Of a DNA stretch of 64,000 nt, positions 1 through 64,000 are shown piece by piece. The stretch spans positions 868,001-932,000 of the forward strand of contig JASCNX010000001.1 of the NCBI GenBank assembly GCA_029968055.1, given 5' to 3'. This stretch comes from Xenophilus aerolatus. Lineage in GTDB: Bacteria; Pseudomonadota; Gammaproteobacteria; Burkholderiales; Burkholderiaceae_C. The first letter of the stretch is position 1; each line of letters starts with the position of its first letter. The position numbers were made by a program, and so were the translations under genes. Under the pieces are notes generated by a model, which was given only the letters and a program-made list of their open reading frames with translations, was not told the origin of the DNA and searched no databases.

Positions 1-1365
1 CTTGAGCGCCGTGACCATCGTCAGGTGGCCCGTGGTGTAGAAGTGCACCACCGTGCACAGGACCAGCAGCGCCATGCTCTGGTAGAGCAGGTTGAGCGGG
101 TTGCCCGGCGCGTTGAAGAAGAAGATGTAGCCCAGGCCCAGCACCAGCCCCGGCACCGCCATGGGCAGCATCGCCATCAGCCGCACCAGCGGCCGGGCCG
201 GGCCGAGCCCGCGCGTCTTCTCGAGCAGGTAGGCGCCGACGAAGACCACGGCGGTGCCGAACACCGCGGTGCCTGCGGCCAGCTTCAGGCTGTTGAGCAG
301 CGCGTCACCCAGTTCGGCATCGACCAGGCCGGCCACGTAGTGATTCAGGCTGGGCGCCAGGTTGTAGGGCCACAGCGTGGCGAAGGAGGCGAACACCGCC
401 ATGCCGAACATGGCCAGCATCAGCGCCACGATCAGCGTGCAATACGCGGTCATTGCCGCATCGAAGCCCCGCGACGGCTGAGGCTGCAGCGCGACCGCGC
501 GTGCCGTGAGCATCGCCGTCTGACGGCGCTGCACGACGTGGTCGACGGCAAAGGTGAGCGCCGCCGGCGTGAGCAGCAGCAACGCCACCACCGCGCCGCG
601 CTGGAAGTCCTGCTGGCCGATGACGAGCTTGAAGACGTCGGTCGCCAGGACGTTGAAGTTGCCCCCGACCACTTTGGGGATGCCGAAATCGGTGATCACC
701 AGCGTGAAGGTGACGAGCGCTGCCGAGATCAGGCCGTACTTGGCCCCCGGCAGCGTGATGGTGAAGAAGCGGCGCAGGCGCCGGGTGCCCAAGGCGTCGG
801 CCGCCTCGTACAGGCGCGCGTCGGCCAGCGACAGCGCGGTGACCAGGATCATCAGCGCATGGGGGAACGTGGCGAAGCACTCGGCCAGCACGATGCCCGG
901 GGCGCCGTAGATGCCCTCGAAACCCAGCGCCAGCCAGAAATCCTTGGCCACGCCCTGGTTGCCGAACCAGTAGATGAGCGAGATGGCCGACAGCAGCGAT
1001 GGCGCCAGAAGCGGGAGCAGCGTGATGCTGCGGAAAATGCCTCTGGCCGGCATGCAGCTGCGCGTGAGCGCATACGCGAAGGCGAACGCCAGCGGGATCA
1101 CGATCACGGTGACCAGCGCCGACACCCAGACGCTGTTCCACAGGCTGTGCAGCAGCGCGGGCGACTGCAGGTAGGCGGCGAAGGCGGCCCAGCCGCTGCC
1201 CTGTTCCGCGTTGCGCACGGCCTGGGAGAGGATGGCGGCCAGCGGCAGGGCCAGGCCGACCACCAGGAAGAGCAGGATGCCGAGCAGCGCCGCATGCGCA
1301 AGGCGGTCGCTCCAGGGCACGCGCTGGCGCAGCGGCGGCGGCAACAGGACGGCGGTGGCGTTCAT
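1..1365 (-). CDS. phnV: 2-aminoethylphosphonate ABC transporter permease, PhnV type (3' end outside window)
   Basis: Inner-membrane permease of a binding-protein-dependent importer, here most likely for 2-aminoethylphosphonate. The 455 codons in view hold many hydrophobic segments (for example residues about 24-47 and 78-100) and a clear inner-membrane permease 'EAA' loop at residues 187-206, which contacts the ATPase. The protein seems to be of the long, two-module permease type, with a second set of membrane segments beginning near residue 320. The ATG shares four bases (ATGA) with the stop of the ATPase gene, so the two are translationally coupled. The left edge of the window cuts the gene, so its C-terminus and anything downstream in the operon are unseen. 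Substrate is inferred from the neighbours. A ferric-iron importer has the same architecture and is the main alternative. Confidence 0.88.
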   Translation of the reverse strand, partial: MNATAVLLPPPLRQRVPWSDRLAHAALLGILLFLVVGLALPLAAILSQAVRNAEQGSGWAAFAAYLQSPALLHSLWNSVWVSALVTVIVIPLAFAFAYALTRSCMPARGIFRSITLLPLLAPSLLSAISLIYWFGNQGVAKDFWLALGFEGIYGAPGIVLAECFATFPHALMILVTALSLADARLYEAADALGTRRLRRFFTITLPGAKYGLISAALVTFTLVITDFGIPKVVGGNFNVLATDVFKLVIGQQDFQRGAVVALLLLTPAALTFAVDHVVQRRQTAMLTARAVALQPQPSRGFDAAMTAYCTLIVALMLAMFGMAVFASFATLWPYNLAPSLNHYVAGLVDAELGDALLNSLKLAAGTAVFGTAVVFVGAYLLEKTRGLGPARPLVRLMAMLPMAVPGLVLGLGYIFFFNAPGNPLNLLYQSMALLVLCTVVHFYTTGHLTMVTALK

Positions 1366-2516
1366 TCCTGTCCCGCGGCGAACACGCGCAGCCGGTCCGT
1401 GCGCAGCGCGAAGTGCAGGCGCGCCCCCTCGCGCACCGAGAACTCGTCCATCTGGTTGAGCGAGAACTGCAGTTGCAGCGACTGGCCTCCCAGCGCTTCG
1501 ACCTGCACCTGCGCCAGGCAGTTGCCGCCGAGGAACTCGATATGGCGAACCGCGCCTTCACAGCGCCCGGGATGGTCGTCGGGCACGTCGATCATCAGCC
1601 GGTCCTCGGGCCGCAGGTAGAGCATGACGGGGCGGCCCGGGCGGAAGTCGGCGCCCTGCCCTTCGTCGCAGCGCAGCCGCAGTTCGCCGCAGCGGAACCA
1701 GTGGTCGCCCTCGGCCACGGCCTGCAGGCGGTTCACCTTGCCCACGAAATCGGCCACGAAGGGCGACGCCGGCGCCCGGTACACCTCGCGCGGCGTGCCG
1801 ACCTGCTCGATCACGCCGTGGTTCATCACCACGATGCGGTCGGCCACCGACAAGGCCTCTTCCTGGTCGTGCGTGACCATGATGGTCGTGACGCCGAGCT
1901 TGCGCTGCAGGGCGCGAATCTCGTTGCGCAGGTGCACGCGCACGATGGCGTCCAGGGCCGACAGCGGCTCGTCCAGCAGCAGCAATCCCGGCGAGGTGGC
2001 CAGGGCGCGCGCCAGCGCGACGCGCTGCTGCTGGCCCCCGGACATCTGCGCCGGGTACTTGGCGCCGCTGCCCGGCAAGCCGACCAGCGTCAGCAGTTCA
2101 TCGACGCGGGCGGCCACCTGGGCGCGCGGCTGCCTGCGGTTGACGAGCCCATAGGCGACGTTGTCGGCGATGCTCAGGTTGGGGAACAGCGCATAGGACT
2201 GGAACACGATCCCGTAGTCGCGCTGCGCGGGCGGCAGCACCGAGATGTCGCGCCCGGCCTGCAGGATGCGCCCCGCCGTCTGCGTCTCCAGGCCCGCGAT
2301 GATCCGAAGCAGCGTGGTCTTGCCGCAACCCGAGGGGCCGAGGAAGCACACGAACTCGCCGCGTGCGATGGCCAGGTCGATCTGCGACAGCGCGGAGAAG
2401 CTGCCGAAGCGCTTGCCCACGCCTTGCAGGCGCAGGTAGCCCTCCTCCTGCGCCGCGAGGCCGGTGGGCATGGAGACAGCGGCGTCCATCGCGTCGTGGC
2501 CGCGCCGTGCCCACAT
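1362..2516 (-). CDS. phnT: 2-aminoethylphosphonate ABC transporter ATP-binding protein, PhnT type
   Basis: Cytoplasmic ATPase that drives the PhnS/PhnV phosphonate importer. The 384-residue reading has Walker A GPSGCGKT at about 60-67, the ABC signature MSGGQQQR at 158-165, Walker B LLLLDEP at 178-184 and a C-terminal TOBE-like regulatory domain, the layout of the CUT1/Fe-type ATPases. The start chosen is the ATG whose first bases lie in the stop codon of the preceding binding-protein gene (TAATG). A second in-frame ATG ten codons in is possible. The gene sits between the binding protein and the permease with no spacing, in an operon read leftwards. Confidence 0.93.
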   Translation of the reverse strand: MWARRGHDAMDAAVSMPTGLAAQEEGYLRLQGVGKRFGSFSALSQIDLAIARGEFVCFLGPSGCGKTTLLRIIAGLETQTAGRILQAGRDISVLPPAQRDYGIVFQSYALFPNLSIADNVAYGLVNRRQPRAQVAARVDELLTLVGLPGSGAKYPAQMSGGQQQRVALARALATSPGLLLLDEPLSALDAIVRVHLRNEIRALQRKLGVTTIMVTHDQEEALSVADRIVVMNHGVIEQVGTPREVYRAPASPFVADFVGKVNRLQAVAEGDHWFRCGELRLRCDEGQGADFRPGRPVMLYLRPEDRLMIDVPDDHPGRCEGAVRHIEFLGGNCLAQVQVEALGGQSLQLQFSLNQMDEFSVREGARLHFALRTDRLRVFAAGQE

Positions 2517-3550
2517 TACTTCTTGGCCTCGCTCTTGGCGTCGTAGCGCTTCGACCATTCGGCCAGGATGCGCTCGCGGTTCACCGCCGACTGCTCGAAG
2601 TTCATCTTGATCAGGCGCGACTCGTAGTCGGCCGGGATGTTCGCCAGCTTCGGCGCAACGCCCGGCTGTGCGGTGGTCGCGAAGTTCTTGCCGTAGAGCA
2701 GCATGGCGTCCTTGGACGAGGCCCAGTCGGCCAGCTTCTTCGCCGCATCCAGCTTCTTGGTGCCCTTGTAGATGGCGAAGCCTTCCAGGTCCCAGCCCAG
2801 GCCTTCCTTGGGGAAGACCAGCTCGATCGGCGCACCCTTGGCCTTGTTGGTGTGGCCGCGGTACTCGAAGGAGATGCCGGCCACGTACTCGCCGGCCGCC
2901 GCCATGTTGCAGGGCTTGGAGCCGGAATGCGTGTACTGCCCGATGTTGTCGTGCAGTGCGTCCATGTACTTCCAGCCGCCGCCCTTGCCGTTGTCATCGC
3001 CCCAGAGCTGGAGCCAGGCCGCCACATCGAAGTAGCCGGTGCCCGAGGACGCCGGGTTGGGCATCACGACCTGGCCCTTGAACTCGGGCTTGAGCAGGTC
3101 CTTCCAGGCGGTCGGCACGGCGATGTTCTTCTTCTTGGCCTCGACCGTGTTGAAGCACACCACGGCGCCGAACACGTCCATGCCGAACCAGGCCGGCGGC
3201 GACTTCTTGTCGCGGTACTGCGGCATGATCGCGTCGAGGTTCAGCGGCGCATAGGGTTCGAGCATGCCGTTCTTGTCGAACAGGGCCAGGCTCGAGGCGG
3301 CCACGCCCCAGATCGCGTCGGCCTGCGGGTTCGCCTTTTCGGCCAGCAGCTTGGCGGTGATGACGCCCGTGGAATCGCGCACCCACTTGATGTCGATCGT
3401 GGGATTCACCTTGTTGAAGGCCTCCTGGTAGGCCTTGAGCTGATCGGTCTCCAGCGCGGTGTAGACCGTCAGCTGCGTCTTCTGCGCCAGCGCCGACGTT
3501 GCGCAAGCCAGGCCGATGAATGCGGCCACGATGTGTTTTGCGTACTGCAT
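2516..3550 (-). CDS. phnS: 2-aminoethylphosphonate-binding periplasmic protein, PhnS type
   Basis: Periplasmic substrate-binding protein of the importer, 344 residues. It has a Sec signal peptide with a probable cut after ALA at residue 22, then an extracellular solute-binding family 1 fold starting at LTVYTALE. The start is set by a GAGGAG ribosome site six bases before the ATG. An upstream in-frame methionine has no such site. It is the first gene of the leftward operon and is divergent from the GntR regulator, which is the layout of betaproteobacterial phosphonate loci. The family also includes iron-binding proteins, but the HD oxygenase and the other phosphonate-associated genes beside it favour aminoethylphosphonate. 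Confidence 0.92.
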   Translation of the reverse strand: MQYAKHIVAAFIGLACATSALAQKTQLTVYTALETDQLKAYQEAFNKVNPTIDIKWVRDSTGVITAKLLAEKANPQADAIWGVAASSLALFDKNGMLEPYAPLNLDAIMPQYRDKKSPPAWFGMDVFGAVVCFNTVEAKKKNIAVPTAWKDLLKPEFKGQVVMPNPASSGTGYFDVAAWLQLWGDDNGKGGGWKYMDALHDNIGQYTHSGSKPCNMAAAGEYVAGISFEYRGHTNKAKGAPIELVFPKEGLGWDLEGFAIYKGTKKLDAAKKLADWASSKDAMLLYGKNFATTAQPGVAPKLANIPADYESRLIKMNFEQSAVNRERILAEWSKRYDAKSEAKK

Positions 3551-3655
3551 GAGCAACTCCTCATCGAAAAATGAAAGGCGAATGTGCCGGCGGGACAAGA
3601 CATCCCCGTGACACACGCGCCAAGCAAAATCGGGGCCTGCTCGGGTTGATCGTCA

Positions 3656-3681
3656 ATTGTCTTTTGCAGATCGTAGACAAT
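3656..3681. promoter_or_regulatory. Inverted repeat between phnS and the GntR gene, probable operator
   Basis: The divergent promoter region of 158 bp contains a perfect 7-bp inverted repeat, ATTGTCT and AGACAAT, separated by 12 bases. GntR/FCD regulators usually bind short dyads of this kind between themselves and their target operon. Binding is inferred, not shown. No clear -35/-10 pair could be fixed on either strand. Confidence 0.45.
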
Positions 3682-3708
3682 CTTCACTCTGCCGCTTAGC
3701 ATCCGCCC

Positions 3709-4443
3709 ATGCCCGCCAAGAAGATCTCGCCCCACCCGGTCATCGCACAGCTTCAGTGCAATTCGCTGGCGAACGTGGTGCAGACGGAGATCGAGCGCAT
3801 GATCCTGGACGGCGAACTGGCCTCGGGCGCCAAGCTCACGGAATCCACCCTGGCCGATCAGTTGGGCGTGTCCCGGGGTCCCGTGCGCGAGGCCTTCCGC
3901 ATGCTCGAAGAGGCCGGCCTGGTCCGCACCGAGAAGAACCGCGGCGTGTTCGTGCGCGATGTGCCGATCGAAGAGGCGCTGGAGATCTTCGAAGTGCGGG
4001 CCGCCATGGACCTGTACGTGGGCCGCAAGGTCGCGCAGTCCGCGTCGGCGGCCCAGGTGCGCGAATTGCGACAACTGGTCGATGCGATGGACCAGGCCGT
4101 CAAGGCCGGCAACGCGCGCGACTACCACCGCTTCAATCTCTCGTTCCACGACCGGCTGCTCGAACTGGCCGGCAACGCCAAGCTGCTGGCCACCTACCGC
4201 AAGCTGGTCAACGAACTGTCGCTGTTCCGGCGCCAGAACCTCACCGGCGAATCGATGGCGGTGTACTCGCGCGAGCATCGGCAGATCGTGAAAGCCATCG
4301 CGGCCGGCGACGCCGAGGCGGCCGGCCAGGCGATGTACCAGCACGTGATGAACAGCCGGGAGCGCACCCTTCGCAACCACGCAGCGCGGCAGGCGGATGC
4401 GGCGCACGCCGCAGGCACTGCGCCGCACGCGGTGGCGGCCTGA
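3709..4443 (+). CDS. phnR: GntR-family (FCD) regulator of phosphonate utilisation
   Basis: Cytoplasmic transcription factor of 244 residues. A winged-helix GntR domain occupies about residues 20-85 (the recognition part reads SRGPVREAFRMLEEAGLV), and an all-helical FCD ligand-binding domain fills 90-220. It belongs by context to the betaproteobacterial regulators found with phosphonate genes. It is divergent from phnS and is followed 13 bases later by the HD oxygenase gene, so it can control both arms. The ligand may be aminoethylphosphonate or a breakdown product, which the sequence cannot tell. The in-frame ATG used directly follows the dyad-containing intergenic region. Confidence 0.88.
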   Translation: MPAKKISPHPVIAQLQCNSLANVVQTEIERMILDGELASGAKLTESTLADQLGVSRGPVREAFRMLEEAGLVRTEKNRGVFVRDVPIEEALEIFEVRAAMDLYVGRKVAQSASAAQVRELRQLVDAMDQAVKAGNARDYHRFNLSFHDRLLELAGNAKLLATYRKLVNELSLFRRQNLTGESMAVYSREHRQIVKAIAAGDAEAAGQAMYQHVMNSRERTLRNHAARQADAAHAAGTAPHAVAA

Positions 4444-4456
4444 CGGGAACGGTGCC

Positions 4457-5014
4457 ATGGCCCTGACCCTGGACGACATCGCCGCGCTCTTCGAGCGGCA
4501 AGGTGCCGCACAGTACAGCGGCGAGCCGGTCACCCAACTCGAGCATGCGCTCCAGTGCGCGCTGCTCGCCGAGCAAGCCGGCGCCGACGACGAGCTGGTC
4601 ACGGCCGCCCTGCTCCACGACCTGGGCCACCTGCTCAACCAACAGGGCGAATCGCCAACCCTGCGCGGCATCGACGACCTGCACCAGTTCTACGCCCTGC
4701 CCTTCCTGCGCGGACTGTTCTCCGACCGCGTGCTCGATGCCATCCGCTGGCATGTCGATGCCAAGCGCTACCTGTGCGCGTCACGGCCGGATTACGAGGC
4801 CTCGCTCTCGGAGGATTCGAAGCGAAGCCTGGCCCTGCAAGGCGGCGTCTTCTCCGCGTCCGACGCGCGCGCCTTCCTCGACCGGCCCCACGCCCGGGAT
4901 GCCGTGCGCGTGCGGCTGTGGGACGACGCGGCCAAACAGGCCGGCCTGGCCACGCCGCCGCTGGCCCACTACCTGGCGCGCGCCCGACGCTGCGGCACAG
5001 GCGCCCCGGCGTGA
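4457..5014 (+). CDS. phnZ: PhnZ-type HD-domain oxygenase of phosphonate degradation
   Basis: Probable di-iron oxygenase that cleaves the C-P bond of a 1-hydroxy-phosphonate. The PhnZ reaction turns (R)-1-hydroxy-2-aminoethylphosphonate into glycine and phosphate. The 185-residue protein keeps every metal and substrate residue I know from PhnZ, shifted by four or five positions: Tyr20, Glu23, His30, His54-Asp55, His58, His76, His99, Lys103 and Asp156. That separates it from ordinary HD phosphohydrolases. The ATG at this start gives a protein of the expected size, and a longer upstream reading overlaps phnR. The alpha-ketoglutarate hydroxylase PhnY that makes its substrate is not in the window. 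Confidence 0.88.
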   Translation: MALTLDDIAALFERQGAAQYSGEPVTQLEHALQCALLAEQAGADDELVTAALLHDLGHLLNQQGESPTLRGIDDLHQFYALPFLRGLFSDRVLDAIRWHVDAKRYLCASRPDYEASLSEDSKRSLALQGGVFSASDARAFLDRPHARDAVRVRLWDDAAKQAGLATPPLAHYLARARRCGTGAPA

Positions 5015-5880
5015 CGCTGACCGGGCCGGTCGCGCTCGCGGTGCTCTTCGGCGCGCTGCTGCACGCCAGCTGGAACGCGCTGATCAAGTCGGCCACCGAC
5101 AAGGAACTGGACACGGCGCTGATCCACAGCATCGGTTTTTTCCTTGCCTTTCCGCTGCTGCTGTTCACCGGGCTGCCGGCGGCGGCGTCCTGGCCCTACC
5201 TGCTGGCCTCGATGGCGGTGCACATCGGCTACTACGTCGCGCTGGCCGGCGCCTATCGGCATGGCGAGCTCGGCCTGACCTACCCCGTGATGCGCGGCTG
5301 TGCGCCGCTGCTGGTCGCCTTGAGCAGCCATGCGCTGATCGGCGAATCGATCTCGCCGATGGCCTGGGCGGGCGTGGCCGCGGTGTGCGCCGGCGTGGTG
5401 CTGCTGGGCCTGTCGCCCGCCAGCCTGCACGCGGCCGACGGCCACCGCGGCAAGGCGCTGCGCTTTGCGCTGTGCAACGCGGGCATCATCGCGGTCTACA
5501 CCGTCGTGGACGGCCTGGGTGTGCGCGCTTCGGGCGATGCCGCGGCCTACGTGGCGGCGCTCTTTCTCTTCGATGGCGTGCCCTACCTTCTGCTGGTGCT
5601 GTGGCGGCGCGGACCGCAGGGCCGCCCCGCCGCATGGCGCTACATGGCGGGCCGCTGGCGCATCGCCTGCCTGGGCACCGTCGCCTCGCTGGGAAGCTAC
5701 GGCATCGCGCTGTGGGCCATGACGCGTGCGCCCGTGGCCGTGGTGGCTGCGCTGCGCGAGACCTCGGTGCTCTTCGCAGCGCTCATCGGCACCCTGTGGC
5801 TCAAGGAGCGCTTCGGCCTGCAGCGAGCGCTGGGCACCGGTGTGGTGGTCGCGGGCGTGATGGCGCTGCGCTTCGGCTGA
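5011..5880 (+). CDS. DMT/EamA-like membrane transporter associated with phosphonate use
   Basis: Integral membrane protein of 289 residues with about ten hydrophobic helices in two EamA-like halves. It matches the type of 'phosphonate-utilisation-associated' membrane protein found next to PhnZ-like genes. It starts at a GTG that overlaps the stop of phnZ (GTGA), so it is translationally coupled to it. The transported compound is unknown. Import of a phosphonate or export of an amine product are both possible. It ends 9 bases before the convergent decarboxylase gene. Confidence 0.82.
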   Translation: MTLTGPVALAVLFGALLHASWNALIKSATDKELDTALIHSIGFFLAFPLLLFTGLPAAASWPYLLASMAVHIGYYVALAGAYRHGELGLTYPVMRGCAPLLVALSSHALIGESISPMAWAGVAAVCAGVVLLGLSPASLHAADGHRGKALRFALCNAGIIAVYTVVDGLGVRASGDAAAYVAALFLFDGVPYLLLVLWRRGPQGRPAAWRYMAGRWRIACLGTVASLGSYGIALWAMTRAPVAVVAALRETSVLFAALIGTLWLKERFGLQRALGTGVVVAGVMALRFG

Positions 5881-5889
5881 GGCCGTGCG

Positions 5890-8244
5890 TCAGACCGTTC
5901 GGCCGAAGGGGCCGTCGGCACCGACCTGGACCAGGTTGTCCTCGCTCGCCAGCGGTTGCGGTTCCTGCTCGCCGCGGCCGTTCGCCACGCAGTCGGCGTA
6001 ATAGCGCACATTCCCCTCCTCGTCCTCGAGTTCGACCAACCCGTGGATGTCGGTCTCGAAGCCCGGGCACTTGGTGTTGAACTCGCGCGAGAACTTCAGG
6101 TAGTCGACGATCTTCTTGTTGAACACCTCGCCCGGAATCAGCAGCGGGATGCCCGGCGGGTACGGCGTGATCAGGCTGGTCGTGATGCGGCCTTCGAGGT
6201 GGTCGATCTCGACGCGCTCGGTCTTGCGGTGCGCGATGTGCGCATAGGCGTCGCTGGGCTTCATCGCGGGCGTGAGGTCCGACAGGTACATCTCGGTGGT
6301 CAGCCGGGCGATGTCGTACTCGGCGTACATCTTGTGCACGTGCTGGCACAGGTCGCGCAGCCCCATGCGCTCGTAGCGCTTGTGCTGCTGGCAGAACTCC
6401 GGAAGGATGCGCCACATCGGCTGGTTGCGCTCGTAGTCGTCCTTGAACTGCTGCAAGGCGGTGAGCAGCGTGTTCCAGCGGCCCTTGGTGATGCCGATGG
6501 TGAACATGATGAAGAAGCTGTACAGGCCCGTCTTCTCCACGATCACGCCGTGCTCGGCCAGGAACTTGGTGACGATGCTGGCCGGAATGCCGCTCTCGGC
6601 GAAGTTGCCGTCCATGTCCAGCCCGGGCGTCACGATGGTCGACTTGATGGGGTCGAGCATGTTGAAGCCGTCCGCCAGCGCGCCGAAGCCGTGCCATTTG
6701 GCATCGCGGTCGTCGCCCTTGATGACCCAGTCGTCGGCCCGGCCGATGCCCTCGTCCGCGAGCTTGTCGGGTCCCCAGACCTTGAACCACCAGTCGTTCT
6801 CGCCGAACTCGGCCTCGACCTGGCGCATGGCACGGCGGAAGTCGAGCGCCTCCAGGATGCTCTCTTCGACCAGGGCCGTGCCGCCGGGCGGCTCCATCAT
6901 CGCGGCCGCCACGTCGCAGCTGGCGATGATCGCGTACTGCGGCGAGGTGCTGGTGTGCATCAGGAAGGCCTCGTTGAACAGGTGCCGGTCCAGCTTGCGG
7001 TGCTGCGAGTCCTGCACCAGCACATGGCTGGCCTGGCTGATGCCCGCCAGCAGCTTGTGCGTGGACTGGGTCGAGAACACCAGCGTTTCCTGCGGCCGCG
7101 CCCGCTTCTTGCCCATGGCGTGGTAGGGGCCGTAGAAGGGGTGGAACGCGGCGTGCGGCAGCCAGGCTTCGTCGAAGTGCAGCGTGTCGACGTACCCGTC
7201 CACGGCCTTCTTGATCGTCTCGGTGTTGTAGACCACGCCGTCGTAGGTCGACTGCGTGAGCGTGAGGATGCGCGGCTTCACCGTGTCGGCGTCGACGCCC
7301 TTGAGCAGCGGGTTGGCCCGGATCTTCGCCTTGATCGACTCCACGTCGAACTCCTGGCGCGGTATGGGCCCGATGATGCCGAAGTGGTTGCGCGTGGGCT
7401 TCAGGAAGACCGGGATCGCGCCGGTCATGATGATGGCGTGCAGGTTGGACTTGTGGCAGTTGCGGTCCACGACCACCACGTCGCCTGGCGCCACCGTGTG
7501 GTGCCACACCATCTTGTTGCTGGTGCTGGTGCCGTTGGTGACGAAGAAGCAGTGGTCGGCATTGAAGATGCGGGCGGCGTTGCGCTCGCTCTCAGCCACC
7601 GGACCGGTGTGGTCGAGCAGCTGGCCGAGTTCTTCCACCGCATTGCACACGTCGGCGCGCAGCATGTTCTCGCCGAAGAACTGGTGGAACATCTGGCCCA
7701 CGGGGCTTTTCAGGAATGCAACGCCGCCCGAGTGGCCAGGGCAATGCCACGAATAGGAGCCGTCCTCGGCATAGTCCAGCAGGGCCTTGAAGAACGGCGG
7801 CTGCACGCCCTCGAGGTAGCTCTTGGCCTCGCGGATGATGTGGCGGGCCACGAACTCCGGCGTGTCCTCGAACATGTGGATGAAGCCGTGCAGCTCGCGC
7901 AGGATGTCGTTGGGCAGATGGCGCGAGGTCTTCGTCTCGCCATAGATGTAGATCGGAACGTCCGAGTTCTTGCGGCGCACCTCGTCGATGAAGGTGCGCA
8001 GGTTGAGCACCGCCGGGTCCATGTCCGGCCCGCCGCTGAACTCCTCGTCGTCGATCGACAGGATGAAGGCGCTGGCCCGGCTTTGCTGCTGGGCGAACTG
8101 CGACAGGTCGCCGTAGCTGGTGACGCCCAGGACCTCGAACCCCTCCGACTCGATGGCCTGCGCCAGGGCACGGATGCCCAGCCCCGAGGTGTTCTCGGAG
8201 CGGAAGTCCTCGTCGATGATGACGATGGGGAAGCGGAATTTCAT
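5890..8244 (-). CDS. Orn/Lys/Arg decarboxylase, PLP fold I, large inducible type
   Basis: Cytoplasmic PLP enzyme of 784 residues that decarboxylates a basic amino acid to its polyamine or diamine. It has the N-terminal wing (response-regulator-like) domain at about 1-130, the PLP domain with FDEAW (Asp358) and the Schiff-base lysine Lys397 in STQSTHK, and the C-terminal domain. Length fits the inducible AdiA/CadA/SpeC group. Which of arginine, lysine or ornithine is used cannot be decided by eye. Arginine is slightly favoured because such long forms in Burkholderiales are usually called arginine decarboxylases. It is monocistronic and divergent from the NfeD gene across 116 bp. The function is housekeeping polyamine supply or acid response. 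Confidence 0.93.
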   Translation of the reverse strand: MKFRFPIVIIDEDFRSENTSGLGIRALAQAIESEGFEVLGVTSYGDLSQFAQQQSRASAFILSIDDEEFSGGPDMDPAVLNLRTFIDEVRRKNSDVPIYIYGETKTSRHLPNDILRELHGFIHMFEDTPEFVARHIIREAKSYLEGVQPPFFKALLDYAEDGSYSWHCPGHSGGVAFLKSPVGQMFHQFFGENMLRADVCNAVEELGQLLDHTGPVAESERNAARIFNADHCFFVTNGTSTSNKMVWHHTVAPGDVVVVDRNCHKSNLHAIIMTGAIPVFLKPTRNHFGIIGPIPRQEFDVESIKAKIRANPLLKGVDADTVKPRILTLTQSTYDGVVYNTETIKKAVDGYVDTLHFDEAWLPHAAFHPFYGPYHAMGKKRARPQETLVFSTQSTHKLLAGISQASHVLVQDSQHRKLDRHLFNEAFLMHTSTSPQYAIIASCDVAAAMMEPPGGTALVEESILEALDFRRAMRQVEAEFGENDWWFKVWGPDKLADEGIGRADDWVIKGDDRDAKWHGFGALADGFNMLDPIKSTIVTPGLDMDGNFAESGIPASIVTKFLAEHGVIVEKTGLYSFFIMFTIGITKGRWNTLLTALQQFKDDYERNQPMWRILPEFCQQHKRYERMGLRDLCQHVHKMYAEYDIARLTTEMYLSDLTPAMKPSDAYAHIAHRKTERVEIDHLEGRITTSLITPYPPGIPLLIPGEVFNKKIVDYLKFSREFNTKCPGFETDIHGLVELEDEEGNVRYYADCVANGRGEQEPQPLASEDNLVQVGADGPFGRTV

Positions 8245-8360
8245 GGGCGCTGGCTCCGGTGGGGCGTGCGAATAAAGGCGCGAAGTGTAAGGAATTCAAA
8301 TGAACGGGGCGTGGTGCCCATGCCCCAGAATCGAGGCCCGTCCGCGAGAGAGGAGATGAG

Positions 8361-8783
8361 ATGGCGAATTCAACCCTGTGGTGGCTGCTGGCTGGTGCGG
8401 CCGTGGCGCTCGAACTGCTGTCGGGCACGGTCTACCTGCTGCTGATCGGCATCGCTTTCGCGGCAGCCGCGGTGTCGGCCCACCTGGGCTTCGCCATCAC
8501 GGTACAGCTCCTGGTGGCAGCCGTCGTCGGCGTGGGTGCCGTGGTGGCGTGGTACCTCACCCACCGTGGCGCGCCCGTCGTGCCCAGCGGGGCCAGCCGC
8601 GACCTCAACCTGGACGTGGGCGAAAGCGTGCACGTGGAGGCCTGGAACGCCGATGGAACGGCTACGGTGCGCCACCGCGGCGCCCAGTGGACGGTGGTCG
8701 TCCGGCCCGGCGCAACGCCAGTCGCCGGCCTGAACCGCATCGTCGAGGTGATGGGCAACCGCCTCGTCGTCGAGAAAATCTGA
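8361..8783 (+). CDS. NfeD-family membrane protein (YbbJ-like)
   Basis: Membrane protein of 140 residues. Three hydrophobic helices lie between residues 5 and 67, followed by a soluble OB-fold of about 70 residues at the C-terminus, which is the short NfeD form without a protease domain. It lies 24 bases upstream of the stomatin-like gene and is probably cotranscribed with it. NfeD/stomatin pairs are widely conserved and are thought to organise membrane microdomains. No substrate can be assigned. Confidence 0.9.
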   Translation: MANSTLWWLLAGAAVALELLSGTVYLLLIGIAFAAAAVSAHLGFAITVQLLVAAVVGVGAVVAWYLTHRGAPVVPSGASRDLNLDVGESVHVEAWNADGTATVRHRGAQWTVVVRPGATPVAGLNRIVEVMGNRLVVEKI

Positions 8784-8807
8784 AACAACGAAATCAAAGG
8801 AAGAGTC

Positions 8808-9734
8808 ATGGAAGTCGCAGCCGTCATCCTCGTCATCGCGGTCATCTTCATCTGGCAGTCGATCAAGTTCGTGCCGCAGCAGAACGCCTGGGTGCGCGAG
8901 CGCCTGGGCAAGTACCACGGCACCATGACGCCGGGTCCCAACTTCCTCATCCCCTTCATCGACAAGGTGGCCTACAAGCACAGCCTGAAGGAAATCCCGC
9001 TCGATGTGCCGAGCCAGATCTGCATCACGCGCGACAACACGCAGTTGCAGGTCGACGGCATCCTCTACTTCCAGGTCACGGACCCGATGCGCGCCAGCTA
9101 CGGCTCGTCCAACTACATCGTCGCCGTGACGCAGCTGGCCCAGACCTCGCTGCGCAGCGTGATCGGCAAGCTGGAGCTCGACAAGACCTTCGAGGAGCGC
9201 GACATCATCAACGCGCAGGTGGTGGCCGCGATCGACGAGGCGGCGCTGAACTGGGGCGTGAAGGTGCTGCGCTACGAGATCAAGGACCTGACGCCGCCCA
9301 AGGAAATCCTGCAGGCCATGCAGCGCCAGATCACCGCCGAGCGGGAGAAGCGCGCCCTGATCGCGGCCTCCGAAGGGCGCCGCCAGGAGCAGATCAACAT
9401 CGCCACCGGCGAGCGCGAGGCCTTCATCGCACGCTCCGAGGGCGAGAAGCAGGCCGCCATCAACAACGCGCAGGGCGAGGCGGCGGCGATCACGGCGGTG
9501 GCCGAGGCGACGGCAGGCGCCATCGAACGCGTGGCTGCGGCCATTCGCCAGCCGGGCGGCGAGCAGGCGGTGCAGCTCAAGGTGGCCGAGCGCGCCGTGG
9601 ACGCCTACGGCAAGGTGGCGGCCGACGCCACCACCACGCTCATCGTGCCCAGCACCATGACCGAGACCGCCTCGCTCATCGCCTCGGCCATGCGCATGGT
9701 GCAGGCCGGCAAGACAGGTCCTTCGGCAGGCTAG
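8808..9734 (+). CDS. qmcA: SPFH/band-7 (stomatin-like) membrane protein
   Basis: Protein of 308 residues with one N-terminal membrane helix (residues about 3-18), a band-7/SPFH domain (about 20-180) and a long Ala/Glu-rich coiled coil after it, as in E. coli QmcA. It forms oligomeric scaffolds in the inner membrane. The ATG is preceded by an AAAGGAAGAG ribosome site. The gene follows an NfeD partner, as in E. coli ybbJ-qmcA. The last codon is 16 bases from the tRNA-Ser gene, and a TAGAAT box overlaps its stop, so the tRNA may have its own promoter there. Confidence 0.93.
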   Translation: MEVAAVILVIAVIFIWQSIKFVPQQNAWVRERLGKYHGTMTPGPNFLIPFIDKVAYKHSLKEIPLDVPSQICITRDNTQLQVDGILYFQVTDPMRASYGSSNYIVAVTQLAQTSLRSVIGKLELDKTFEERDIINAQVVAAIDEAALNWGVKVLRYEIKDLTPPKEILQAMQRQITAEREKRALIAASEGRRQEQINIATGEREAFIARSEGEKQAAINNAQGEAAAITAVAEATAGAIERVAAAIRQPGGEQAVQLKVAERAVDAYGKVAADATTTLIVPSTMTETASLIASAMRMVQAGKTGPSAG

Positions 9735-9750
9735 AATAGCGGGCTCACCT

Positions 9751-9841
9751 GGAGCGGTGGATGAGTGGTTTAAGTCGCACGCCTGGAAAGCGTGTGTGGG
9801 TTAACAGCCCACCGCGGGTTCGAATCCCGCCTGCTCCGCCA
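9751..9841 (+). tRNA. tRNA-Ser (anticodon GGA)
   Basis: A 91-base class II tRNA with encoded CCA. The acceptor GGAGCGG pairs with CTGCTCC (one G-U). The anticodon stem is CACGC/GCGTG at 9778-9782 and 9790-9794 around the loop CTGGAAA, which gives anticodon GGA at 9785-9787. A long variable arm typical of serine tRNAs is present, and the T-arm carries GGGTTCGAATCCC. It decodes UCC and UCU. Confidence 0.97.
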
Positions 9842-9853
9842 GGACACACATGA

Positions 9854-9884
9854 AAAACGGGCCCTCGGGCCCGTTTTCTTTTCT
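9854..9884 (+). terminator. Rho-independent terminator after tRNA-Ser
   Basis: A 10-bp stem AAAACGGGCC/GGCCCGTTTT with a 4-base loop is followed by TCTTTTCT. It lies 13 bases after the tRNA. The A-rich left arm means it can also work in the opposite direction for the small gene on the minus strand. Confidence 0.85.
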
Positions 9885-9917
9885 GGGTTGCGCCGCGCAG
9901 GCGGCGAAGTCGCTCGA

Positions 9918-10106
9918 TCAATAAAGCGTCTCGGCGCCCACCGCGGGGCGCAGCGGCCTTTCCTGGTGCGCGAGGCTCGGCCCCTGGATCGACACGACCA
10001 GCGTCAGCAAGCAGAGCGCAAAAGACACCATCAGGCCCAGCGGACCGACGCTCAGAAGGATCCCGAGGGACAACAGGGCACTGGAAATCAGCAGAAGGGA
10101 TCGCAT
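9918..10106 (-). CDS. Small hypothetical membrane protein
   Basis: A 62-residue reading frame with two hydrophobic stretches (about residues 3-20 and 24-41) and a short charged tail. The ATG is preceded by an imperfect ribosome site. Its only neighbours are the tRNA-Ser terminator, towards which it reads, and the livK-type gene upstream on the same strand. I do not recognise a family. It could be a chance frame in GC-rich DNA, although the membrane-like pattern and the isolated intergenic position favour a real gene. Confidence 0.45.
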   Translation of the reverse strand: MRSLLLISSALLSLGILLSVGPLGLMVSFALCLLTLVVSIQGPSLAHQERPLRPAVGAETLY

Positions 10107-10230
10107 GGCACGGCAGAGATGTTGAACGTGTGTCCAGCATATGAAGCCCATGGCTGAGGCGCAATTCCCCAAAAGTATTCAGCGGGTTTTCCCTCCGCGG
10201 GTAATCCCAAACTCTTTTTCGCCCCGAAAA

Positions 10231-10262
10231 CCCAAGAAAAAAGGGACCCGAAGGTCCCTTTG
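10231..10262 (-). terminator. Rho-independent terminator of the livK-type gene
   Basis: Read on the minus strand, the stem AAGGGACC/GGTCCCTT closes a TTCG tetraloop and is followed by TTTTCTTGGG. It starts about 20 bases after the stop codon. Confidence 0.88.
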
Positions 10263-10281
10263 ACGAAGTCGTCGCGGTCGA

Positions 10282-11493
10282 TCAACGGACCACGGCGATC
10301 TGCGTACGCTGACCACCCTTGTAGGTGTACAGCGTCAGCGCGCCGTTCTTGATGTCGCCCTTCTCGTCGAAGGCGATGGGGCCGGTGACGCCCTTGTAGT
10401 TGGTCTTGCCGACTTCCGGCAGGTACTTGGCCGGATCGGACGAGCCCGCACGCACCATCGAGTCGGCCAGCACGTTGACCGCGTCGTAGACGTACGGTGC
10501 GTAGATCTGGACGTCGACGCCGTTCTTGGTCTTGAAGTCGGCCTTGAACTTGTCGAGAGGCGCCTTGAAGTCGCCGTCCACACCGCCGGCTTCGGCACAC
10601 ACGACCATGTCTTCGCCGATGGCGTCGCCGGCCAGCTTGGCCAGCTCGCCGGTGCACAGGCCGTCGCCACCCATGAACTTGACGTTCAGGCCGAGTTGCT
10701 TGACCTGCTTGAGCATCGGGCCGCCGACCGCATCCATGCCGCCGAAGAACAGGACATCGGGCTTGGCGCCCTTGAGCTTGGTCAAGATGGCGTTGAAGTC
10801 GGTCGACTTGTCGGTCGTGAACTCGTGGCCGACGATCGTGCCGCCAGCGGCCTTGGCCGCCTTCTCGAATTCCTCGGCGACGCCCTGGCCGTAGGCCGTG
10901 CGGTCGTCGATGACGGCGATGTTCTTGCCCTTCAGGGTCTCGACGGCGTACTTGCCCAGGGTGCCGCCCAGTTGGGTGTCGTCAGCCACCACGCGGAAGG
11001 CCGTCTTGAAGCCCTGGCGGGTGTACTTGGGGTTGGTGGCGGAGGGCGAGATCTGGGGAATGCCTGCATCGCTGTACAGCTTCGATGCCGGGATGGTCGT
11101 GCCCGAGTTCAGGTGGCCGACCACGCCGTTGACCTTCTCGTCCACGAGCTTCTGTGCGACGGCGGTGCCCTGCTTCGGATCGCCGGCATCGTCTTCCGCC
11201 ACCAGCTCGAACTTGGCGACCTTGTCACCGATCTTCAGCTGCTTGGCATTGAGGTCCTCGATGGCCATCTTGGCACCCAGCTCGTTGTCCTTGCCGAGGT
11301 GGGCGATGGCGCCGCTGGTCGGGCCGACGTGGCCGATCTTCACGACGAGGGTGTCGGCAGCAGGAGGCGCGGCAGGGGCAGGTGCTGCGGCGGTGGGCGC
11401 GGGAGCAGCAGCAGGGGCGGCGGCTTCTTCTTTCTTGCCGCAAGCCACCACCGAGAGAGCAGCCAGTGCGACCGCAGTCCATTTCAATTGCAT
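10282..11493 (-). CDS. Branched-chain amino-acid type ABC substrate-binding lipoprotein (LivK family)
   Basis: Periplasmic binding protein of 403 residues for branched-chain amino acids or related ligands. A signal peptide ends in a lipobox VVAC (Cys18), so it is probably lipid-anchored. An Ala/Pro-rich linker (about 24-46) leads to the type I periplasmic-binding fold that begins at VVKIGHVGP. The start is backed by a GGAGG ribosome site. No permease or ATPase genes lie nearby, so it is an orphan that must share a membrane complex encoded elsewhere. It is the commonest single-gene form of this family in Comamonadaceae, and the ligand is not predictable from sequence. Confidence 0.92.
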   Translation of the reverse strand: MQLKWTAVALAALSVVACGKKEEAAAPAAAPAPTAAAPAPAAPPAADTLVVKIGHVGPTSGAIAHLGKDNELGAKMAIEDLNAKQLKIGDKVAKFELVAEDDAGDPKQGTAVAQKLVDEKVNGVVGHLNSGTTIPASKLYSDAGIPQISPSATNPKYTRQGFKTAFRVVADDTQLGGTLGKYAVETLKGKNIAVIDDRTAYGQGVAEEFEKAAKAAGGTIVGHEFTTDKSTDFNAILTKLKGAKPDVLFFGGMDAVGGPMLKQVKQLGLNVKFMGGDGLCTGELAKLAGDAIGEDMVVCAEAGGVDGDFKAPLDKFKADFKTKNGVDVQIYAPYVYDAVNVLADSMVRAGSSDPAKYLPEVGKTNYKGVTGPIAFDEKGDIKNGALTLYTYKGGQRTQIAVVR

Positions 11494-11621
11494 GGGAAAC
11501 CTCCAGAACATGAGGAATAGAGTTGATAAACCGGTCGTTCGAATCCGGGTGCCTCCGCGGAGCAAAAACCGCGCCGTCACCCGGATCGCAGCACCCTCGC
11601 GCCATCGACCCGCGGCGCAGT

Positions 11622-12083
11622 TTAGCCCAAGGCTGGTGCACCGGAACCCGGCGCAGACCCTGTGTTTTCCGAAAGTTCGCGGGCCAGCGCTTCGACGACG
11701 AGAGAGCGCAAAACGGTCTCGATCTCGCTGCGCAATCGGGGCACCATGGCATCGAGCTGCTGCTGCACGGCGGCAGACACGACCTCCGTCAGGCGCTCCT
11801 CGAGCGACAGGTCCACGCGCTGCAGAACACGGTGCAGCAGGTCCTCTTCGATCCGGAAGGCATCCGCATCGGTGAGCGCGACGAACGCTGAGGGCGCGGG
11901 GACATCGGGCGCGGGCGGTGTGCCGGCAGGTGCTTCCGGCACCGAGGTCTGGAGACCCGGTTCGGGCGTGGTCTGCGCGGGCTCGGGCAGCGGGGAGTGC
12001 AGGCCCGGCTGCGGCTGCGACAGGTCCACCACCGTCGTCAGGGTCGGGACGAAACGGGGCGGTGTGCGCGGGCCGGAGTTCAT
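11622..12083 (-). CDS. Conserved hypothetical protein after holC
   Basis: A 153-residue protein with a Pro-rich, low-complexity N-terminal half (about 1-70) and a helical, charged C-terminal half containing the phrase IEEDLLHRVLQRVDLSLEER. No membrane segment or signal is seen. The ATG used lies 32 bases after the holC stop. An in-frame GTG 24 bases earlier is an alternative. It lies third in the pepA-holC unit, a place where related genomes carry a short protein of similar composition. Function is unknown. The helical half could bind a partner of the replisome or cell pole, but nothing in the sequence shows this. Confidence 0.7.
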   Translation of the reverse strand: MNSGPRTPPRFVPTLTTVVDLSQPQPGLHSPLPEPAQTTPEPGLQTSVPEAPAGTPPAPDVPAPSAFVALTDADAFRIEEDLLHRVLQRVDLSLEERLTEVVSAAVQQQLDAMVPRLRSEIETVLRSLVVEALARELSENTGSAPGSGAPALG

Positions 12084-12115
12084 GAGGTCCGATGCGTGGG
12101 CAGCCACGGGGCGCC

Positions 12116-12553
12116 TCAGCGCCCGCCTCCGACGTCGTGCCGCGTGATCGCGTAGCCACGCTCGGCATAGTGGCGCCAGCGCTGGCGGCCGGACTGCCGT
12201 TCCGACTCGTCGGTGCCGACCACATCGATCAGGCGCTCGAAGCGCTCGAAGCCCGCCGGCAGTTCGCAGCCCAGATTGACCAGCACCTGGCGATGCGCCT
12301 GTGCGCCCTGCGAAGGCTGGTCGAGGAGCACGACCGGCGAGCGTGCCAGCACCTGTGCATCCGCGTCGCCACGGCAGTGTGCAATGAAGTCGGTGGCAGA
12401 GAACTGCCAGAGCGACGCGTCGAGGCTGTCGAGGGTGGCCTTGTCGCCGGCGACCGCGACCTTCGCGCCCGCGGCCACGACCGCCTTGCGCAGCAGCCGG
12501 CAGGCATGGTGCACCTTGTCCGGTGCGTTGAAATGGACGTCGATTTCCGTCAC
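12116..12553 (-). CDS. holC: DNA polymerase III subunit chi
   Basis: Chi subunit of the clamp loader, which links the polymerase III holoenzyme to single-strand-binding protein. The 145-residue protein begins VTEIDVHFN and shows the family's small Rossmann-like pattern, with the cysteine-lysine phrase ACRLLRKAV early and [17 protein letters not shown] late. It starts at a GTG that overlaps the pepA stop (GTGA). The pepA-holC order is the same as in E. coli. The length is normal for the family. Confidence 0.92.
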
Positions 12554-14037
12554 GACGGCTTGCGCACGCGCTTGCCCGACGGCACCGGCGACGCCGCGGC
12601 GCCCTGCCGGCCGAGCAGGTAGGTCAGGAGCAAAGGCACGGGCCGGCCCGTCGAGCCCTTCGCCGCCCCACTCTTCCAGGCCGTTCCCGCGATGTCGAGA
12701 TGCGCCCAGGGAAAGTCGGATGTGAAGCGCTGCAGGAACTTCGCCGCGGTGATCGCCCCGCCCGCGCGGCCGGCCACGTTGGCCACGTCGGCGAACTGGG
12801 TCTTCAGGCCCTCGGCGTACTCGTCGTCCAGCGGAAGCCGCCAGCAACGGTCCTGCGAAGCTTCGCCGGCCGCCTGCAGCGCGTCGGCCAATGCATCGTC
12901 GCTCGAGAAGAGCCCGCTGCGCACGCCACCCAAAGCGACGACGCAGGCACCGGTCAGCGTGGCGATGTCGATCACGGCCTCGGGCGCGAAGCGCTTGGCG
13001 TAGTCCAGCGCGTCGCACAGCACCAGCCGGCCCTCGGCGTCGGTGTTCAGGATCTCGATGGTCTGGCCGCTCATGCTCGTCACGACGTCGCCCGGCTTGA
13101 TCGCATGGCCGTCGTTCATGTTCTCGCAGGCAGGGATCAGGCCGACGACGTTGATCGCAGGCTGCAGTTCGCCCAGCGCGCGGAACACGCCCAGCACGCT
13201 GGCGGCGCCGCACATGTCGAACTTCATCTCGTCCATCTCGGCCGCGGGCTTGAGCGACACGCCGCCGGTGTCGAAGGTGATGCCCTTGCCGACGAGCACC
13301 TGCGGTGCCACGCCCTTCGCGGCGCCCTGGTAGCGCAGCACGACGAAGCGCAGCGGCTCGGCCGACCCCTGGGCCACCGCCAGGAAGGCGCCCATGCCCA
13401 GTGCAGCGACCTCCTTCGGGCCAAGTACTTCGCATTTCAGCCGCGGCAGCTTCGCCAGCGAGCGCGCCGCCTCGGCCAGCAGGGTGGGCGTGCAGTGGTT
13501 GCCCGGGCGGTTGCCCCATTCCTTGGCGAACTCGACGCCGTGCACGAGCGCGACGGCGGTATCGAAGGCCTTCTTCAGCGGTACCGGCTTGTCGACGCCG
13601 ATCACGCACTGGCGCAGGGTGCGCGGCTCCGGCTTGGACTTGGTGGTGGTGTAGACGTAGCTCGCGTCGGCCGCCGCCGACACCGCTGCGGAGACACCCG
13701 CGGCATCCGCCGGCCCGGCGAACACGATGACGACCCGCTTCGGCCCGGCACCCTTGAGCGCCTGCACCGCCGCCAGCACGGCACCGCGCACGGCAGCGGC
13801 ATCGCCCTGCCCGATCGACGACAGCACGAGACGCGTGGCGGCAATGCCCTCGGGCCGGTAGGTGGCGAGCTGTTTGCCCGGCTTGTCGCCGAGGTCGCCC
13901 GACTTGCGCGCGGCTGCAATCAGCGCGGCGATGCGGTCGCTGCCGTCGGCGCCGGCGGAAGGCACGAGCACGACCAGTGCATCGGCCTTTTCGGTGGTGG
14001 CCTGCGCGAGGCCGAGGGGCTTGAGTTGAAAGTCCAT
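12550..14037 (-). CDS. pepA: Leucyl aminopeptidase (cytosol aminopeptidase)
   Basis: Di-metal aminopeptidase of 495 residues in the M17 family, acting in the cytoplasm on N-terminal residues of peptides. The metal and catalytic residues are present: Lys251 and Asp256 in [10 protein letters not shown], and the signature NTDAEGRL at 331-338 with Asp333, Glu335 and Arg337. The N-terminal domain is about 170 residues, as usual. It is divergent from lptF with only 21 bp between the two start codons, so each gene's promoter must reach into the other. Confidence 0.97.
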
Positions 14038-14040
14038 AAT
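14035..14040 (+). promoter_or_regulatory. Candidate -10 box of lptF inside the pepA start
   Basis: CATAAT lies 18 bases before the lptF ATG and overlaps the reverse-strand ATG of pepA. It is the only -10-like hexamer in the 21-bp divergent gap. No good -35 is visible, so this is tentative. Confidence 0.35.
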
Positions 14041-14058
14041 CCGCTTTTTTCCGCGACG

Positions 14059-15150
14059 ATGTTATTCCATTCCTCTTTACGCAAGGAGCTGTCGCGCAGC
14101 TTCGGCGCGACCCTGGTGGTGCTGGTCACGATCGTCATGACGATCATCCTGATCCGCACCCTGGGCCTGGCGTCCAAGGGCAGCGTCAATCCTTCCGACG
14201 TCTTCCTGGTGATGGCGTACACGGTGCTCGGCTACATGCCGACCATCCTCAGCCTGAGCCTGTTCATCGCCATCGTCGGCACGCTCTCGCGCATGTACCG
14301 CGACAGCGAAATGGTGATCTGGTTCTCCGCCGGCCGCGGCCTGGCCGACCTGGTGCGGCCGCTGTTCCAGTTCGCCTGGCCGGTGCTGATCCTGATCGGC
14401 GCCCTGGCCTTCGTGGGCTGGCCCTGGGCCAATTCGCAGACCCAGGGCATGCGCGATCAGTACGAGCGTCGCAGCGACATCGACCGCGTGGCGCCGGGCC
14501 AGTTCCAGGAATCGGCGGCGCGCAACCGGGTCTTCTACATCGACAAGGAGTCGGCCGACACGACGACGGCGTCGAACGTCTTCATCTCCTCGCTCGAGCG
14601 CAACATGCAGATCGTCACCTCCGCCAAGAGCGGCACGGTCGAGCCGATGTACGGATCCCGCTACCTGGTGCTGCGCCATGGCCAGCGGCTGGAGAGCCCC
14701 TTCGACAAGTCGGGCCTGAAGATCAGTGAGTTCGACACCTACGGCGCGCGGGTGGGCGGAAGCAGCGCGCTGCTGGGCGACGGACCGCCGCCGCGCGCGC
14801 TGTCCACGCTGCAATTGCTCGCCAGTCCGTCGCCGCCGGCGCTTGGCGAGTTCGGGTGGCGGCTGGGCATGGTGCTCGCCGCGGTCAACTTCGTCCTGCT
14901 GGCGCTCGTGGTGTCGGGTGTCAATCCGCGCGTGGGACGCAGCGGCAACCTGCTCTTCGCGCTCTTCTGCTTCGTCCTCTACTACAACCTGCTCAACCTG
15001 GGGCAGAACTGGGTGGGCTCGGGCCGCTTCAACGTGGGCGCCTTCCTGGTCGCGTTGCACGGCGGGGTCTTCCTTCTGGTGCTGGCCTGGCTGGCCAAGC
15101 GACATACCCTCTGGACGCTGCGCCGCGCCTTTCGTCCTGCCGCTTCCTGA
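14059..15150 (+). CDS. lptF: LPS export ABC transporter permease LptF
   Basis: Inner-membrane permease (363 residues) of the LptB2FGC complex that extracts lipopolysaccharide from the inner membrane. It has three membrane helices at the N-terminus, a periplasmic beta-jellyroll (about 125-255) and three at the C-terminus, the expected YjgP/YjgQ pattern. The start is an ATG with no good ribosome site, 21 bp from pepA. It is followed three bases later by lptG, as in most Proteobacteria. Confidence 0.95.
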
Positions 15151-15153
15151 ACC

Positions 15154-16263
15154 GTGAAAACGATCCGCCGTCTCATCTACCTGGAGGTGCTCAAGGCCGT
15201 CGGCTTCGTCACCTTCGGCTTCCTGTGCCTGTTCTTCTTCTTCGATTTCGTCGACGAACTGCAGTCGGTCGGCAAGGCCAACGCCCTGGGCTACGGCCTG
15301 CCACAGGCGCTGCTTTACGTGGCGCTGCTGGTGCCCAGCCACCTGTACGAGCTGCTGCCCATCACGGTGCTGATCGGCACCATCTTCGTCATGGCCAACC
15401 TGGCCCGTACCTCGGAGTACACCATCCTTCGCACCAGCGGCCTCGGGCCCTGGCGCGCGCTGCGCACGCTGCTGATCCTCGGCCTGGCCTTCGTGATGCT
15501 GACCTTCGCCATCGGCGACTACATCGCACCGGCCTCGGACCGCGCGGCCCAGCTGCTCAAGTCCCGCTACCAGGGTTACCTGGCGACTGCGGGCCTGACC
15601 GGCGGCTGGCTGAAGGAAAGGCGCGACGACCACTCCTACGCCGCCAACGTGCTGTCGATCGACAAGGACGGTGTGCTGAAGCAGCCACGGATCTTCGAGT
15701 TCGACGATCGCGGCTTCCTGGTTTCGCAGACCAGCGCGGAGTCCGCGCGCATCGCCAACGGCGTGTGGGTGCTGCAGAACGCGCAGAAGCAGGATTTCGA
15801 CACCCGCAAGGCAGATGGCTCGGCCAGGGTCGTGACCACGCAACATTCGCTGCTGCCCTGGCCATCGACGCTCACCGGCGACATGGTCTCGGTCGCGCTG
15901 CTCAAGCCCGACAAGATGCGGACGATGGATCTGTTCGAGTACACGCGCCACCTGGACGCCAACGGCCAGCAGTCGCAGCGCTATGAGATCGAGTTCTGGC
16001 GCAAGGTGTTCTACCCCCTGTCGTGCCTGGTCATGGTGGTGCTGGCCCTGCCCTTCGCCTACCTGCATTTCCGTCAGAGCGGCATCACCAGCTACGTGTT
16101 CGGCGGCGTGATGATCGGCATCAGTTTCTTCCTGCTGAACAACGTGTTCGGCTACATCGGCAACCTGCGCAACTGGTGGCCCTGGATCACGGCTGCGGCA
16201 CCTGGAATGATCTATTCGCTGCTTTCGCTCGGGGCCTTCGGCTGGCTCGTGCTGCGACGTTGA
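15154..16263 (+). CDS. lptG: LPS export ABC transporter permease LptG
   Basis: Second permease of the Lpt complex, 369 residues with the same six-helix plus jellyroll plan as LptF. The start is a GTG immediately after lptF (KTIRRLIYLEVLKAVGFV follows the initiator). Its downstream gene starts just after its stop, so the SirB gene is probably in the same transcript. Confidence 0.95.
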   Translation: MKTIRRLIYLEVLKAVGFVTFGFLCLFFFFDFVDELQSVGKANALGYGLPQALLYVALLVPSHLYELLPITVLIGTIFVMANLARTSEYTILRTSGLGPWRALRTLLILGLAFVMLTFAIGDYIAPASDRAAQLLKSRYQGYLATAGLTGGWLKERRDDHSYAANVLSIDKDGVLKQPRIFEFDDRGFLVSQTSAESARIANGVWVLQNAQKQDFDTRKADGSARVVTTQHSLLPWPSTLTGDMVSVALLKPDKMRTMDLFEYTRHLDANGQQSQRYEIEFWRKVFYPLSCLVMVVLALPFAYLHFRQSGITSYVFGGVMIGISFFLLNNVFGYIGNLRNWWPWITAAAPGMIYSLLSLGAFGWLVLRR

Positions 16264-16264
16264 C

Positions 16265-16648
16265 ATGAAGCAGGGCATCCTCCTCTTCGGCCATGGCTCG
16301 AGGGACCCGCGCTGGCGCGAGCCCATCGAGGCGGTGGCCCGCGCCGTGGAAGCTCGCGCGCCGCACGCGGCGGTGCGCTGCGCGTACCTGGAACTGGCCG
16401 AGCCCGACTTTGCGAGCGCGGTGCACGAACTCGCCGAGGCCGGTGTGCAGCAGTTGCGGGTCGTGCCGATGTTCCTGGGCATGGGCAAGCACGCCCGCGA
16501 GGATCTGCCCGGCCTGGTCGACGCCGCGCGGGCGAATCATTCCGGGTTGCAGATCGAGGTGTCGGGCGCCGTTGGCGAGTCGCCCGAGGTCATCGGCCTG
16601 CTGGCTGAACTGGCGCTTCGGCCGGCCACGGCGGCACGCAACCCTTAG
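16265..16648 (+). CDS. Sirohydrochlorin chelatase, CbiX/SirB type
   Basis: Short class II chelatase of 127 residues that inserts ferrous iron (siroheme) or cobalt (cobalamin) into sirohydrochlorin. Catalytic histidines are His10 in LFGHGSRDP and His76 in GMGKHARED. It is a single-domain form, half the size of double-domain CbiX. The cysB-type gene that follows suggests a role in siroheme for sulfite reductase. It begins one base after the lptG stop, so it is read through from the LPS operon. Confidence 0.87.
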   Translation: MKQGILLFGHGSRDPRWREPIEAVARAVEARAPHAAVRCAYLELAEPDFASAVHELAEAGVQQLRVVPMFLGMGKHAREDLPGLVDAARANHSGLQIEVSGAVGESPEVIGLLAELALRPATAARNP

Positions 16649-16664
16649 ACATTGAAGGCATAAT

Positions 16665-16688
16665 AAATTCCTGAATCAGACGGAATTT
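16665..16688. promoter_or_regulatory. Inverted repeat before the CysB-type gene
   Basis: AAATTCC and GGAATTT form a perfect 7-bp dyad with a 10-base spacer. It ends three bases before the ATG and so would cover the ribosome site. LysR regulators often bind such sites on their own genes, and autoregulation is inferred. Confidence 0.35.
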
Positions 16689-16691
16689 GTT

Positions 16692-17633
16692 ATGAATCTG
16701 CACCAGTTCAAGTTTGTTCAGGAAGCCGTCCGTCGCAACCTGAACCTCACCGAAGCGGCCAAGGCGCTGCACACCTCGCAGCCTGGCGTGTCCAAGGCCA
16801 TCATCGAACTGGAGGAGGAGCTGGGCGTCGAGATCTTCGCGCGCCACGGCAAGCGCCTCAAGCGCGTGACCGAGCCCGGCCAGCACGTCATCGCCAGCAT
16901 CGAACTCATCATGCGCGAGGTGGGCAACCTCAAGCGCATCGGCGAGCAGTTCAGCGCCCAGGACAGCGGCACGCTCTCCATCGCCACCACCCACACCCAG
17001 GCGCGCTACGTGCTGCCGGTGCCTGTGGCGAAGCTGCGCGAAACCTACCCCAAGGTCAACGTGAGCCTGCACCAGGGCTCGCCCGACCAGGTGGCGCGCA
17101 TGGTGCTCGACGAGATCGCCGAGATCGGCATCGCGACCGAATCGCTGGCCGACTACGCCGACCTCGTCACCCTGCCCTGCTACGAATGGCAGCACGTGCT
17201 GGTGCTGCCCAAGGACCATCCGCTGGCAGCCAAGGAGCGGGTGTCGCTCGACGACCTGGCGCACGAGCCCATCATCACCTACCACCCGTCCTTCACCGGC
17301 CGCACGCGCATCGACCATGCCTTCGCGCAGAAGAAGCTGACGCCCCGCATCGCGCTGGAGGCGATCGACTCCGATGTGATCAAGACCTACGTGCGCCTCG
17401 GGCTGGGCGTGGGCATCGTGGCCGAGATGGCGGTGCGCGACGACTCGAACGCCGACCTGGTGGTGCGGCCGATGGGCCACCTGTTCGGCCAGAACATCGC
17501 GCGCGTGGCCTTCAAGCGCAGCGCCTACCTGCGCAATTTCGTCTTCAAGTTCGCCGAGCTGCTTTCCGACCGGCTCGATCGCAACCTGATCGCCAAGGCC
17601 CTGGCCGGCCACGCCAACGACTACGAACTCTGA
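16692..17633 (+). CDS. cysB: CysB/Cbl-family LysR transcriptional regulator
   Basis: Regulator of sulfur assimilation, 313 residues. It has a winged helix-turn-helix (AAKALHTSQPGVSKAIIELE) at about residues 20-39 and a CysB-type effector domain with the phrases TTHTQARY and SLHQGSPDQV near residue 100-125, which line the acetylserine/sulfate pocket in CysB. Length equals the family norm. It follows a chelatase that would make siroheme, so the two fit one pathway. The close relative Cbl (for aliphatic sulfonates) cannot be excluded. Confidence 0.87.
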   Translation: MNLHQFKFVQEAVRRNLNLTEAAKALHTSQPGVSKAIIELEEELGVEIFARHGKRLKRVTEPGQHVIASIELIMREVGNLKRIGEQFSAQDSGTLSIATTHTQARYVLPVPVAKLRETYPKVNVSLHQGSPDQVARMVLDEIAEIGIATESLADYADLVTLPCYEWQHVLVLPKDHPLAAKERVSLDDLAHEPIITYHPSFTGRTRIDHAFAQKKLTPRIALEAIDSDVIKTYVRLGLGVGIVAEMAVRDDSNADLVVRPMGHLFGQNIARVAFKRSAYLRNFVFKFAELLSDRLDRNLIAKALAGHANDYEL

Positions 17634-17658
17634 CCCCTCTGCATCGCTGCTGCGCCCC

Positions 17659-18819
17659 ATGACCGCTCCACGCACTCCCCTGCCCGGCACCAAGCTGCCC
17701 GCCGTCGGCACCACCATCTTCACCGTCATGTCGGCGCTGGCCGCCGAGAAGAACGCCGTCAATCTCGGCCAGGGCTTCCCCGACTTCGGCTGCGACCCGA
17801 AGCTGCTCGGCGACGTGACGGCCGCCATGGCCGCCGGCCACAACCAGTACCCGCCGATGCCCGGCATTGCGCCGCTGCGCGATGCCATCGCCGGCAAGCT
17901 GGCGTCGATGTACGGCCGCCGCTACGACCCCGCCGCCGAGATCACCGTGACGGCCGGCGCCACGCAGGCCATCATCACGGCCATCCTTGCCATCGTGCGG
18001 CCCGGCGACGAGGTGATCGTGCTGGAGCCCTGCTACGACAGCTATGTGCCGAACATCGACCTGGCTGGCGGCACCGTCGTGCGCGTGCCGCTGGTGCCCG
18101 GCACATTCCGCCCCGACTTCGACCGGATCGCCGCCGCCATCACGCCGAAGACCCGCGCCATCATCGTCAACACGCCGCACAACCCCAGCGCGACGGTGTG
18201 GACGGCGGCCGAGATGCGGCAGCTGGAGGCGCTGCTCGCCCCGACCGACGTCTTCGTCATCGCCGACGAGGTCTACGAGCACATGGTGTACGACGGCGCG
18301 CAGCACGAGAGCGTGGCGCGCTTCCCTGGCCTCGCGGCGCGCAGCTTCATCGTCAGCAGCTTCGGCAAGACCTACCACGTCACGGGCTGGAAGGTCGGCT
18401 ACGTCGCGGCGCCGGCCGCGCTGATGGCCGAGTTCCGCAAGGTGCACCAGTTCAACGTGTTCACGGTCAACACGCCGATGCAGCACGCCCTGGCCGCCTA
18501 CATGGCCGACCCGGCACCGTACCTGCAGCTGCCCGCGTTCTACCAGCGCAAGCGCGACCTCTTCGCCGCCGGCCTGGCCAAGACCCGATTCAAGCTGCTG
18601 CGCAGCGAGGGCAGCTATTTCCAGTGCGTGGACATCTCCGCGGTAAGCGACCTGGGCGAGGCCGACTTCTGCCAGTGGCTCACCACCGAGATCGGCGTCG
18701 CGGCGATCCCGTTGTCGGCCTTCTACGGCGACGGCTTCGACCAGCGGGTGGTGCGTTTCTGCTTCGCCAAGAAGGACGAGACGCTGCAGACCGCGCTCGA
18801 GCGCCTGGCACGCCTCTGA
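17659..18819 (+). CDS. Methionine (kynurenine-type) aminotransferase
   Basis: Fold I PLP aminotransferase of 386 residues, equal in size to E. coli YbdL. It has Lys237 in SSFGKTYH as the Schiff base, Asp203 in ADEVYE, Asn175 in NTPHNP and the N-terminal LGQGFPDF. This family uses methionine and aromatic amino acids, often in the methionine salvage step that transaminates ketomethylthiobutyrate. It follows the CysB-type gene by 25 bases on the same strand, which suits a link to sulfur amino acids. Its true substrate cannot be told from sequence. Confidence 0.88.
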   Translation: MTAPRTPLPGTKLPAVGTTIFTVMSALAAEKNAVNLGQGFPDFGCDPKLLGDVTAAMAAGHNQYPPMPGIAPLRDAIAGKLASMYGRRYDPAAEITVTAGATQAIITAILAIVRPGDEVIVLEPCYDSYVPNIDLAGGTVVRVPLVPGTFRPDFDRIAAAITPKTRAIIVNTPHNPSATVWTAAEMRQLEALLAPTDVFVIADEVYEHMVYDGAQHESVARFPGLAARSFIVSSFGKTYHVTGWKVGYVAAPAALMAEFRKVHQFNVFTVNTPMQHALAAYMADPAPYLQLPAFYQRKRDLFAAGLAKTRFKLLRSEGSYFQCVDISAVSDLGEADFCQWLTTEIGVAAIPLSAFYGDGFDQRVVRFCFAKKDETLQTALERLARL

Positions 18820-18969
18820 GCAGCAGCGCCGGGTGCGCTCCTGCAATGGCCAGCGGGTGCGCTGACACGGGCGCAGGACCGCCCTGACACGAGAAGTCGT
18901 CGCGCACCGGCCGCCCAGGCGCCCCGAGCACCCCAACATGGAGCCTCTTCGAACTGCTGGAGAAGCAAA

Positions 18970-19125
18970 ATGTTGTCGACTGTCCTGCTGATCGTCTTGA
19001 TCCTGTTGCTGATCGGCGCCCTGCCGAGCTGGGGCTACAGCAAGAGCTGGGGCTACGGTCCGAGCGGTGGCCTGGGCCTGGTGGTCATCGTCGTGATCGT
19101 GCTCCTCCTCATGGGACGCATATAA
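18970..19125 (+). CDS. DUF3309-family small membrane protein
   Basis: A 51-residue protein with a hydrophobic N-terminal segment, a central GYSKSWGYGPSGG region and a second hydrophobic segment ending in MGRI. This is the DUF3309 pattern, common as a single short gene in Burkholderiales and rhizobia. Its role is unknown, and stress or biofilm links are only guesses. It stands alone and is closed by a strong terminator 16 bases later. Confidence 0.85.
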   Translation: MLSTVLLIVLILLLIGALPSWGYSKSWGYGPSGGLGLVVIVVIVLLLMGRI

Positions 19126-19140
19126 GCCGCCCCACCCCGC

Positions 19141-19168
19141 AGCCCGCCATCCGGCGGGCTTTTTTTCG
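19141..19168 (+). terminator. Rho-independent terminator after the DUF3309 gene
   Basis: An 8-bp stem AGCCCGCC/GGCGGGCT with loop ATCC runs directly into seven T residues. Confidence 0.9.
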
Positions 19169-19233
19169 GCTTGCGGGCAGCGGGATGGGTCGACATCGGT
19201 TAGGGTGCCCGTTTTCGCCCGCCGCCGTCATCG

Positions 19234-19734
19234 ATGAAGTCTGCCATCCTGCTGTTCGCATTCCTCGGTGCCGCGCTCGCCGGCCCCGCCGGTGCCATGT
19301 ACCGCTGCGAGGCACCGGGCGGCACGGTCAGCTTCCAGGACAAGCGCTGCCCCGAGGGCAGCAAGGAGCAGGTGGTCGGCGCGAGCACGCCGCCCCCACT
19401 GGTGAGCGGCTCCGACGACGGGCAGCGCGCCCAGCAGATCCAACGCAACCAGGAGGCGAGCATCCGGGCCTTGCGCAAGACGCAGCTCGAGTCGACCTTG
19501 CTGCCGGCCGCCCGGTCGGCGCTGGCCGCTCACCGGCAGGCCTGCGAGCAGGAGTTGTCGGCCCTGCGCGCGCAGCGCGAGGGCACGAGCGGCCGCTTCC
19601 CCGGCCAGCAACAGGCGCTCGACGAGACGCTGGCCGGCACCCAGGCCCGCTGCGACCGCCAGGGCCGCGAGTTGGCCGACCGGGTGGAGACGCTGCGTTC
19701 CGAATGCAGCGCAGTCCAATGCAGCGCGCGATGA
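19234..19734 (+). CDS. DUF4124-type secreted protein
   Basis: A 166-residue protein with a signal peptide (probable cut after AGA near residue 21) and a DUF4124-like beginning, MYRCEAPGGTVSFQDKRC, containing two cysteines. A long Gln/Arg/Ala-rich helical part with two to three more cysteines follows. It is predicted to be periplasmic. No function is known for such proteins. It faces hrpA, whose stop is 21 bases away. Confidence 0.85.
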   Translation: MKSAILLFAFLGAALAGPAGAMYRCEAPGGTVSFQDKRCPEGSKEQVVGASTPPPLVSGSDDGQRAQQIQRNQEASIRALRKTQLESTLLPAARSALAAHRQACEQELSALRAQREGTSGRFPGQQQALDETLAGTQARCDRQGRELADRVETLRSECSAVQCSAR

Positions 19735-19755
19735 CGCCGCGGCGGCCGTGCCGGC

Positions 19756-22700
19756 TCAGTGCGCGATCTGCAGCCAGGCCTTGTCCAGGCGCTTGAGGCT
19801 GACCGGCTGCGGCGTGCGCAGCTCCTGCGCGAAGAAGCTCACCCGCAACTCTTCCAGCAGCCAGCGGAATTCCAGCATGCGCTCGTCGGTCGCGCCCTTG
19901 CGTTCGGCCACGAGTCGCCAGTAGCGCTGCTCCTGCGGCTTCAGCTCGGCCAGGCGCGAGGCGTCGCGCGCCGGATCGGCGCGCAGCTTGTCCAGCCGCA
20001 GCACGATCGCCTTGAGGTAGCGCGCGAAATGCTGCAGCTGGGCCCACGGCGTGTCGGCCAGGAAGCGCTTGCCCACGAGGCGCTGCAACTGCTCGGCCGC
20101 GTCCTTCACCGCCTCCGGGTGGACCTTGGTGTCCTTGATCTTGCGCGCCGCCGCCGCGTACTCGGCCAGGATCGTCCCCGCCAGCCGCGCCACCTCGCTG
20201 GCAATCAGCGTCAGGCGACCGCGGCCTTCGTCCACGCGGCGCTGGAAGGCGGCCGCATCGGCGGGCAGCGGGTCCTGGAGGAAGGCGCGGTCCAGCGCGA
20301 CGTCGATGATCTGCGCGCGCAGCTCCTCCAGCGTGCCACCGCCCGACCCGTCGGGCGCCTTGCCGACCTGCAGGTACGCCACCGCCATTTTCTGCAGCTC
20401 GGGGATGTTCTTCTCGAGGTATTTCAGCGCGTCCTTGAGCTGCAGCGCCACCAGGCGCCGCAGGCCGGCCCGGTGCTTCGCCGCAGCCACCTCCGGCTCG
20501 TCGAACACCTCGATGGTCACGGCATCGCCGCCGTCGATCAGCGCCGGGAAGCCGATCAGCGTCTGCGCCCCGCGCCGCATCTCCATCAACTCGGGCAGTT
20601 CGCCGAAGGTCCATCCGGTGTGGCGCTGCGTCGTGGCCTGCGCGGGCGCCTCGCTGGGCGGGCGCTTGACCGCGGCCGACGCCTGCGCCGCAAGCGGTTC
20701 GGCGGCTGGGTCACGGGCGGCCTCGGGCGAGCGGGCGCGCAGGCCCGCCAGCGCCTGAAACGCGCCGCGGGCCTGGGCGCCCAGTTCGCCCTTCAGCGCG
20801 CCGAGGTTGCGCCCCATGCCCAGCTGGCGGCCGTGCTCGTCGACCACGCGCAGGTTCATGAACAGGTGCGGCGGCAGCATGTCGAGCTTGAAGTCGGCCC
20901 GCTTGACGTCGAGGCTGGTCTCGTCGCGCACGCGCTTGAGCAGCGCGTCGGTCAGCGCACCGTGCCCGAAAGCCTCGGGTGTCGAGAGCGCCTCGTTCAG
21001 ACGGGCTGCCGACTCGGGCAGCGGCACGAAGCGCGAGCGCGGCTTCTGCGGCAGGCTCTTGAGCAGCGCCTGGATCTTGTCCTTGAGCATGCCGGGCACC
21101 AGCCATTCGCAGCGCTCCTCGCTCACCTGGTTGAGCACGAAGAGCGGCACCGTCACCGTGAGCCCGTCCTTCGCATCGCCGGGCGCGTGCAGGTAGCTTG
21201 CGGCGCAGTCCACGCCCCCGAGCTTGACCGTGTGCGGAAAGGCCTGCGTGGTGATGCCGGCCGCCTGGTGGCGCATCAGCTCCTCGCGCGTGAGGAAGAG
21301 CAGCCTCGGGTCGGCCTTCGCGGCCTCGCGGTACCAGTGCTCGAAGGCCTGGCCGTTGGCGAGGTCGGCCGGCACATGCGCGTCGTAGAAGGCGTAGATC
21401 AGCGCGTCGTCCACCAGCACGTCCTGCCGGCGCGACTTGTGTTCCAGGCCCTCGACCTCGCGCACCAGCTTGCGGTTGGCGGCCAGGAAAGGCAGCTTCG
21501 TCTCCCACTCGCCCGCCACCAGCGCCTCGCGCAGGAAGATCTCGCGCGCGGCGGGCAGGTCGACCTTGGCGAAGTCCACGCGACGGCCGCTGTAGACCAC
21601 CAGGCCGTACAGCGTGGCGCGCTCGAAGGCGGCCACGCGCGCGTCCTTCTTCTCCCAGTGCGGGTCGAGCAGCTGCTTCTTCAGCAGGTGGCCGGCCACC
21701 TCCTCGATCCACTGGGGCTCGATGTTGGCGATGCCGCGCCCGAAAAGGCGCGTGGTCTCGACCAGCTCGGCGCACACGATCCAGCGGCCCGGCCGCTTTC
21801 GCAGGTGCGCGCCGGGATGGCGGTGGAACTTGATGCCGCGTGCGCCCAGGTACTCGCCCGAGGACGAACCCGCTTCCTCGTCCATCTTCCAGCCGATGTT
21901 GCCCAGCAGGCCGGCGAGCATCGACTTGTGCACCGCCTCGTAGCCCGCAGGGGCCGCATTCAACTTCCATTTGTGCTCGGTGATCACCGTCAGCAGCTGC
22001 GAGTGGATGTCGCGCCACTCGCGCACGCGGCGCACGCTGATGAAGTTCTGCCGCAGCAGCTGCTCGTACTGGCGATTGCTCAACTTGTGGGTGGGCGCGG
22101 CCAGCTCGGGTGCCGGTGCCGGCGCGGCCGCAGCCAGCCGCTGCCACACGGGCAGCACCGCCGCACTCGCCTTCTTCGGCCCCTGCACCTTCGCCTGCAT
22201 CTCGCGCCGCGTCTGCGCCACCGGTACGCCGCCGCGCGCGTCGTGCAGCCACTTCCACAGCGTCAGGTAGCCGCTGAACTCGCTCTTCTCGTCGTCGAAC
22301 TTGGCATGAGCCTGGTCGGCCTGCTGCTGGGCCTCCAACGGGCGGTCGCGCACGTCCTGCACGCTCATCGCGGCGGCGATGACCAGCACCTCCTGGAGCG
22401 CGCCGCGGCTGCGAGCCTCCAGGATCATGCGTCCCACGCGTGGGTCCAGCGGCAGCTTGGCCAGCTCGGCACCGATGGGGGTGAGCTCGTTGGCGTCGTC
22501 GACTGCGCCCAGCTCGTTGAGCAGCTGGTAGCCGTCGGCGATGGCCCGGCCCGAAGGCGACTCGAGGAAAGGAAAGCGCCCCACGTCGCCCAGGTGCAGC
22601 GCCTTCATGCGCAGGATCACGCCGGCCAGCGACGAACGCAGGATCTCGGGGTCGGTGAAGCGCGGCCGGCTGTTGAAATCCTTCTCGTCGTACAGGCGGA

Positions 22701-23772
22701 TGCAGATGCCGTCGGCCACCCGGCCGCAGCGACCCGCGCGCTGGTTGGCCGCCGCCTGGCTGATGGGCTCGACCATCAGCTGCTCGACCTTGCTGCGGAA
22801 GGCGTAGCGCTTCACGCGCGCCGTGCCGGCGTCGATCACGTAGCGGATGCCAGGCACCGTGAGCGACGTCTCGGCCACGTTGGTCGCGAGCACGATGCGC
22901 CGGCCGGTGTGGCCGTCGAAGATGCGGTCCTGCTCGGCCTGCGACAGGCGTGCGAACAGCGGCAGCACCTCGGCGTTGCGCAGAACCGGGCTGTGCGCGA
23001 GGTGCCTGCGCAGGTGGTCGGCGGCCTCGCGGATCTCGCGCTCGCCCGGCAGGAACACGAGGATGTCGCCCCCCACGCCGCCTGCCCACAGCTCGTCGAC
23101 GCCGTCGGCGATCGCGTCGTTGAGGTCGAAGTCGCGCGATTCCTCGAACGGCCGCCAGCGCATCTCGACCGGGAAGGTGCGGCCCGACACGTAGATGACC
23201 GGCGCCTTCTCCTTCGCCGACGCAAAGTGCTCGGCAAACCGATCCGCATCGATGGTCGCCGAGGTCACGATCACCTTCAGGTCCGGCCGGCGCGGGAGGA
23301 TTTCCTTCAGGTAGCCCAGCAGGAAATCGATGTTCAACGAGCGCTCGTGCGCCTCGTCGATGATCAGCGTGTCGTAGGCCTTGAGCAGCGGGTCGGTCTG
23401 CGTCTCGGCCAGCAGGATGCCGTCGGTCATCAGCTTGACCGAGGCGTCGCGCGACAGGCGGTCCTGGAAGCGCACCTTGTAGCCCACCACCTCGCCCAGC
23501 GGGGTCTTCAGCTCCTCGGCGATGCGCTTGGCGACCGAACTCGCGGCGATGCGCCGCGGCTGCGTGTGGCCGATCAGCCGGCCGCGGCCCTCGGGGGCGT
23601 TGAGCTTGCCCCGGCCGAGGGCCAGCGCGATCTTCGGCAGCTGCGTCGTCTTGCCCGAGCCCGTCTCGCCGCACACGATCACCACCTGGTGGGCGGCGAT
23701 GGCGGCGGCGATCTCGTCGCGCCTGGCGCTGACGGGAAGCGATTCGGGGAACTGGATGTCGAGCGCGGGCAT
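19756..23772 (-). CDS. hrpA: ATP-dependent RNA helicase HrpA
   Basis: DEAH-box helicase of 1338 residues. It has Walker A GETGSGKT at 35-42, the DEAH box in LIIDEAHERSLN, the helicase C domain with QRAGRCGR, an HA2/ratchet domain and the long C-terminal DUF3418 region that marks HrpA. Bacterial HrpA acts on stalled ribosomes and mRNA. Two Ala/Pro-rich linkers (near residues 530 and 1010) are longer than in E. coli. The chosen ATG puts the first helicase motif at the normal distance. An upstream in-frame methionine reads through a region unlike the family. Confidence 0.95.
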   Translation of the reverse strand: MPALDIQFPESLPVSARRDEIAAAIAAHQVVIVCGETGSGKTTQLPKIALALGRGKLNAPEGRGRLIGHTQPRRIAASSVAKRIAEELKTPLGEVVGYKVRFQDRLSRDASVKLMTDGILLAETQTDPLLKAYDTLIIDEAHERSLNIDFLLGYLKEILPRRPDLKVIVTSATIDADRFAEHFASAKEKAPVIYVSGRTFPVEMRWRPFEESRDFDLNDAIADGVDELWAGGVGGDILVFLPGEREIREAADHLRRHLAHSPVLRNAEVLPLFARLSQAEQDRIFDGHTGRRIVLATNVAETSLTVPGIRYVIDAGTARVKRYAFRSKVEQLMVEPISQAAANQRAGRCGRVADGICIRLYDEKDFNSRPRFTDPEILRSSLAGVILRMKALHLGDVGRFPFLESPSGRAIADGYQLLNELGAVDDANELTPIGAELAKLPLDPRVGRMILEARSRGALQEVLVIAAAMSVQDVRDRPLEAQQQADQAHAKFDDEKSEFSGYLTLWKWLHDARGGVPVAQTRREMQAKVQGPKKASAAVLPVWQRLAAAAPAPAPELAAPTHKLSNRQYEQLLRQNFISVRRVREWRDIHSQLLTVITEHKWKLNAAPAGYEAVHKSMLAGLLGNIGWKMDEEAGSSSGEYLGARGIKFHRHPGAHLRKRPGRWIVCAELVETTRLFGRGIANIEPQWIEEVAGHLLKKQLLDPHWEKKDARVAAFERATLYGLVVYSGRRVDFAKVDLPAAREIFLREALVAGEWETKLPFLAANRKLVREVEGLEHKSRRQDVLVDDALIYAFYDAHVPADLANGQAFEHWYREAAKADPRLLFLTREELMRHQAAGITTQAFPHTVKLGGVDCAASYLHAPGDAKDGLTVTVPLFVLNQVSEERCEWLVPGMLKDKIQALLKSLPQKPRSRFVPLPESAARLNEALSTPEAFGHGALTDALLKRVRDETSLDVKRADFKLDMLPPHLFMNLRVVDEHGRQLGMGRNLGALKGELGAQARGAFQALAGLRARSPEAARDPAAEPLAAQASAAVKRPPSEAPAQATTQRHTGWTFGELPELMEMRRGAQTLIGFPALIDGGDAVTIEVFDEPEVAAAKHRAGLRRLVALQLKDALKYLEKNIPELQKMAVAYLQVGKAPDGSGGGTLEELRAQIIDVALDRAFLQDPLPADAAAFQRRVDEGRGRLTLIASEVARLAGTILAEYAAAARKIKDTKVHPEAVKDAAEQLQRLVGKRFLADTPWAQLQHFARYLKAIVLRLDKLRADPARDASRLAELKPQEQRYWRLVAERKGATDERMLEFRWLLEELRVSFFAQELRTPQPVSLKRLDKAWLQIAH

Positions 23773-23956
23773 TCGGAGAGGGATCAGGTGGGGGCGGCAG
23801 GCGTGGCCGCAAGCGAACCGGCGATTATCTTTGGCCGGGCGCACGGGCTCTGCGCGTTGCGCCCGGGCGCCCAGCCCGGTCCACGCGGCCGGGGCGCTTC
23901 ATGGACAATCCGCGCTTCGCTTCGCCGTCCCGTCCCTGCCAGCCCCGTCAGCCCTC

Positions 23957-25306
23957 ATGTCCGCCGTCTTCAACTTCACCTTCGTCCCCTGGTTCCGCTC
24001 GGTGGCGCCCTACATCCACACCCACCGGGGCAAGACCTTCGTGGTGGCGGTGGCGGGCGAGGCCATCGCGGCGGGCAAGCTGCCGTCGATCGCGCAGGAC
24101 CTGGCGCTGATCCAGTCGATGGGCGTGAAGATCGTCCTGGTGCACGGCTTTCGCCCGCAGGTGAACGAGCAGCTGCGCGCCAAGGGCCACGAGGCGCGGT
24201 ACTCCCACGGCATCCGCATCACCGACGAGGTGGCGCTGGACTGCGCCCAGGAGGCCGCCGGCCAGCTGCGCTACGAGATCGAGGCCGCCTTCAGCCAGGG
24301 GCTGCCCAACACGCCGATGGCGGGCTCCACGGTGCGCATGATCTCGGGAAACTTCATCACCGCGCGGCCCGTGGGCGTGGTGGACGGCGTGGACTTCCAG
24401 CATTCGGGCCTGGTGCGCAAGGTCGACGTCGCCGGCATCCGCCGCACGCTGGACTTCGGCGCCATGGTGCTGATGTCGCCCTTCGGCTTCTCGCCGACCG
24501 GCGAGGCCTTCAACCTCACGATGGAAGAAGTCGCCACCAGCGTGGCCATTTCCATCCAGGCCGACAAGCTGATCTTCCTGACCGAGATCCCCGGCATTCC
24601 GCTCGACGTGAACCAGCCGGTGAGCGAAGACAACCCCATCGACACCGAGCTGCCGCTGGACACCGCGCGCCAGCTGCTCACGACGCTCTCGCCGGCCCAG
24701 CGGCCGACCGACACGGCCTTCTACCTACAGCACTGCGTGAAGGCCTGCGAGGCCGGCGTGGAGCGCAACCACATCCTGCCCTTCGCCGTCGACGGCTCGC
24801 TGCTGCTCGAGATCTACGTGCACGACGGGATCGGCACGATGGTGATCGACGAGAAGCTGGAGTCGGTGCGCGAGGCCGAAGTGGATGACATCGGCGGCAT
24901 CCTGCAGCTGATTGAGCCCTTCGAGCGCGACGGCACCCTGGTCAAGCGCAGCCGCACCGAGATCGAACGCGACATCCACCAGTACACGGTGGTGGAGCAC
25001 GACGGCGTGATCTTCGGCTGTGCCGCGCTGTACCCTTACCCCGAGGCGAAGACCGCCGAGATGGCGGCGCTCACGGTGTCCCCGCAGTCGCAGGGCCAAG
25101 GCGACGGCGAGAAGCTGCTCAAGCGCATCGAGCACCGCGCCCGCGCGATGGAGTTGGATAGCATTTTCGTGCTGACCACGCGGACCATGCACTGGTTCAT
25201 CAAGCGCGGCTTCCAGCAGGTCAATCCGGACTGGCTGCCGGAAGCCCGCAAGAAGAAATACAACTGGGACCGCAAGAGCCAGGTCCTGGTGAAGAAGCTG
25301 CGCTGA
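23957..25306 (+). CDS. argA: N-acetylglutamate synthase
   Basis: First enzyme of arginine biosynthesis, acetylating glutamate. The 449-residue protein has an amino-acid kinase domain that is non-catalytic and binds arginine as feedback inhibitor (about 1-290), then a GNAT acetyltransferase domain (about 295-440) with the acetyl-CoA loop SPQSQGQGDGEK. Size and order match the classical ArgA of E. coli. It is divergent from hrpA, 184 bp apart. An upstream in-frame reading exists, but it lacks homology at the N-terminus and overlaps hrpA. Confidence 0.95.
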   Translation: MSAVFNFTFVPWFRSVAPYIHTHRGKTFVVAVAGEAIAAGKLPSIAQDLALIQSMGVKIVLVHGFRPQVNEQLRAKGHEARYSHGIRITDEVALDCAQEAAGQLRYEIEAAFSQGLPNTPMAGSTVRMISGNFITARPVGVVDGVDFQHSGLVRKVDVAGIRRTLDFGAMVLMSPFGFSPTGEAFNLTMEEVATSVAISIQADKLIFLTEIPGIPLDVNQPVSEDNPIDTELPLDTARQLLTTLSPAQRPTDTAFYLQHCVKACEAGVERNHILPFAVDGSLLLEIYVHDGIGTMVIDEKLESVREAEVDDIGGILQLIEPFERDGTLVKRSRTEIERDIHQYTVVEHDGVIFGCAALYPYPEAKTAEMAALTVSPQSQGQGDGEKLLKRIEHRARAMELDSIFVLTTRTMHWFIKRGFQQVNPDWLPEARKKKYNWDRKSQVLVKKLR

Positions 25307-25330
25307 GACCGCCGGCGCTGCCGCGGTCCT

Positions 25331-26128
25331 TCACATGCGCGGCTGGCCGTTCGACGCCGTGAGGCCGCCGTCCACCGGCACCAGCGCCCCATTGACGAAG
25401 CTGGCATCGTCGCTGGCCAGGAAGGCGACGACCGAAGCCACCTCGGCCGGGTCGGCGCCTCGCCCCAGCGGAATGCGGTCCTTGAAGCGGGCCATCGTCT
25501 CCGGATCGTCCTGCATGTCTGCCGTCATGGGCGTGAAGGTCAGGCTGGGACAAACCGCGTTGACCCGCACGCCCTTGCCGCCATGGTCCAGCGCCATCGC
25601 GCGCGTCAGGTTCACCACGGCGCCCTTGGACGCGTTGTAGGCGACCAGCCCCCAGTCGCCGCCGAGGCCCGACACGGACGCGGTGTTGACGATGCAGCCG
25701 CGGCTGCGCTCCAGGTGCGGCATGGCTGCCTTGGCCCCGTTGAACACGCCGCCGGCATTGACGGCGAGGGTCCGGTGGAAATCCTCGGCGGACGCGGCGG
25801 TCGCATCGCCCTCCGGCGCGATGCCGGCGTTGCTGATCAGCACGTGCAGGCCGCCGAAACGCCGGACGGCGGCGTCGACCAGCGCCTCGACCTGCGACAG
25901 TTCGGCCACGTCGGTCTGGTGCACGAGTGTGCGTTCGGCCGGCAGGTCGGCCGCCACCTTGTCGAGCTTGTCGGCGTGGTCGCCGGCCAGCACGACATGG
26001 GCGCCTTCGGCCGAGAAGCGGCGGGCAATGGCCTCGCCGATGCCCGATCCGGCGCCGGTGACGATGACGACGCGGCCATGGAACCGGTCGCGGCCCTGGG
26101 AAGCAGAAAGTTGGAGTGCGGAAGTCAT
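25331..26128 (-). CDS. Short-chain dehydrogenase/reductase
   Basis: Classical SDR of 265 residues, NAD(P)-dependent. It has the cofactor loop TGAGSGIG at 24-31, NAG at 100-102 and the catalytic Ser151, Tyr164 and Lys168 (YNASK). The aspartate after the second strand (AGDHADK) suggests NAD(H). The substrate is unknown. It lies 127 bp after the amidase on the same strand, so the two could be one transcript, and is convergent with argA with 24 bp between the stops. Confidence 0.9.
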   Translation of the reverse strand: MTSALQLSASQGRDRFHGRVVIVTGAGSGIGEAIARRFSAEGAHVVLAGDHADKLDKVAADLPAERTLVHQTDVAELSQVEALVDAAVRRFGGLHVLISNAGIAPEGDATAASAEDFHRTLAVNAGGVFNGAKAAMPHLERSRGCIVNTASVSGLGGDWGLVAYNASKGAVVNLTRAMALDHGGKGVRVNAVCPSLTFTPMTADMQDDPETMARFKDRIPLGRGADPAEVASVVAFLASDDASFVNGALVPVDGGLTASNGQPRM

Positions 26129-26255
26129 GGCGACATGAACGCACGCACTGCCGGCCCCACGCGTCGGAAAAGCGCGCATGGTGCCGTCCAGCGACGCCCA
26201 CGCACCCGCGCCGTCGCCGCCGGCGTCATTGGCGCGATTGGCGTTGGTGGGGTGC

Positions 26256-27731
26256 TCAGGCGCTGGCGACGTGCACCGCCGGGCGGCGGCCGTCGTTCCA
26301 GCGGCCACCGAGCGCACGCTCGATCTGCGCTGCCAGCTGCAGCAGCAGGCCGTCGTTGGCCTGGCGGGCCTGGGCATGGATGCCAAAGGGCAGCCCGTGG
26401 GCCTGCTGCGCCATCGGCAGCGAGATGGCCGGGATGCCGCACAGGTTGGACAGCGGCGTGTACGAGAAGAACTTCCAGAGGTGGTCGAACCAGTCGAGCA
26501 CGTCCGGGTTGTCGCTGGTCGTCAGGTACTCGGTGGTGCCGATACGCGGCGTGGGCAGCGCCGTGATGGGCGTGAGCATGATGTCCCAGTCCTCGAAAAA
26601 GGCGCCGAAGGCGCGGGCCGTGCTGTTGAACACGGCCTGCATCCTGTAGCGCTCGGCGTACGACAGGTCCTTGCCGGCTTCCCAGATGCGGATGTTGATC
26701 GGCTCGATCAGTCCGGCTGGCGGGTGCTCCAGCCCGTTCCTGGCCAACAGGCCGTTAATGACCTGGGCGAAGTTGCTGATGTAGCAGGTGGTCTGCGCCC
26801 GGAAGGCCTCGCGCAGGTCGGCCTGCGGCAGCGCCCATTCGACATGGTGGCCCAGGCCTTCGAGAAAGCGCGCGGCCTTCTCCAGCTCGGCCACGATCTC
26901 GGGCGTGGCGCGGTAGTCGCCCCATTCGTGCGACAGCGCGATGCGCAGGCGGCCCGGGTCTTTCCGGATGAGCTGGGTGTAGGGCTCGGACGCTGTCCAG
27001 TAGGGCATGAACTCGCCGGGCGCGCCGCCGCGGCAGGCGTCGACGAAGGCCGCCGTGTCGCGCACCGTGCGGCTGTGGCAGCCCTGGATGGAGACATAGC
27101 CGGTGATGTCCGACAGGTTGGGCCCGATGCTGAACACGCCGCGCGAGGGCTTGAGGCCGATGTTGCCGTTGAAGCCGGCCGGGATGCGGATCGAACCGCC
27201 GCCGTCGGTCGCATGCGACATGGGCACCACGCCCGCCGACACCATGGCCGAGGTGCCCGCGGAGGAGCCGCAAGTGGTGAAGTCGGTGTTCCAGGGGTTG
27301 CGGGTGACGTACACGGCCGGGTTCTCGGCCGAGCTGCAGACGCCGAACTCCGGCGTGGTGGTGCGGCCCATGAGATTGAGGCCGGCCTTGCGCATCTGCT
27401 TGGTCAGCCAGGCGTCCTCGGTCGGTCGGTTGCCGCGCATGAAAAGCGAGCCCTGCTCCTGCAGCCGGCCCTTGAGCGTGGGGCCCAGGTCCTTCATGAG
27501 GAAGGGCACGCCGGCGAAGGGGCCTTGCGGGTTCAGCCCGTCCTTGAGCGGGTCGGCCACCACGTCCTCGAAGACCTCGACCACGGCCGACAGCGTGGGG
27601 TTCGTCTTCGCGATGCCGGCCGCGGCCTGCTGCGCGAGTTCGGCGGCGGTGAGCTCGCCCTGGCGCACCTTCTCGGCCAGGGCCGTCGCGTCCTGCGCAG
27701 CCCATTCGTCCCAGCTCATTGCCAATGTCAT
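26256..27731 (-). CDS. Amidase (amidase-signature family)
   Basis: Amide hydrolase of 491 residues with the Ser-cisSer-Lys triad in the right spacing: Lys80 in FLMKDLG, Ser156 in CGSSAG and Ser180 in DGGGSIR. The fold matches the AS family. The signature glycines are slightly altered (SSAGTSAM instead of SSGGSAA), which is seen in a subgroup. The substrate is unknown. The start used is the ATG in MTLAMSWDEW. A second methionine four codons later is possible. It is divergent from dapC across 165 bp. Confidence 0.92.
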   Translation of the reverse strand: MTLAMSWDEWAAQDATALAEKVRQGELTAAELAQQAAAGIAKTNPTLSAVVEVFEDVVADPLKDGLNPQGPFAGVPFLMKDLGPTLKGRLQEQGSLFMRGNRPTEDAWLTKQMRKAGLNLMGRTTTPEFGVCSSAENPAVYVTRNPWNTDFTTCGSSAGTSAMVSAGVVPMSHATDGGGSIRIPAGFNGNIGLKPSRGVFSIGPNLSDITGYVSIQGCHSRTVRDTAAFVDACRGGAPGEFMPYWTASEPYTQLIRKDPGRLRIALSHEWGDYRATPEIVAELEKAARFLEGLGHHVEWALPQADLREAFRAQTTCYISNFAQVINGLLARNGLEHPPAGLIEPINIRIWEAGKDLSYAERYRMQAVFNSTARAFGAFFEDWDIMLTPITALPTPRIGTTEYLTTSDNPDVLDWFDHLWKFFSYTPLSNLCGIPAISLPMAQQAHGLPFGIHAQARQANDGLLLQLAAQIERALGGRWNDGRRPAVHVASA

Positions 27732-27882
27732 GTGTGTTCCTATGCTTCGATGTCGATGGTGCCGAAAATTGTGCCGCGCCCGTCCCCTCGGCGCCCGGAG
27801 CCCGGGCGGATGCCGACTGCGCCGCTTGGCCGGGCCGGCTCCGGCCCTGCGCCGAGGGCCGGCGTGCGCCCGCTGGCGCGCG

Positions 27883-27888
27883 GATAAT
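27883..27888 (+). promoter_or_regulatory. Candidate -10 box of dapC, near-leaderless start
   Basis: GATAAT ends eight bases before the dapC ATG, and no ribosome-binding purine run precedes that ATG. If used, transcription would start at or within two bases of the start codon. No clear -35 was found. Confidence 0.4.
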
Positions 27889-27896
27889 TCGCCCCC

Positions 27897-29108
27897 ATGA
27901 ATCCCCTGCTCGCCAAGCTGCAGCCCTACCCCTTCGAGCGGCTGCGACAGCTCTTCGCCGGCGTGACGCCCGATGCCGCGCACCCTCCCATCAGCCTGGG
28001 CATCGGCGAACCCAAGCACCCCACCCCGCCCTTCATCAAGGACGCCCTGGTGCAGGGCCTCGGCGCGCTGGCGGGCTACCCGGCCACGGCCGGCGAACCG
28101 GCGCTGCGCGCCGCCTTCACCGGCTGGCTCAAGACGCGCTATGACCTCGACCTCGACCCGGCCACGCAGGTGCTACCAGTCAACGGCTCGCGCGAGGCGC
28201 TGTTCGCGCTGGCGCAGACCGTGGTCGATGCCAGCGTCCAGCCCGCGCCGGTGGTGGTTTCACCCAACCCGTTCTATCAGATCTACGAAGGCGCGGCCCT
28301 GCTGGCCGGCGCCGACACCTGGTACGCGCCGAGCGACCCGGCACGCAACTTCGCCGTCGACTGGGACAGCGTGCCCGAGGACATCTGGGCACGCACCCAG
28401 CTGGTGTATGTCTGCTCGCCCGGCAACCCGACCGGCGCCGTCATGCCGCTGGACGAGTGGGACAAGCTCTTCGCCCTGTCGGACCGGCACGGCTTCGTGA
28501 TCGCCTCGGACGAGTGCTACAGCGAGATCTACTTCCGCGACGAGCCGCCGCTGGGCGGGCTGGAGGCGGCGTCCAGGTTGGGCCGCGGCGATTTCCGGCG
28601 CCTGGTCGCGCTCACCTCCCTGTCCAAGCGCAGCAACGTCCCGGGCCTGCGCAGCGGCTTCGTGGCCGGCGACGCATCGATCATCAAGAATTTCCTGCTC
28701 TACCGCACCTACCACGGCAGCGCGATGAGCGGCGCCGTGGCGGCTGCGAGCATCGCGGCCTGGGGCGACGAGACGCATGTGGTGGACAACCGCGCGCAGT
28801 ACCGCGCCAAGTTCGCCGCCGTCACGCCGCTGCTCGAGGCGGTGCTCGACGTGCGGCTGCCCGACGCGAGCTTCTACCTCTGGGCCGGCGTGCCGCCGGG
28901 CTGGAATGGCGACGACGCCGCCTTCGCGCGCGCTCTCTACGCTCAATACAATGTGACGGTGCTGCCGGGCAGCTACCTCGCTCGCGAGTGGCAGGGCCAG
29001 AACCCCGGCCGCGGCCGCATCCGGATGGCCCTGGTGGCCGACACGGCCGAGTGCACCGAAGCCGCCCGGCGCATCGTCCGCTTCTGCCAGTCGAATCCCG
29101 GCGCCTGA
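27897..29108 (+). CDS. dapC: Succinyldiaminopimelate transaminase
   Basis: PLP transaminase of the lysine/peptidoglycan succinylase branch, converting N-succinyl-2-amino-6-oxopimelate with glutamate. The 403-residue protein has the Schiff-base lysine in SLSKRSNVPGLR, which is typical of the DapC group, and the YVCSPGNPTGAV substrate loop. Its position directly before dapD makes the assignment firm. It starts near-leaderless (see the promoter entry). Confidence 0.93.
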   Translation: MNPLLAKLQPYPFERLRQLFAGVTPDAAHPPISLGIGEPKHPTPPFIKDALVQGLGALAGYPATAGEPALRAAFTGWLKTRYDLDLDPATQVLPVNGSREALFALAQTVVDASVQPAPVVVSPNPFYQIYEGAALLAGADTWYAPSDPARNFAVDWDSVPEDIWARTQLVYVCSPGNPTGAVMPLDEWDKLFALSDRHGFVIASDECYSEIYFRDEPPLGGLEAASRLGRGDFRRLVALTSLSKRSNVPGLRSGFVAGDASIIKNFLLYRTYHGSAMSGAVAAASIAAWGDETHVVDNRAQYRAKFAAVTPLLEAVLDVRLPDASFYLWAGVPPGWNGDDAAFARALYAQYNVTVLPGSYLAREWQGQNPGRGRIRMALVADTAECTEAARRIVRFCQSNPGA

Positions 29109-29138
29109 AGCCCTTTCTGTTCCTCCGACCCGTTTGCC

Positions 29139-29972
29139 ATGACCCAACAACTGCAACAGACCATCGACGCCGCGTGGGAGAACCGCGCCAACCTCTCGCC
29201 CGCGCAGGCGCCCAAGGAGGTGGTCGATGCGGTCGAGCACGTGATCGCCGAGCTCAACAACGGCCACCTTCGCGTGGCGACGCGCGAATCGGTCGGCCAG
29301 TGGACCGTGCACCAGTGGATCAAGAAGGCCGTGCTGCTGTCCTTCCGCCTCAAGGACAACGAGCAGATCCAGGCGGGCTCGCTGGGCTTCTACGACAAGG
29401 TGCCGACCAAGTTCTCGCACCTGTCGGCCGGCGAACTCAAGGAATCGGGCGTGCGCATCGTGCCGCCGGCCGTGGCGCGCCGCGGCAGCTTCATCGCCAA
29501 GGGCGCGATCCTGATGCCCAGTTACGTGAACATCGGCGCCTACGTGGGCGAGGGCTCGATGGTCGACACCTGGGCCACTGTGGGCTCGTGCGCGCAGGTC
29601 GGTGCCAACGTGCACCTGTCGGGCGGCGTGGGCCTGGGCGGCGTGCTGGAGCCCCTGCAGGCCAACCCGACCATCATCGAGGACAACTGCTTCATCGGCG
29701 CCCGCTCCGAGGTGGTCGAAGGCGTGATCGTCGAGGAGAACTCGGTGCTCGGCATGGGCGTGTACCTCGGCCAGAGCACGCCGATCTTCAACCGCGACAC
29801 CGGCGAGATCAGCTACGGGCGCGTGCCCTCGGGCAGCGTGGTCATCAGCGGCAGCCTGCCCAAGAAGACCAAGTCGGGCCAGGACTACAGCACCTATGCC
29901 GCGGTCATCGTGAAGACGGTCGATGCGCAGACGCGCTCCAAGACCAGCCTGAACGACCTGCTCAGAGATTGA
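29139..29972 (+). CDS. dapD: Tetrahydrodipicolinate N-succinyltransferase
   Basis: Left-handed beta-helix acyltransferase of 277 residues that succinylates tetrahydrodipicolinate from succinyl-CoA. The hexapeptide repeats run about 95-250 (for example [20 protein letters not shown]). The N-terminal helical domain is complete. It is 30 bases after dapC and in the same operon. Confidence 0.96.
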
Positions 29973-30013
29973 AATGTCTGCCCCCCGGCTTTTCACGCGC
30001 TGCGCGCGTGTAA

Positions 30014-30036
30014 CTCCACCCCCCGAGGGGGAGGCG
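30014..30036. repeat. C-rich/G-rich intergenic hairpin, copy A
   Basis: A run of six C, a GA spacer and five G (30019-30031) forms a strong hairpin in the gap between dapD and pilU. A related C-run/G-run hairpin appears at 49936-49990. From memory these are scattered in Comamonadaceae genomes, but I cannot count copies here. Confidence 0.5.
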
Positions 30037-30076
30037 CGGCCGGCTTGGGGCGGCCCGGCGCTCGGCCGCCGGCATC

Positions 30077-30100
30077 AGGCCGCCTTCGGGCGGCCTTCTC
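30077..30100 (+). terminator. Hairpin between dapD and pilU, possible terminator
   Basis: Stem AGGCCGCC/GGCGGCCT with a TTCG loop, followed only by TCTC. The missing T run makes it a weak or attenuating terminator. It lies 105 bases after the dapD stop and 36 before the pilU ATG. Confidence 0.5.
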
Positions 30101-30132
30101 GCTAGCGACACACCACCACCCTGGAGGGCACG

Positions 30133-31284
30133 ATGGGAACGATGGACCGCATTCTTCGGCTGATGGCCGAGCGCAAGGCTTCGGACGTGTACCTGTCGGC
30201 CCACGCGCCGGCGCAGATCCGCATCAACGGGGCCTGCGTGCCGATCAACTCCCAGATCCTGCCGCCCGACGCGCCGCTCGAACTGCTGCGCGAGGTGGTG
30301 GACCCGCTGCGCATCGGCGAGCTGGAACGCACCGGCGAGCTGAACATGGCGGTGGCCATCGAGGGCGTCGGCAACTTCCGCATCAGCGCGATGCGCCAGC
30401 GCGGCACCTATGCGGTGGTGGTGCGCTACATCGCCAACATCATCCCGGCCCTGGACGAGCTGAACCTGCCGGAGGTGCTCAAGTCCCTCATCATGGACAA
30501 GCGCGGGCTGATCCTGATGGTCGGCGCCACCGGGGCCGGCAAGACGACCACGCTGGCGTCGATGATCGACTACCGCAACGAGAACGCCTCGGGCCACATC
30601 CTGACGGTGGAGGAGCCGATCGAGTTCACCTACGTGAACAAGATGTCGCTGATCAACCAGCGCGACGTGGGCAGCGACACCCAGTCGCTCTCGGTGGCGC
30701 TGAAGAACGCGCTGCGGCAGGCGCCCGACGTGATCCAGATCGGCGAGATCCGCGACCGCGAGACGATGACCGCCGCCATCGCCTACGCGCAATCGGGCCA
30801 CCTGTGCCTGGCCACGCTCCATGCCAACAACGCCTACCGCGCGCTCAACCGCATCCTGAGCTTCTACCCGGTCGAGGTGCGCCCCACCCTCCTGGGCGAC
30901 CTGGCCGGCGCGCTGCGCGCCGTGGTGGCACAGCGCCTGCTGCGCACGCCGCGCGGTTCGCGCCTGCCGGCCGTCGAGGTGATGCTGAACACCGCGCTCG
31001 TGGCCGACCTGATCGAGAAGGGCGACTTCTCGGGGATCAAGGAGGCGATGAACAACTCCATGGCCGAGGGCTCGCAAACCTTCGAGGAAGCCATCGCCAA
31101 GCTCATCCTCGACGGCCGCATCAGCCGCGAGGAAGGCCTCGCCCATGCCGACTCGCCCACCAACCTGATGTGGCGCCTGCAGAACCACAACGCCCCGCCC
31201 GCCCGGCCCGATGCCGACCGACCGCTGATGGACCAGGTCGAGGCGCCCACCTTCACCGAAATCACGCTGGACGTGCACCACTGA
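30133..31284 (+). CDS. pilU: Type IV pilus retraction ATPase, PilU type
   Basis: Hexameric secretion ATPase (383 residues) that powers or assists pilus retraction. It has Walker [11 protein letters not shown], the Asp box GEIRDRETM, the His box ATLHANN and the Walker B region [10 protein letters not shown]. The length and the C-terminal extension fit PilU better than PilT, and the usual pilT is elsewhere. It sits inside the dap cluster, between dapD and dapE, an arrangement I recall from other Comamonadaceae. A second ATG three codons into the frame could be the true start. Confidence 0.9.
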
Positions 31285-31304
31285 TCCAGCCGCCACCGCC
31301 CAGC

Positions 31305-32549
31305 ATGTCCCGCACGCTCCAGCTCGCCGAACAACTCATCTCCCGGCCGTCGGTCACGCCCGAGGACGCCGGCTGCCAGCAGATCCTCGGCGATCGGCTG
31401 GCCAAGCTGGGCTTCGCGCTCGAGACCATCGAGAGCGGGCCGGAGAGCTTCCGCGTCACCAACCTCTGGGCGGTGCGGCGGCCGGCGGGTTCCAGGCCGC
31501 AGGGCGCTGCGGCGCCCGCCCCGCCGGTCCACGAAGCCACCGAGGACGTCGCCAGCGTCGCACTCGCCACCCGAACCCTGGTCTTCGCCGGCCACACCGA
31601 CGTCGTGCCCACCGGCCCCCTCGACCAGTGGACCAGCCACCCCTTCACGCCCACGCACCGCGACGGCCGCCTGTATGGCCGCGGCGCCTGCGACATGAAG
31701 ACCTCGCTGGCGGCCTTCGTGGTTGCCATCGAGGAGTTCCTGGCCACGAACCCCGACCCGGCCATCACGCTGGCCCTGCTGCTCACCAGCGACGAGGAAG
31801 GCCCGGCCGTCGACGGCACGGTGGTGGTCTGCAACGCGCTCGCGGCGCGTGGCGAGGTGCTGGACTGGTGCATCGTCGGCGAGCCGACCTCGGTCGAGCG
31901 CTGCGGCGACATGATCAAGAACGGACGCCGCGGCACGATGAGCGGCAAGCTCACGGTGCACGGCGTACAGGGGCACATCGCCTACCCGCACCTGGCCAAG
32001 AACCCCGTGCATGCCGTTGCGCCCGCGCTGGCCGAACTGGTGGCCATCAATGCCGCGGCCGGCTGGGACGCCGGCAACCGGTACTTCCAGCCCACGAGCT
32101 GGCAGATCAGCAACTTCCACGCCGGCACGGGGGCGAGCAACATCATCCCCGGCAGCGCGGTGATCGACTTCAATTTCCGCTTCTCGACCGAGTCCACCCC
32201 CGAATCGCTGCAGGCCCGCGTCAAGGAAGTCCTGGACCGCCACGGCGTCGACCACGACCTGACATGGACCATCGGCGGCCTGCCCTTCCTCACCCAACCG
32301 GGCGAGTTGGTCGCGGCCGTGCAGGGCGCGATCCGCAGCGAAACCGGCATCGAGACCGAGCTGTCCACCAGCGGTGGCACCAGCGATGCCCGCTTCATCG
32401 CCAAGGTGTGCGCGCAGGTCGTCGAACTCGGACCGGTCAATGCCAGCATCCACAAGATCGACGAACACATCGAGGTGGATGCGATCGACACGCTCAAGAA
32501 CATCTACCGACGGACGATCGAGGCGCTGGAAGGGACGTTGGCGCGCTGA
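31305..32549 (+). CDS. dapE: Succinyldiaminopimelate desuccinylase
   Basis: Di-zinc M20 peptidase-like enzyme that removes succinate to give LL-diaminopimelate. The 414-residue protein has His97 and Asp99 in FAGHTDVVP, Asp130 in ACDMKT, Glu164-Glu165 in SDEEGPA and a late GGTSDARF. A linker of about 33 residues rich in Ala/Pro (about 58-90) is inserted before FAGHTD. The usual DapE is nearer 375-390 residues. It follows pilU by 20 bases and completes the dapC-D-E set. The ATG is set by alignment with other DapE starts. Confidence 0.93.
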
Positions 32550-32552
32550 ATG

Positions 32553-32751
32553 CGGACAGCCGAACGCAGAGGGCGCAGAGGTTCCGCAGAGGGCGCAGAG
32601 GTTCCGCAGAGGCCGCAGAAGAAGACATTGAAGGTGCCTGCGCGTGCATCGACGCTTGACCTCGGCGTCCGTCCAATTCCCCGCTTTTCTATTTTTTTGA
32701 GTTTTCTGCGCCCTTTGCGGAATCTTTGCGCCCTCTGCGTTCGGCTGTCCG
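32553..32751. repeat. Inverted repeat element with CGCAGAGG units
   Basis: This 199-bp element fills the gap between dapE and prmB. Its ends are inverted: 32553-32577 and 32727-32751 match for 25 bases without a mismatch, and the match continues with a few changes for about 25 more. The left arm also holds a 20-base unit (CGCAGAGGGCGCAGAGGTTC) repeated twice, plus a partial third. No open frame, direct target repeats or transposase is seen. The arms would fold into a long hairpin, possibly a two-way terminator. It looks like a non-autonomous miniature repeat known from many GC-rich genomes. Confidence 0.85.
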
Positions 32752-32761
32752 TCTTCCATCC

Positions 32762-33640
32762 ATGCCCACCGTCCTCCACCTGATCGAACAATCCGCCGCC
32801 CGCCTCGACGCGGCCGGCGTGGGCTATGGCCACGGAACGACCAACGGTTTCGACGAAGCGGCGTGGCTGGTGCTGTGGCGGCTGCGGCTGCCGCTGGACG
32901 ACCTGGACGCCGTGGCCGAACGCGAGGTGTCGCCCGGCGCGCAGGCGCAGGTCGAGGCCCTGGTCGACGAACGCATTGCGAGCCGCAAGCCGGCCGCCTA
33001 TCTCACGAAGGAAGCCTGGCTGCAGGGCGTGTCGTTTTATGTCGACGAACGCGCCATCGTGCCGCGCAGCTTCATCGCCGAGCTGATCGCCGACGGCAGC
33101 ATCGACCCGTGGCTGAGCGAGCGCACGCAGGCGGTGCTGGACCTGTGCACCGGCAACGGCAGCCTGGCCGTCCTCGCCGCCATGGCGTGGCCCGAGGTGC
33201 GGGTCGATGCGGCAGACATCTCGCCGCCCGCGCTCGAAGTCGCCGCGATCAACGTGGCTCGCCATGGGCTCGATGCGCGTATCGCGCTGCGCGAGAGCGA
33301 CGGCCTCGCTGCCCTGCCCGGTCCCTACGACCTGATCCTGTGCAACCCGCCCTACGTCAACGCCCGCAGCATGGCCGCGCTCCCGGCCGAGTACCGGGCC
33401 GAGCCCGAGCTGGCCCTGGCCGGCGGCGAGGACGGCATGGACTTCGTGCGCAAGCTCTTCGCCGACGCCCCCGCCAGGATGAGTGCCGACGCCGTGCTGG
33501 TGCTGGAGATCGGCAACGAGCGCGCGCACTTCGAGGCGGCCTTTGCGTCCCTGGAGGTGGTCTGGCTCGAGACCAGCGCGGGCGATGACCAGGTGCTGCT
33601 GGTCACGCGGGACGCACTGACCGCCATGGCGCCGCCCTGA
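32762..33640 (+). CDS. prmB: Ribosomal protein L3 glutamine N5-methyltransferase
   Basis: SAM-dependent methyltransferase of 292 residues that modifies a glutamine in ribosomal protein L3. It has the SAM loop DLCTGNG at 127-133, the NPPY catalytic motif at 195-198 and the helical N-terminal domain. PrmB and the release-factor enzyme PrmC are close. PrmB is favoured by the sequence around NPPY (LCNPPYVN) and by the gene order dapE-prmB. The ATG falls 10 bases after the CGCAGAGG element, so the leader lies in that repeat. Confidence 0.9.
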   Translation: MPTVLHLIEQSAARLDAAGVGYGHGTTNGFDEAAWLVLWRLRLPLDDLDAVAEREVSPGAQAQVEALVDERIASRKPAAYLTKEAWLQGVSFYVDERAIVPRSFIAELIADGSIDPWLSERTQAVLDLCTGNGSLAVLAAMAWPEVRVDAADISPPALEVAAINVARHGLDARIALRESDGLAALPGPYDLILCNPPYVNARSMAALPAEYRAEPELALAGGEDGMDFVRKLFADAPARMSADAVLVLEIGNERAHFEAAFASLEVVWLETSAGDDQVLLVTRDALTAMAPP

Positions 33641-33652
33641 CGCCAGCCGAGA

Positions 33653-33680
33653 CGCTATCAACTTCATAGCTGCCCGCGCC
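33653..33680. repeat. GCTAT-ATAGC palindromic repeat, intergenic copy
   Basis: GCTAT and ATAGC flank a 7-base loop, followed by TGCCCGCGCC. The 15-base string ATAGCTGCCCGCGCC also occurs, on the other strand, inside nadD. It lies 12 bases after the prmB stop. Confidence 0.6.
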
Positions 33681-33766
33681 TGCCCACGGCGGCTGCGGTC
33701 GGCTTTCATTCGGAATTCCGCCCGGTGCACACGCCCCTGCCGCGCGCCGGGACCAGGCCGCGCCGG

Positions 33767-33772
33767 GATAAT
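33767..33772 (+). promoter_or_regulatory. Candidate -10 box of the ABC-F gene, near-leaderless start
   Basis: GATAAT lies 12 bases before the ATG. No purine-rich ribosome site precedes the ATG. The same arrangement occurs at dapC. No -35 was found. Confidence 0.38.
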
Positions 33773-33784
33773 CGGCCCCAGTCC

Positions 33785-35797
33785 ATGATCACCCTCAAGA
33801 ACGTCATCCTGCGCCGCAGCGCCAAAGTGCTGCTCGACGGCGCCACCGTCACCATCAACCCCGGCGAGAAGGTCGGCCTGGTCGGGCGCAACGGCGCCGG
33901 CAAATCCACCCTGTTCGCGCTGCTCAACGGCGGCCTGCACGAGGACGGCGGCGACTTCTCGATGCCCAGGCAATGGCGCCTGGCCCAGGTCGCGCAGAAC
34001 ATGCCCGAGACCAGCGAGTCGGCCACCGACTTCGTGGTGGCCGGCGACACGCGCCTGGTCGAGCTGCGCGAGCAACTGCTTGCCGCCGAAACGGCACATG
34101 CCGCCCAGCCCGACGATGCCGACGCCGGCATGGCCCTGGCGCATGCCTACACCGACCTCGCCGATGCCGGCGAGCACGATGCCGTGCCGCGCGCGCAGGC
34201 GCTCATCCTGGGCCTAGGCTTCAAGGTGCACGAGCTGGACCAGCCCGTCGACAGCTTCTCCGGCGGCTGGCGCATGCGCCTGCAACTGGCGCGCGCGCTG
34301 ATGTGCCCGAGCGACCTGCTGCTGCTGGACGAACCCACGAACCACCTGGACCTGGATGCGCTGGTCTGGCTCGAGGCCTGGCTGCAGCGCTACGCAGGCA
34401 CCATGATCGTCATCAGCCACGACCGCGAGTTCCTCGACGCCGTGACCGACGTGACGCTGCACATCGAGCACGCCAAGCTCACGCGCTACGGCGGCAACTA
34501 CAGCAAGTTCGAGGACATGCGCGCCCTGCAGCTGGAGCAGCAGCAGGCCGCCTTCGCCAAGCAGCAGGACAAGATCGCCCACCTGCAGAAGTTCATCGAC
34601 CGCTTCAAGGCCAAGGCCAGCAAGGCCAAGCAGGCGCAAAGCCGCGTCAAGGCGCTGGAGCGCATGGAGCGCGTGGCGCCGCTGCTGGCCGAGGCCGACT
34701 TCACCTTCGAGTTCAAGGAGCCGGCGAACATTCCCAACCCGATGCTCACCATCGGTGATGCGAGCTTCGGCTATGTGCAGGAAGATGCTCCACCCAAAGT
34801 GATCCTCGCGCACGTCAACCGCTCGGTGCTCGCGGGCCAGCGCATCGGCATCCTGGGCGCCAACGGCCAGGGCAAGTCGACGCTGGTCAAGACCATCGCG
34901 CGCGAGATGGGCGCGCTGGCCGGCACCGTGACCGAAGGCAAGGGCCTGAACATCGGCTACTTCGCGCAGCAGGAACTCGACGTGCTGCACCCCGGCAGCA
35001 ACCCGCTGGAGCACATGGTGCGGCTGGCGCGCGACCTGGGGCCCCAGTCGCGCGAACGCAGCACCGAGCAGGACCTGCGCGGCTTCCTGGGCAGCTTCAA
35101 CTTCAGCGGCGACATGGTCAAGCAGCCCGTGGGCACCATGAGCGGCGGCGAGAAGGCCCGGCTGGTGCTGGCGATGATGGTCTGGCAGCGTCCCAACCTG
35201 CTGCTGCTGGACGAGCCGACCAACCACCTGGACCTGGCCACCCGCGAGGCGCTGGCCGTCGCGCTCAACGAGTTCGAGGGCACGCTGATGCTCGTCAGCC
35301 ACGACCGGGCGCTGCTGCGCTCGGTGTGCGACGAGTTCTGGCTGGTGGGCCGCGGCGCCGTCAAGGATTTCGACGGCGACCTGGACGACTACCAGCGCTA
35401 CCTGCTCGACGAGGCCAAGCGCCAGCGCGAACTGGCGAAGCAGGCCGCCGAGCCGCCCGCACCCGCACCGGCGCCGGTTGCGGCGGCCCCTGCCCCCGCA
35501 TCGCCCCGCCAGGCGTCGGAGGGAGACGGCCGCGCCCAGCGCCAGCGCAATGCGCAGGAGCGCCAGCAGCGGGCCGAGCAGACCCGTCCGCTGCGCAAGG
35601 AGCTGGCGAGCATCGACGCGCGCCTGTCCAGCGCCGGCGCCGAGAAGTCGGCGCTGGAGGCGCGGCTGGCGCAGCCGCTGCCGGCGCCCGAAATCGCCGA
35701 AGCCGGACGCAAGCTCAAGCTGCTGGGCGACGAGATCGACGCCCTCGAAGAGCGCTGGATGACGCTGTCCGAACAGATCGAGGCGCTCGCCGCCTGA
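33785..35797 (+). CDS. ABC-F family ATPase, YheS-like
   Basis: Cytoplasmic twin-cassette ATPase of 670 residues without membrane segments, of the translation-associated ABC-F type. The first cassette has GRNGAGKST, SGGWRMRLQLARAL and LLLLDEPTNHLD. The second has GANGQGKST and SGGEKARL with another DEPTNHLD. The linker between them is Lys/Ala/Gln rich and charged, and a C-terminal Ala/Pro segment precedes a coiled coil (about 600-665). The closest E. coli relative in layout is YheS. The function is on ribosomes, but which step is unknown. Confidence 0.93.
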   Translation: MITLKNVILRRSAKVLLDGATVTINPGEKVGLVGRNGAGKSTLFALLNGGLHEDGGDFSMPRQWRLAQVAQNMPETSESATDFVVAGDTRLVELREQLLAAETAHAAQPDDADAGMALAHAYTDLADAGEHDAVPRAQALILGLGFKVHELDQPVDSFSGGWRMRLQLARALMCPSDLLLLDEPTNHLDLDALVWLEAWLQRYAGTMIVISHDREFLDAVTDVTLHIEHAKLTRYGGNYSKFEDMRALQLEQQQAAFAKQQDKIAHLQKFIDRFKAKASKAKQAQSRVKALERMERVAPLLAEADFTFEFKEPANIPNPMLTIGDASFGYVQEDAPPKVILAHVNRSVLAGQRIGILGANGQGKSTLVKTIAREMGALAGTVTEGKGLNIGYFAQQELDVLHPGSNPLEHMVRLARDLGPQSRERSTEQDLRGFLGSFNFSGDMVKQPVGTMSGGEKARLVLAMMVWQRPNLLLLDEPTNHLDLATREALAVALNEFEGTLMLVSHDRALLRSVCDEFWLVGRGAVKDFDGDLDDYQRYLLDEAKRQRELAKQAAEPPAPAPAPVAAAPAPASPRQASEGDGRAQRQRNAQERQQRAEQTRPLRKELASIDARLSSAGAEKSALEARLAQPLPAPEIAEAGRKLKLLGDEIDALEERWMTLSEQIEALAA

Positions 35798-35801
35798 AAC
35801 G

Positions 35802-36362
35802 ATGCCCTCCGCCACCGAACTCGCCCAGGGCGACCCTGCCCTGCTCGCCGCCATCCGCCGCAGTCGGCGCCTTCTGGGCCGCAAGGCGCTGATGGCCGCG
35901 GCCGCCAGCGCCGTGCCGGTGCCGGGCATCGACTTCGCGGCGGACGCTGCCCTGCTGGCCCGGCTGGTGCCGCAGATCAGCGCCGAGTTCGGCCTGGCAG
36001 CGCCGCAGATCGCGCACCTGTCGCCGCACCAGCGCGAACGTGTCGTGCAGATGGCCGGGAGCCTGGGCACGGTGCTGGTGGGCAAGCTCGTCACGCGCGA
36101 CCTGCTCATGACACTCGCGCGGCACGCCGGCATGAAGCTCAGCGCCAAGCAGGCGGCGCGCTTCGTGCCGCTGGCCGGCCAGGTCGTGTCGGCCGCGCTG
36201 GGCTATGCGGCGCTGCGCGCCATGGGCGAGCAGCACATCAAGGATTGCGTGCGTGTCGCCAAGGCCGCACAGCTCGTGCTGCCCGCACCGGGGTCGGGAA
36301 CTGTGCCGCCCTTGCCCGCCGAAGCGTCGCGGCCTTTCTGGCGGCGCCTCGGCGCGCGCTGA
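35802..36362 (+). CDS. DUF697/YcjF-like small protein
   Basis: A 186-residue protein with hydrophobic segments at about 23-45 and 120-145, separated by charged helices. The phrase VPVPGIDFAADAALL resembles the C-terminal region of YcjF/DUF697 proteins, which often sit with GTPases. It starts four bases after the ABC-F stop and is probably in the same transcript. No enzymatic motif is seen. The function is unknown, and the family assignment is tentative. Confidence 0.7.
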   Translation: MPSATELAQGDPALLAAIRRSRRLLGRKALMAAAASAVPVPGIDFAADAALLARLVPQISAEFGLAAPQIAHLSPHQRERVVQMAGSLGTVLVGKLVTRDLLMTLARHAGMKLSAKQAARFVPLAGQVVSAALGYAALRAMGEQHIKDCVRVAKAAQLVLPAPGSGTVPPLPAEASRPFWRRLGAR

Positions 36363-36472
36363 TCCGCGATCGGCCCGCGACGGCGGTGATGCCCCGCCCG
36401 GCGGCGTGGGCAAAGCGAGCGGCTGCGGCACGATTTCACTTGCCGGAATGAAATGAGACTCTGCTCCACGCT

Positions 36473-36484
36473 TGCCACGTGGCA
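36473..36484. promoter_or_regulatory. 12-bp perfect palindrome TGCCACGTGGCA
   Basis: It lies 115 bases before the 78-residue hypothetical gene, in a 236-bp gap that also has a GGCATAGTG string beside it. It could be an operator. No promoter boxes could be assigned. Confidence 0.3.
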
Positions 36485-36598
36485 TAGTGTGATGGAGGGG
36501 AATGACACACCGACATCGACCACCGTCGCCGCGATCATGCGGCGCCCGAGGGCAGAGGAAATGAGGGTTTCCGCTTCGGAATCCGGGAGAAACGAAGC

Positions 36599-36835
36599 AT
36601 GAACAACGCCGAACTGGCAGCGTCCGTGGAGCGGCTCATGAACTGGGTCGACTACTACCTGCACTGCGAACTCGACGACGAGTACCAGCACGACAAGCCG
36701 CAGAACGCCCGCATCCAACTGGAAGCGGCTCTGAGGGAAGAACTGCTGCGGGCGCACGCGCATGGCGTGGTGGCCTCGGTCACCGCGGCCGCGCGCGAGG
36801 CGGGCCCCGGCTCGCGCGACGACCTGATCGACTGA
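36599..36835 (+). CDS. Hypothetical protein, 78 residues
   Basis: A short, acidic soluble protein with a predicted helix-rich start (NNAELAASVERLMNWVDYY), aromatic residues, and a charged tail ending in DDLID. A GGAG site lies about ten bases before the ATG. I do not recognise the family. It may be expressed from its own promoter in the 236-bp gap before it. Confidence 0.6.
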   Translation: MNNAELAASVERLMNWVDYYLHCELDDEYQHDKPQNARIQLEAALREELLRAHAHGVVASVTAAAREAGPGSRDDLID

Positions 36836-36872
36836 GCCAGGCCCGCGCTGCGCTTTCGAAGTCTTCGGCCTG

Positions 36873-37310
36873 CTAGGCGAACAACGCCGTGTAGCGACGC
36901 TGCATTTCCTCGGGACTGAGCTTCTCGATCTCGTGGCCGATCAGCCAGCGGTGACCGAACGGGTCGCGCACGGTGCCGGAGCGCTCGCCGTAGAAGTGGT
37001 CTTCGGGCGCGCGCTCCAGCGTGCCACCGGCCGAGACGGCCCGCGCCACCAGCGCATCGGCGTCGTCGACATGCAGGTGCAGCGTCACCGGCGTCGCGCC
37101 CAGCGCCTCGGGGCTGCGCACCCCCATCTCGGGATACTCCTCCGACAGCATCAGCGTGTGCCCGTCCAGGTCCATCTCGGCATGGCCGACCCGCCCATCG
37201 GGCTCCGTCAGCCGGAACAGTTCCGACGCGCCGAAGGCGCGGGTGTAGAAGTCCATCGCGGCGCGGGCGTCGCGCACGCACAGGTAGGCATAAAGGGCAT
37301 GAATCGCCAT
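36873..37310 (-). CDS. VOC/glyoxalase-like protein (PhnB type)
   Basis: A 145-residue vicinal-oxygen-chelate protein with two beta-alpha-beta-beta-beta modules. It has the PhnB-like beginning YAYLCVRDARAAMDFYTRAFG and the later DPFGHRWLIGHEIE. The ATG used lacks the eleven extra residues of the longer frame. Metal-binding residues of true glyoxalases are only partly kept, so the enzyme activity is open. It is isolated and convergent with the 78-residue gene. Confidence 0.87.
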   Translation of the reverse strand: MAIHALYAYLCVRDARAAMDFYTRAFGASELFRLTEPDGRVGHAEMDLDGHTLMLSEEYPEMGVRSPEALGATPVTLHLHVDDADALVARAVSAGGTLERAPEDHFYGERSGTVRDPFGHRWLIGHEIEKLSPEEMQRRYTALFA

Positions 37311-37380
37311 CTGGTCTCCATCGTTGAAGGGTGGCGACTGCATTCTGCGACGGCGCGCCGTCTGGCGCGAACGACGCTCG

Positions 37381-37647
37381 CTACTGGCGGCGCGGCAGCA
37401 GCGACGGGCGTTCTTCGACTTGTGCGACCAGGCGCCAGGAGATCCCTGGACATTCGGCCGGATGTCGAGGCACCCCCCGGTCGCCGCCAGCCTGCAGAAA
37501 CTTGGTGGCGATGCGAACGATCTCGAAGCCGCAACCCACGCACTGGTAGATGCCGGTGACCGGTGCCGACTGCCCGGGCCTGTAGCGGGCCTCGAACTGA
37601 GGCGCCTTGGACAGCTTCAGCCCCGGACCGTGCGTGAGGAAAGCCAT
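37381..37647 (-). CDS. Hypothetical protein with a CxxC motif
   Basis: An 88-residue frame with CVGC in its middle, then a third Cys about 30 residues on, in a pattern like a small zinc ribbon (GIYQCVGCGFEIVRI). The tail, HPAECPGISWRLVAQVEERP, is similar in tone to short proteins I recall from Burkholderiales. It reads in the same direction as the 64-residue frame 24 bases upstream, so the two may be a unit. Real coding is likely but not proven. Confidence 0.55.
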   Translation of the reverse strand: MAFLTHGPGLKLSKAPQFEARYRPGQSAPVTGIYQCVGCGFEIVRIATKFLQAGGDRGVPRHPAECPGISWRLVAQVEERPSLLPRRQ

Positions 37648-37671
37648 GGCTGCGTCCAGGGCGATCGACTT

Positions 37672-37866
37672 TCAACGATGAGCGGCCGTGCCGGGGTTCC
37701 ACAGCTCGGCCATCTCCGACAGCTGTCGGGCGCGCTTTGCCAACTCGGCAAGGTCGCTCCGGTCCGAGTTGTCCTCTTCCCACGCATGCGCGATCCGCGA
37801 TCCATAGTCATCGGTGAGTTCGACCCAGCGGGCGAAGTCCTCGCCCATAGGATGAGAGTCTTCCAT
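37672..37866 (-). CDS. Hypothetical protein, 64 residues
   Basis: A short acidic, hydrophilic, helix-rich protein (DDYGSRIAHAWEEDNSDRSD) with an ATG. There is no known domain. It is the first gene before the CxxC protein on the same strand. The 274 bp beyond it, up to the tRNA-Lys gene, hold no further gene I can support. Confidence 0.5.
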   Translation of the reverse strand: MEDSHPMGEDFARWVELTDDYGSRIAHAWEEDNSDRSDLAELAKRARQLSEMAELWNPGTAAHR

Positions 37867-38096
37867 GACGCGTCCTCGATGTCTTTCGAAAACATCCCCC
37901 TCGTAGGGGAGCCACGATGTAGGACCAGAGCCAATGAAACATCAGGCCTGAACGGAATGTGAACTTGGGGCGGGCCAAAGCGCTTCTCAAGCATTGTCGA
38001 GAGGCTTCGAAGTGATGGCCGATGCGAGTGCGGGGTTGCCGGCTGCATCCATGGTTGCATGACCACGGTACGCCGCTGACCTTCAGGGTTGCCGCT

Positions 38097-38131
38097 GCAA
38101 AAAGAAAGCGCGCTCATCGATGATGGCGCGC
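38097..38131 (-). terminator. Rho-independent terminator of tRNA-Lys
   Basis: Read on the minus strand, GCGCGC/GCGCGC encloses the self-complementary TCATCGATGA and is followed by TTTCTTTTT. It starts about 9 bases after the tRNA. Confidence 0.8.
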
Positions 38132-38140
38132 CTTGCAGGG

Positions 38141-38216
38141 TGGTAGGACGTGCGTGACTCGAACACGCGACCAACGGATTAAAAGTCCGCTGCTCTACCA
38201 ACTGAGCTAACGTCCC
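38141..38216 (-). tRNA. tRNA-Lys (anticodon TTT)
   Basis: A 76-base tRNA with encoded CCA. The acceptor GGGACGT pairs with ACGTCCT (one G-U), the D-arm is GCTC/GAGC, the anticodon arm is GCGGA/TCCGT with loop CTTTTAA, and the T-arm is GCGTG/CACGC around TTCGAGT. It decodes AAA and AAG. Confidence 0.97.
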
Positions 38217-38311
38217 CCGGAATGTCTGGCGATCGCCCCGAGCGGGCCATCGCGTTTTTTCTCTCGATTTCTTGTGTTCTTGCCTGTGTGGCAAAGCCCG
38301 CGATTATAGCG

Positions 38312-39112
38312 TCAGCTTCCTCGTGCCAGACGGTCGAGCACCCACCCTGCCGCACACTGCCCGAAGGTGGCCGTCACGCTGACGACCGAGCCATACCCAT
38401 GGCAGTTGAGTGAACCATCGCCATCGCCATCGATGGCGCACGAGGCATCGGGCGGTGCCACGCTCTCGCGGCTGAACACGCCGACGACGCCGACCTTGCG
38501 GCCGTCTTTCGGCGCGCCGTGCTGCTTGCGCAAGCGCTGGCGCAGTTGGGCCAGCAAGGGGTCGTGCGTCGCCAGCGCGATGTCGTCGATCTCGACGCGG
38601 TGCGCCAGGCGCTTGCCGCCGGCGGCTCCCACGGTGACGAATTCGGCAGCGCGCTGCGACCGCGCCCACGCCGCCATGGCGACCTTGGCCGCCATCTGGT
38701 CGCAGGCGTCGATCACGGCGTCGACGGAGCCCATGGCGTGCTCGGCTGACGCACGCAACGCATCCCAGTTGCCGGGCTCGACGAATTCATCCAGGGGCAG
38801 CACGCGGCAGTCCGGGTTGATGTGCAGAACGCGCTCGCGCATGGCCTCGACCTTGGCCTGCCCGACCGTGCTGTCGAGCGCGTGGATCTGCCGGTTGATG
38901 TTCGATTCGGCAATGTGGTCGAGGTCGATCAGCGTGAGAGCGCCGACGCCGCTGCGGGCCAGCGCCTCGACCGCCCACGAACCCACGCCGCCGATGCCGG
39001 CGACGAGGACATGGGCGGCACGGATGCGCGCCGCGCCAGGCACGCCGTAAAGGCGCTCGAGCCCGCCGAACCGACGTGCGGCATCGGCACCGAGCGCTTG
39101 CGCCGCCTGCAT
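38312..39112 (-). CDS. tcdA: tRNA threonylcarbamoyladenosine dehydratase
   Basis: E1-like ATP-dependent enzyme of 266 residues that cyclises the t6A37 modification of tRNAs (ct6A). It has the nucleotide loop GIGGVGS at 39-45, the arginine-rich phrase ESNINRQIHA and, in the C-terminal half, the family's AGGKR segment. The ATG used is one codon after an in-frame GTG. It follows cpoB by 37 bases on the same strand, and tRNA-Lys, itself a t6A-bearing tRNA, follows by about 95 bp. Confidence 0.94.
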   Translation of the reverse strand: MQAAQALGADAARRFGGLERLYGVPGAARIRAAHVLVAGIGGVGSWAVEALARSGVGALTLIDLDHIAESNINRQIHALDSTVGQAKVEAMRERVLHINPDCRVLPLDEFVEPGNWDALRASAEHAMGSVDAVIDACDQMAAKVAMAAWARSQRAAEFVTVGAAGGKRLAHRVEIDDIALATHDPLLAQLRQRLRKQHGAPKDGRKVGVVGVFSRESVAPPDASCAIDGDGDGSLNCHGYGSVVSVTATFGQCAAGWVLDRLARGS

Positions 39113-39149
39113 CACGATGCGCGCCCTGCGGCGGTGGAGCCCGGCGCGC

Positions 39150-39911
39150 TCAACGCAGGCGCGTCAGGCGCTCGCGTCCGGCCTGCGCCGCTTCCGACTG
39201 CGGGTAGGCCTTCACCAGGTCTTCGAGGGTGCGCCGCGCCGCGCGCGTGTCCTTGAGTTCGATCTGGCAGTTGGCGATCGACAGCACGGCTTCGGGGGCC
39301 TTCACATGGTCGGGAGCCATCGAGAGCATCGAACGGAAGTTCGCGATGGCCTCGGTGTAGTTGCGCGTGGCGTACTGCGCATTGCCCAGCCAGAACAGCG
39401 CCGACGGGTTGTAGCCGCTGCGCGGATAGCGTTTGACGAACTCGGCGAAGGCCGTCTGCGCCTGTGCGAACTGGCCGGCACGGAACACGCCCAGCGCCGC
39501 ATCGAAGTCGGCCTTCTCTTTCGGATCGGCGGTGAACTCGCGGCCGTCGACCTGCACCTGCGACGGCTCGCTCTGCTTGAGCTTGGTGTCGAGGTCGGTC
39601 TGGCGCTGCTGCATGTCGCTCAGCGTCTTGCTCAGCTGCTCGTTCTGGCCGGTGATGCGCGCCATGTCACCGCGCAGGCTGTCGATCTGCTGCTGCAGGT
39701 CGACCAGGCTGCGGCGCAGCTGCCCGTTCTCGTCGGACAGGCGCTGCGTCGTGTTCTCGGACTGGGTGCGGATGGCCTCGACACGCTGGCGCAGGTCGAG
39801 GATGGCGCGGCGGGCCTCGTCGTCCTCGAACAGCGCCGCGTGCGAAGTGGCTGCGCCACACAGCACGAAGGCGGCCAAGGCCGCCTGTCGCCAGGTTGCC
39901 TGGAGTCTCAT
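39150..39911 (-). CDS. cpoB: Tol-Pal coordinator CpoB (YbgF)
   Basis: Periplasmic protein of 253 residues that couples the Tol-Pal machine to cell-wall synthesis. It has a signal peptide (probable cut at SHA near residue 25), a coiled coil of Leu/Gln heptads (about 30-105) and C-terminal tetratricopeptide repeats (about 130-245). The ATG overlaps the pal stop (TGATG). It ends the tolB-pal-cpoB operon. Confidence 0.94.
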   Translation of the reverse strand: MRLQATWRQAALAAFVLCGAATSHAALFEDDEARRAILDLRQRVEAIRTQSENTTQRLSDENGQLRRSLVDLQQQIDSLRGDMARITGQNEQLSKTLSDMQQRQTDLDTKLKQSEPSQVQVDGREFTADPKEKADFDAALGVFRAGQFAQAQTAFAEFVKRYPRSGYNPSALFWLGNAQYATRNYTEAIANFRSMLSMAPDHVKAPEAVLSIANCQIELKDTRAARRTLEDLVKAYPQSEAAQAGRERLTRLR

Positions 39912-40435
39912 CAGCGGTAGACGATCTCGGCGCGGCGGTTTTGCGCCCATGCGTCTTCACCCGTGCCCTGCGCGGCCGGCTTTTCCTTGCCGAAGCTCAC
40001 TGCCTCGATCTGAGCATCGCTCACGCCCAGCAGCGTGAGCGCACGGCGCACGGCTTCGGAGCGCTTCTGGCCGAGCGCCAGGTTGTACTCGCGGCCGCCG
40101 CGATCGTCGGTGTGGCCTTCGATCGAGATGCGACGCGAGGGATTGGCCTTCAGGAAGCGGGCGTGCCCGTCGACCAGCGACTGGAACTCGGGCTTGATGG
40201 TGTAGCTGTCGAAATCGAAGTACACGATGCGCGCCACGCCGACCGGGCCTTCGCGCGTCTGTGCGTTGGGGTCGATGGTGACCGGGGCGACCCCGCTGGC
40301 CGACCCACCCGTGCCCCCTGCGCCGGCACCCGCATTGGCGACCGGCGCGTCGTTGAGCTTGGTGCCCGACGAGCAACCCGCGATCAAAGCGGCGATGGCC
40401 AGCGATGCAATCGAAATCGAACTTCTACTCAGCAT
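39911..40435 (-). CDS. pal: Peptidoglycan-associated lipoprotein Pal
   Basis: Outer-membrane lipoprotein of 174 residues. The lipobox IAGC places the lipidated cysteine at residue 21. A Gly/Ala linker is followed by an OmpA-like domain (about 70-174) with the peptidoglycan-binding phrase IEGHTDDRGGREYNLALGQK. It follows tolB by 27 bases. The length is typical. Confidence 0.96.
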   Translation of the reverse strand: MLSRSSISIASLAIAALIAGCSSGTKLNDAPVANAGAGAGGTGGSASGVAPVTIDPNAQTREGPVGVARIVYFDFDSYTIKPEFQSLVDGHARFLKANPSRRISIEGHTDDRGGREYNLALGQKRSEAVRRALTLLGVSDAQIEAVSFGKEKPAAQGTGEDAWAQNRRAEIVYR

Positions 40436-40462
40436 ATGGAACTCCTCAAATTGATCCGATGA

Positions 40463-41785
40463 TCATTGCTTCTGAAATGGACCCCAGTCCGGCTCACGAA
40501 TGTCCCCCGCCTTCCCCGCCAGCCGCGCCTTGATCTTTCCATCGAGGGTGGTGGTCATCAGGGCCTCGCGCCCCTGCAGCTGCGTTGCATAGACGATCAG
40601 CTTGCTGTTGGGCGCGAAACTGGGACTCTCGTCGGCGGAGGTGTCCGTCAGTGCCGTTACGGTGCCGCTGGCCAACTCCATCACATGGAGTTTGAACGCC
40701 CCGCCGACGCGCGAGATGTAGGCCAACCACCGTCCGTCGGGACTCACCGAGGGCGAGATGTTGTAGGAGCCGGAGAATGTCACGCGGGCCGGCGCACCGC
40801 CGCTCGCTCCCATCTTGTAGATCTGGGGCGAACCGCCGCGGTCGCTCGTGAAGTAGATCGTGCTGCCGTCGGCCGAATAGGTGGGTTCGGTGTCGATGGC
40901 GCTGCTCTGCGTCAACCGGCGGGGCTCGCCGCCGGAGGCCGGGATCGAATACAGCTGCGAGCCGCCGTCGCGGCTGAGCGTCACGGCCAGCGTGTTGCCG
41001 TCGGGCGACCAGGCCGGCGCGCTGTTCGAGCCCTTGAAGTTGGCGACCAGCCGGCGCTGGCCATTGGCCACCGAGTGCACGTACACCACCGGCTTGCGCG
41101 ACTCGAAGGACACATACGCCAGCTGGCCGCCGTTGGGCGACCACACGGGCGAGATGATCGGCTCGGGACTGGCCAGTGCGGCCTGTGCGTTTTCGCCGTC
41201 GGCATCGGCCACCCACAGCGTGTAGCGGCCGCCAGCCTTGGTGATGTAGGCGATTCGGGTCGAGAAGATGCCCTTGTCGCCCGTCAGCTTTTCGTACACG
41301 TAGTCGGCAATGCGGTGCGATGCAAGCCGCAGGTCCGCCTGGGGCACGGTGTAGCTCTGGCCGCCGAGGTCCTGCCCGCGCACGACGTCCCACAGGCGGA
41401 AGCGCACGTCGTAACGGCCGTCGGCCAGCCGCGTCACGCTGCCGGCGACCAGCGAGTCGGCCGTGCGCTGCCGCCACACGGACAGGTCGGGCCGCGAGGT
41501 CTCGTCCATCGCCTGGCCCGAGGCATCGACGCCACGGAACTGGCCGCTGCGCTCGAGGTCGGCCTTGACGATCTCCGAGATTTTCTGAGGAGAAGCGTCC
41601 TCGCCCTTGAAGGGCACGAGGGCGATCGGCAATTGCGTCAGCCCGACGCCTGACACCTCGACGCGGAACTGCGCCAGTGCCGGCAATGCGGTGAGTGCGG
41701 GAGACAGGGCGATGCCCGCAAGAAGGCTGCGGCGGGCGATGGAAGAAACTGTGGAAGGAAACGTCGGCGGCAACGGCTTGTTCAT
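40463..41785 (-). CDS. tolB: Tol-Pal system protein TolB
   Basis: Periplasmic beta-propeller protein (440 residues) of the Tol-Pal system, binding Pal. An N-terminal domain (about 45-165) is followed by six blades with repeated DG/SPDG turns. The signal peptide carries two arginines followed by SLLAG (residues 18-22), then a hydrophobic core and an ALA cut at about 38, so it may be a Tat signal. The ATG at this start is required for that peptide. The usual tolQRA genes do not lie upstream. msbA is there instead, divergent by 167 bp. Confidence 0.95.
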
Positions 41786-41937
41786 GCAGTTCGGAGAAAT
41801 TTCCCTGAAGGAAGTTTCCGTCAAGCGGAAAGACGTGAATGGTACACACTGCATTGCACGTCTCGTCACAAACTGTTCGACGTTTCGACGCAGTCCTACA
41901 GCACGTCGCCATCGTCGGGCCCGGGAGACCGCCCCCG

Positions 41938-41943
41938 TAGAAT
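41938..41943 (+). promoter_or_regulatory. Candidate -10 box of msbA, near-leaderless start
   Basis: TAGAAT ends nine bases before the msbA ATG. The same hexamer lies before tRNA-Ser, 13 bases from its first base. There is no ribosome site in front of the msbA start. Confidence 0.4.
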
Positions 41944-41952
41944 CCGCCGCCT

Positions 41953-43734
41953 ATGCAGCCCTCCCCCGCCGACGCACCCGCGCGAGCACCCCTGACGCGC
42001 CGGCTCCAGCGGCTCATGGCCTGGTTCGGCGGCTCGCGGCGCTGGTGGGCCATTGGTGTCGGCACCGCCATGGTGGCCGCGCTGACCGAACCCTTGATGC
42101 CTGCACTGATGAAGCCGCTGCTCGACCGCGGCTTCACTCAGGGCCAGCTGGCGCTGTGGATGGTGCCGGCCTTCATCATCCTCCTCTTCGCGGTGCGCGG
42201 CGTGGCCCAGTTCGTGTCGCAGTACGCCCTGGCCCGCATCGCCAACGAGGGCATGCAACGGCTGCGGCGCGTGCTGTTCGACCGGCTCCTGGTGGCCGAG
42301 CTGGGCCTCTTCTCGCGCCAGTCGGCCAGTGCGCTGTCGAACACGGTGGTGTACGAGGTGCAGACCGGCGGCGTGCTGCTGGTCCAGGCGTTGCTGGGCC
42401 TCTCGCGCGACGGCTTCACGGTCATCGCCCTGCTCTTCTACCTGCTCTACCTGAACTGGAAGCTGACGCTGGTCGTGGCGCTGCTGGTGCCCGGTACGGC
42501 GTGGATCATGAAGGTGCTGTCCAAGCGCCTGTACCGGCTCACGCGCCTGGGCCAGGAAGCGACCGACGAGCTGGCCTACGTGGTCGAAGAGAACGTGCTG
42601 GCCCACCGCATGGTGCGCCTGCACGGCGCGCAGGCCGGCCAGTCGGAGCGCTTCGAACGGTTGAGCCACAGCCTGAACCGCCTGGCCGTGAAGTCGACCA
42701 TCGCCTCGGCCGCGATGACGCCGCTCACGCAGCTTTTCGCTGCCGTCGCGCTGTCGATCGTGGTCATGATCGCGCTCTGGCAAAGCGGCGAGCAGGGCCT
42801 GACCGTGGGCGGCTTCGTCGCCTACATCACGGCGATGCTGATGCTCATCGCGCCGATCCGCCGCCTGGCCGACATGGCCAATCCGATCACGCGCGGCCTG
42901 GCCGCCCTGGAGCGCGGGCTGGGCCTGATCGATGGCACCGCGTCGGAGACCGAAGGCGGCTTCGAGATCGCACGCGCCAACGGCCACATCGAACTGCGCA
43001 ACGTGCGCGTGGCCTACCGCGACGATGCGGCACCCGCGCTGGACGGCCTGACGCTGACGGTGCGCCCCGGCGAGGTGGTCGCGCTGGTCGGCCCCTCGGG
43101 CTCGGGCAAGACGACCCTGGTGAACCTGCTGCCTCGTTTCGTTCTGCCGTCGTCGGGGCAGGTGCTGCTCGACGGGCAGGACGTGGCGGACTGGAAGCTG
43201 TCCAGCCTGCGCGCGCAGTTCGCGTTGGTGAGCCAGGACGTCGTGATGCTCAACGACACGCTGGCCGCCAACGTGGCGCTGGGCCAGGCCGTCGACCGCG
43301 AGCGCGTGCAGCGCTGCGTGGCGGCCGCGAACCTCGCGGCCCACGTCGCGGGGCTGCCTCAGGGCATCGACACGGTGCTCGGCCACAACGCGACGCAGCT
43401 TTCGGGCGGCCAGCGCCAGCGCCTGGCCATTGCGCGCGCCCTGTACCGCGACGCGCCGGTCCTGCTGCTCGATGAGGCCACCTCGGCGCTCGACACCGAG
43501 TCCGAACGGCTGGTGCAGGACGCGCTGCAGCGCCTGATGCAGGGCCGCACGACCCTGATCGTCGCGCACCGGCTCAGCACCATCCAGCACGCCGACCGCA
43601 TCGTCGTGATGGACCACGGCCACATCGTCGAGCAGGGCAGCCATGGGCAGCTCATGGCGGCGGACGGCCTCTATGCGCGGCTGCAGACCCACACGTCGGT
43701 GCCGGCTGCCGATGCGGAGCCGGCGGACGCCTGA
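41953..43734 (+). CDS. msbA: Lipid A export ABC transporter MsbA
   Basis: Half-transporter of 593 residues that flips lipid A-core across the inner membrane. Six membrane helices in an ABC exporter fold (about 25-310) are followed by a nucleotide-binding domain with Walker A GPSGSGKT, signature LSGGQRQRLAIARALY and Walker B VLLLDEATSALD. The length is normal. It starts near-leaderless and is divergent from tolB. It is convergent with rng, 79 bp apart. Confidence 0.94.
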   Translation: MQPSPADAPARAPLTRRLQRLMAWFGGSRRWWAIGVGTAMVAALTEPLMPALMKPLLDRGFTQGQLALWMVPAFIILLFAVRGVAQFVSQYALARIANEGMQRLRRVLFDRLLVAELGLFSRQSASALSNTVVYEVQTGGVLLVQALLGLSRDGFTVIALLFYLLYLNWKLTLVVALLVPGTAWIMKVLSKRLYRLTRLGQEATDELAYVVEENVLAHRMVRLHGAQAGQSERFERLSHSLNRLAVKSTIASAAMTPLTQLFAAVALSIVVMIALWQSGEQGLTVGGFVAYITAMLMLIAPIRRLADMANPITRGLAALERGLGLIDGTASETEGGFEIARANGHIELRNVRVAYRDDAAPALDGLTLTVRPGEVVALVGPSGSGKTTLVNLLPRFVLPSSGQVLLDGQDVADWKLSSLRAQFALVSQDVVMLNDTLAANVALGQAVDRERVQRCVAAANLAAHVAGLPQGIDTVLGHNATQLSGGQRQRLAIARALYRDAPVLLLDEATSALDTESERLVQDALQRLMQGRTTLIVAHRLSTIQHADRIVVMDHGHIVEQGSHGQLMAADGLYARLQTHTSVPAADAEPADA

Positions 43735-43813
43735 ACGCCTTGGTACGCGGACGGTCCAGCGGCATCCGCTGAAGGGCCATGCGCCTGTCTTTTCGACGGC
43801 ACGCGGTGGCGCG

Positions 43814-45352
<1,539 letters not shown>

Positions 45353-45356
45353 GGTG

Positions 45357-45959
45357 TCAGAGTGAAAAACCGATGGCCCGCAACAGCGCGGCTGTCTCGA
45401 ACATCGGCAGGCCCATGATGCCCGAATAGGAGCCGCTGAGGTGCTCGACGAAGGCCGCGGCAGCGCCCTGGATGGCATAGGCACCGGCCTTGCCCATGGG
45501 CTCGCCGCCGTCCACATAGCGCGCGATCTGCGCATCGGTCAGCGGTGCGAAACGCACGCGCGACGTGCTGAGCGCGGCGTGCCGCTGCGCGCCATGCTGC
45601 AACGCGACGGCGGTGAGAACGCGATGCGTGCTGCCCGAGAGCAGGCGCAACATGCGGGCCGCATCCTCGGCATCGGCCGGCTTGCCCAGGATCGTGCGCC
45701 CCAGCGCCACGGTGGTGTCGGCGCACAGCACGGGCGCATCGACCAGGCTGCGCCGGTGCAGGCGCGCCACCGCGGCATCGAGCTTGAGCGCCGTCACGCG
45801 CTGCACGTAGGCGGCCGGTGCCTCGGCGGGCAGCACCGCCTCCAGCGCTTCGGCGTCCTCGTCGGCTTCGGCCAGCAGCAACGCATGCTCCACGCCGAGT
45901 TGGCCCAGCAGTTGGGCGCGGCGCGGACTCTGGGAGGCGAGGTAGATGAAATCGGGCAT
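45357..45959 (-). CDS. maf: Maf family nucleotide pyrophosphatase (YhdE type)
   Basis: A 200-residue Maf enzyme that hydrolyses dTTP/UTP (house-cleaning). It has [10 protein letters not shown] at 8-17, the base-selecting CADTTVALG and the C-terminal [15 protein letters not shown]. The maf-rng pairing is the same as in E. coli. It follows rlmH by 22 bases on the same strand. Confidence 0.94.
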
Positions 45960-45981
45960 GGTGAAGCGACGGGCGCCCCGC

Positions 45982-46461
45982 TCACTCGCGGTGGTAGGGA
46001 TGCCCGGCGTTGAGCGACCAGGCACGGTAGAGCTGCTCGACCAGCAGCACGCGCGCCATGGCATGGGGCAAGGTGAGGTCGGACAGCCGGATGCGCTCGT
46101 GCGCGGCCGCCTTGAAGGCCGGGTCCAGCCCGTCGGGCCCGCCGATGACCAGCGCCACGTCGTCGCCCTCGTCCTGCCATGCGGTCAAGCGTGCGGCCAG
46201 TGCCTTGGTGGTGAGTGCGGTGCCGCGCTCGTCCAGCGCGACGATGCGGATGTTCCTGCCTGCCCCCTTGGCGATCGCCGCTTCGATGCGCTCGCGCTCG
46301 GCGGCGTACAGGGTCTCGAGCGTCTTGGAGCCACGCGGCTCGGTCTTGACGGCGCGCAGCTCGAGCTTGAGCTCGGGCGGGAAGCGCTTGGCGTAGTCGT
46401 CCCAGGCCGTCTGCGCCCAGTCGGGCATGCGCTGCCCGACGGCGACGACCAGCAGCTTCAT
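45982..46461 (-). CDS. rlmH: 23S rRNA pseudouridine1915 N3-methyltransferase RlmH
   Basis: SPOUT-fold methyltransferase of 159 residues that acts on pseudouridine 1915 in 23S rRNA on assembled ribosomes. It has the VIGGPDGLD knot loop and the C-terminal [21 protein letters not shown]. The ATG overlaps the rsfS stop (ATGA), the usual rsfS-rlmH order. Confidence 0.95.
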
Positions 46462-47054
46462 GCCTTGCGGGCAGCCGCCTTCTTGGCCGGCGCCTTGCGC
46501 GCGGCGGTCTTGCGCGCCGGGCCGGCGGCCTTCTTCGCGGCAGGCGCCCGACGCGGCGCCGACTTGGCGCCCGCGGTGGCCTTGGCAGCGGGCTTGCGCG
46601 CCGCCGGTTTCTTGGCCGTGGCGGTCTTCTTCGCCGGCGCCGGCTTCTCCTTGGGCGGCGGCGCGACCGGCTTGGGCGCGCCGAACTTCAGGCGCACCGG
46701 CTTCTCGCCCCAGATGTCCTCGAGGTGGTAGTACTGGCGGATGGCCGGCTGCATGATGTGCACCACCGCAGCGCCGCAGTCCACGATGATCCACTCGCCG
46801 TTGTCCTCGCCTTCCATGCGCGGCTTGTCGTAGCCCGCCTCCTTGACCGATTCGCGCACGCTGGCCGCCAGTGCCTTGGTCTGCCGGTTGGAGGTGCCCG
46901 AAGCGACGATCACCCGCTCGAACAGCGGCGACAGATGCTCGGTGTTGAAGACCTGGATGTCCTGCGCCTTGACGTCTTCGAGCCCATCGACGATGGCTCG
47001 CTGGAGTTTCTGGGTGTCTTTCTTGACGGAGGCGTCGGAGGGAGAAGAACTCAT
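46458..47054 (-). CDS. rsfS: Ribosomal silencing factor RsfS with a long basic tail
   Basis: Binds ribosomal protein L14 and blocks subunit joining in starvation. The RsfS domain is complete at about residues 12-124 ([20 protein letters not shown], then [15 protein letters not shown]). It is then followed by about 74 residues made almost only of Lys, Ala, Pro and Arg, in [11 protein letters not shown]-like repeats, resembling histone-H1-type tails. E. coli RsfS ends near 105 residues. The operon is rsfS-rlmH-maf-rng. The start overlaps the stop of nadD (TGATG). Confidence 0.94.
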
Positions 47055-47695
47055 CAGGCAGGTCGGTAGAGGTGGTGTTGTTCAATATAGCGCGCAACCG
47101 GCAGGGGAACCAGCGAGGAGATGTCCTCGCCCCGGCTTGCGCGCGTACGGATGTCGGTGGCGCTGGTGTCCACCGGCGTCACGTGCAGGAACTCGAAGCG
47201 TGCGGCGGGTGGCAGCCCCGGCAGCGAGTGAGGGTCGAACTGCCCCGCAGCGCCCGCCGGATTGGCGCGGGCAGCTATCAGAACAATAGCGATGGAGAGG
47301 ATTTCCTGCCAGCCGTGCCAGCTGGGAAGCGCGCGCGCCTGGTCGGTGCCCATCATGAGCACCAGCTGTGCGTCGGGCCGTTCGGCCTGCAGTTCGCGCA
47401 GGGTGTCGAGGGTGTAGGTCGGCCCGTCGCGCTCGATCTCGCGCGCATCGACCACCGCGCCGGGCACCTCGGCGAAGGCCAGGCGCGCCATGGCCAGGCG
47501 CTCGGGTGCGCTGCTGAGCGTGCGCGCCTTGTGCCAGGCCTGGCCGGTCGGGAAGATGCGCAGCTCGGCCAGGTCGGCCTGCGCCAGCGCCGCGCGCGCC
47601 AGGTCGAGGTGCGTGCGATGCGGTGGGTCGAAGGCACCGCCGAAGACGCCGATGCGCGGGCGCATCGGCGCGGCCTGGGATTGCGATGAAGCCAT
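47054..47695 (-). CDS. nadD: Nicotinate-nucleotide adenylyltransferase
   Basis: NAD-pathway enzyme of 213 residues joining nicotinate mononucleotide and ATP. The nucleotidyltransferase motif [11 protein letters not shown] is at 19-29, with His26 and His29 as the catalytic pair, and the late SATDIR motif (ATP site) is in place. A palindromic repeat (see 47264-47291) lies in frame in the middle of the gene and codes for [12 protein letters not shown]. The start at MASSQS overlaps the hemF stop (TGATG). A methionine ten codons further in is the alternative. Confidence 0.93.
47264..47291 (-). repeat. GCTAT-ATAGC palindromic repeat, copy inside nadD
   Basis: Read on the minus strand this carries CGCTAT, a 7-base loop, then ATAGCTGCCCGCGCC. 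The last 15 bases are identical to the copy at 33666-33680. The frame is open through it. Confidence 0.6.
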
Positions 47696-48603
47696 CAGAC
47701 CCAGTCGCGCCGCGGCAGGAAATCGGTGTACAGCCGCGCCTCGGGTGTGCCGGGCTCGGGCTGCTGCCGGTAGGCCCAGCCGGCCTGCGGCGGCATCGAC
47801 AGCAGGATCGACTCGGTGCGTCCGCCCGACTGCAGGCCGAAGTGCGTGCCGCGGTCCCACACCAGGTTGAACTCGACGTAGCGTCCGCGCCGGTAGAGCT
47901 GGAAGGCGCGCTCGCGCTCGCCCCAGGGCCGATCGCGGCGCCGCTCGACGATCGGCAGATAGGCCGGCAGGAAAGCCTCGCCCACGGCGCGCTGCATCTC
48001 GAAGCTGCGCGCGAAACCCAGCTCCGAAAAATCGTCGAAGAAGATGCCGCCGATGCCGCGCTGCTCGTTGCGGTGCTTGAGGAAGAAGTAGTCGTCGCAC
48101 CAGGCCTTGAAGCGCGGGTACTTGTCGTCGCCGAAGGGCGCCAGCGCATCGCGACAGGTCGCGTGGAAGTGCACGGCGTCTTCCTCGAAGCCGTAGCAGG
48201 GCGTGAGGTCCATGCCACCGCCGAACCAGCACACCGGCTCGCCTCCGGCCGGCAGGGCCGCCAGCATGCGGACGTTCATGTGCACCGTGGGCACATAGGG
48301 GCTGCGCGGGTGGAAGACCAGCGACACGCCCATCGCCTCGAAGGGCGCGCCGCTCAGTTCGGGCCGGTGCTGGGTGGCCGAGGGCGGCAGCTTCGGGCCG
48401 CGCACCTGGGAGAAGCCGCAGCCGGCACGCTCGAAGAGCTCGCCGCCCTCGAGGATGCAGGTCAGGCCTTCGCCCTGCAGGGGCTCGTCGGCCGCCTTGC
48501 GCCAGGGGTCGCGCACGAAGCGGCCCCCGTCGAGCGATTCGACCGCGCCGACGATCCGCTGCTGCAGGTCGCGCAGCCAGGCGCCAACCTCCTGCGGCCC
48601 CAT
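47695..48603 (-). CDS. hemF: Coproporphyrinogen III oxidase, oxygen-dependent
   Basis: Aerobic heme enzyme of 302 residues, oxidative decarboxylation of coproporphyrinogen III. It has the HemF signature region [16 protein letters not shown] and the [12 protein letters not shown] block. The ATG gives a normal N-terminus ([13 protein letters not shown]). A GTG four codons upstream, directly after the purD stop, is the alternative. Confidence 0.95.
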
Positions 48604-48615
48604 CGGAACGCCCAC

Positions 48616-49911
48616 TCAGCCGCCCTGCCCGCGCGGCGACAGGGCGCGGTGGCCGATGTCCTTGCGGTATTGCACGCCGTCGAAGCGCACCTGCGCCGCG
48701 ACTTCGTACACCCGCTGCTGGGCCAGCTTGACGCTGTCGGCCAGCACCGTGGCGCACAGCACGCGCCCGCCGCTGGTGACGAGTTGCCCATCTTTGAGCG
48801 CGGTGCCGGCATGGAAGACCACCGCATCGGCCGTCTCGGCCGGGACGTTGGTGATCGCGTCGCCCTTGCGCGGCGACAGCGGATAGCCATGCGCCGCCAG
48901 CACGACGCCCAGCGCCACGCGGCGGTCCCACTGCAGTTCGACCTGGTCCAGCGTGCCGTCGGTGGCATGCCAGAACACCTCGAACAGGTCGGACTTGAGC
49001 CGCATCATGATGGGCTGCGTTTCGGGATCGCCCATGCGGCAGTTGAACTCGAGCGTCTTGGGATGACCCTGCGCGTCGATCATCAGGCCGGCATACAGGA
49101 AGCCGGTGTAGGGAATGCCGTCCTTCTCCATGCCGCGGATGGTCGGCAGGATGATCTCGCGCATGGCGCGGGCATGCACCTCGGCCGTCACCACGGGCGC
49201 GGGCGAATAGGCGCCCATGCCGCCGGTGTTGGGGCCTTCGTCGCCGTCGAGCAGGCGCTTGTGGTCCTGGCTGGTGGCCAGGGCGGTGACGTTCCTGCCG
49301 TCGCACATCACGATGAAGCTGGCTTCCTCGCCCTGCAGGAATTCCTCGATGACGACGCGTGCGCCGCCTTCGTTGTGGGCGACGCCGAACCTGTTGTCGA
49401 CCAGCATGAAGTCCACGGCCTCGTGCGCCTCGGCCAGGGTCGTCGCGACCACCACGCCCTTGCCGGCCGCCAGGCCGTCGGCCTTGACCACGATGGGCGC
49501 GCCCTTGGCATCGATGTACGCATGCGCTGCCACCGGGTCGGTGAAGGCCTCGTACTCGGCCGTCGGGATCTTGTGGCGCTTCATGAAGGCTTTGGAGAAG
49601 GCCTTGGAGCTCTCGAGCTGCGCCGCCGCCTGCGTGGGGCCGAAGATGCGCAGGCCGTGCGCGCGGAACTCGTCCACCACGCCGGCCGCCAGCGGCGCTT
49701 CGGGCCCGACCACGGTCAGCGCGATCTTTTCCTTCTGCGCCCATTCGCGCAGCGCCACGGGCTCGCTGAGGTCGACGTTGATGAAACGCCTGTCGGTGGC
49801 CGTGCCGCCGTTGCCGGGGGCCACGTACAGCTTGGACACCCGCTCGGACTGGGCTAGGCGCCAGGCCAGGGCATGCTCGCGGCCGCCGCCGCCAATGACA
49901 AGGGTTTTCAT
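48616..49911 (-). CDS. purD: Phosphoribosylamine-glycine ligase
   Basis: ATP-grasp enzyme of 431 residues for step two of purine synthesis. It has the N-terminal GGGGREHALAW, the ATP-grasp loop PTAEYEAF and the later FNCRMGDPETQP signature. The start is the ATG at KTLVIGGGG. Longer readings run into the repeat region. It is followed directly by hemF. Confidence 0.96.
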   Translation of the reverse strand: MKTLVIGGGGREHALAWRLAQSERVSKLYVAPGNGGTATDRRFINVDLSEPVALREWAQKEKIALTVVGPEAPLAAGVVDEFRAHGLRIFGPTQAAAQLESSKAFSKAFMKRHKIPTAEYEAFTDPVAAHAYIDAKGAPIVVKADGLAAGKGVVVATTLAEAHEAVDFMLVDNRFGVAHNEGGARVVIEEFLQGEEASFIVMCDGRNVTALATSQDHKRLLDGDEGPNTGGMGAYSPAPVVTAEVHARAMREIILPTIRGMEKDGIPYTGFLYAGLMIDAQGHPKTLEFNCRMGDPETQPIMMRLKSDLFEVFWHATDGTLDQVELQWDRRVALGVVLAAHGYPLSPRKGDAITNVPAETADAVVFHAGTALKDGQLVTSGGRVLCATVLADSVKLAQQRVYEVAAQVRFDGVQYRKDIGHRALSPRGQGG

Positions 49912-49935
49912 CGCCGGGCCGCCCCAAGATGAAAA

Positions 49936-49990
49936 CGCGCCCCCCGGGGGGGAAGCGACCACACGGCGTGGGGAGCGTGGGGGCCGATTG
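49936..49990. repeat. C-rich/G-rich intergenic hairpin, copy B
   Basis: Six C and seven G (49940-49952) meet without a spacer. Downstream is a second, GGGG-rich stretch ending at the yebC stop region. It fills the short gap between yebC and purD. The C-run/G-run core is shared with copy A at 30014. Confidence 0.5.
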
Positions 49991-49993
49991 CTT

Positions 49994-50719
49994 TCATTCG
50001 GCGATCTCGGCGTTGTGGAAGACCTCCTGGACATCGTCCAGGTCTTCGAGCACGTCCAGCAGCTTCTGCATCTTCGCGCCGTCCTCGCCGGCCAACTCGA
50101 TGCTGTTCTCGGCGCGCATCGTCACCTCGGCCAGCTCCGGCTTCAGGCCCGCGGCTTCGAGCGCGTTCTTGACGGCCTCGAACTCGGTCGGGCCGGTCAG
50201 CACCTCGATGGCGCCGTCCTCGTGGGTGACCACGTCCTCGGCCCCCGCTTCGAGGGCGACCTCCATCACCTTGTCCTCGCTGGTGCCGGGCGCCAGGATG
50301 ATCTGGCCGCAATGCTTGAACTGGAAGGCCACCGAGCCTTCGGTGCCCATGTTGCCGCCGTATTTGGCGAAGGCGTGGCGCACCTCGGCCACCGTGCGCA
50401 CGCGGTTGTCGGTCATGGTGTCGACGATGATCGCCGCGCCGCCGATGCCGTAACCTTCGTAACGGATTTCCTCGTAGGTCACGCCTTCGAGGTTGCCGGT
50501 CGCCTTGTCGATGTTGCGCTTGATGGTGTCGGCCGGCATGTTCGCGGCCTTGGCCTTGTCGACCGCCAGGCGCAGGCGCGGGTTGGCGCTGAGGTCACCG
50601 CCGCCCTGGCGGGCCGCCACCATGATCTCGCGGATGACGCGGGTCCAGACCTTGCCGCGCTTCTCGTCCTGCCGGCCCTTCCTGTGTTGAATGTTCGCCC
50701 ACTTGCTGTGTCCGGCCAT
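49994..50719 (-). CDS. yebC: YebC/PmpR-family DNA-binding regulator
   Basis: A 241-residue three-domain protein with the conserved beginning [13 protein letters not shown] and the acidic C-terminal domain. It is found next to purD in Betaproteobacteria, and YebC members regulate gene expression or help translation at proline stretches. It is the first gene of the leftward operon and is divergent from the halogenase by 206 bp. Confidence 0.95.
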
Positions 50720-50925
50720 GGCAGTCTGCTCGCGTTTCTCTGCTGTCGATGAAGGGGCGCGATTTTACCCGGATGCAGGCGGCTCAAGCGCCGGTGTCCG
50801 ACGGGAGGCACGCGAGCGCGTCGCGATAATCGCGCCCCGCACGAAACCGTTGCGGCCACGCGCCACCCACCGCCGAAGCACCATGGTGCTTGGGCATACT
50901 TGGCGCCTTTGCCGCCCTTCGCACG

Positions 50926-52275
50926 ATGACCCTGCCCATCACCACCGAGCCGTCCCCGCCCCAGACCTGCGACGTCTTCGTCATCGGCGGCGGCCCGGCC
51001 GGCGCAACCATCGCGGCACTGCTCGCGCGCCAGGGGCGCCAGGTCGTGCTGGCCGAGAAGGCGCACCACCCGCGCTTCCACATCGGCGAATCGCTGCTGC
51101 CGGCCAACGTGGCGCTGTTCGACAGGCTGGGCGTGCGCGAGGAGGTCGAGAAGATCGGCATGGCCAAGTGGGGCGTCGAGTTCGTCTCGCCCGACCATGA
51201 CCACCGCGTGCAGCTCGAGTTCGCCGACGGCTGGGACAAGTCGCTCACGCATGCCTGGCAGGTGCGGCGCTCGGACCTGGACGAGATCCTCTTTCGCCGC
51301 GCCGCGGCCGACGGCGCGCAGGCCATCGAGGGCTGCCGCGTGCGCGATGTCGCCTTCGACGACCAGGGCGCCACCATCCGCGCCACGCTCGACGATGGCG
51401 CCGAGCGCAGCTGGCGCGCCCGCTTCGTGGTCGACTGTTCCGGCCGCGACACCTTCCTGGCCAACAAGTTCAAGGCCAAGCAGAAGAACCCGCGCCACAA
51501 CAGCTCCGCCCTGTTCGGCCACTTCCGCAATGCCGAGCGCGGCGAGGGCAAGCTCGAGGGCAACATCACGATCTTCTGGTTCCAGCACGGCTGGTTCTGG
51601 TACATCCCCCTGGCCGACGGCACCACCAGCATCGGCGCCGTGTGCTGGCCCTACTACCTCAAGTCGCGCACCAAGCCGGTCAAGGACTTCTTCGCCGACA
51701 CCATCGCGCTGTGCCCGGCACTGGTCGAGCGCCTGAAGGGTGCGGAGCTGGTCGACGATGCCGTCTACGCCACGGGCAACTACTCCTACACCAGCACCCA
51801 CTGCAGCGGCGAGCGCTACCTGATGCTGGGCGACGCCTTCACCTTCATCGACCCGGTGTTCTCCTCGGGCGTGTACCTCGCCATGCACAGCGCCTTCGAG
51901 GGCGTGGCCGTGGTCGACGCCACCCTCGACACGCCCGCCAGGGCGCCCGCGGCCCGGCGGGCCTTCGAGAAGTACATGCGATTCGGCCCGCGCGAGTTCT
52001 CGTGGTTCATCTTCCGCGTGACCAACCCGACCATGCGCGAGTTCTTCATGTACCCGCAGAACCCGCTGCGCGTGAAGGAGGCCCTGATGGGCCTGCTGGC
52101 CGGCGACATCCACGGCAAGACGCCGCTGTGGAACTCGCTGCGCGCGCTCAAGGGCTTCTACTTCGTGGCCTGCGCGCTGCATCCGCGCCGCAGCTGGAAC
52201 GCCTGGCGCCGCCGCCGTCGCAACGTGCGCGACCTCGGCCTGCTGGCCGGCGAAAACGTGGTCGACGCCAAGTGA
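50926..52275 (+). CDS. Flavin-dependent halogenase of the aryl-polyene cluster
   Basis: FAD enzyme of 449 residues. The FAD loop is GGGPAG at 21-26, followed by FHIGESLLP at 51-59. The halogenase signature WFWYIP (WxWxIP) is at 223-228, and a second FAD-contact GDAFTFIDPVFSSG occurs late. Lys81 in AKWGVEF sits where the catalytic lysine of GESLLP-type halogenases is expected, by position only. The family chlorinates or brominates phenols and pyrroles. Its stop overlaps the start of the chorismatase gene, so a phenolic substrate from that enzyme is plausible. An upstream TTG start is unlikely. A plain monooxygenase without halogenation is the alternative. Confidence 0.85.
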   Translation: MTLPITTEPSPPQTCDVFVIGGGPAGATIAALLARQGRQVVLAEKAHHPRFHIGESLLPANVALFDRLGVREEVEKIGMAKWGVEFVSPDHDHRVQLEFADGWDKSLTHAWQVRRSDLDEILFRRAAADGAQAIEGCRVRDVAFDDQGATIRATLDDGAERSWRARFVVDCSGRDTFLANKFKAKQKNPRHNSSALFGHFRNAERGEGKLEGNITIFWFQHGWFWYIPLADGTTSIGAVCWPYYLKSRTKPVKDFFADTIALCPALVERLKGAELVDDAVYATGNYSYTSTHCSGERYLMLGDAFTFIDPVFSSGVYLAMHSAFEGVAVVDATLDTPARAPAARRAFEKYMRFGPREFSWFIFRVTNPTMREFFMYPQNPLRVKEALMGLLAGDIHGKTPLWNSLRALKGFYFVACALHPRRSWNAWRRRRRNVRDLGLLAGENVVDAK

Positions 52276-53315
52276 CGGCCGCGCCCTCCCCCCACGCCGT
52301 GGCCCCGCTGCGCGTGCAGCGCCTGCCGTTGGCGCAGACACTGGCCAGCGCCGGGCACGACCACGCGCACGCGCCGCTCGCGGCACTGACCTACGGCGTC
52401 GCCGGCCACGAGCCGTGGATGACCGGCGTTGCCGCTCACGTGCTGCTGGAGCACGAGCCGCTGGCCGACGTGTGGCATGCGGGGCCGGCCGTGCAGTCCG
52501 GCACCACGGGCGTCGTGCGCTGGCGCACCGACGGCGACTGGCTGCTGGGCGTCGTCGACCTCAGCGAGGCCGACGAAGCCGGTGGCCTGGAACCGCTGGC
52601 ACGGCGCGCCTACGGCAACGTGTTCGACGCCATGCGCCAGACCGGCTGCACCGAGCTGCTGCGCATCTGGAACTACCTGCCGCGCATCAACGCCGATGGC
52701 GGTGGGCTGGAGCGGTACCGGCAGTTCAACGCCGGGCGGCAACAGGCCTTCCTGGACGCCGGCGCGGCCGCCTTCGACGGTGCACCGGCCGCCTGTGCGC
52801 TGGGCCTGCGCGACGGCGGCCTGTGCGTGCGCTTCCTGGCCGGCCGCGTGAAGGCGCTGCCGATCGAGAACCCGCGGCAGGTTTCGGCCTACCGCTACCC
52901 CGACCGCTACGGCCCGCGCGCCCCGACCTTCTCGCGCGCCGCGCTGGCGCCGCTGGGCGACGGCGACGTCGCGCTGTTCGTCTCAGGCACCGCCAGCATC
53001 GTCGGCCACGAGACGGTGCACGTCGGCGACGTGCAGGCCCAGGTGGCCGAAACGCTGACCAACCTGCACACCGTGATCGGCGAGGCTGCTGCCCGCACCA
53101 CCGCGCGCTTCACGCTGAAGGACACGGAGCCGGTCGTCTATGTGCGGCACCCGGCCGATGCGCCGCGCATCCGCGCGCAGCTGGCCGAGGCGCTGGGCGA
53201 GGACTCCCGCTTCATGCGGCAGGCGGTGTTCCTCGAAGCCGACATCTGCCGGGCCGACCTGCTGGTCGAGATCGAAACGCACGGCACGGCGGCCGGGAGC
53301 CTGATCGCGTCATGA
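52272..53315 (+). CDS. Chorismatase of the FkbO/XanB2 family
   Basis: Enzyme of 347 residues that cleaves chorismate to a hydroxybenzoate or dihydroxycyclohexadienoate. It has the family phrases LRIWNYLPRIN (130-140), RYRQFNAGRQQAF (148-160), GTASIVGHETVHVGDV (239-254) and the late LVEIE, whose Glu334 corresponds to the catalytic glutamate by position. XanB2 of Xanthomonas gives 3- and 4-hydroxybenzoate for pigment synthesis, and the gene context here favours that type. It starts at a GTG inside the halogenase stop (GTGA). It is often automatically named a pteridine-dependent deoxygenase-like protein. Confidence 0.85.
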   Translation: MTAAPSPHAVAPLRVQRLPLAQTLASAGHDHAHAPLAALTYGVAGHEPWMTGVAAHVLLEHEPLADVWHAGPAVQSGTTGVVRWRTDGDWLLGVVDLSEADEAGGLEPLARRAYGNVFDAMRQTGCTELLRIWNYLPRINADGGGLERYRQFNAGRQQAFLDAGAAAFDGAPAACALGLRDGGLCVRFLAGRVKALPIENPRQVSAYRYPDRYGPRAPTFSRAALAPLGDGDVALFVSGTASIVGHETVHVGDVQAQVAETLTNLHTVIGEAAARTTARFTLKDTEPVVYVRHPADAPRIRAQLAEALGEDSRFMRQAVFLEADICRADLLVEIETHGTAAGSLIAS

Positions 53316-54112
53316 CGCGGGCGACCGGCTTTCTCAAGGCCATCCTTCTCGCGCCGGTGCTGTACGTGCTGCTGCTGGGCCTGGGCCTGGCGTCGCTGGC
53401 CTGGAACCTGATCGCCATGGTGCTCTATCCGCTGCTGCCTGCCGCCCGCGGGCGTGTCGTGGGCCGGGCGGGCATCGCCTACGGGTATCGCGGCTTCTGG
53501 ATCATCGCGTCGCTCGTGGGCATGATGCGCATCGACGCACGCTGCCTGGCGCCGCTGCGCGACGAGGCCGGGCTGGTGATCGTGGCCAACCATCCGACGA
53601 TGCTCGACGCCCTGCTGCTCGTGGCGCACCTGCCGCGCAGCGCCTGCATCATGAAGGCGTCGCTGATGAAGAACGTCTTTCTCGGTGCCGGGGCGCGGCT
53701 GGCGCGCTACATCCGCAACGACTCGGCGCGCACCATGATCAAGCTGGCCGTGGCCGATCTGCGCGAAGGCGGCCAGTTGGTGATCTTCCCCGAGGGCACG
53801 CGCACCGAAGGCGGCCCGCTCAACCCCTTCCGGCCCGGCGTGACGCTGATCGCCAAGATGGCGCAGGCGCCGATCCAGACCGTGTTCATCGACACCGACT
53901 CGCCCTACCTCGGCAAGGGCTGGCCCATCTGGCGCGTGCCGCCGTTGCCGATCGTGTTCAACCTGCGGCTGGGCGAGCGCTTCGCGCCCTCGCAGGACAG
54001 CGACGCGCTGCTGGCGCAACTCGAAAACTACTACCGCCACCACACGGAAGCGCGCACAGGGAGTGCGCCCGCCACCGAATGCCAGAGCTCTCGCGCACCC
54101 ACCTTGTCCTGA
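53312..54112 (+). CDS. 1-acyl-glycerol-3-phosphate-type acyltransferase
   Basis: Membrane acyltransferase of 266 residues with N-terminal hydrophobic helices and the LPLAT blocks NHPTMLDA (HX4D) and FPEGTRT. It is expected to move an acyl or aryl-polyene chain onto a lipid or glycerol backbone. The ATG overlaps the chorismatase stop (ATGA), and its 3' end overlaps the next gene by 34 bases. A housekeeping role in phospholipid synthesis is unlikely in this context. Confidence 0.88.
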   Translation: MTRATGFLKAILLAPVLYVLLLGLGLASLAWNLIAMVLYPLLPAARGRVVGRAGIAYGYRGFWIIASLVGMMRIDARCLAPLRDEAGLVIVANHPTMLDALLLVAHLPRSACIMKASLMKNVFLGAGARLARYIRNDSARTMIKLAVADLREGGQLVIFPEGTRTEGGPLNPFRPGVTLIAKMAQAPIQTVFIDTDSPYLGKGWPIWRVPPLPIVFNLRLGERFAPSQDSDALLAQLENYYRHHTEARTGSAPATECQSSRAPTLS

Positions 54113-54855
54113 TCCCCAGCTACAACACCGGCGAGCGCCTGTTCTCCACCGTCGCCGGCGCGCGCGCGCAGTGGGGGCCGGTGTGGGTGGTGGTGGACGG
54201 CAGCACCGACGGCACCGGCGAGCGCCTGGCGGCGCAGGCCGAGGGCGATGCCGGCCTGCGGGTGTGGTGCCTGCCCGAGAACCAGGGCAAGGGCGCGGCG
54301 GTGATGCATGGCCTGCGCACGGCCCTGGCCGAGGGCTACACGCACGCGCTGACGATGGACTCCGACGGCCAGCACCCGGCCGACCTGATCCCGGCCTTCA
54401 TGCGGGCATCGGTGGCGCGGCCCGAGACGATGGTGCTGGGCCGGCCGGTGTTCGACGCGAGCGCGCCCTTGTTGCGGGTGCGCGGGCGCAAGGTGTCCAA
54501 CGGCTGGACGCAGCTGGAGACGCTGTTCGCGGGCATCGGCGATTCGCTGTACGGCTTTCGTGTGTACCCGATCGCCGAGTTGCTGGCGGTGATGGAGAGG
54601 CAGCCGTGGATGCGCCGCTTCGACTTCGACACCGAAGCCGTGGTGCGCCTGGCCTGGCGCGGGGTGAAGCCGGTGAACATCGATGCACCGGTGAAGTACC
54701 TGAGCGCGGAGGAAGGCGGCGTGTCGCACTTCCGCTATGGCCGCGACAACGTGCTGCTCACATGGATGCACACGCGGCTCATGGTCGAGTTCGTGCTGCG
54801 GCTGCCGGGGTTGCTGGTCCGGCGGTTGCTGAAGAAGCCGCCGTTTCAGGACTGA
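54079..54855 (+). CDS. Family 2 glycosyltransferase
   Basis: A 258-residue cytoplasmic-face glycosyltransferase. It has LIPSYNTG, the nucleotide-binding MDSDGQHPA (DxD-type) and a hydrophobic C-terminal segment that may bind the membrane. Such enzymes occur in aryl-polyene clusters, where they may add a sugar to the pigment or its lipid. The acceptor is unknown. It is the last gene of the plus-strand operon. Confidence 0.9.
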   Translation: MPELSRTHLVLIPSYNTGERLFSTVAGARAQWGPVWVVVDGSTDGTGERLAAQAEGDAGLRVWCLPENQGKGAAVMHGLRTALAEGYTHALTMDSDGQHPADLIPAFMRASVARPETMVLGRPVFDASAPLLRVRGRKVSNGWTQLETLFAGIGDSLYGFRVYPIAELLAVMERQPWMRRFDFDTEAVVRLAWRGVKPVNIDAPVKYLSAEEGGVSHFRYGRDNVLLTWMHTRLMVEFVLRLPGLLVRRLLKKPPFQD

Positions 54856-54936
54856 CTGGCTGGCTGGCTGGCTGCTGTGCTAGATCTTCATTGCGTTTGG
54901 ACGTGGTGGGTCTGAACCCGGCCGGCGGTGCCGGTA

Positions 54937-55400
54937 TGCGTTCTCCGGCGCAGGCTCGCGCTGACTGGCGTGCGGTGCTGTCGATGTGCTCGCTTGGCAT
55001 CGACGTGCTTGAGGGACTGCACGGCGCCGCGAATGGCGCCTGCGCCCGCACACCGGCACCACCGGCCTGGACGGTGGGGGTGAGCGGCCGGCATGGGACG
55101 GGCGCGTTTGGTTTGATGGCAGCTCCTCGCTGTTCCTCCCCCCCACCGGTGGTGCTCCCCCACCCGTTCGGGCTGAGCTTGTCGAAGCCCTGCGCAGCGC
55201 TTCGACAGGCTCAGCGCGAACGGGGATGGGGCATCAAACAGCCAGGAAAGTGAAGCGCAACGGTTCAGGGCGGTGGTCGTGGGCCTGCGGGCGCAGGCGC
55301 CATTCGCGGCGCCGTGCAGTCCCTCAAGCACGTCGATGGACAGGGAGCACCCAGCAAGCACAACAAGCCGGTCAGCGCGAGCCTGCGCCGGAGAACGCAG
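54937..55400. repeat. Nested inverted repeat element (outer arms)
   Basis: Outer arms at 54937-55049 and 55289-55400 are inverted copies. A 51-base stretch (on the left arm beginning ATCGACGTGCTTGAGGGACT) matches without a mismatch, as does a 29-base stretch beginning TGCGTTCTCCGGCGCAGGCT. The sequence between these two blocks has diverged. A second, inner palindrome lies within. No coding or transposase is seen. Confidence 0.85.
55164..55223. repeat. Inner hairpin of the CCGTTCG...TGTCGAAGC type
   Basis: Two 25-base arms (55164-55188 and 55199-55223) match with two mismatches around a 10-base loop. The arms carry CTGAGC, TTGTCGAAGC and GAACGG, a motif I know as a common bacterial repeat. 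Short GTTTGATG/CATCAAAC arms lie just outside it (55110 and 55232). Confidence 0.85.
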
Positions 55401-55519
55401 GCCCGCGGCCGCCGTCAGCGCCCCCGCCCGTCGTGCCGGCCAACCAGGCGCAGCCCAACCAAGCGCAGATTGCAGCATTAGCCGGCGACCACCTCGAGCG
55501 AGCCCTCTGCCCTCAGCCC

Positions 55520-56254
55520 TCAGACCATCCCGCCGTTGATCGAAATGATCTGCCCCGTGATGTAAGCCGCCTCCGGCCCGGCGAGGAACCCGGCCAGCGC
55601 CGCCACCTCTTCCGGCGTGCCCGCGCGCTTGACCGGCACCAGCTGCTGGATCAGCGCCGGGTCGAACACCGCATCGGCCATCGGCGACGCGATGATGCCC
55701 GGCGCGATGGCGTTCACCGTCACGCCGCGCGGCGCCACTTCGAGCGACAGTGCCTTGGTCGCGCTGTTGAGCGCACCCTTGGCGGCCGCATAGTTCACCT
55801 GGCCCTTGTTGCCCGTGATCGCCGCGACCGACGAGATGTTGATGATGCGGCCCCATCGCGTGCGCAGCATCGGCAGCAGCAAGGGCTGCGTCACGCGGAA
55901 GAAGCCGTTGAGCGACACGTCGATCACCTTGTGCCACTGCTCGGCGCGCATGCCGGGCATCACGGCGTCGTCGTGCACGCCGGCGTTGTTCACCAGCACC
56001 TGCACCGGGCCCGCCTCAAGGATGCGCGCACAGGCGTCGGCCGTGGCCTCGTCGCTCGTCAGGTCGAACACATGGCACTCGGCCTGGCCGCCTGATGCCA
56101 CGATGCGCGCGGCCAGCGCCTCGATGGCGTCGCGCCGGCCATTGGCATGCAGCAGCACGGTGGCGCCATCGCGCGCGAGGCGCTCGGCGATGGCCGAGCC
56201 GAGGGCGCCGCTGGCGCCGGTGACGAGGGCACGCTTGCCTTGGAGTGAGGTCAT
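55520..56254 (-). CDS. 3-oxoacyl-ACP reductase, FabG/ApeQ type
   Basis: SDR reductase of 244 residues for the beta-keto step of the polyene. It has TGASGALG near 13-20, NNAG near 88-91 and the YAAAK catalytic pair near 153-157. It is the last gene of the minus-strand operon. In many aryl-polyene clusters a ketosynthase would follow, but here only repeats do. Confidence 0.9.
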   Translation of the reverse strand: MTSLQGKRALVTGASGALGSAIAERLARDGATVLLHANGRRDAIEALAARIVASGGQAECHVFDLTSDEATADACARILEAGPVQVLVNNAGVHDDAVMPGMRAEQWHKVIDVSLNGFFRVTQPLLLPMLRTRWGRIINISSVAAITGNKGQVNYAAAKGALNSATKALSLEVAPRGVTVNAIAPGIIASPMADAVFDPALIQQLVPVKRAGTPEEVAALAGFLAGPEAAYITGQIISINGGMV

Positions 56255-56274
56255 GGGGGCAGGTCCGAAGAGGT

Positions 56275-56736
56275 TCAGGATGCCGCGGGCAGCGGCGTGT
56301 TGAGGACGACCACCGCGCGGCCGTCGGCCACGGGGCGGCCTGCGCCGTCTTCGACGCGGAAAGCGTACATCACCTGGTTCACGTCGCCCGACAGGCGCTC
56401 GGCATGCAGGTGCAGAGGCGTCGGCCGGTCGTCGAAGCGGGCGCCGTGCAGCCGCACGTTGCGGGTACTGGCCAGGAAGCCGGCCGACGGCGCGCTGCCC
56501 TCGGCGGCGAGCAGCCCGCCGTGCAGGGCCATCGCCTGCGCGGCGAACTCGATAGCGCACGCGCTCATCAAGCCGCTGGCGGTGCGCAGCGGGTTGGCCG
56601 GGTCGGTGTGGCGCGCGGTGGTGCAGTGGATGGACTGCGCGTCCCAGCGTTCGAGCCGGTCGAGCAGGCACATGTCGCCGCTGTGCGGAATGCGCGCGGC
56701 GATGCCCGCGCGGTCGAGGGTCTGGGGAGGGGTCAT
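56275..56736 (-). CDS. Hotdog 3-hydroxyacyl-ACP dehydratase, ApeP type
   Basis: A 153-residue hotdog-fold dehydratase with IPHSGDMCLLD at about 17-27, whose His takes the catalytic position of FabZ/FabA, then the helix phrase SACAIEFAAQAMALHGG. It removes water from the hydroxyacyl intermediate to form polyene double bonds. It is 20 bases before the FabG gene. Confidence 0.85.
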   Translation of the reverse strand: MTPPQTLDRAGIAARIPHSGDMCLLDRLERWDAQSIHCTTARHTDPANPLRTASGLMSACAIEFAAQAMALHGGLLAAEGSAPSAGFLASTRNVRLHGARFDDRPTPLHLHAERLSGDVNQVMYAFRVEDGAGRPVADGRAVVVLNTPLPAAS

Positions 56737-57506
56737 GTCGTCGAAGCCTCGATGTCGGCCACCAGCAGCACGTTGGCGAAGGGCGTGCCTTCGCTCATCG
56801 GCACGGGTTGCACGGAAAAGCCCAGGCACTGGAGCAGCGCGATCCATTCGTCCAAAGTACGGCCCCAGGTCGGCGACACCTTATGGCCGCGGATGCGCGT
56901 CACCGTGCGGTCGACCCACTGGCTGATCGCGAAGCCGCGCTTGCTGGCCGCATCGCCCACGCGCAGCAGCATGCGGCCGGGCACGCTCCGCTCGCCGGCT
57001 CCGCGCATCAGCGCGTCGCGCACGCGCAGCAGCACGCCCTCCTGCGCGGCGAGGTCGACGTAGTGCAGCACGTCGAGGATCACCACCACGTCGCATGCGG
57101 GGAACTCGGCGGTGCACATGTTGCCGCAGACGATGGTCGGCCGGGGCTCGATGTGGCCGACCGACTTCTGCGCCCGCACGACGTCGCGCGGCATGAGTTC
57201 GATGCCGGTGTACAGGGGCGCCGGCGGCGTCGCGGCCCAGCCCTGCGGCCAGCGGCCCGCGCGCTGCATGCCGGCCATGCTGTGCAGCAGGTTGGCGAAC
57301 AGGCTCTGGCCCGAGCCGATGTCGAGCATGCGCGGGCGCCCGGGGCCGATCAGCCCGCGCGACACGATGCCGCGGAAGGCCGGGTCGTAGCCCAGCTTGC
57401 CGCGCGCGAAATGCCAGGCGAAATTGCCGCCCTGCTTGTACGGGGCGCTGGCCTGGTCGTGCAGCTCGCGCCAGGCGGCGGCGGGGGTGAAGGTGGCGGT
57501 GGTCAT
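56733..57506 (-). CDS. Class I SAM-dependent methyltransferase
   Basis: A 257-residue methyltransferase with the SAM loop MLDIGSGQS at 60-68 and acidic VVVILDVLHYVD later. Such a gene is usual in aryl-polyene clusters, where it may methylate the aryl head. The start overlaps the stop of the deacetylase gene and its own stop overlaps the dehydratase start, so it is firmly within the operon. Confidence 0.88.
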   Translation of the reverse strand: MTTATFTPAAAWRELHDQASAPYKQGGNFAWHFARGKLGYDPAFRGIVSRGLIGPGRPRMLDIGSGQSLFANLLHSMAGMQRAGRWPQGWAATPPAPLYTGIELMPRDVVRAQKSVGHIEPRPTIVCGNMCTAEFPACDVVVILDVLHYVDLAAQEGVLLRVRDALMRGAGERSVPGRMLLRVGDAASKRGFAISQWVDRTVTRIRGHKVSPTWGRTLDEWIALLQCLGFSVQPVPMSEGTPFANVLLVADIEASTT

Positions 57507-58330
57507 GAAGTCTCTCTCAGCGCCTCGGGCAACGTCACCGAGCGCAGGCCGTCGGCATCCAGCCTCGCGAGCAGCGCGGGCAGCACCTCGAGCACCACGG
57601 GCCGGCCCGCGGCGGTGCGTGCTGCGTTGCCGTCGTGCAGCAGCAGGATGTCGCCCGCGGCCAGCCCCCGGGTCAGGCGCGCCAGCACCTTGGCCGCATC
57701 GCCCTCGCGCGTGTCGAAGCCGCGGCGGGTCCAGCTCACCAGCGTGAGGCCGAGCCGGTGCAGCACCGGCGCGAGGAAGGGGTTGCGCAGTCCGGCCGGC
57801 GCGCGGAAGCAGCGCGGGCGCTGGTCGGTCACGGCCTCCAGCATCTGCTGCGCGCGCTCGATCTCCGCCGCGTACCCGCGGGGGCCGAGGAAGGAGAAAT
57901 CGTGCCGGTGCCGCGCCGTGTGGTTCTGGATGCTGTGGCCGCGCGCCAGGATCTCGCGCGCCAGATCAGGGTGCGCCTGCACGCGTTCGGCGATGCAGAA
58001 GAAGGTCGCCCTGTGGCCGCCCGCATCGAGCAGGTCGAGCACAGCGGGCGTCACGGCCGGCTCGGGCCCGTCGTCGATGGTCAGCGCGACTTGCCGCCGG
58101 GCGACGGCCACAGGGGGCAGGCGCGTGATGTTCTCGCCCAGCCAGCGGCTGCGCGGGGTGAGCCCGATCGCGGTGATCGCCACATGGTTGAGCACCACCG
58201 CGGCCAGCGCCCACGGCCACAGCGAGGGCGCGACGACCACGGCCGCCAGCGCCGCCAGGTGAAGCACGGCGCTGGCGCGCACGAAAGGCGGCAGGCGCCA
58301 CGGCGCGGGAGAACGGGCGGCGGTGATCAT
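57503..58330 (-). CDS. Membrane-anchored polysaccharide deacetylase
   Basis: A 275-residue NodB-family carbohydrate esterase. Two N-terminal hydrophobic helices (about 20-55) anchor it, and the catalytic domain carries TIDDGPEP (Asp86-Asp87) and HSIQNHTARH, with His132 and His137 in the metal-binding block. It could trim a sugar attached to the pigment or to its lipid. It overlaps the MMPL stop (ATGA). A longer reading across the MMPL gene in another frame is a shadow. Confidence 0.87.
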   Translation of the reverse strand: MITAARSPAPWRLPPFVRASAVLHLAALAAVVVAPSLWPWALAAVVLNHVAITAIGLTPRSRWLGENITRLPPVAVARRQVALTIDDGPEPAVTPAVLDLLDAGGHRATFFCIAERVQAHPDLAREILARGHSIQNHTARHRHDFSFLGPRGYAAEIERAQQMLEAVTDQRPRCFRAPAGLRNPFLAPVLHRLGLTLVSWTRRGFDTREGDAAKVLARLTRGLAAGDILLLHDGNAARTAAGRPVVLEVLPALLARLDADGLRSVTLPEALRETS

Positions 58331-60738
58331 GCCGTCTCCTGCGCGGCCTCGGTCGATGCCCTGCCCGTGCGGGCGAAGGCCGCCGAGAGCAGCAGCGCCA
58401 GCAGCGCCCCCGGCGCGACCACCTGCCCGATCGCCGAGAGCGACGGAATGGCCGAGATCGCGATCAGCGTGAAGGACACCACCGTCGTCAGGTTGGCCAG
58501 CATGAGCGAGGCCAGCGTGTCCTCGTCGGCATGGCCCGTCACCTGCAGTTGGTCGAAGAAGAGCGCGTAGTTCGAGCCCACGGCCACCACCAGCAGCAGG
58601 CCCACGAGGTGCAGGATGCTCAGCGCCATGTGCATCGCGGCCATGGCGCCCAGCGTGAGCACGACCGCCACCACCAGCGGCAGACAGACGGCGAAGAGCC
58701 GACGCGCCGAGCGCAGCCAGAGGCCCAGCAGCACGACCACGGCGAGCGCGCCCAGCGCCACCTGCACGAAGGCGTCGTGCAGGTAACGGTCGTAGAGGTC
58801 GCCCAGTTCCTGGCCCACGTCGGCCACCGTCACGTCGGGCAGGCCGGCCAGCGCAGCGACGACCTTGGCATGCTCGAACTTGGGCCCGGTGTGCAGCGAC
58901 AGCATGGCGGCCCAGCCGCCGCCGGGACGCTCGAACAGGAGCGCGTTGGTCACCGCCTCGAGCGGGCCGGTGGCCATGTCCTTCAGCCCGACGGGCTGGC
59001 GCGTGCGTGCTTTCTCGACCTCGGCGACGAACGGCGCCAGGCGCTGGGCCGACAGCGGCAGGTCGGCCGTGGCCTCGGCCAGGCGCGCACGCAGGGTGTC
59101 CGCATCGGGCAGTGCCTCCAGCCGGCGCGCTTGCGTCTGCTGGCTGGGCAGGAAGCGCGTGACGGTGTCGTAGCCCAGCAGTTCGCCGCTGTCGACCAGC
59201 TTGTCGAGCCGCGCGCCCGCCGCCTCGGCGTTGCGCAGTGCCGCCTCGATGGTGTCGCCGTAGGCCACCACCAGCGTCGCGGCCTCGCTGGCACCGATGT
59301 CGTTGCGCAGGCTCTCGTCCAGCAGCTGCGCCGAGCGCGGCACCGGGCTCATCGAGCTGAGCTTGGCGCGCCACAGCTCCTGGCCCTGCCAGACGATCAG
59401 CGCCGCCGCCGCCACGCCCAGCGCCATGAGCGGCAGGCGCAGCCGGGGCAGCCCATGGACGATGGCGCCCGCCACTTGCGCCATGTAGCGGCGCAGACCC
59501 TTGCCGGTGGCGCCGTTGGGCGCCAGCACCGGCAGCACGAACCGTGTCGCCAGCGCCGCCGCGACCAGCCCGGCGATGGAGAAGACGCCCAGCTGCGCCA
59601 GGCCCGGGAAGCCCGAGAAGACCAGCGCCGCGAAGCCGCACACCGAGGTCAGCAGCCCGAGGCGCACCGTCGGCCAGTGCACGTCGCGCCAGCGCTGCCA
59701 GCCGGCCAGGCCAGCGCGTTCGGTCGCGACCTGGCGCGCCTGGATCAGGTAGTAGATGGCGTAGTCGACCGTCTCGCCGATGAGCGTGCTGCCGAAGCCC
59801 ATCGTCAGGCCGTGCACGTTGCCGAAGACCAGGCTCACGCTGGCGGTGCCGGCGACCACGCCCGTCGCCACCGGCAGCAGGGCCAGCGCCAGCGCACGCA
59901 GCGACGCGAAGGCCAGCAGCAGCAGGCCGCTCATGACGATCGCACCGACGACGGCCAGGTGGATCGCCTCGCCCTTGATGCTGTCGCGGCTCTGCACCGA
60001 GAACACCGCCGTGCCGCTCATCAGCAGACGCGGCGCCTGGGCACCCTGCCCCTTCGCCGCGGCGGCGGCTTCGGCAAAAGCACCGTGCACGCGCGCGATC
60101 GCGGCGGCCTGGGCGTCGAGGTCGCCACCGGCCGCGCGGGTGCTGGCCAGCAGCAGCGCGCGCGGCGCCTCGCGGGCCACCCACACGCCCTCGTCGGTGC
60201 GCGGCGCGGTGGGTGGGATCAGCGCCTCGGCGATGCGCGCGGCCTCACCGGTCGGGTCGCGATCGAGCAGCGGCTTGAAGGCATTGCCCGCGGGCGTGCC
60301 CAGCAGCGACAGCGTGTCGAGGATCGCGTTGCGCAGTCCCTCGGTGGTGAAGCGCGCGGGCGTGACGTCGGGCGACAGCTGGTAGCGGTGATCGAAGACC
60401 CAGGTGCCGGCGTCCTTCCAGTCGGTGGTGTCGCCGTTCTGCACCTGGTCGAACAGGCCGCTGGCGCGCAGCTTGCGGCCCATCTCGCGCGAGACCTGGG
60501 CGCGGTCGGCCGCGTCCTGCCCGCCCTCGATGCCGATGAACAGCGTGCGCGACGCGATGCCGCTTTGCAGCTGCTCGATCAGCATGCGCTGCTTGGCGTC
60601 GGGGCTGGCCGGCAGGAAGGCCGACAGGTCGGCGCTGAATTGCGAGCGCGCGATGACGCCCACGCCGGCCAGCAGCAGAAGCAGCCAGACGCCCAGCGCC
60701 AGCCACCGGTGCCGCGGACCTGCCGCCGTCACGCTCAT
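58327..60738 (-). CDS. MMPL/RND-family exporter of the polyene cluster
   Basis: A 803-residue inner-membrane exporter with a single helix at about 12-30, a large periplasmic loop, five helices, a second periplasmic loop and a second set of six helices. The second half carries the pattern VVAVGSNYALFFDQLQ. MMPL proteins of this size are the probable pigment or lipid exporter of aryl-polyene clusters. It overlaps its neighbours by four bases on both sides. Confidence 0.9.
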   Translation of the reverse strand: MSVTAAGPRHRWLALGVWLLLLLAGVGVIARSQFSADLSAFLPASPDAKQRMLIEQLQSGIASRTLFIGIEGGQDAADRAQVSREMGRKLRASGLFDQVQNGDTTDWKDAGTWVFDHRYQLSPDVTPARFTTEGLRNAILDTLSLLGTPAGNAFKPLLDRDPTGEAARIAEALIPPTAPRTDEGVWVAREAPRALLLASTRAAGGDLDAQAAAIARVHGAFAEAAAAAKGQGAQAPRLLMSGTAVFSVQSRDSIKGEAIHLAVVGAIVMSGLLLLAFASLRALALALLPVATGVVAGTASVSLVFGNVHGLTMGFGSTLIGETVDYAIYYLIQARQVATERAGLAGWQRWRDVHWPTVRLGLLTSVCGFAALVFSGFPGLAQLGVFSIAGLVAAALATRFVLPVLAPNGATGKGLRRYMAQVAGAIVHGLPRLRLPLMALGVAAAALIVWQGQELWRAKLSSMSPVPRSAQLLDESLRNDIGASEAATLVVAYGDTIEAALRNAEAAGARLDKLVDSGELLGYDTVTRFLPSQQTQARRLEALPDADTLRARLAEATADLPLSAQRLAPFVAEVEKARTRQPVGLKDMATGPLEAVTNALLFERPGGGWAAMLSLHTGPKFEHAKVVAALAGLPDVTVADVGQELGDLYDRYLHDAFVQVALGALAVVVLLGLWLRSARRLFAVCLPLVVAVVLTLGAMAAMHMALSILHLVGLLLVVAVGSNYALFFDQLQVTGHADEDTLASLMLANLTTVVSFTLIAISAIPSLSAIGQVVAPGALLALLLSAAFARTGRASTEAAQETA

Positions 60739-61331
60739 GGCGCCGCGCGCCCCGGCACGATGGTCATCACGGAACGGTCGCCGCCGACGAATTCCATTTC
60801 CACGCCCTGCAGCTCGCCCGCGCGGCCACTCAGTCGCAGGCTGCGGATCTGGCGGCCGAGCGCCGGATCGAGCGGCGCGAGGTCGAGCGTCCAGTCCTTG
60901 GCGTCGCCCTTCAGGTCGGTGCGGAAGTAGCGCTGCAGGAGCGTGGCGTTGCCACTGAGCGCGCCACGCATCGCCTCGATCAGGCCGGCGAGCTCGGGCA
61001 TGCTGTCGACGGTGGTCGTGCGGGTGCGGCCGCCACGCTGCAGCACCAGCGAATTGCCTTCCACCGACATCGATTCGGGCCGCGGGCTCAGCGTGCGACG
61101 CACCAGCTTGTCGGGCGGCACGAAGCTCAGCGTGCCGCTGGAGGCGAGCGGGCCGTCGATGCCCCGCACGTAGCGCTGCTCGGTGAACCGGGCCTCGCCG
61201 TTCTTCTGCTGGGCGAGCAGGCCCATCAGGTCCTTCACCTCGAAGGCCCAGGCGCTCGCCGCCGGCACCCATGCGGCCAGGGCCAACAAGGCGGCGGCGC
61301 ACCACGTCCGTGGGTAGCGGCTACTGCGCAT
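60735..61331 (-). CDS. LolA-like outer-membrane carrier protein
   Basis: A 198-residue periplasmic protein with a signal peptide (probable cut after AWA near residue 29) and a LolA/LolB-like half-barrel beginning VKDLMGLLAQ and ending GVEMEFVGGD. LolA carries lipoproteins, and the copies in aryl-polyene clusters probably carry the pigment lipid. Its start lies inside the end of the acyltransferase gene (11-base overlap). Confidence 0.87.
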   Translation of the reverse strand: MRSSRYPRTWCAAALLALAAWVPAASAWAFEVKDLMGLLAQQKNGEARFTEQRYVRGIDGPLASSGTLSFVPPDKLVRRTLSPRPESMSVEGNSLVLQRGGRTRTTTVDSMPELAGLIEAMRGALSGNATLLQRYFRTDLKGDAKDWTLDLAPLDPALGRQIRSLRLSGRAGELQGVEMEFVGGDRSVMTIVPGRAAP

Positions 61332-62337
61332 CTTCCTGCCAGAAATCATGGAAATTGAACCAGTTGTGGGGGTGGGCGCGGCACAGGGCCTCGAGCCGCC
61401 GTACATAGGCTTCGAGGGCGGCGCGGATGCGTTGTTCCCGCAGCAAAGGGTCGGTGATGCGGGCGGAGAAGTCGGCCAGCGGCTCGAACACCACCTCGTA
61501 GTGCGAGCCGCCGTGGTAGATGCCGGCCATGAACAGCACCTTGCGCCGCAGCAGCGCCGCGAGCCTGAAAGGCCCGTCGGTGAACGGCGCCTCCTTGCCG
61601 AGGAAAGGCAGCAGCAGGGTGCTGCCGCGCTGGCCGGCCGCCTCTTCCTGCGGCGTGAGGGTGCGGTCGCCGAGCATGCCGGCCATGTGGCCGGCGTCGA
61701 GCCAGTCGCGCAGCTCCAGCATGGCGCTCGGCCGGCCGAGAGAAATCACGCGGGGCTTGAGTCCGGGCAGGCTGATGGCGTCGAGCACCGCGTTGATGCG
61801 CCGCGCGTTGTCCGGGAACATCAGCATGGCCAGTTGCAGGTCGAGCTCGCCCGAACCCTGCTGCCGGCAGGCGCTGAGCGCCTCGAAGCTGCCCACATGC
61901 GCGCCGATGAGGAAGGCGCCGCGCCCGGCGCGCAGCTCGTCCTCGATCACCGGCACGCCGGTGACGTTGACATCGAAAAGGTCGAGCCGCCCGCGCAGGA
62001 AGTACACGCGGTCCAGCACCGTGGAGGCGAAGCCGTGCAGCAGGCGGTAGCCGTCGCCCCAGCCCGCGCGCGGCCCGACGGACCGCTCGAGGTAGCGCCG
62101 GATGTGGCGGCGCTGCGTCGGTGCGAAGAGCAGGAAGTACAGCGTGATGGGATGCAGGATCAGCCGCGCCACCGGCCGGCCCAGGCGCAGCGCCACCCAG
62201 CAGATGAAGCGCAGCGCGAGCATGTTGCTGCGCTCGGGCGCTTGCGCCCAGTCGGAGGGCGCCGTCGCGCTGGCGGCCGGCGGCGCCTCGGGCGGGCGCT
62301 TCTCCACCGGTCCCACATCCTCCCCAACCACGCTCAT
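61321..62337 (-). CDS. LpxL/HtrB-like acyltransferase
   Basis: A 338-residue lysophospholipid-type acyltransferase with one N-terminal hydrophobic helix (about 55-75) and the block GAHVGSFEA (HX4E), the HtrB-like catalytic motif. Later blocks include LGDRTLTPQEEA and FTDGPFRLAALL. It probably transfers the polyene acyl chain from its carrier to a lipid acceptor. The ATG overlaps the stop of the AMP-ligase gene. Confidence 0.88.
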   Translation of the reverse strand: MSVVGEDVGPVEKRPPEAPPAASATAPSDWAQAPERSNMLALRFICWVALRLGRPVARLILHPITLYFLLFAPTQRRHIRRYLERSVGPRAGWGDGYRLLHGFASTVLDRVYFLRGRLDLFDVNVTGVPVIEDELRAGRGAFLIGAHVGSFEALSACRQQGSGELDLQLAMLMFPDNARRINAVLDAISLPGLKPRVISLGRPSAMLELRDWLDAGHMAGMLGDRTLTPQEEAAGQRGSTLLLPFLGKEAPFTDGPFRLAALLRRKVLFMAGIYHGGSHYEVVFEPLADFSARITDPLLREQRIRAALEAYVRRLEALCRAHPHNWFNFHDFWQEDAQ

Positions 62338-64000
62338 GGGACGGCAGCTCCGGGGGTCCAGCGGCCGGTGGCCGCCACGGTGTCGCCGCAGCGGATGTCG
62401 AAGCGCACGCCCCGCCCTGCCCCCTCGTCGGGCTGCAGGTCGAACACCAGCGTGCTGCCCGGCCTGACCGGCGCCAGGAACTTGGCCGCGGCCAGCACCG
62501 GCGCATCGCCCAGGCGCCGGTGCAGCGCCGGCACCCGCTGCATCGCTTCCTGCAGCTCCGCCAGCAGCAGCGCGCCGGGCATCAGCGGCTGGCCCGGGAA
62601 ATGGCCGGCGAAGCAGGGATGGTCGTCGGGCACCTCGTGCGTCAGTCGCACCGGCGCACCTTCGGCAGCCAGCTGCGCCAGCGCGAACTCGCGCAGCGCG
62701 CGCACCGTGAGCTTGCCCGTGCCCTCGCGCGGCAGCGACGCCACGTGCACCACGCGGCGCGGCACGAAGACGGCTTCGATGCGATCGCGCAGCGCGGCCA
62801 CGATGTCGTGGGCCTCCACGCCTGGCGCGACCACGAAGGCGATGGGACGCACCACGCCGTCGGCCACGTCGTCGGGCAGCCAGAAGGCGCCGTCCTGCAC
62901 CCCGGCGACGCTGTTGAGGTGGTAGTTGAGGTGGCCCAGCGAGCTGCGCCGGCCCGCCACGTGGATCAGGTCGTTGGCGCGGCCGAAGAGCCGAAAGCGC
63001 CGTGCGTCCAGCAGTTCGAGCACGTCGGCCATCGGCGTCGGCTCGGGGACGAAATCGCCCTCGAACACGAAGCGCTCCACGCCGTCGGCGCCGGTACGGG
63101 CATGCACCTCGATGGCGCCGAAGGTCTCCCACACTTCGCTGCGGGTGGTGCGGCGCACCGCCACCTGGCCGGATTCGGTGCTGCCGTAGATCTCGAGCAG
63201 CACGCCGCCCGTTGCCTGCTCGGCCTGCTGGGCCAGTTGGGGCGACAGCGGTGCCGTGGCCGAGAGCAGCAGGTCCACCGGCGGCAGCGCCAGGCCCGAC
63301 TGCAGCAGCGTCTTCAGGTGGAAGGGCGTCGTCACCAGCGCGCGCGGGCGCGGCACCGATTCGAGCGCCTGCACGATGTCGGCCGGATAGAAGGGCCGGC
63401 CGCTCTCGAACGCGGCACCGCCGTGCAGCGCCAGCAGCAGGGTCGACTCCAGGCCGTAGCTGTGCTGCACCGGCACCGTGGCCACCAGCGTCAGGCCATG
63501 CAGCGAATCGAGGCCGAGCAGCGCGCACAGGCTCGGCACGGCCGCCTCGACGTCGCCGACCAGGGTGTCCCAGCGCTTGGCGTGCGGCTGCGGCACGCCG
63601 GTCGAGCCGGAGGTGAGCAGGCTCACGGCGTGCCGGGCGCCGTCGAAATGCGGCACGGCCCCGTCGTGCTCGCCCTCGCCCGCTTCTCGCGTGCACACCA
63701 CTGGCACATGCGGCAGGCCGGGCGTGTCGAGTGCCGGGTGGTCGGTCAGGATGAACGGCGTGGCGTGCGGCGCGCACACCCGCGCCAGGGTGTCGGGCCG
63801 CGCGTCGGGCGGTAGCAGGCTCGCATGGCCGCGCAGCAGCGCAGCACCCAGGCACACCGCGAAGGCATAGCGGTCGCCGCAGACATTGACGGCCGGGCCT
63901 TCGGCCGGCAGCACCGCCGCCTGCCGCGCCACGTCGGCCAGGAAGGTGCGGGCACTGACCGGCCGGCCCTGGTGCCAGGCCAGCGGCGCGTCCAGGTCGC
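62334..64000 (-). CDS. AMP-ligase (acyl-CoA synthetase type) fused to a hotdog dehydratase (5' end outside window)
   Basis: The right edge cuts the gene. About 555 codons are seen. The AMP-binding domain carries LTSGSTGVPQP (bases about 63584-63620) and the later motif YGSTESGQVA. The C-terminal 110 residues are a separate hotdog fold with AGHFPGQPLMPG (about 62579-62611), like ApeI/FabZ. In E. coli aryl-polyene clusters these are two proteins (ApeH and ApeI). The ligase would activate the aryl starter. The frame stays open to the edge, so the true start lies beyond 64000. Confidence 0.88.
   Translation of the reverse strand, partial: DLDAPLAWHQGRPVSARTFLADVARQAAVLPAEGPAVNVCGDRYAFAVCLGAALLRGHASLLPPDARPDTLARVCAPHATPFILTDHPALDTPGLPHVPVVCTREAGEGEHDGAVPHFDGARHAVSLLTSGSTGVPQPHAKRWDTLVGDVEAAVPSLCALLGLDSLHGLTLVATVPVQHSYGLESTLLLALHGGAAFESGRPFYPADIVQALESVPRPRALVTTPFHLKTLLQSGLALPPVDLLLSATAPLSPQLAQQAEQATGGVLLEIYGSTESGQVAVRRTTRSEVWETFGAIEVHARTGADGVERFVFEGDFVPEPTPMADVLELLDARRFRLFGRANDLIHVAGRRSSLGHLNYHLNSVAGVQDGAFWLPDDVADGVVRPIAFVVAPGVEAHDIVAALRDRIEAVFVPRRVVHVASLPREGTGKLTVRALREFALAQLAAEGAPVRLTHEVPDDHPCFAGHFPGQPLMPGALLLAELQEAMQRVPALHRRLGDAPVLAAAKFLAPVRPGSTLVFDLQPDEGAGRGVRFDIRCGDTVAATGRWTPGAAVP

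Follow-up and report, generated by a model that had tools for sequence, protein, structure and literature searches.

A type II polyketide synthase is commonly regarded as having its ketosynthase (KS) and CLF encoded in the same cluster. To our knowledge, the aryl-polyene (ape) cluster of the E. coli type contains neither a chorismatase nor a halogenase. A halogenase is reported for the Xanthomonas xanthomonadin cluster, and the clusters of Xanthomonas and Lysobacter enzymogenes, like the pathway considered here, combine a KS and a short CLF-like partner with a reductase, two dehydratases and an acyltransferase (PMC3691225). A figure legend in the same paper shows a KS-CLF pair of Variovorax paradoxus with a halogenase and without a mannosyl-synthase neighbour. 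Azoarcus sp. BH72 has two unlinked arc loci that are both required for pigment, and the pigment is non-brominated despite an annotated halogenase gene (PMC3949708).

The window analysed here, a stretch of 64,000 nucleotides from Xenophilus aerolatus, ends in a locus of this kind. An earlier note had placed twelve genes in two convergent operons at 50926-64000, and the ORF coordinates confirm this layout. Overlaps of 4-34 bases had been taken as a sign of tight operons; inside the window, 9 of the 10 pairs of same-strand neighbours do overlap (plus strand: 4, 4 and 34 bp; minus strand: 4, 4, 4, 4, 11 and 4 bp), the sole gap being the 20 bp between FabG and the dehydratase. The proposed membership in aryl-polyene or xanthomonadin gene families is borne out by a near gene-for-gene match to the Azoarcus arc loci (PMC3949708, Table 1), and the gene set fits the xanthomonadin type rather than the E. 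coli type.

Features of the cluster, its flank and the distant KS-CLF pair (window coordinates, except for contig C8)
Position	Strand	Feature	Evidence or remark
50926-52275	+	FAD-dependent halogenase-like protein, 449 aa	PF04820, 106.9 bits
52272-53315	+	FkbO/Hyg5/XanB2-kind chorismatase, 347 aa	TIGR04444, 237 bits (below cut-off of 325); PF21168
53312-54112	+	PlsC-type acyltransferase, 266 aa	PF01553, 65.6 bits; NHPTMLD motif
54079-54855	+	Family 2 glycosyltransferase (GT2), 258 aa	PF00535, 58.9 bits
54856-55519	.	Repeat-element gap between convergent operons	89 own-genome matches including itself
55520-56254	-	FabG-type ketoreductase, ApeQ-like role, 244 aa	NF004200, 328 bits (above cut-off)
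56275-56736	-	ApeP-like dehydratase, 153 aa	Profile match 6QSR_B, E 7.4e-10
56733-56736	-	Closed slot, methyltransferase/dehydratase 4-bp overlap	KS and CLF genes here in most relatives
56733-57506	-	SAM-methyltransferase-like protein, 257 aa	Methyltransf_25/12/11, all below cut-off
57503-58330	-	Polysaccharide-deacetylase-family protein, 275 aa	PF01522, 107.5 bits
58327-60738	-	MMPL/RND-like exporter, 803 aa	NCBIfam HpnN, RND/HAE3, all below cut-off
60735-61331	-	LolA-like carrier, 198 aa	PF19574 (LolA_3), 79.4 bits
61321-62337	-	LpxL-type acyltransferase, 338 aa	PF03279 (Lip_A_acyltrans), 29.6 bits
62334-64040	-	AMP-ligase and FabA-like dehydratase fusion, 568 aa	PF00501, PF13193, PF07977
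64037-64714	-	Membrane protein (same operon, past window)	No Pfam match
64731-65027	-	ACP (same operon, past window)	PP-binding
C8:44030-46035		Paralogous ApeO-ApeC-type KS-CLF pair	ApeO/ApeC PDB matches, PF13723

The halogenase-like protein has 3e1t ('Halogenase') as its best PDB match (E 7.5e-50) and carries WFWYIP at residue 223 and Lys81, which we take to be halogenase motifs; a second halogenase-like gene lies on contig C8, and halogenation itself is only predicted. The 153-aa dehydratase gave no Pfam match and no significant match in a single-sequence PDB search, and was assigned with a profile built from 18 relatives. Pfam likewise returned no match for the MMPL-like 803-aa protein. For the C-terminal part of the fusion, whose first 40 bases lie past the window end, the PDB matches include FabZ chains and 6QSR_A (E 0.002). 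The membrane protein that follows is presumably COG4648/ApeG. The nearest PDB entry to the chorismatase is 5ag3, with which it shares a cysteine at a position that is alanine in FkbO (4bps). Its predicted product is 3-hydroxybenzoate, a prediction to be read with the warning in PMC3949708 that the product of XanB2/Hyg5-type chorismatases cannot be told from sequence alone.

The earlier note had made the lack of any ketosynthase or ACP in the right flank part of its refuting condition, and the outcome is mixed: an ACP lies there, but no ketosynthase. The ACP is the last gene of the operon before an unrelated plus-strand gene; a second ACP lies beside a KS on contig C3. The E. coli-type cluster has two ACPs; here no adjacent pair occurs in the cluster. 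No ketosynthase occurs among the genes of the minus-strand operon, which was followed into the right flank by reading the first genes in a list of gene-like ORFs made by composition over 34 kb past the window end. In most relatives the KS-CLF (ApeO-ApeC) genes stand between the methyltransferase/deacetylase and the dehydratase: of 28 family loci, 19 have a KS here, as do 48 of 66 assessable named loci (80 in total, 14 of them non-assessable and left out). In the present cluster the slot is closed. The repeat element between the convergent operons has inverted arms of 121 nt. No paper on an aryl-polyene cluster of Variovorax that is dispersed or lacks its KS turned up in literature listings, although the KS may already stand apart in Table S2 of PMC3949708, which covers Variovorax paradoxus S110, or in the figures of that paper and of PMC3691225.

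A KS-CLF heterodimer of the ApeO-ApeC kind is absent from the cluster but is encoded elsewhere in the genome, 0.9 Mb or more from it on contig C8. Its KS, the only ApeO-like KS recovered in a search of the genome, has ApeO 6QSP_A as best PDB match (E 5.4e-72) and intact Cys/His/His motifs; the CLF has PF13723 and matches ApeC 6QSP_B best (E 1.3e-7). The second halogenase-like gene adjoins the pair, and in the Variovorax lineage a response regulator also lies beside it. KS and ligase share a contig in 23 genomes of the Variovorax genus, picked out by eye, and in every one of them the two are 1.3-4.1 Mb apart by coordinate difference, not counting a further copy of the KS that G163 has on a separate contig.

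A ligase tree, made from one gene by a quick method, needs two changes to account for the KS-less clusters, which puts at least two origins of this state, in a clade of Variovorax, Xenophilus and the host's genus and in a second small clade. With KS types labelled by whichever of two queries scored higher, a C8-type KS is present in all six KS-less genomes searched by name and also in G071, G122 and G090; across the KS-less genomes searched in both clades, the distant paralog was found in all but one 58%-complete draft. The genus of G122 has the C8-type KS in 80 of 81 genomes and the ligase in 80 of 81, the two misses being drafts of 58% and 89% completeness.

These distributions bear on what the C8 pair is and whether the cluster is still a polyene pathway. 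It could be argued that the orthologue of the in-cluster KS-CLF has merely been translocated to C8, leaving the gene content the same in kind, since the two pairs share protein families and KS-CLF order. We consider this very improbable. In a KS tree from which fragments of fewer than 330 residues had been dropped, and which took in 10 of the 30 loci of one search set, the C8-type KSs separate from the in-cluster ones with 100/100 support, and identity between the two groups is 49-57% compared to 67-98% among our KS, that of G122 and the other C8-type KSs. Furthermore, G005 and G100 hold both types in one genome. A divergent C8-like copy accompanies an in-cluster-type KS in Rubrivivax A210 and also in G053, where the main block is KS-less and both KSs lie on another contig. 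The coexistence in G005 and G100 implies that the C8-type pair serves, or once served, some purpose next to the in-cluster pair, and together with the lack of a KS in the operon and flank it lends something to the idea of a broken or repurposed remnant that makes or exports short aryl lipids, such as hydroxybenzoyl esters, while the distant KS-CLF makes something else. This, too, seems unlikely to us: FabG, two dehydratases and the ACP are still there, free of stops, and their starts overlap; the cluster ligase is nearly universal in the genus of G122; and in the family sample a C8-type KS is found only alongside the ligase (6 of 6 genomes).

The genome also contains other enzymes that could in principle condense: the housekeeping FabF on C4, the FabF-like KS on C3 and a KS at 634 kb on C1. 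The last was rejected as a replacement, having close relatives in the ligase-negative G043, G092 and G003 and a best match to FabF/KASII. The C3 KS has its own ACP, and certain relatives carry such a KS within the cluster or next to it: a PAP2-ACP-KS module lies between GT2 and FabG in Variovorax L149 and L153, PAP2 and KS lie in the cluster of G069, and the nine family genomes with orthologs of at least 68% identity are all ligase-positive. Nonetheless, we think there is little chance that this KS and its ACP, or the housekeeping FabF, carry out condensation here while the C8 pair mainly does something else. The best match of the C3 KS is FabF/KASII, not ApeO or ApeR; many relatives with a full cluster have no close ortholog of it (G058, G060 and G143, for example, show only FabF-level matches); and the next match, in G103 at 60%, comes from a genome without a ligase match. 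Moreover, ApeO-ApeC alone gives full-length polyene in the ape system, where the second KS only raises throughput (PMC8358021). We retain the C3 KS only as a rival for the part of main elongating enzyme, or as a helper.

The reading we favour, and hold to be likely, is that the locus encodes the bulk of a xanthomonadin-type aryl-polyene lipid pathway whose condensing pair is supplied in trans from C8. In the pathway that we infer, step by catalytic step, the chorismatase would provide 3-hydroxybenzoate, the ligase domain would load it onto the ACP, and a type II polyketide synthase would extend this starter, with condensation by the KS-CLF of C8, perhaps assisted by the C3 KS and its ACP. FabG would reduce the growing chain, the ApeP-like protein and the fused domain would dehydrate it, and the methyltransferase and halogenase may decorate the ring. 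The acyltransferases and GT2 would then attach the polyene to a lipid, and MMPL and LolA would transport the product, presumably a yellow, light-protecting pigment, to the outer membrane.

Thus, the core condensing enzyme has probably been replaced in trans by a distant cousin. The pair expected to set chain length has apparently been exchanged for a distant paralog in nearly all examined genomes of one genus and in an unrelated clade. This is a natural swap experiment that bears on how specific a KS-CLF is for its partner ACP and reductases and on how the length of the polyene is determined. More tentatively, we should consider the possibility that the KS-CLF was displaced at least twice by the far-off paralog, which became fixed across the Variovorax lineage, and that the new pair alters chain length or places the pigment under separate control. 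Cluster finders that require a KS in the block may miss or split the pathway in Variovorax and its kin.

Xanthomonas and Lysobacter enzymogenes have single clusters with the KS-CLF inside, and displacement by a paralog is not described in the available part of PMC3691225. According to Table 1 of PMC3949708, the arc loci share with this cluster the halogenase, XanB2-type chorismatase, two acyltransferases, glycosyltransferase, reductase, dehydratases, methyltransferase, deacetylase, exporter, LolA, AMP-ligase and ACP. The Azoarcus KS/CLF genes (arcK, arcJ) lie beside a dehydratase and a reductase, whereas here they are far off and paralogous (PMC3949708). The Azoarcus product is esterified to a dialkylresorcinol (PMC3949708); here a DarB-like enzyme is unlikely, because the only PF08541 (KASIII) match in the genome lies about 3 kb from FabF, and an arcuflavin-like polyene-dialkylresorcinol hybrid (DarA/DarB) finds no support in this DarB-side search, which assumes that DarB would match PF08541. 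With the ape cluster of E. coli, Xenorhabdus and Acinetobacter, this genome shares ApeO-, ApeC- (both on C8), ApeP- and ApeQ-like (FabG) proteins, the ligase and the ACP, and the second KS and second ACP of that system have counterparts on C3 (PMC8358021). The second KS is FabB-like in the ape system (ApeR) but FabF-like here, and the ape cluster uses a 4-hydroxybenzoyl starter and keeps its KSs inside (PMC8358021), whereas in this genome they lie outside the cluster.

The pigment block carries the gene families proposed for it in the earlier note, and its identification as an aryl-polyene/xanthomonadin-type cluster is right. Families were assigned by Pfam, NCBIfam and PDB sequence searches. 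All twelve named genes were found with open frames in two convergent operons, and the tight packing claimed from overlaps holds for 9 of 10 same-strand neighbours within the window. The chorismatase has PDB entry 5ag3, presumably Hyg5, as its nearest match, and shares with it the Cys at the site where FkbO has Ala. The AMP-ligase (568 residues) ends in a FabA-like domain, and its weak PDB matches include 6QSR_A (E 0.002). A 153-residue protein is ApeP-like, matching 6QSR_B (E 7.4e-10) when searched with an 18-member profile; as a single query against the PDB it gave no significant match. We take 6QSR to be the ApeI-ApeP pair. A dialkylresorcinol tail on the product is unlikely, because the sole PF08541 (KASIII) match in the whole genome lies ~3 kb from FabF.

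The block is incomplete, and informatively so. Beyond position 64000, where a ketosynthase (KS) and an ACP were to be looked for, the minus-strand operon does contain an ACP, and an unrelated plus-strand gene then ends it; the KS is absent from the block. The cluster spans C1:918926-933027 in a 5.1 Mb genome of 11 contigs. Both ends of C1, a contig of 1.86 Mb, are more than 0.9 Mb away, which rules out a position near contigs C8 or C3. A PF00109 search of the genome returned 13 matches, 5 of them long (table).

Features of the source genome, G000 (window, C1:868001-932000; L-numbers, loci read out)
Feature	Location	Remarks
Repeat element, 664 bp	window 54856-55519	fills gap between convergent operons
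Membrane protein	window 64037-64714	minus-strand operon; no Pfam match; presumably COG4648/ApeG-like
ACP	window 64731-65027	minus-strand operon, after membrane protein
Long PF00109 matches	C7; C4; C1:634 kb; C3:356 kb; C8:45 kb	ORF of ~2,460 aa (C7); FabF (C4); KSs (C1, C3, C8)
C8 KS	C8:44833-46035	best PDB match 6QSP_A, E 5.4e-72
Chain-length-factor-like partner (CLF)	next gene, overlapping C8 KS	PF13723; best PDB match 6QSP_B
Second halogenase-like FAD enzyme	L024 4385-6019 = C8:42385-44019	beside distant KS-CLF
KS module	C3:355-357 kb	FabF-like KS, ACP, PAP2
Separate KS locus	L020 7552-16960 = C1:629.5-639 kb
NRPS/PKS-like open frame (by eye)	L025 4910-12292 = C7:24.9-32.3 kb	~2,460 aa; strong ketosynthase domain

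In most related clusters a KS sits between the methyltransferase or deacetylase (MMPL in one or two layouts) on one side and the dehydratase or FabG on the other. This slot is filled in 19 of 28 mapped family loci and empty in our genome and three relatives (G071, G122, G053). It was cut off or not covered in a first reading of G005, G094, G015, G079 and G146, and a longer reading found the KS in G005, G015 and G079; G090, examined later, lacks it. Among 80 named loci, 14 could not be judged and were left out of the count; the slot holds a KS in 48/66 and none in 18/66. The latter comprise all 15 assessable Variovorax loci, one Xenophilus and two metagenome-assembled genomes (MAGs), one with a ligase 96% identical to our own, the other a Burkholderiales MAG.

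We infer that the KS-CLF pair on C8, which resembles 6QSP (presumably ApeO-ApeC), serves this cluster, based on intact catalytic motifs, co-occurrence and repeated complementary loss. G122 belongs to Variovorax, as it groups with named Variovorax on the ligase tree; KS positions in three named Variovorax genomes also equal those in G162, G210 and G184. Across this genus the C8-type KS and the ligase each occur in 80/81 genomes; the single genome without the KS is a draft of 58% completeness, the single one without the ligase a draft of 89%. Where KS and ligase share a contig (23 genomes), their coordinates differ by 1.3-4.1 Mb. All six KS-less named genomes searched have a C8-type KS (73-98%) and no other match, and in eight KS-containing ones the matches all lie at 52-57% (two matches in 2/8). 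In the 150-genome family sample, an ApeO-like match (E 1e-55 or better) is present in 33/33 ligase-positive genomes and in 7/117 ligase-negative ones, where it spans a portion of the protein (43-49%). The ligase is present in every genome of the sample that has a C8-type KS (6/6).

The C8 locus runs MFS gene, KS, CLF, halogenase-like gene, then regulators (response regulator-like and sensor kinase-like by eye). The MFS-KS-CLF-regulator order is also seen in G071, in the near-identical MAG G232, in Xenophilus, and in G122 and 7/7 additional genomes of its genus; G122, G225 and G215 have no halogenase-like gene between CLF and regulator. G005, G090 and G231 (on a short contig) have the KS-CLF-halogenase-like trio with no adjoining MFS or regulator match. 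A CLF adjoins the C8-type KS in 30/30 loci examined. In G074, G053 and Pseudorhodoferax L180, genes similar to this halogenase-like one stand beside pigment genes.

Two genomes, G053 and G079, speak against a simple account of KS replacement. A tree of 78 sequences separates in-cluster-type (60) from C8-type (18) KSs with 100/100 support, types being labelled by whichever of two queries scored best, and indicates that the C8 KS is a paralog of the in-cluster KS, not its orthologue. Both types are present in G005 and G100; in G053 and Rubrivivax A210 the in-cluster-type KS is accompanied by a copy that falls on the C8 side with a long branch. For the KS-less state, the ligase tree (built by a quick method from 93 rows, G053 left out) requires two changes, one clade uniting Variovorax, Xenophilus and our genus, the other G090 and L178. 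In G053, where the pathway is scattered over contigs C2 and C45, the main block has no KS but an in-cluster-type one is found on a different contig; this genome has two tandem KS-CLF pairs adjoining MMPL, LolA and ACP. The pathway of G079 lies in three places (C1:2.37, 3.11 and 3.29 Mb). These two layouts imply that pathway scattering recurs and that replacement is one outcome of it.

Orthologs of the C3 module's KS (at least 68% identity) occur in nine genomes of the family, each of them ligase-positive; the next-best match (60%) is in ligase-negative G103. KS, ACP and PAP2 genes lie between GT2 and FabG in Variovorax L149 and L153, as do PAP2 and KS in G069. In our window this spot is taken up by the 664-bp repeat element; the module may have left it, or may never have reached our cluster. 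The repeat element between the operons has 89 matches in the genome, itself counted, with four other near-full-length copies; its inverted arms (121 nt) are 87% complementary around a REP-like palindrome. The separate C1 locus encodes an alpha/beta hydrolase, ACP, FabF-like KS, PAP2, GT2 and a PMT-family glycosyltransferase beside a predicted two-component system, and close relatives of its KS occur in genomes with and without the ligase.

We found no description of KS-CLF displacement in the literature searched, which covered portions of main texts; figures or supplements might show one. In Lysobacter, the short CLF-like partner was shown to be essential (PMC3691225); a figure legend of that paper lists the Variovorax paradoxus KS-CLF pair, with different neighbours. 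PMC8358021, which mentions the ApeO-ApeC structure, reports that ApeO-ApeC suffices in vitro for full-length polyene, throughput being increased by a second KS. As far as the available text of PMC3949708 describes them, the Azoarcus arcuflavin loci have the same gene set as our cluster, split over two unlinked loci, both of which are needed for the pigment.
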